Both the position numbers and the translations under genes were made by a program. From NCBI GenBank assembly GCA_023250585.1, contig JAHFAK010000025.1:1-16842 (forward strand): 16,842 nucleotides of DNA, read 5' to 3'. The DNA comes from Deltaproteobacteria bacterium (GTDB taxonomy: Bacteria > Bdellovibrionota_F > JAHFAK01). The notes below the pieces were generated by a model. That model had not been told where the DNA came from and ran no database searches. It worked only from the letters and a program-made list of their open reading frames with translations. Shown one piece after another: positions 1-16,842 of the stretch; positions within the stretch are counted from its first letter, which is position 1, and each line of letters opens with the position of its first letter.

Positions 1-1156
1 GTTGCTTTTTAGTGGAGTAGTAATTTTTATGGCACATAATCACAAGAGTTTTGCTGCAGAAGCGGAAGCAGTTCAAGCATCCTACAAAGTTGGAGAAGGA
101 CTGAAAATTGGAAATGAGACAAATCAAATTGCTATTCAGGCAAGGCTTCAAAGTCGATTTACTTATGAAGGCCTTGAGGGATCTCCTAATACCGATACCT
201 TTGCCGTTCAAAAGGGTGAAATCAAAGTTGAGGGGTATGTCATGGAGAAAAAACTTCGCTTTGGTCTTGAATTAAATGTGGCAACCCGTAGTCGTGCCAC
301 AACCACTGCGGTTTGTACTAATGCAGGATGTACTTCTACCGCAAATGCGGTGACTGCCGAAAGTACATCAGGATTGGATACGCTCAATGATTTTTATTTT
401 GATTGGGTCCCCACAAGTCAAAACTTTGGCATTAAAGGTGGACAATACAAAGTTCCTTTTCTTATGCAGGAATTGACTTCATCGGTAAAACAACAGTTTG
501 TCGATCGAGCGATTGCAACTGATCCATTTAATTTCAAACGTGATCTCGGTATTACGTTTCACGGAAGTGTTATGGAAAGTCCATTAACCTATGCAGTTTT
601 TGTGATGAATGGAGATGGCGCAAATACTATTAATCGAAACAAAAGCGTTTTAACCGGCGTTCGATTTGAATTGCCCATTCTCGGAACCTATGTCGCTTCT
701 GAGTCAGATACCGAATATTCTGAAAATCATAACCTCGGGGTAGGAGCAGCATATGCATTTAATGAAGCAGCTGCGGCTGTACAAGCGGGAACAATTGCTG
801 CTGATACAAAAGCGAATCATGGAACACTAGATGTTGGGTATAAATATCAGGGATGGTCGTTTCAAGGAGCAGGTATGCTTACGAAAACAATGGAAGGTGC
901 TTCGGTAACTAATTATGGTTACAATGCGCAAGTTGGTAAATTTCTCATTCCAAAACATTTAGAAGTCGCAGCTAGGGCAGATGGCCTTATTTTTGATGGT
1001 GCTGCGGCTAATCAGTACGAGTACTCAACAGGATTGAATTACTTTATTGTTGGTCATGGTATAAAACTGCAATCTGATTATGCAGTACTTCTCAATAGTC
1101 GAGGCCAAGATTTGAATGATCATCGTATACGTGTTCAGATGCAGGTGGTATTTTAG
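1..1156 (+). CDS. Phosphate-selective porin (OprO/OprP-like), 5' partial
   Basis: This is probably an outer-membrane beta-barrel channel for phosphate or polyphosphate. The 384 visible residues open with a hydrophobic stretch and a small-residue cleavage region (ending near SFA-AEA), which reads as the core and end of a signal peptide. The positively charged n-region is missing, so the gene most likely starts upstream of base 1, and the in-frame TTG at base 2 is not a convincing start. The central block containing GGQYKVPF, then VDRAIATDPF, then KRDLGITFHG, matches the pattern of the porin O/P family, in which a 'G-Q-x-K-x-P-F' strand is followed by 'R-x-L-G-x-x-x-x-G'. The protein ends in ...QMQVVF, the terminal Phe typical of BamA substrates. 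It lies 102 bp before pstS on the same strand, which fits phosphate uptake. Family assignment is fairly secure; substrate is inferred from family and context. Confidence 0.8.
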   Translation, partial: LLFSGVVIFMAHNHKSFAAEAEAVQASYKVGEGLKIGNETNQIAIQARLQSRFTYEGLEGSPNTDTFAVQKGEIKVEGYVMEKKLRFGLELNVATRSRATTTAVCTNAGCTSTANAVTAESTSGLDTLNDFYFDWVPTSQNFGIKGGQYKVPFLMQELTSSVKQQFVDRAIATDPFNFKRDLGITFHGSVMESPLTYAVFVMNGDGANTINRNKSVLTGVRFELPILGTYVASESDTEYSENHNLGVGAAYAFNEAAAAVQAGTIAADTKANHGTLDVGYKYQGWSFQGAGMLTKTMEGASVTNYGYNAQVGKFLIPKHLEVAARADGLIFDGAAANQYEYSTGLNYFIVGHGIKLQSDYAVLLNSRGQDLNDHRIRVQMQVVF

Positions 1157-1177
1157 TTATATAAATGACCGACATAA

Positions 1178-1221
1178 TTGTCGATAGAAAGTCACGAGAA
1201 TGTCATGAAGTTGTCACAAAG
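1178..1221 (+). promoter_or_regulatory. Extended Pho box: four 11-bp GTCA-type repeats
   Basis: Four units begin at 1178, 1189, 1200 and 1211, each 11 bp long with GTC at the third position: ttGTCGAtaga, aaGTCACgaga, atGTCATgaag, ttGTCACaaag. The 11-bp period and the GTCA core match the known PhoB half-site arrangement, where each unit binds one PhoB monomer. The first unit is the weakest (GTCGA). A possible -10 (TAATAA, 1228-1233) lies 6 bp after the last unit, and no ordinary -35 is needed at PhoB-activated promoters. The pstS ribosome binding site AAGGAG (1245-1250) follows. PhoB control is inferred; no phoB or phoR gene is in the window. Confidence 0.75.
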
Positions 1222-1258
1222 AAAGAGTAATAAAAACTAAATTTAAGGAGAACGAATT

Positions 1259-2260
1259 ATGAAGAAAATTTGTTTAATTGTTTTCGTAAGCTTGATTTTT
1301 TCTTTAAGTATCCACGCAAAAAGTAAAAAAGAAAAAACTATTGTTAAAGTAGATGGTTCGAGCACTGTATATCTTATCACTGAAGCAGTAGCTGAAAAAT
1401 TTCAGGAATCCAAAAAAGGTTCTATACATGTTACCGTTGGAATCTCTGGAACAGGAGGAGGATTTGAAAAATTCTGTAAAGGAGAAATTGATATTGCTGA
1501 TGCATCTCGACCAATCGAACAAAAAGAGATTAATAGCTGTAAAGACAAAAAAATTACCTATGTAGAATTACCCATTGGTTATGATGCTCTCACCGTTGTT
1601 GTGAATCCTAAAAATACGTGGGTAAATTCCATGACCGTTGCAGAGCTCAAAAAACTATGGGAACCAACTCCTGAAGGTCAAACGCCAATTACCCAGTGGA
1701 ATCAGATAAACCCTACGTGGCCTAAAACCAAAATCAGTCTCTATGGGCCGGGAGCTAAGTCTGGAACATTTGATTATTTTACTAAAGCAATCGTTGGCAA
1801 AGAGAAATCAAGTCGTGCCGATTACATGCCGTCTGAAGATGATAATACGACAGTTACGGGAGTTGCCGGAGATGAGAATGCACTTGGGTATTTTGGATTT
1901 GCTTATTACAGTGAAAATATGGATAAACTCAAGGCCATTGCTATTGATTCCGGGAAAGGGACTGTAATACCATCACAAGAGGCAGTTGAACATGGAACCT
2001 ATCAGCCTCTTTCACGTCCGCTCTTTATTTATGTTAATACGCAGTCTCTTAAGAAAAAGCATGTAAAAGAATTTGCTGAATTTTATGTTAATAATGCACA
2101 GACCTTAGTAGCTGATGTAAAGTATGTTCCATTTCAAAAAGCAGAATATGACATGGTGAAGGTTCGTCTTATGGGAATGCAGCAAGGTACTGTTTTTGCG
2201 GGTAAGGCTGAAGCTGGGTTAAAGATAAAAGAAATATTACAGAGAAAACCAAAAATTTGA
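1259..2260 (+). CDS. pstS: PstS, periplasmic phosphate-binding protein of the Pst ABC transporter
   Basis: It binds inorganic phosphate in the periplasm and delivers it to the PstCA channel. The 333-residue protein starts at an ATG 8 nt after AAGGAG and has a classical signal peptide (residues 1-20, basic MKK, hydrophobic core, SIHA cleavage). Family landmarks are in order: DGSSTVY (32-38) at the first phosphate-binding loop, [23 protein letters not shown] region (65-86; D81 and R84 are candidate ligands), [12 protein letters not shown] (163-174; S168-T170 loop) and [12 protein letters not shown] (206-217). Length is normal for PstS. There is no lipobox Cys, so it is probably a soluble periplasmic protein. 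It is the first gene behind the Pho box and is followed by pstC after 76 bp. Confidence 0.96.
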
Positions 2261-2261
2261 C

Positions 2262-2290
2262 GTAACAGCTCAGCTATACATAACGACATA
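2262..2290 (+). repeat. Short intergenic motif, uninterrupted copy (pstS-pstC gap)
   Basis: GTAACAGCTCAG (2262-2273) is followed, after 9 nt, by ACGACATA (2283-2290). The same pair of words in the same order recurs at 9193/9332 and 10220/10280. The function is unknown. The motif lies between the pstS stop and the pstC ribosome binding site. Confidence 0.4.
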
Positions 2291-2336
2291 AGAAATTGCG
2301 GATACCTGCCACCCTAATAACTGAAGGATTACAAAT

Positions 2337-3227
2337 TTGACCTATCTTACCGTACGAAAAGTAAATGAGAGGGTGGCACGAATGATTTTGTTTCTTGCTG
2401 CCTTTTCCTCCATTGCTATTACTGCTGGAATTATAGGAATTCTCCTCTATGAATCTCTTCAGTTTTTCAAAGTGGTTTCTCTGGTTGATTTTTTAACCGA
2501 TCGAAAATGGACGCCTCTTTTTGCAGATGCTCATTATGGAATCATGTCATTAGCGAGTGGGACGTTAGTAACTTCAATAGTAGCACTTGTGTTAGCTTTA
2601 CCCGTTGGAACAATTATTGCTATCTACCTTTCCGAATATGCGCCTTACCGAATGCGTGAAATTCTCAAACCTCTGATCGAACTTCTCGGAGCAATCCCAA
2701 CGGTTATATATGGTTATTTTGCTCTTTTATTTGTTACTCCACTTTTACAATTTTTTTTGCCTCATCTTTCTACATTTAATATGCTTTCAGCTGGTCTTGT
2801 GATGGGGGTGATGATAATTCCCTATGTTAGCTCTCTAAGCGAGGATGCAATGAGGGGAGTGCCTATGCATATTCGTGAAGCTTCATATGCAATGGGAGCA
2901 ACGCGCTTTCAGACAGCGCTTGGTGCAGTTATGCCATCAGCTTTTTCAGGAATTTCATCTGCCTATATTCTTGCATTTTCACGGGCAATCGGAGAAACAA
3001 TGGTTGTCGCCATTGCGGCTGGGATGCAACCGAATTTTACTATTGACCCCCGAGAACCAGCAGCGACCATTACTGCGTATATTGTTCAAGTAAGCTTAGG
3101 CGACCTCCCTCATGGCACTATTGGATATCAAACTATTTTTGCTGCAGGATTAATGCTTTTTAGTATGACGTTTTTATTTAATCTTATGGGACATTTTTTG
3201 AAAAAACGATTTAGAAAGGTGTATTAA
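2337..3227 (+). CDS. pstC: PstC, phosphate ABC transporter permease
   Basis: This is one of the two inner-membrane subunits of the Pst channel. It has 296 residues with about six hydrophobic segments (first near 16-40, then 72-97 and onward). The permease-ATPase coupling loop is clear: REASYAMGATRFQ at 180-192, followed by the conserved SRAIGETMVVAIAAG (215-229). IPTVIYGYFALLFVTPLL (120-137) is also typical of PstC. The TTG start is chosen because AAGGA (2324-2328) lies 8 nt before it; the next Met is residue 16, at the edge of the first membrane helix, and has no comparable site. The gene sits 76 bp after pstS and 13 bp before pstA. Confidence 0.95.
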   Translation: MTYLTVRKVNERVARMILFLAAFSSIAITAGIIGILLYESLQFFKVVSLVDFLTDRKWTPLFADAHYGIMSLASGTLVTSIVALVLALPVGTIIAIYLSEYAPYRMREILKPLIELLGAIPTVIYGYFALLFVTPLLQFFLPHLSTFNMLSAGLVMGVMIIPYVSSLSEDAMRGVPMHIREASYAMGATRFQTALGAVMPSAFSGISSAYILAFSRAIGETMVVAIAAGMQPNFTIDPREPAATITAYIVQVSLGDLPHGTIGYQTIFAAGLMLFSMTFLFNLMGHFLKKRFRKVY

Positions 3228-3240
3228 GTTCTTTCGCGGG

Positions 3241-4164
3241 ATGACAGCTGAGATTATGAAAGACATCAAAAAAAAAATTTACGAACATAAAATATATGAC
3301 CGGGTCTTTAGTTTGATAGGCGTGATTCTAACTTTTATGGTACTCATGGTTCTCTTCGTTCTTTTAATTGACCTTATGCGGAATGGAGTTCCCCGGCTAT
3401 CTGTATCGTTTTTTACTTCATATCCATCACGTTTTGCAAATAGAGCAGGTATCCTTTCAGCATGGGTAGGCACAATTTTAGTGATGACGGTTACGGCGAT
3501 TGCAGCTGTACCCATCGGTGTCGCTGCAGGAATTTACCTCGAAGAATATGCGCGGAAAAATTGGATAACCAACTTGATTGAAATAAATATTACTAATCTT
3601 GCGGGCGTGCCCTCCATTATTTATGGTCTTATGGCATTAGGAATTTTTGTATATCAACTTGAACTTGGACAAAGTATTCTCACTGCCGGATTAACGTTGA
3701 GTCTCCTTATCCTTCCTATTGTCATTGTTTCAACCCGCGAAGCATTGAGGACTATTCCAATCGGTATTCGAGAAGCAGCTCAGGCCGCAGGAGCAACGAA
3801 ATGGCAAGTCGTTAAAGATCATTTGGTGCCCTATTCAGCAGGTGGTGTGTTTACGGGAATAATCATCGCGTTATCGCGAGCCATTGGCGAAACTGCGCCT
3901 CTTTTGACGATTGGAGCGCTGACATTTATTGCATTCCTTCCCGACTCTCCGTTTATGGGAGAATTCCCCTATATTTCATTTGATTGGCTTCTTTCTCCCT
4001 TTACAGTCATGCCCATTCAGATGTTTAATTGGGTCTCTCGGCCCCAGATAGATTTTCATAAAAATGCTGCTGCAGCTGGATGTGTACTAATTTTTATGAG
4101 TATAGGCATGAATGCATTGGCAATGTATCTTCGCTACAAATATAGGAAAAAAATTCAATGGTAA
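3241..4164 (+). CDS. pstA: PstA, phosphate ABC transporter permease
   Basis: This is the second Pst channel subunit (307 residues). About six membrane segments are visible: 22-45, 75-99, 118-138, 145-164, 203-231 and 276-297. The coupling loop REAAQAAGATKWQV (177-190) is followed by SRAIGETAPLLTIGAL (212-227), the PstA-type version of the motif, and NITNLAGVPSIIYGLMALG (116-134) is a strong PstA signature. The start is uncertain: ATG at 3241 has no clear ribosome binding site, and an in-frame ATG at 3256 is equally possible; neither choice changes the membrane domain. The gene follows pstC closely, but a repeat-rich gap of 240 bp separates it from pstB, which is unusual for this operon. Confidence 0.94.
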   Translation: MTAEIMKDIKKKIYEHKIYDRVFSLIGVILTFMVLMVLFVLLIDLMRNGVPRLSVSFFTSYPSRFANRAGILSAWVGTILVMTVTAIAAVPIGVAAGIYLEEYARKNWITNLIEINITNLAGVPSIIYGLMALGIFVYQLELGQSILTAGLTLSLLILPIVIVSTREALRTIPIGIREAAQAAGATKWQVVKDHLVPYSAGGVFTGIIIALSRAIGETAPLLTIGALTFIAFLPDSPFMGEFPYISFDWLLSPFTVMPIQMFNWVSRPQIDFHKNAAAAGCVLIFMSIGMNALAMYLRYKYRKKIQW

Positions 4165-4404
4165 CTTTACACAATCCCATAACATCGCATACCTTCGTTG
4201 CTTCCTCGCCTCGTCGTTGCGTCCTACTACGCTCCTACGGAGCTTCGAAGGACAAGTTTTGTTTAAAGTACTTGCTCTCACCAAAGCTTGTCCTGCGTAG
4301 TTCCGAAGGAACGAAGCAGGATCGTTGCGGCGTAACTAAAAGTACGCCTCACTTCTCGACTTCGTCGCGCCTTGGTTTGCTCGTTCTGAGATTGCGTAAA
4401 GACA
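4165..4404 (+). repeat. Repeat-rich spacer inside the pst operon with a long imperfect palindrome
   Basis: This 240-bp gap between pstA and pstB is visibly richer in G and C than its neighbours and holds no credible gene. An imperfect inverted repeat has arms 4222-4261 and 4282-4321 (about 32 of 40 positions pair) around a 20-nt loop. Its core is GGACAAGTTTTG against CAAAGCTTGTCC. A smaller perfect hairpin, GGCGTA/TACGCC, lies at 4329-4348. Reading frames cross the block but look like shadows: Ser/Arg/Leu-rich and without family resemblance. The base composition and structure suggest a dispersed genomic repeat. An mRNA-level role between pstA and pstB, such as transcript stabilisation or partial attenuation, is possible but unsupported beyond position. 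Confidence 0.65.
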
Positions 4405-5178
4405 ATGAGTTATGTTATTATGAATAAAGCAGAAGTAAAAAAATTAAGTTTTTATTATAGTTCTGTGCAAGCCCTTAAAGATATTTCTTTGCCGATCGAA
4501 GAAAAAAAAGTTACGGCGGTAATTGGTCCTTCTGGATGTGGTAAAAGTACGCTTTTACGTTGCTTCAATCGAATGCATGATCTCTATCCTGGAAATCGAT
4601 ATGACGGAGAAATTCTTTTACATCCTGATTCTATTAATCTCGTTGGCGCTCATATTGATCCCATTGAAATTCGAATGAGAATCGGCATGGTATTTCAAAA
4701 ACCAAATCCATTTCCAAAATCAATTTATGAAAATGTCGTCTACGGTCTCAAAGTACGAGGGATAAAAAAGAAAAGATTGATTGATGAGAAATGCGAAAAA
4801 TCCCTTCGTGATGCGGCTTTGTGGGAAGAAGTAAAAGATCGATTACATAAACCTGCATTTAATCTCTCCGGTGGTCAACAACAACGACTTTGCATTGCGC
4901 GAGCTCTTGCAACCGAGCCGGAAATACTTCTTTTTGATGAGCCGACATCAGCGCTTGATCCCATTGCGACGGCTCGTGTTGAGGAATTAATTGAAGAGCT
5001 CAAAGAAAAAGTAACCATTGTTATTGTTACGCATAATATGCAGCAAGCAGCGAGAATCTCTGATTCTACTGCTTTTTTATATATGGGTGAATTAATAGAG
5101 TTCGGAAAAACAAAACAACTTTTTACCAATCCTCGTGAGAAAAAAACAGAGGATTATATCACGGGGAGGTTTGGATAA
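4405..5178 (+). CDS. pstB: PstB, phosphate ABC transporter ATPase
   Basis: This ATPase powers PstCA. All ABC motifs are intact in the 257-residue protein: Walker [10 protein letters not shown] (41-49), Q-loop Q98 within [17 protein letters not shown], signature [16 protein letters not shown] (154-169), Walker [13 protein letters not shown] (174-185) and H-switch H210 in [15 protein letters not shown]. The segment [15 protein letters not shown] and the ending [10 protein letters not shown] are characteristic of PstB. Two starts are possible: ATG 4405, or ATG 4420 ([13 protein letters not shown]), which is closer to the usual N-terminus of the family; neither has a strong ribosome binding site. 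The stop codon overlaps the phoU start by 1 nt (TAATG). Confidence 0.96.
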
Positions 5179-5843
5179 TGACAGAGCATACCGATAAACA
5201 TTATGAGCTCCAGCTCCGCAATTTAAAAGAAACAATCCTCAAGATGGGCGGACTTATAGAAGAAATGATTACCTGTTCAGTAAAAGTGCTTACTGAACGT
5301 AACTCTCGTCTACATGAAGAGCTTACGATAAAAGAAAAAGAAGTGAATTCTCTCGAAATGGAGATTGACGAAAAATGCCTTGAGATGCTTGCTCTCAGAC
5401 AACCGGCAGCTTCTGATTTACGATTTATTTGCATTGGACTCAAAATCAGTAAAGATTTGGAGAGAATAGGCGATCTTGCGGTGAATATATCGCAGCAGGC
5501 GATGGAATTAAATAAAGAGCCTCAACTAAAGCCATATATTGATCTTCCTCTTATGGCCACAAAATCACAAAAGATGGTTAAAGAAGCACTGGATAGTTTT
5601 GTTCATCGAGATGCACAGCGAGCAAAATCGATTTGTGAAATGGATGACGAAGTTGACGATTTGAATGAAAAGATTTTTGATGAACTTGTTTCTTTTATGC
5701 AGAAGAGCTCGGATGCTGTTTCGCGAGGGACACGTTTAATTGCTTGTTCTAAACATCTCGAGCGTGTTGCCGATCATGCTACAAATATTGCTGAACAAGT
5801 TATCTTTATGGTTCAGGGTCAAGATATTCGTCACGGAAGGTAA
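5178..5843 (+). CDS. phoU: PhoU, phosphate-signalling and Pst regulator
   Basis: It is a cytoplasmic regulator that links Pst transport to the PhoR-PhoB system, usually as a repressor when phosphate is plentiful. The 221-residue protein shows the two repeated three-helix bundles of PhoU, each with its metal-binding type motif: DLERIGDLAVNI (93-104) and HLERVADHATNI (193-204). LALRQPAASDLRFI (71-84) is another family hallmark. The length is normal. A strong site, GGGGAGG (5163-5169), lies 8 nt before the ATG, and the start overlaps the pstB stop, so translation is coupled. Its position at the end of the pst operon is the standard one. Confidence 0.95.
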   Translation: MTEHTDKHYELQLRNLKETILKMGGLIEEMITCSVKVLTERNSRLHEELTIKEKEVNSLEMEIDEKCLEMLALRQPAASDLRFICIGLKISKDLERIGDLAVNISQQAMELNKEPQLKPYIDLPLMATKSQKMVKEALDSFVHRDAQRAKSICEMDDEVDDLNEKIFDELVSFMQKSSDAVSRGTRLIACSKHLERVADHATNIAEQVIFMVQGQDIRHGR

Positions 5844-5915
5844 ACTTTAATTTTTCTTGCATTTTAAGAAGAGCCGCCATAGGTTATTTTGAAGTAACAA
5901 TTAAAGGAGGATCCA

Positions 5916-6965
5916 ATGACTACGAGTATTTTGAGTTTACTTGGAGAAGAAGCATCACATCTATTAAACTATAAGGCGAAAGTATCAGCTGATAAAATTC
6001 ATATTCCCGGCCCTGATTTTGTTGATCGCAGCTTCATTTCTTCTGATCGGCCCAATACAGTCCTTCGTAATGTATCTACTCTTTTTAATCATGGAAAATT
6101 GGCTCATACTGGATATCTTTCTATTTTACCAGTGGATCAAGGCATTGAACACTCTGCTGGAGCTTCATTTGCGCCAAATCCAATATATTTTGATCCCGAA
6201 GCAATTGTAAAACTTGCTATTGAAGGTGGATGTAATGGCGTTGCTTCTACGCTTGGCGTATTGGGGAGTGTGTCGCGAAAATATGCCCACAAAATTCCTT
6301 TTATTGTAAAATTAAATCATAACGAACTTCTGACCTACCCCAATAAATATGATCAAATTCTTTTTGGAAGCGTGAAACAGGCATTTTCAATGGGAGCAAT
6401 CGGAGTAGGTGCGACGATTTATTATGGATCTGATGAAGCAACTCGCCAGATTACAGAAATTTCCCAGGTTTTTGAATATGCCCATGAGCTTGGGATGATA
6501 TGTATTTTATGGTGCTATTTACGAAATTCAGCATTTAAAGTCGAAGGCAAGGACTATCATGATGCAGCTGATCTTACTGGCCAGGCAAATCATTTAGGAG
6601 TAACAATTCAGGCAGATATTATTAAGCAAAAACAACCGACGCATAATGGTGGGTATAATGTCCTTAAATTTGGGAAGACCCATCCTAAGGTGTATGAAGA
6701 TCTTGCAAGTAATCATCCGATCGATCTAACGCGCTATCAAGTCATCAATAATTACATGGGCCGTATTGGGCTTATTAATTCCGGTGGTGAATCAGGTAAA
6801 AACGATCTTGCTCAGGCAGTCCGTACCGCAGTTATCAATAAGCGTGCTGGTGGCATGGGCCTCATCTCTGGCCGTAAAGCCTTTCAAAAGCCTATGAAAG
6901 AAGGCATCGAACTCCTCAATGCGATTCAAGATGTGTATTTAAGTAAAGAAGTCACGATTGCGTGA
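5916..6965 (+). CDS. fbaB: Class I fructose-1,6-bisphosphate aldolase (FbaB/DhnA type)
   Basis: It catalyses reversible cleavage of fructose-1,6-bisphosphate to dihydroxyacetone phosphate and glyceraldehyde-3-phosphate by a Schiff-base mechanism. The 349-residue protein carries [11 protein letters not shown] (70-80), the phosphate/active-site loop of the DhnA family, VKLNHNELL (131-139), and the Schiff-base Lys, most likely K237 in [10 protein letters not shown]. The stretch [17 protein letters not shown] (278-294) is the C-terminal phosphate-binding part. Length and motifs resemble the E. coli FbaB enzyme. A very strong ribosome binding site (AAAGGAGG) is 5 nt before the ATG, and the gene probably has its own promoter in the 72-bp gap after phoU, though none is clear. 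Its last 99 nt recur at 7611-7709, on the far side of the PIN cassette, so its present 3' end may have arrived with that cassette. Confidence 0.94.
6867..6965 (+). repeat. Direct repeat, left copy (functional 3' end of fbaB)
   Basis: These 99 nt match 7611-7709 at 92 positions, with the copies offset by exactly 744 bp. This copy encodes the C-terminal 32 residues and stop of the intact aldolase. Sequence similarity ends right after the shared TGA: here GAGAGGTGG follows, which is the ribosome binding site of the PIN gene; at the other copy AATTAATACTG follows. Together the two copies bracket the PIN/partner cassette. Confidence 0.9.
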
Positions 6966-6980
6966 GAGAGGTGGAATATT

Positions 6981-7433
6981 ATGAAACAACGAGTTTATAT
7001 TGATACTTCTGTTATTGGTGGTTGTATTGATGATGAATTTTCTGAATGGTCAAATAAATTGTTCCATGAATTTCGTAATGAATTTAAAATTGCTGTTGTG
7101 TCTGATTTGACACTCAAAGAACTTGAAAAGGCGCCGGTGACAGTCCAAGAAGTATTGGCGCAATTATCTAAAAAACATATAGAGTATGTTTTTCTCTCTC
7201 GTGAATCAGAAGATCTTGCAGATAATTATCTTAAAAATAAGATAGTTCCATACAATAGTATTATCGATGCTCAACATATTGCCATAGCATCAGTAGCCAG
7301 AGCCGATGTTCTTGTTAGTTGGAACTTTAAACATGTAGTAAATTTAAATCGAATTAGAGGTTTTAATTCTGTTAATTTAAAATTGAATTATCCTCTTTTG
7401 GAAATTAGAAGTCCGATGGAGGTCTTAATATGA
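6981..7433 (+). CDS. PIN-domain protein, VapC-like putative toxin
   Basis: It is a probable Mg-dependent ribonuclease of the PIN superfamily and a likely toxin of a type II pair. The 150 residues open with VYIDTSVIGG (5-14), where D8 is the first acidic metal ligand. E47 in TLKELEK and D96 in SIIDAQHIAIA are the second and third. At the fourth position the sequence reads LVSWNFKHVVN (111-121), with N115 where many PIN proteins have Asp; this W-N-F form is, from memory, common in one PIN subgroup. A good ribosome binding site (AGAGGTGG, 6967-6974) lies 6 nt before the ATG, and only 15 bp separate it from fbaB. The downstream small gene overlaps it by 4 nt. Toxin activity and RNA target are inferred, not visible. 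Confidence 0.8.
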   Translation: MKQRVYIDTSVIGGCIDDEFSEWSNKLFHEFRNEFKIAVVSDLTLKELEKAPVTVQEVLAQLSKKHIEYVFLSRESEDLADNYLKNKIVPYNSIIDAQHIAIASVARADVLVSWNFKHVVNLNRIRGFNSVNLKLNYPLLEIRSPMEVLI

Positions 7434-7600
7434 AGAAAAAATTTAATGCGGTTGAATATCAACGAAAGATTCGAGAAGAATTAAGTAAACAATATATTAA
7501 AGATAAGGAATTGGTATTGAAAGAACTAAAGAAATATAGTAATTTAAAGACAGTTGAGACTAAAAAACAACGCTCTCATGCTCTGTATGTAAGAAGATAG
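7430..7600 (+). CDS. 56-residue basic protein, putative antitoxin partner of the PIN protein
   Basis: This short gene starts in the ATGA overlap with the PIN gene stop and is preceded by GGAGG (7418-7422) with 7-nt spacing, so it is well supported despite its size. The product begins MKKKFNAVEYQRKIREEL and is rich in Lys, Glu and Arg, with a predicted helical middle (about residues 8-36) and a basic tail ending in ALYVRR. I recognise no DNA-binding fold such as ribbon-helix-helix or AbrB. From memory, small lysine-rich proteins of this style often accompany PIN toxins. The order toxin-then-antitoxin is the reverse of classical vapBC. Antitoxin function is inferred from size, overlap and neighbour. 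Confidence 0.75.
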   Translation: MKKKFNAVEYQRKIREELSKQYIKDKELVLKELKKYSNLKTVETKKQRSHALYVRR

Positions 7601-7610
7601 ATATTTTTCT

Positions 7611-7709
7611 TCCGGCCGCAAAGCCTTTCAAAAGCCTATGAAATAAGGCGTCGAACTCCTCAATGCAATCCAAGAAGTGTATTTAAGTAAAGAAGTCACG
7701 ATTGCGTGA
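7611..7709 (+). pseudogene. Displaced, nonsense-mutated copy of the 3' end of fbaB
   Basis: In the aldolase frame this stretch reads as the last 32 codons plus stop of fbaB. It differs from the intact tail (6867-6965) at 7 of 99 positions: four synonymous third-position changes (Ser, Arg, Ala, Ile codons), two conservative replacements (Ile to Val, Asp to Glu) and one nonsense change, GAA to TAA at 7644-7646. The upstream part of the gene is absent; the similarity begins about 10 nt after the small partner gene. The substitution pattern suggests two aldolase alleles that diverged while coding, after which this copy lost constraint. It is probably either the original tail displaced by an insertion or a remnant of a second fbaB copy. 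Confidence 0.88.
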
Positions 7710-7715
7710 AATTAA

Positions 7716-7750
7716 TACTGCTCCCTCTTGCCGTATAGGGCAAAGCAGTA
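7716..7750 (+). repeat. Stem-loop after the displaced fbaB tail
   Basis: TACTGCT (7716-7722) pairs with AGCAGTA (7744-7750), and TTGCC (7728-7732) pairs with GGCAA (7739-7743) across a 5-nt bulge. It starts 6 nt after the TGA of the displaced aldolase tail, so it may be the 3' structure of the ancestral fbaB transcript. There is no T-run after it, so I do not call it an intrinsic terminator. Confidence 0.5.
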
Positions 7751-7873
7751 ACGAGGAATAAAAATATGATAAAGGACCTATTCCGAAGTAGCTTCATTTG
7801 TATGAAACTATAATGCAATACATAAAAAATTGCAAGTTATTTTTTGCTTAGGGGGGGCAGTAGAAAAAAGTCT

Positions 7874-8026
7874 ATCCGCCTTCGCAGAGTAGCATGGCAT
7901 ATGCCGTGGGTGAATGCGCGGGAGGCTTCGGCGGATGTCGCCCCAGGACTTACAGGCGGATACCCTCCGTAGCCTTGGCGAAGGAGGGTAATAAATGGTA
8001 CCACGGCTTTAGCCGTGGGCTCCATA
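7874..8026. repeat. Composite palindromic repeat cluster
   Basis: Several hairpins lie in series. ATCCGCC (7874-7880) pairs with GGCGGAT (7930-7936), and a second GGCGGAT lies at 7955-7961. GGCATATGCC (7896-7905) is a perfect palindrome. TACCCTCCGTAGCC pairs with GGCGAAGGAGGGTA across a 2-nt loop (7961-7990, 12 of 14 positions). CCACGGCT/AGCCGTGG (8001-8018) is perfect with a TT loop. The composition differs sharply from the AT-rich flanks. This looks like a cluster of dispersed REP-like elements rather than a gene; a short open frame on the minus strand is a by-product. Confidence 0.7.
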
Positions 8027-8170
8027 AAGTTAGTGAGATAGTGACTATATTGTCATGAAAATACAATCATACCTTATAGAAAAAATGTATACAAGACACC
8101 TCTACTGGAAATCTTTTTTATTGTGTAGTATGTTTTATCTCCAATTACAATAATCATGCAGGAGAATATT

Positions 8171-9160
8171 ATGACTGAACTAAACATTGAAGCATTAAAT
8201 ACCTACGTTAAAGAGCACAGCACTTTTGTAACGAAGGTTTATGAAGAAGTCGGAAAGATTATTGTCGGTCAGCGATATATGATTGAACGTATGATACTGG
8301 CACTTTTAGCTGATGGACATATCTTGGTTGAAGGAGTTCCGGGGCTTGCAAAGACGACTGCGGTGAAAACACTGGCTCAAACAATTAAAACAGGATTTCA
8401 GCGCATTCAATTTACGCCCGATCTTTTGCCGGCGGATGTAGTTGGTACGCAGATTTATCAGCCGAAAGATGGAAATTTTACCATAAAAAAAGGACCAATT
8501 TTTAGTAATATTATTTTAGCCGATGAAATCAATCGGGCGCCATCGAAAGTTCAGTCAGCGCTGCTTGAAGCTATGCAAGAGCGGCAGGTAACGATTGGCG
8601 AAAATACATTCAAACTTGATAATCCTTTTTTAGTTATGGCAACGCAAAATCCCATTGAACAAGAAGGAACCTATCCATTGCCTGAAGCACAAACTGATCG
8701 TTTTATGTTCAAACTCAAAGTTACGTATCCAACAAAAGAAGAAGAAAAAAATATTATGAAACGCATGAGCCGTTTAGAACAAATGGATGTGAATGCAGTA
8801 ATAGCGCCGGAAGCTATTATCAAAGCTCGTACGATAGTTGATAGTATTTATATTGATGAAAAACTTCATGATTATATTCTCAATATTGTTTTTGCCACAC
8901 GAAATCCAAAGGATTTTGGTTTAGGTATAAGTCACTACATTCAATATGGAGCGTCGCCACGTGCTTCAATTTATCTTGCAAAAGCAGCACGTGCCTTGGC
9001 ATTTTTAAATGGCCGCGGCTATGTGACTCCTCAAGATATTAAAACCATTGGTCACGATATTTTACGCCATCGGGTGCTTTTGTCCTATGAAGCAGAGGCA
9101 GAGGATATAACCAGTGATGATGTTATTACACAAATTTTTGATAAAATTGAAGTACCGTAG
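8171..9160 (+). CDS. MoxR-family AAA+ ATPase
   Basis: MoxR ATPases are thought to act as chaperones that assemble or activate the von Willebrand A (VWA) proteins encoded beside them. The chosen start (ATG 8171) has AGGAG at 8160-8164, 6 nt upstream; an in-frame ATG at 8156 would place that site inside the gene, so I reject it. The 329-residue product has Walker A GVPGLAKT (55-62), the MoxR insert FTPDLLPADVVGTQIY (81-96), Walker B ILADEINRAP (115-124), sensor 1 ATQNPIEQEGTYPLPEAQTDRF region (157-178) and a lid domain. It heads the DUF58-bat gene cluster, the standard arrangement. A 187-bp gap with two hairpins separates it from the next gene. Confidence 0.94.
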   Translation: MTELNIEALNTYVKEHSTFVTKVYEEVGKIIVGQRYMIERMILALLADGHILVEGVPGLAKTTAVKTLAQTIKTGFQRIQFTPDLLPADVVGTQIYQPKDGNFTIKKGPIFSNIILADEINRAPSKVQSALLEAMQERQVTIGENTFKLDNPFLVMATQNPIEQEGTYPLPEAQTDRFMFKLKVTYPTKEEEKNIMKRMSRLEQMDVNAVIAPEAIIKARTIVDSIYIDEKLHDYILNIVFATRNPKDFGLGISHYIQYGASPRASIYLAKAARALAFLNGRGYVTPQDIKTIGHDILRHRVLLSYEAEAEDITSDDVITQIFDKIEVP

Positions 9161-9164
9161 AAAT

Positions 9165-9197
9165 GTTACACGTTTCTTCGAGGAAGCGTAGAGTAAC
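9165..9197 (+). repeat. Stem-loop just after moxR
   Basis: GTTAC (9165-9169) pairs with GTAAC (9193-9197), and ACGTTTC pairs with GAAGCGT (one G-T pair) around a TTCGAG loop, giving about a 12-bp stem with a small bulge. It begins 4 nt after the moxR stop. No T-run follows, so readthrough into the DUF58 gene is expected; a role as a partial terminator or mRNA 3' protector is possible. Confidence 0.5.
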
Positions 9198-9339
9198 AGT
9201 TCAGTAAATGGGTGAGTAAGTTCCCAAAAAGTATTCCTATCGACGTCGCTTCCATAATACTATTAAGAATGGGGTAAGCGCGCTCGATAGAAATACTTTT
9301 TGGGAACTTACTCACCCATTTACTGTGTATTACGACATA
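9193..9339 (+). repeat. Short intergenic motif, copy split by the 124-bp inverted repeat
   Basis: GTAACAGTTCAG (9193-9204) and ACGACATA (9332-9339) flank the inverted repeat. If 9205-9322 is taken out, the remaining 31 nt align without gaps to the pstS-pstC copy (about 25 of 31 positions), which suggests the inverted repeat was inserted into this motif. Confidence 0.4.
9202..9325. repeat. 124-bp near-perfect inverted repeat, candidate miniature inverted-repeat element
   Basis: Left arm 9202-9243 and right arm 9284-9325 are reverse complements over 42 bp with one mismatch (C9236 opposite A9291 region). The 40-nt centre continues the symmetry in part: CGCTT/AAGCG (9247-9251 and 9276-9280) and CCAT/ATGG (9252-9255 and 9269-9272). 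There is no coding content. If the ends are taken as AATGGG...CCCATT, the element is flanked by TA on both sides, as a TA target duplication of the IS630/Tc1-mariner type would leave; this is suggestive only, since TA also fits the symmetry. As RNA it would form an extremely stable hairpin between moxR and the DUF58 gene. Confidence 0.85.
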
Positions 9340-9347
9340 GGTACATT

Positions 9348-10235
9348 ATGCTTTCAAAAGAATTACTTAAAAAAATAAAACTTATTCAGCTCCATACAGA
9401 ACGACTGACAAATGCTGTTCTTGCTGGTGAGTATGAATCGGTATTCAAAGGACGCGGGATAGAATTTGATGAAGTTCGTGAATATATTCCCGGTGATATG
9501 GTTCGCTCGATTGATTGGAATGTTACGGCTCGGATGGGGCATCCTTTTGTAAAAATTTATAAAGAAGAACGAGAATTAACGATTATGCTGCTTGTTGATC
9601 TTTCGTATTCAGGACGATTTGGATCACAAGAAAAATTAAAAAATGAAGTTGCTGCTGAGCTTGCCGCCTTTTTTGCGTATCTTGCTATTAAAAACAACGA
9701 TAAAGTAGGCGCGATTCTTTTCACCGATCGAGTAGAAAAGTATATACCGCCAAAAAAAGGCAAGGCCCATATTTTTCAGGTAATTAAGGAAATTTTAAGT
9801 TTTACTCCACAGCATAAAAGAACACATATTCCCTCGGCACTTGAATATCTTTTGCATGTGGTGAAGAAAAAAAGTATTGCCTTTTTGATTTCTGATTTCC
9901 AAGATAAAAATTATGATCGCTTACTGCGACTTGCCTCAAAAAGACATGACCTCATTGCTGTTACTATTGAAGATCAACGTGAGATTGCGATGCCAAAGAT
10001 TGGTTTAGTCGAACTTTTTGATGGAGAACGTGAAGACTCAATTGTCATTGATACGCATGACCCGCGATTTCAGAAGATGTTGCAGGAAAAAGCATACGAG
10101 AGAAAAAGAATATTTAAAGAACTGCTTCGACAAACGAAAGTAGATGGTATTACAATTCAAACTCACGGAAATTATGTGGAACCGGTTATAGAATTTTTTA
10201 GAAAACGGGAAAGCCGTGCGTACCAGCTCAGTTAA
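9348..10235 (+). CDS. DUF58-family VWA-like protein of the MoxR/Bat cluster
   Basis: This is a cytosolic DUF58 protein, a regular companion of MoxR ATPases. The 295 residues include the family signature GRGIEFDEVREYIPGD (35-50) followed by SIDWNVTAR (54-62). A VWA-like core follows with a metal-site motif D84-L-S86-Y-S88 in MLLVDLSYSGRFGS. The start at ATG 9348 gives the usual N-terminus (LLKKIKLIQLHTERLTNAVLAGEYES); a longer reading from a TTG at 9300 would begin inside the inverted repeat and adds 16 unrelated residues, so it is rejected. The ribosome binding site is weak (ATAGGT). Function is probably assembly or regulation of membrane VWA complexes; no specific substrate can be read from the sequence. 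Confidence 0.92.
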   Translation: MLSKELLKKIKLIQLHTERLTNAVLAGEYESVFKGRGIEFDEVREYIPGDMVRSIDWNVTARMGHPFVKIYKEERELTIMLLVDLSYSGRFGSQEKLKNEVAAELAAFFAYLAIKNNDKVGAILFTDRVEKYIPPKKGKAHIFQVIKEILSFTPQHKRTHIPSALEYLLHVVKKKSIAFLISDFQDKNYDRLLRLASKRHDLIAVTIEDQREIAMPKIGLVELFDGEREDSIVIDTHDPRFQKMLQEKAYERKRIFKELLRQTKVDGITIQTHGNYVEPVIEFFRKRESRAYQLS

Positions 10236-10287
10236 TCGGTGGAGTTAGGGAGTACAGCCGTACCAGTATTTAACTATGAACGACATA
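10220..10287 (+). repeat. Short intergenic motif, copy with a longer spacer (DUF58 end to DUF4381 start)
   Basis: GTACCAGCTCAG (10220-10231) spans the end of the DUF58 gene, and ACGACATA (10280-10287) lies just inside the next gene. The 48-nt spacer includes a second GTACCAG (10260-10266). The left word overlaps coding sequence, so it is less certain that this copy is the same element. Confidence 0.3.
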
Positions 10288-10797
10288 CGAGATATAAAGG
10301 GAATAGAAAGTGTTTTTTATTCATGGCAAGAAATTGCAGCCGTTCTCATAATTATTGTGCTTTTTATTGCCATGATTATTGCATTGATTTTTTTTATTAA
10401 AAAACGAAAGAAAAAAGAAAAGCCAAAGATTATAGAGCCCGCACATGTAATTGCCTTACGAGCATTAGAAGATTTAAATAAAGAGGGCCTTCTCGGAAAA
10501 AAACTCTATAAGAAATATTTCTTTCGCCAGACAGAAATATTTAAAATGTATCTTGAGATGCACTTTCGTATCGATGCGCTTGAAAAAACAACTGAAGAAT
10601 TCAAACAAGAAATTATGCATGCTCATGAGCTCAATGGACACGTTGACAATATTATAACTTTTCTGTCCGATACTGATTTGATTAAATTTTCAACCTTTCT
10701 TCCAGATGAAAATAAAATAGTAAAATTGAGTGAATACCCAAAAGAATTGATAGATAAAACAAGAATTATTTCTGAGCCGCTAACCTCTAAACCCTAA
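10276..10797 (+). CDS. DUF4381-like single-pass membrane protein of the Bat cluster
   Basis: The 173-residue protein has a short N-terminal part, one membrane helix (about 20-41), a strongly basic stop-transfer segment (KKRKKKEKPK) and a cytoplasmic domain. The tail pattern, AHVIALRALEDLNKEGL then KKYFFRQTEIFKMYLEMHF, TTEEFKQEI and a late DLIKFSTF, resembles DUF4381 proteins, which sit between DUF58 and batA genes in many Bat operons. The gap to the upstream gene is 40 bp and to batA 13 bp. No clear ribosome binding site precedes the ATG; GGGAG is about 20 nt too far upstream. Family assignment is by pattern and position, and the molecular role is unknown. Confidence 0.75.
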   Translation: MNDIRDIKGIESVFYSWQEIAAVLIIIVLFIAMIIALIFFIKKRKKKEKPKIIEPAHVIALRALEDLNKEGLLGKKLYKKYFFRQTEIFKMYLEMHFRIDALEKTTEEFKQEIMHAHELNGHVDNIITFLSDTDLIKFSTFLPDENKIVKLSEYPKELIDKTRIISEPLTSKP

Positions 10798-10810
10798 CCG
10801 AGCATTGAGT

Positions 10811-11809
10811 ATGTATTTTAGATTTGCATATCCATATGTACTGTTTTTTTTATTGAGCCTTCCATTAATGATCTATGTGTTTCGTAAGCAACGGAAAAAA
10901 CAAAGTATTCTTTATTCATCAATTGAAGTTTTAAAAAAAATTTCTCCATCGTGGCGCGTTTCTTTGAGGCATTTAGTTTTTGGACTAAAAATGCTTGCGG
11001 TTGCTTTTATAATCATAGCGCTCGCTCGACCCCAGAGCGGTTTCAAGGAAAGAATTGTTACTTCAGAAGGAGTAGATATTATAATCGCTATTGATACCTC
11101 AGGAAGTATGCAAGCCCTTGATTTTAGTGATGAACAAAGACAAGTAACTCGCCTTGCAATTGCGAAGAAAGTTACTGCTGAATTTATTGAGAAAAGAACC
11201 TATGATCGCATTGGCATGATTGTATTTGGAAGCGAGGCGTATACTCAGTGTCCTTTAACGCTTGATTCTGGAATTCTTTTGCAGTTTCTTAATCAACTCG
11301 AAATTGGTATGGCTGGAGAAGCAACCGCAATTGGGAGCGCTCTTTCACTTGGAGTGAAACGCATGAAAGATCTGAGCGCTAAATCAAAAATTATTATCTT
11401 GCTGACAGATGGAAAAAATAATGAAGGAAGTATTAGCCCTGATACGGCCGCAGAACTTGCTCAATCGTATGGTATTAAGGTATATACAATTGGAATCGGT
11501 AAAAAAGGAAAAGCTCCCTTTTTAGTAGATTCATTTTTTGGCAAACAGATTGTCTATCAAGAATCCGACCTTGATGAAGAAGCGCTCAAGCAAATTGCAT
11601 CTAAAACAAATGGAAAATTTTATAGAGCTACGGATACCGAAAATTTTAAAACAATTTATGATGAAATTGATAAGCTTGAGAAATCAAAAGTTGAGCTTAA
11701 AGAATATGATCATTTTAATGACTTGTTTCATTATTTTTTAATTGTTGGTATTGCATTATTGCTTATAAGTATCGTGGCAGAACATACGGTTTTTAGGAAA
11801 ATTCCATGA
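10811..11809 (+). CDS. batA: BatA, membrane-anchored VWA protein
   Basis: BatA is an inner-membrane VWA protein of the Bat (Bacteroides aerotolerance) system. With the ATG at 10811 it has 332 residues; an in-frame TTG at 10805 is an alternative two codons upstream, and neither has a good ribosome binding site. Two N-terminal membrane helices (about 5-23 and 55-72) are followed by a VWA domain with a complete MIDAS: DTSGSM (95-100), the conserved Thr in GEATAIGSAL, and ILLTDGKNNEG. A C-terminal helix (FLIVGIALLLISIV) ends the protein. The ATGA overlap with batB couples the two. The physiological role of Bat proteins is debated: stress or oxygen tolerance, or envelope maintenance. Confidence 0.93.
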   Translation: MYFRFAYPYVLFFLLSLPLMIYVFRKQRKKQSILYSSIEVLKKISPSWRVSLRHLVFGLKMLAVAFIIIALARPQSGFKERIVTSEGVDIIIAIDTSGSMQALDFSDEQRQVTRLAIAKKVTAEFIEKRTYDRIGMIVFGSEAYTQCPLTLDSGILLQFLNQLEIGMAGEATAIGSALSLGVKRMKDLSAKSKIIILLTDGKNNEGSISPDTAAELAQSYGIKVYTIGIGKKGKAPFLVDSFFGKQIVYQESDLDEEALKQIASKTNGKFYRATDTENFKTIYDEIDKLEKSKVELKEYDHFNDLFHYFLIVGIALLLISIVAEHTVFRKIP

Positions 11810-13638
11810 AGTTTGAAAATACAACCTATTTACTTTTATTATGGCTTGTGCCGTGTATTGGCGCATTTTATGTGTATGCATATAGAAAAAGAAAAAAGCT
11901 GCTCTCTCACTTTGCTCACCCGGGTCTTTTACAAAAACTCATGGATCCCATAAGCAGCAAGAAACGTTTTTTAAAATCGCTTCTTATAATGCTTGCCTTT
12001 GCCTCCTTTATTATTGCTTTAGCAAAACCGCAATGGGGATATTACTACGAGGAAGTAATTCAACGAGGAGCAGATATTATAATTTTGCTTGATACTTCTG
12101 ATAGTATGCTTGCTCAAGATGTTCCGCCAAATCGAATCACCTGGGCGAAACGTAAAGTTGAAGATCTCTTAAAATTGCTTGAGGGAGATCGCATCGGTCT
12201 CATTGCTTTTTCAGGAGGGAGCTTTGTTTTTGCTCCCCTTACCGTTGATTATGAAACATTTCGAATGTTACTCGATAGTGTGGACACCGACGTAATTCCT
12301 CTTGAGGGTACAAAAATAGCAGAGGCTCTCGAAACGGCGATTAAGAGTTTTGATAATAAAAAAGGAAATTCAAAAGTAATTATTCTCATAACCGATGGTG
12401 AAGATTACAGTGAAAATTTAGATGATATGATAGCGCATGCAAAAAAAGAAAATATAACTATTCATGGGATAGGTATAGGAAAACAGGAAGGCTCTCCAAT
12501 TCCTATCCCCGATATTGGTTTGAAGAAAGATAAGGAAGATAAACTCGTCATTTCAAAGCTGAATGAATCTTCGATTAAAAAGATTGCCCGTGAAACCGGT
12601 GGTTTATATATTCCTTCAAGCGCAGCAGATGTAGATATTAAAACAATTTATTATAAAGCAATTAAAAAGATGGATACGAATGAACATGCATCTTCTAAAG
12701 AAAAAAGAATTCATGATAGGTTTCCTCTTTTTATATTTTTTGGAATACTTTTTTTAATCACGGAATTTTTTATTTCAGAAAAGAAACACGCGCGAAAGAC
12801 TCTCGCAGTTTTTATTCCGTTATTTTTCATGATATTTTTTTCAGAACCATACTCCTGGGCCCATTTAAAGAATAAAGTTGATGCGGGAAATATGTTGTAT
12901 GAGAGTAAAAAATACAAAGAAGCTCTGGAGACATATCTTAATGCACAGATTGATTATCCTAAAAATGAAGCATTAAAAAATAACATTGGGAATACGTATT
13001 ATCGGCTGAATGATTATGAAAATGCCCTCCAATCATATACTGATCTTTTGGGATCACTAAATAAAAAGGTACAAGAGAAAGCTTATTATAACGCGGGGAA
13101 TACCCTGTTTAAATTACAACGTTTTCAAGAAGCGCTTGATTATTATAAGAGAGCTTTGGAGCTTAATCCCCAAGATGAAGAGGCTCGCTACAATTTTGAA
13201 CTTACCAAGAAAGCACTTGAGGAAATGAAAAAACAAAATAAAGAAGATCAGAAAAATGATCAAAAAAATCAGGACGAACAGAATAAGAACGAAAAAAATA
13301 ACGATAATCAAAACAAGAGCCAGAATTCTCAAGATAAAAAAGAAAATTCTGAAAACAAGAATGAAAAGCAAAATAAAGAAAACGACACGAAAAAAGAAAA
13401 AAACAACGAAGATCAAAAACAAGAGAATTCAGAATCACAAGAAAAAAAACAACCATCTGATATGAAAGATCAACAACAAGCGGATATGATGAACCAGAAA
13501 CCACGCGATGGGAAAATTCCAAAAGAACAAGCAGAGATCATTTTAAATAACATCAAAGAGGAACGAAAAAAATTGCAACAACGTTGGATGCAAAAGAAAT
13601 TTGGAAATAAAAAAGCTGAGGTAGAAAATGATTGGTAA
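11806..13638 (+). CDS. batB: BatB-BatC fusion: VWA domain, TPR repeats, low-complexity linker
   Basis: This 610-residue protein joins two Bat components. Residues 1-325 are BatB: N-terminal helices (about 7-24 and 56-73), a VWA domain with MIDAS DTSDS (96-100), T169 in EGTKIAEAL and D197 in LITDGEDYS, and a helix at 305-323. A second helix (331-346) leads to a BatC-like part with three TPR-type units (about 354-466), placed on the outer side of the membrane if the helices form a hairpin pair. A Lys/Asn/Gln/Glu-rich stretch with almost no hydrophobic residues follows (about 472-560), and then a short tail with an EERKKLQQRW segment and a terminal DW, as in BatC proteins. It overlaps batA by 4 nt and batD by 11 nt. 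No stop or frameshift separates the two halves, so the fusion is real in this sequence. Confidence 0.92.
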   Translation: MKFENTTYLLLLWLVPCIGAFYVYAYRKRKKLLSHFAHPGLLQKLMDPISSKKRFLKSLLIMLAFASFIIALAKPQWGYYYEEVIQRGADIIILLDTSDSMLAQDVPPNRITWAKRKVEDLLKLLEGDRIGLIAFSGGSFVFAPLTVDYETFRMLLDSVDTDVIPLEGTKIAEALETAIKSFDNKKGNSKVIILITDGEDYSENLDDMIAHAKKENITIHGIGIGKQEGSPIPIPDIGLKKDKEDKLVISKLNESSIKKIARETGGLYIPSSAADVDIKTIYYKAIKKMDTNEHASSKEKRIHDRFPLFIFFGILFLITEFFISEKKHARKTLAVFIPLFFMIFFSEPYSWAHLKNKVDAGNMLYESKKYKEALETYLNAQIDYPKNEALKNNIGNTYYRLNDYENALQSYTDLLGSLNKKVQEKAYYNAGNTLFKLQRFQEALDYYKRALELNPQDEEARYNFELTKKALEEMKKQNKEDQKNDQKNQDEQNKNEKNNDNQNKSQNSQDKKENSENKNEKQNKENDTKKEKNNEDQKQENSESQEKKQPSDMKDQQQADMMNQKPRDGKIPKEQAEIILNNIKEERKKLQQRWMQKKFGNKKAEVENDW

Positions 13639-15391
13639 AAAAATAACGTTATTAATTTTTATAATTATTCTGTCTAAAGCTTTTGCTGCTGATGTAAGCC
13701 TTAAAGCATACGTTGACCGCAGTCGTATTGGTATTGACGAAGAGGTAACGCTCAGTATTGAGATACATGGTACACAGGATAGTAAAGAAGTAGATATTGA
13801 AGATGTTCCTGGTTTTGATATTATATCCCGCGGAAGCTCTTCAAATATCGAGATTATCAATGGAACAATGAATGCTTCTTACACCTCAACTTTTGTTTTA
13901 CATCCCACGCGGATTGGTGAATTAACGATTCCACGTTTCAAAGTTCAATTAAAAGGCACAACCTATACAACTGATCCAATAAAAATTACTGTAACAAAAG
14001 ATAATGCTCTCCCATCTCAAGACGTCGATGAGAGTGGCGATTTGGTGTTACTTCAGGAAGTTGCGAATAAAACTCCCTTCATTAATGAAGCTGTCCTGTA
14101 TAAAGTACGTTTTTTAAGGAAAGTGACTGTTGAAGGCGCTCGTTTTGTCAATGAACCAAAGCTTGATCAATTTTTAAGGGAAGATCTTGGAAAAGATATC
14201 GAGTATACTGCTGTTATAAATGGCGAGCGATATCAGATCTATGAGATAAAAAAAATTATTTTTCCCATTCGGCCCGGGAAGGTAACGATTCCTCCTGTAG
14301 CGATTCAAGGAAATCTCTTTTCAAAACGACGAAGAGGCGGCACTAGTGTTTTTGACTCTTTTTTTGATTCAAGTTTTATGAACAAAATTCCAAAAATTAT
14401 ACGGTCAAAATCAGTAGAAATGGAAGTGAAGTCTTTGCCTCAACCCGTTCCGTCGCAATTTAATGGTTTTGTGGGAAAACTTTCCTTGCAGGTTGTGCAC
14501 GATAAGGACAGCATTGCGGTCGGTGATTCAGTAAATGTAAAAATTATTGTCCATGGGGAAGGAAATTTACGTGGACTCCAATTTCCTGAGCTTAAAGATA
14601 GCACAAACTACAAAGTCTATGCGGATAAACCATCATTAGAAATGAATACGAATGATGAAAAGATATCGGGCACAAAAACGTTTACCTATGCCCTTGTGCC
14701 TTTAAAAGAAGATAATATCGTTATTCCTAAAATGGAGCTGAGTTATTTTGATACAGAAACGAAAAAGTATGTAACCTTAGATTCTTCTGCCATAACTATT
14801 ACGGTGAAGGGTGGGCAAGTGCAAAATACTAACCCATCATTAGTTGATGCAGAAATGCTTCCTGAAAAACATTCGGTTGCCTATATTGGTAAAGATATTT
14901 TTTCTATTCATACTCAAGAAAATCTTCTTTCAAGCCAAAAAATTTCTAGTAAAGAAGCCTATTTTGTCTTTTGCTTTTTTCTTGCTCCTGGGATACTATC
15001 TTTTTCAGGAATAGTACTTGTGCGAAAGCGACGATCTGACCGTAATACGAGTAGAGCGTCTCGAAGAAAAAATGCGTATAAAGTCGCGCTAAAAAAGCTT
15101 TCGCATTCTCAAGAAACATTAATCGAGTATGAAAAAATTCTTAAAGGCTATTGTGGCGATATCTTCAACTGTAGCGGAAGCTCATTAACACATGAAGAAT
15201 TAATTGAGAAATTAATAAAAGTGGATATCGACAAATCGCTCCTTGATCGAATTTCTTTTATTCTTGAGGGTTGTGAAAAAGTACATTATGGGTTATCATC
15301 TGGGCGAAGTGATTCGATAAAAAAAGAAGAGTTTATTGGAATATTAAAACAATTAGATAAGAAGCTTATAAACATTGAACGAAGTCATTAG
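13628..15391 (+). CDS. batD: BatD, periplasmic/membrane Bat protein
   Basis: BatD is the large surface-facing member of the Bat system. It has 587 residues: a signal peptide (1-20, KAFA cleavage), a long extracytoplasmic beta-rich part beginning DVSLKAYVDRSRIGIDEEV, with the conserved DVPGFDIISRGSSSN segment (about 59-73), one membrane helix (about 443-463) and a basic cytoplasmic tail of about 124 residues. The repeated Ig-like arrangement (sections near 21-115, 135-230 and 275-390) is typical of the family. GAGG (13618-13621) lies 6 nt before the ATG, and the start overlaps the batBC stop by 11 nt, so the chosen start is solid. The cytoplasmic tail has no domain I recognise. Confidence 0.9.
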   Translation: MIGKKITLLIFIIILSKAFAADVSLKAYVDRSRIGIDEEVTLSIEIHGTQDSKEVDIEDVPGFDIISRGSSSNIEIINGTMNASYTSTFVLHPTRIGELTIPRFKVQLKGTTYTTDPIKITVTKDNALPSQDVDESGDLVLLQEVANKTPFINEAVLYKVRFLRKVTVEGARFVNEPKLDQFLREDLGKDIEYTAVINGERYQIYEIKKIIFPIRPGKVTIPPVAIQGNLFSKRRRGGTSVFDSFFDSSFMNKIPKIIRSKSVEMEVKSLPQPVPSQFNGFVGKLSLQVVHDKDSIAVGDSVNVKIIVHGEGNLRGLQFPELKDSTNYKVYADKPSLEMNTNDEKISGTKTFTYALVPLKEDNIVIPKMELSYFDTETKKYVTLDSSAITITVKGGQVQNTNPSLVDAEMLPEKHSVAYIGKDIFSIHTQENLLSSQKISSKEAYFVFCFFLAPGILSFSGIVLVRKRRSDRNTSRASRRKNAYKVALKKLSHSQETLIEYEKILKGYCGDIFNCSGSSLTHEELIEKLIKVDIDKSLLDRISFILEGCEKVHYGLSSGRSDSIKKEEFIGILKQLDKKLINIERSH

Positions 15392-16262
15392 AGTCGAGAA
15401 TTTAGTTAAGTCCATTCACGGAAAAGTTGCGATAGATTCTATTAATATACATTTAGAAGAAGGAAACAGTTTAGCTATTTATGGTGAGTCAGGGTCGGGT
15501 AAAACGCTTATCTTTAAAATGCTTGAATCGTCGATATTTCCAACTTCTGGAAAAATTTTATTATTTGGAAAAAACCCATTCGAATATCCAAAAATCAAGC
15601 ACTTTGTTGGCTATCTTAGCCAAGATTACTCTCACTATCCCTATTTTACGGTAAAAGGATTATTATCTTTTTATCATTCGTTTTATCGGAAAACCAATAA
15701 AGATATTGAAGAGAAATACTTAGATTTTTTTAAGATTGCTCGTGCTGCTAAAGTAAGTGAACTCAGTAAACGACAACATCTTGGTCTTTCAATTATAGCC
15801 GCGCTAGCGCATGAGCCCCGTCTTCTTATTGTCGATCATTTTAGCCGAGGCTTGGATGAAGTTTTACGACTCGATCTTTTGGAAATTTTTAAAGATGATA
15901 TTGCAAAACTCAAAAGCTCATTGCTTCTTTTTTCACCTGATATCATTGAGCTTGAGCGATTGGTTAGATGTATAGCTCTGCTCATTGATGGAAAAATAGC
16001 CTTCTTGAAAGAATTTTCCGATTACCAACTCAAATATAAAAAAGTAAATGTTTTTGCCGAAAAAGAATTAGATATAGAAGATATTCCCATAGGCAATATA
16101 AAAAAAATTGAACGTGAAGGCAGAATGTATTCGTTAGTTATTGATGGTAATCTAAATTATATTACGGAACTTCTCGCGCTTGAAGGATTTCAAATTCTCG
16201 ACGTTAAAGATTACACTTTACGAGAATTTTTAAATGATAAAAAGGAAGGAAAAATTTCGTGA
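15375..16262 (+). CDS. ABC transporter ATP-binding protein with degenerate catalytic motifs
   Basis: It is an ABC nucleotide-binding protein paired with the following permease. The 295-residue product has an intact Walker A, GESGSGKT (37-44), and Q-loop Gln (Q83 in YLSQDYSHYP), but other key positions have changed: the signature reads LSKRQ (130-134) in place of LSGGQ, Walker B reads LLIVDHF (150-156) with His155 where the catalytic Glu belongs, and the H-switch position is Pro188 in LLFSPDIIELE. It should bind ATP but probably hydrolyses it poorly or not at all. A C-terminal domain of about 75 residues follows, as in ABC-2 exporters of the NatA/CcmA type. The TTG start overlaps batD by 17 nt; there is no upstream ATG, and the ribosome binding site is weak. 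It overlaps the permease gene by 4 nt. Confidence 0.88.
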   Translation: MNEVIRVENLVKSIHGKVAIDSINIHLEEGNSLAIYGESGSGKTLIFKMLESSIFPTSGKILLFGKNPFEYPKIKHFVGYLSQDYSHYPYFTVKGLLSFYHSFYRKTNKDIEEKYLDFFKIARAAKVSELSKRQHLGLSIIAALAHEPRLLIVDHFSRGLDEVLRLDLLEIFKDDIAKLKSSLLLFSPDIIELERLVRCIALLIDGKIAFLKEFSDYQLKYKKVNVFAEKELDIEDIPIGNIKKIEREGRMYSLVIDGNLNYITELLALEGFQILDVKDYTLREFLNDKKEGKIS

Positions 16263-16842
16263 AATTAATTTTAAAAGAATTCCGTAGCCTTTTCTGGATT
16301 GGTGTGGGCATAGAAATTCTTTTTGCTCTTTTTCTCGCTATTCTTCTTTTCCGCTATAATCCTCATGTTATAACGAATTTTCGTTACGATTCCGAATCAT
16401 TCTATCAAGGCTATCTCTATGAGAATTGGTTTTATAGTTCTCTTCTTTTTCTTACGCCACTCTTAGGAATTCTCATTGGCATTACCGTAATGTCTAAAGA
16501 TGTAGCACATAAAACAATTGCGCTGCTTTTCATCAAACCCATCTCGAGACGCCGATTAATCACCTATAAATTTATCAGTGGAATTGTCGCTATTATAATT
16601 TTGCTCGGTCTTCCGAATATTTTTATCTATATTTTTTCGTTATGTTATGGAGAAACTATTCCGTCCTATTTTATCTCTACGAGTATGTTGTACGTGAGTT
16701 TACTCATTTCTCTCTTTTATGCACTGACCTTTTTTTTGGCAAATCTCACACGCCTTACTTCATTTCCTTTGATTATTTCTCTTATGCTCTGGATTACGTG
16801 TCTCTATGCATTTAAAAATAGCAACGCACCATTTAATAAACT
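16259..16842 (+). CDS. ABC-2 type transporter permease, 3' partial
   Basis: The frame opens with GTG at 16259, overlapping the ATPase stop (GTGA), with GGAAGGA (16244-16250) 8 nt upstream, and stays open to the end of the window (194 complete codons). The protein starts KLILKEFRSLFWIG, has a first membrane helix near 13-33, and a loop of about 35 residues before the second. It then reads GITVMSKDVAHKTIALLFI followed by KPISRRRLITYKFISG, the typical pattern of ABC-2 family permeases in which a charged loop precedes the next helix. At least five hydrophobic segments are visible. It probably forms the membrane part of the transporter whose ATPase lies just upstream; the substrate cannot be read from this part. 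Confidence 0.85.
   Translation, partial: MKLILKEFRSLFWIGVGIEILFALFLAILLFRYNPHVITNFRYDSESFYQGYLYENWFYSSLLFLTPLLGILIGITVMSKDVAHKTIALLFIKPISRRRLITYKFISGIVAIIILLGLPNIFIYIFSLCYGETIPSYFISTSMLYVSLLISLFYALTFFLANLTRLTSFPLIISLMLWITCLYAFKNSNAPFNK

Follow-up and report, generated by a model that had tools for sequence, protein, structure and literature searches.

The stretch of DNA analysed here (16,842 nt from a Deltaproteobacteria bacterium; referred to as the window) raises the question of how a small cassette resembling a toxin-antitoxin (TA) module came to lie between two copies of the 3′ end of an aldolase gene. The gene, fbaB (5916..6965, + strand), encodes a class I fructose-bisphosphate aldolase and is intact with 349 codons (NCBIfam NF006707, E 4.7e-196; PF01791, E 6e-63). 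Its last 32 codons and stop codon constitute the left copy of a 99-nt direct repeat (6867..6965, + strand), which ends exactly at the TGA and is the functional 3′ end of the gene. The right copy (7611..7709, + strand) is a displaced and decayed fbaB tail that has no start codon and contains a nonsense codon at 7644-7646, where GAA at codon 329 is changed to TAA.

The two copies align without gaps and are 93% identical, a match far beyond chance (self-BLAST E 1.7e-36), and the seven mismatches between them exclude an assembly duplicate. In the source genome, the 99-nt sequence is present in two copies only, both at the fbaB locus. The C terminus of FbaB is conserved across 82 other FbaB sequences, and in the right copy the Asp corresponding to codon 339 is replaced by Glu, a residue absent from this position in 87 aligned loci. 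The Glu and the stop codon identify the right copy as the decaying one. The seven differences comprise four synonymous changes, two conservative changes and the nonsense change; at least four synonymous changes out of seven are unremarkable if one copy drifts while the other is conserved (P ~0.27). This composition fits decay of one copy and also, weakly, a tail imported from elsewhere. Downstream of the displaced tail lies a stem-loop (7716..7750, + strand; -15.2 kcal/mol), which is presumably the original 3′ flank of fbaB. The stem-loop pointed out at 7716 in the first-pass annotation is real, but it lacks a U-run and is therefore not a clear terminator.

The cassette between the repeats (6966..7610, + strand; 645 nt) has a GC content of 30% versus 39% in the flanks. 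It starts immediately 3′ of the fbaB stop codon with GAGAGGTGG, which resembles a ribosome-binding site and is part of a Shine-Dalgarno-like leader, GAGAGGTGGAATATT (6966..6980, + strand). The leader is followed by a gene of 150 codons for a VapC-like PIN-domain protein (6981..7433, + strand) and by a partner ORF of 56 codons (7430..7600, + strand), a candidate antitoxin gene that overlaps the PIN stop codon by 4 nt and ends 10 nt before the right repeat. These are the only two ORFs in the 645 nt; no recombinase, transposase or integrase is encoded there, and no inverted terminal repeats were found at the cassette. The first-pass annotation had described a TA-like gene pair without a recombinase between an fbaB-completing left repeat and a broken right one, and we confirm this description including its coordinates. 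No promoter-like match was detected ahead of the PIN start codon. Lacking an evident promoter of its own and opening with a ribosome-binding site directly after the fbaB stop codon, the cassette is probably transcribed together with fbaB. The suggestion that the cassette and fbaB function are linked finds no support beyond this probable co-transcription.

The PIN assignment is based on the family alignment, profile matches and a predicted structure. On its own, the window protein scores below Pfam's PIN cut-off; however, 9 of 10 members of its family match PF01850 at E <= 0.01, with a best value of 1.6e-7. The AlphaFold model has a pLDDT of 93.9, and the top matches in a structural search with this model are VapC proteins, i.e. 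solved VapC toxins (E 7e-5). In the family alignment, D8, E47, D96, H99, S113, W114, N115 and F116 are invariant, and these include the acidic catalytic-type residues D8, E47 and D96 together with N115. PIN homologs have an ORF of 52-73 codons at the place of the partner. Profile searches with the partner itself gave no match to a TA or DNA-binding family. The nearest plasmid homologs of the pair are on Leptospira plasmids (L356, L357), where both genes are kept and the annotation of one homolog reads VapC family toxin. No PIN homolog was found in phage records, and nine distant ones are present in viral contigs. As in type II VapBC systems, a PIN fold with acidic catalytic residues is combined with a small overlapping partner gene; by contrast, the PIN gene precedes its partner, which is the reverse order, and the partner lacks a recognised antitoxin domain. 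In total, these comparisons make a TA function of the pair likely, with the PIN protein as candidate toxin RNase and the partner as candidate antitoxin. On the Leptospira plasmids, the pairs lie directly 3′ of the gene for the replication initiator, the position expected of an addiction module.

Is the duplicated tail a feature of fbaB or of the cassette? Among ~82 other loci with a full FbaB C terminus, none has a second fbaB tail, and duplication of the tail is therefore not a habit of fbaB. A search for fbaB in close relatives found none: the source phylum is represented in our set by one other genome, which has no fbaB, and a scan of named genomes returned distant fbaB genes only (<=78% identity), none of them close enough to show an empty site at this locus. 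One account of the locus holds that two fbaB genes once stood in tandem, that the second was almost wholly deleted and that the PIN cassette came into the gap. An earlier second copy is compatible with the survival of nothing but a tail. Yet neither a tandem gene nor a second tail occurs in the ~82 other loci, the retained part stops exactly at the stop codon, and unrelated genes bracket the same PIN family in the same way (see below), all of which makes this account hard to credit. The preference of the first-pass annotation for insertion over a tandem gene that decayed in place is upheld.

We scored a locus as bracketed if direct repeats (>=40 nt, >=75% identity) enclosed a gap of at most 1300 nt, and random windows from the same contigs as the PIN loci served as control. 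In a set covering many lineages, 9 of 65 loci with a PIN homolog were bracketed versus 0.72 expected, leaving 56 of the 65 without a bracket, and 19 of 1471 other ORF-like segments on the same contigs were bracketed. In an independent cyanobacterial set (n=40), 19 of the 40 PIN loci were bracketed versus 1.35 expected. A VapC-family control yielded one other ORF, too few for a comparison. The bracketing repeats at the other loci are 41-219 nt long, and the cassettes of the family measure about 0.5-1.2 kb. Thus, the bracketing pattern is a property of the PIN family and not of fbaB. No second gene-tail bracket was found in the sampled contigs of the source genome. In the one similar repeat pair of this genome (L233; G000 contig C30, 1734-3431), a 78-nt intergenic repeat, probably a dispersed repeat, brackets an ORF of 446 codons. 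In another genome (L168 in G043, 7287-11770), the PIN cassette and two nucleotidyltransferase/HEPN-like TA modules are separated by the same 50-180-nt repeat, a layout suggesting that other TA types may move or amplify likewise.

PIN genes could also gather in repeat-rich regions, in which case the brackets would be dispersed repeats that existed before the cassettes and were joined to them by chance. Seven loci indeed have dispersed-repeat brackets (L223, L328, L329, L331, L342, L345 and L350). Moreover, in 9 of the 19 cyanobacterial brackets the repeat sequence is related to that of another locus, and these may be dispersed repeats or a single inherited insertion; not every bracket is therefore an independent target duplication. 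The other 10 of the 19 are locus-specific, although the expected 1.35 refers to all 19 and not to this subset. Against chance siting as a general account, the controls were drawn from the same contigs, the window repeat is an fbaB tail that occurs just twice in the genome, and about ten brackets are the ends of genes adjoining the cassette. We regard chance siting as very improbable for the window.

In these about ten cases, which include the window, the repeat corresponds to the end of a neighbouring gene, and both kinds of gene end are affected. Besides that of fbaB, the 3′ ends are those of genes for a Uma2 protein (L239 in G047), EF-G (L355) and an MGMT-like protein (L320), of the RNase P RNA gene (L217; Rfam RF00010) and of an ORF of 599 codons of unknown function (L210). 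The 5′ ends are those of genes for CbiD (L340), an epimerase, where the repeat takes in the region upstream as well (L201), a methyltransferase (L336) and an LpxB-like protein (L352), the last being named by us without a Pfam match. Some other PIN-cassette brackets consist of intergenic DNA. In the window (6965) and at the 599-codon ORF (8984), the repeat stops precisely with the stop codon of its target gene, which may be chance or a hint at the junction.

Two of these loci resolve which copy is the remnant. At the LpxB-like gene, the intact gene lies outside and the remnant copy has ATT instead of the ATG start codon. At the RNase P locus, the remnant has, at several conserved positions, bases that are absent from all 14 aligned relatives, and the intact copy is in line with the congener G402. 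With a decayed remnant and an intact tail that matches a congener, neither RNase P tail looks imported. The patterns at both loci are those that would be predicted by duplication of the target followed by decay of the useless copy.

These data bear on the proposal of the first-pass annotation that an integrative element aimed at gene 3′ ends brought a replacement tail. In integrative elements of this type, such as the e14 prophage at icd, a second 3′ end keeps the target gene intact, and the same is true for the cassette in the window. If a non-autonomous element had been integrated by a tyrosine or serine recombinase supplied in trans, the left copy would be the tail of the element and the right copy that of the host. 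The layout is as in 3′-end integrations, the differences between the fbaB copies lean synonymous, and among the cases are the 3′ ends of five identified genes and a tRNA bracket. Unlike the e14/icd-type elements, however, the cassettes have no recombinase and measure hundreds of bases rather than kilobases, no common attachment core was found between the loci, and 5′ gene ends are duplicated as well. That 5′ as well as 3′ ends are duplicated speaks against a replacement tail delivered by an element, as do brackets made of an RNA gene end or of intergenic DNA and RNase P copies that represent a decayed host duplicate and not an imported tail. On the sequence comparisons, a replacement tail therefore appears less likely than target duplication, and we consider integration of such an element unlikely. 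The tRNA bracket (L226 in G177, 7407-10583) contains the PIN cassette in a 3-kb segment with a full tRNA gene on one side and a weaker-scoring copy on the other, and looks like a classical tRNA-targeted insertion.

Neither cassette ends common to the loci nor general inverted terminal repeats were found across the family. A 10-nt inverted match at the LpxB-like locus was considered as a transposon end and is probably due to chance. Integron gene cassettes, which can carry TA genes, are small and apparently promoterless, as is the cassette in the window; by contrast, the repeats here are host gene sequence, and the 10 nt between the partner stop codon and the repeat leave no room for attC.

An occupied and an empty site can be compared at the Uma2 locus. 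In G047, two 138-nt copies of the Uma2 tail surround the cassette. In G397 and G395, which belong to the same genus, the Uma2 homolog has one tail, followed after ~7 nt by the right flank, with no PIN homolog. Part of the 138-nt repeat is also a dispersed cyanobacterial sequence.

Altogether, we consider it probable that the 3′ end of fbaB received a VapC-like PIN/partner cassette and that ~99 bp of the target were duplicated in the process. The duplication would have left the gene intact through its upstream copy, and the downstream one, now free to decay, would have gained its nonsense codon; we infer that the window repeat was born in the same event as the insertion. With respect to the recombination step and its enzymology, the simplest route would be a single-crossover (Campbell-type) or illegitimate integration of a molecule consisting of the cassette and a short stretch of target. 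Excision between the repeats would be the reverse and would regenerate such a circle. The idea that excision rejoins fbaB holds only for a crossover downstream of codon 329; a crossover in the upstream 24-nt identical run would keep the TAA, and the last 21 residues would be lost.

The cassette itself is probably the mobile unit, since the PIN family does the same at many unrelated targets in many lineages. Surviving insertions are expected at gene ends, the only places where duplicating ~100 bp leaves the gene whole. The brackets around relatives of this toxin in many other bacteria suggest that its family spreads on its own, with none of the enzymes that usually move DNA. A more far-reaching possibility, which we put forward tentatively and regard as rather doubtful, is that the PIN/partner family is a minimal self-spreading element consisting of the TA pair alone, which would insert at many targets with long target duplication, survive mainly where a gene end is regenerated, and be aided in insertion or fixation by the toxin nuclease or by addiction.

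The kind of event is known, and the cargo family and the breadth are new. For restriction-modification (R-M) genes, carrier-free insertion with target duplications about 100 bp long has been proposed (Nobusato 2000, Furuta 2010; summarised in PMC3874152 and PMC3031569). As described there, R-M insertions share with the PIN cassettes a compact selfish gene pair, the lack of a transposase, target-derived direct repeats of ~100 bp and empty sites in relatives. They differ in that the PIN cargo is a VapC-like cassette of TA type, about 0.65-1.2 kb in size, that the targets here are often gene 3′ or 5′ ends, and that the PIN cassettes occur in many lineages, whereas R-M insertions come mainly from H. 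pylori comparisons. A literature search, outside of which most subscription papers lay, returned no report of target repeats on either side of PIN or VapC cassettes.

It has long been asked how bare TA modules pass from one chromosome to another with no carrier. The PIN family offers a countable signature (target-sequence brackets in 14-48% of the sampled loci), gene-end targets and an occupied/empty pair, which together make an R-M-type mechanism testable on a much smaller unit. For annotation, duplicated and broken gene tails beside PIN genes call for caution, as they are insertion scars and not pseudogenised paralogs.

Two further intergenic segments of the window have counterparts elsewhere in the same genome. 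The segment at 7855-8035 is GC-rich (56%) and folds strongly (-72 kcal/mol), and fragments of it recur in other contigs (L229, L235), which points to a dispersed palindromic repeat family. The segment at 4160-4400 (46% GC) lies between pstA- and pstB-like genes, and a portion of it is present again at the end of a contig (L234).

Follow-up and report, generated by a model that had tools for sequence, protein, structure and literature searches.

The palindrome and its surroundings

What is a long, almost perfect palindrome doing between moxR and a DUF58 gene, and how have its two arms stayed alike? In the window, as we call the whole stretch of 16,842 nucleotides analyzed here, positions 9202–9325 form an inverted repeat whose arms (9202–9243 and 9284–9325, both read on the forward strand) pair at 41 of 42 positions. 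Folded as a single strand, these 124 bases reach −76.8 kcal/mol, as against −22.9 ± 3.0 for shuffled sequences (z = −18.2; 0 of 200 shuffles as low). The repeat is real and lies far beyond chance. It occupies the gap between moxR (8156–9160) and the DUF58 gene, which starts at 9348, and is non-coding. The original prediction had described a near-perfect, non-coding inverted repeat with 42-bp arms and one mismatch in this very gap, and was right on these points. The extent that it gave, 9202–9325, is that of the palindrome itself, but the real unit is larger and runs from 9193 to 9333 (141 bp), with the ends GTAAC... and ...ATTAC common to other copies in the same genome.

The left terminal repeat of this unit (9193–9220, forward strand, GTAACAGTTCAGTAAATGGGTGAGTAAG) is of the type that we call B and belongs to the end-motif matches found across the genome. 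In the right one (9306–9333, reverse strand) the inner part is the same as the left type-B end, and the tip GTAATACA alone differs. The centre of the palindrome, previously read as partly symmetric, is a conserved 46-bp core (9241–9286, forward strand) with a short inner stem and a loop, its symmetry being interrupted by a 3-nt mismatch bubble (CGT/GCG). The flanks of the element, AGCGTAGA and GACATAGG, agree at 4 of 8 positions and thus form no clear target duplication. Two related sequences lie elsewhere in the window. One is a derivative of 71 bp (2262–2332) that bears the same ends; it is located at the end of pstS and enclosed by a perfect 9-bp duplication, AAATTTGAC (2253–2341 with both repeats). 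The other is a 36-bp remnant on the forward strand (10220–10255; 10212–10263 with its flanks AGCCGTGC and AGCCGTAC, which agree at 7 of 8 positions) that provides the final codons and the stop of the DUF58 gene.

A family of at least 78 copies in two classes

A DNA search found the element in dozens of places in its own genome (G000; 2.24 Mb, 164 contigs). A covariance model built on 28 copies gave 137 strand-wise matches there; since such a model favours pairing heavily, the matches were inspected by eye before counting. They have in common the core CGACGTCGCTTCCATAATA.TATTAAGAAC...AAGCGCG.TCG with few changes, and rerunning the model on the stretches around copies yielded at least 78 distinct core copies. 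The genome-wide search for further copies that had been suggested for this locus therefore shows that it is not single-copy. The copies occupy all kinds of intergenic gap, many of them in short spacers near genes.

Outside this genome the core is nearly absent. Among 40 other genomes, one (G009) had a weak partial match and the remaining 39 had none; the pattern did not occur in the genome contigs, the plasmids held no match, and the viral contigs held a single 17-base match (L141) without the surrounding hairpin. The phylum is represented in the genome set by two genomes, this one and G001, in which the covariance model had no match, and no empty site could be shown in a close relative within this pair. 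G001 does have three places with related ends of the form GTAACC.TCAGTAAATGGGGGATTTCA (L122, L124 and L132), the last of which resembles a short element bearing both ends. Ends of the G001 type turned up in the genome contigs only under Deltaproteobacteria bacterium RIFOXYA12_FULL_61_11, the contigs of which match G001, and at two places in Yersinia, both lacking a GTAAC-like tip.

About half of the copies, ~43, form class I, to which the window element belongs. In these the hairpin lies inside a ~157-bp MITE with ends GTAAYnnCTCAGTTA, usually 156–161 bp long (140–165 bp across the family), which carries no transposase gene. The ends are of two types, A and B, and most copies have one of each. 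The end motif matched 119 times in the genome (54 + 65), versus once (0 + 1) for a reversed control pattern. We curated elements with no more than three mismatches in their ends and counted as a duplication a flank match of at least 7/8 or 8/9. Target duplications of 8–9 bp so defined flank 28 of 37 core-bearing elements, as compared with 0.2% of swapped flank pairs. Class I is thus short, transposase-free and multicopy, has terminal inverted repeats related to those of known insertion sequences (ISDge4 and elements of genome G047, described below), and makes the target duplication typical of them, not clear in the window copy. The co-resident parent that is usual for MITEs, if not part of their definition, was not found in the assembly. 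In short, class I is a MITE whose ends are of the IS66 type and whose cargo is a self-matching hairpin; a second class, of bare hairpins, is related to it.

The same ends also enclose a second family with an unrelated palindromic interior (GGATCCCGCGGTCAAGCCGCGGGATGACA... / GGATCCCGCGGTCAAGCC...) and full copies of 156–158 bp (L101, L108, L110, L114, L117 and L119; also L109, L118, L112 and L116). Target duplications were found for 5 of 8 elements of this second family and for 2 of 5 other curated elements. There are, in addition, remnants of 35–36 bp that retain the type-B end and terminate in GTAC, with flanking duplications of 8/8 at L102 and 7/8 at L088 and at the window remnant (L001). 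They probably arose by deletion between the short repeats GGGAGTA and GGGATTAC.

Class II comprises 35 copies (L062, L065–L074 and L076–L099) that consist of the hairpin alone. Compared with both class I end types, their flanks scored like shuffled sequence, with no remnants of terminal repeats; a longest-common-stretch test found no direct repeat above permuted pairs, and no shared flank motif stood clearly above shuffled controls. These copies thus have neither the terminal repeats of class I nor the target duplication expected of a MITE. An earlier duplication test had given a weak 8–10-bp signal in this class, which the longest-common-stretch test did not uphold. By description, class II resembles the small mobile repeats (SMR-A) of Haloquadratum walsbyi, both being ~110 bp long and present in dozens of copies, with prominent inverted repeats but no target duplication. 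SMR-A sequences are defined by ends unrelated to known transposons; they target the palindromes of IS605-type elements and also occur inside other mobile elements (PMC3119063).

Coupled arms and a conserved core

Most long perfect palindromes disappear or degenerate, whereas here dozens stay matched while drifting within one genome. Without gaps, and with classes set by motif so that the window copy is placed in class II, the two arms of a copy differ by 1.8% in class I and 1.5% in class II, as against 30% and 45% between copies. With gaps and hand-set classes, the within-copy difference is 1.9% in class I and 1.2% in class II; the closest other copy is 7.4% and 17.9% away, and all pairs of copies together give 20% and 28%. 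In all 30 class II copies measured, and in 31 of 39 of class I, the arms are nearer to each other than to any other copy; the reverse holds in 3 of the 39. Since independent drift from a common palindrome predicts a within-copy difference at least equal to that between copies, and the observed one is far below it, the arms are coupled. The original prediction had taken the palindrome as rare and probably recent; it is instead one of dozens whose arms were kept matched during sequence divergence.

Changes on both sides of a pair are also directly visible. In an alignment of 28 class I copies (A1), 12 pairs had changed on both sides (67 cells), the covariation score being 0.200 versus 0.067 ± 0.008; the switches are from U-A to A-U and from C-G to A-U, with very few G-U cells. 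Outside the bubble, 39 of 2512 pairs are mismatched, among them 9 G.T and 12 A.C. The core, for its part, is found in both orientations relative to the ends: once cores had been oriented, those lying one way and the other between A and B ends numbered 17:19, and an identical 100-base core sits one way round in L042 and the other way round in L043. In a few copies, copying, which went in both directions, has turned the 3-nt bubble into fully paired sequence.

Core and arms differ sharply in conservation. Over 27 nt of the core, ungapped identity is 95% and 94% within classes I and II and 93% between them, whereas the values for a 27-nt arm stretch are 75%, 61% and 36%. It is thus the core that is conserved, the arms being replaceable. 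This contrast is the least explained of our results, and it is the basis for considering that the 46-bp core might itself be the mobile unit, an idea that we hold only tentatively and regard as rather unlikely. An enzyme would recognise the loop and the bubble, and each move would renew the second arm as a copy of the first, with perfect pairing as the outcome whatever the arm sequence. Class II would then be the core unit alone, whereas in class I that unit would sit inside an IS66-type MITE. The family also raises the question of how 35 bare hairpins, which share their core with class I but not their arms, arrived without target duplications.

Mobilization and competing explanations

The original prediction had also proposed a miniature element mobilised in trans, and this is supported by the copy number, the common terminal inverted repeats and the target duplications. 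The transposase family that it named fared otherwise. GTAA tips and 8-bp repeats are typical of IS66 elements (PMC11946415), and ISDge4, of the ISBst12 group, has the ends GTGACTACTCAGCA and GTAACTGCTCAGCA with an 8-bp repeat (PMC12898284), its published end being nearly the same as that of class I. In genome G047, three IS66 transposase loci (L149, L168 and L159, the last with one end mismatched) correspond to 1493-bp elements with GTAAC(T/C)ATTCAGGGGG ends and 8/8 duplications, and at another such locus, L160 in G119, GTAAAGATTCAG ends are flanked by an 8/8 duplication. The remaining IS66 transposase loci scanned in other genomes, many of them partial genes at contig ends, had no such end pair with duplication. 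The window family thus resembles these single-ORF IS66 elements in having ends of the GTAAC..(C/T)TCAG type and target duplications of 8 bp; unlike them, it is 140–165 bp long, transposase-free and carries a palindrome. On these grounds the parent, and the transposase acting here, would belong to the ISBst12 group of the IS66 family, for which both the GTAA tips and the 8-bp duplications speak. The assembly itself has no match to the IS66 DDE domain (PF03050) or to TnpB_IS66 (PF05717); the mobilising enzyme is therefore absent, lost or unassembled. No IS1595 transposases were found in this genome either. Bacterial MITEs such as MITECca01 of Cardinium, which has 169 copies and derives from IS982 (PMC9769881), are likewise short, transposase-free, dispersed mostly in intergenic regions and bounded by the ends of a known insertion sequence. 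The window family is distinguished from them by its IS66-type ends, its long self-matching palindromic cargo and a parent that was not found in its own assembly.

We consider it likely that the window palindrome is a copy of an IS66-type (ISBst12 group) MITE with palindromic cargo, the arms of which are kept matched by template switching. An IS66-type transposase acting in trans would insert the MITE, together with its cargo, the hairpin with the conserved core, and duplicate 8, sometimes 9, bp of the target. After insertion, replication may switch between the arms. Such switching would transfer a change from the arm in which it arose to its partner, or else remove it, and would thereby keep the drifting arms matched; it would also flip the core relative to the ends and, in the window copy, would have made the match reach into the terminal repeats. 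The 35–36-bp remnants may stem from slippage across the hairpin. Template-switch mutations at hairpins are predicted to generate multi-base compensatory changes and loop inversions (PMC8794818), and both patterns are present in the window family, although that study dealt with RNA genes across species and we deal with a repeat family within one genome. How often template switching, inversion and slippage occur relative to one another could be counted from the sequences of this family. Some of the patterns could also come from recombination between copies, or from selection that favours paired arms in the DNA itself.

Selection on a transcript, the hairpin being a terminator, a processing site or a small RNA, would account for the very stable fold, the strong covariation and the many copies in short spacers near genes. 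A regulatory RNA hairpin, which had been offered as an alternative for this locus, is nonetheless very improbable as the general function. According to rough, script-made ORF calls, orientation in tandem gaps is even (9:8 in class I and 10:9 in class II) and 21 copies from both classes lie in divergent gaps. RNA selection should tolerate G.U but not A.C, and G.T mismatches are in no excess over A.C ones (9 versus 12). There was no Rfam family match at the gathering score. Copying of arms at the DNA level fits better than RNA selection because G.T and A.C are similarly frequent, the core has both orientations relative to the ends and all gap types are occupied. The IS630/Tc1-mariner element first suspected, with TA on both flanks, would also be short, palindromic, transposase-free and dispersed, but it is almost certainly the wrong family: TA flanks are unsupported because this family duplicates 8–9 bp of its target, and the GTAA-type ends match IS66 elements.

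We judge it improbable that the hairpin was moved as single-stranded DNA by a Y1 (IS200/REP-type) transposase and that class I acquired its IS66-type ends secondarily. That chemistry predicts what is seen in class II, which has neither target duplications nor terminal-repeat remnants; the conserved part is the core with its bubble, and the genome has four Y1_Tnp matches, three of them above the cut-off. However, no core or hairpin of the window family lies near these four genes, a conserved flanking motif was not found and the class I duplications would be left unexplained. REP/REPIN sequences, which go with TnpA-REP (PMC8266576, PMC3116915), are also dispersed palindromes, and Y1 transposases occur in this genome as well; the window family differs from them in being a single ~115-bp hairpin with a conserved core, copies of which were not found beside the Y1 genes at any of the four loci. 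A fold-back artefact of assembly has a negligible probability. The assembly is a draft in 164 contigs, some of which end at or near copies, but a fold-back would duplicate local flanking DNA, and the at least 78 copies are spread over many contigs with differing arms and a common core, those of class I having ends and target duplications too.

Two other segments of the window drew our attention. By eye, 6981–7710 may hold a toxin-antitoxin pair following a class I aldolase gene, and ~95 bp past it again resemble the aldolase 3′ end, as in an inserted module; a 150-aa ORF in this segment had no Pfam match. Between pstA and pstB (4158–4427), an 89-aa ORF of odd composition may be another repeat.
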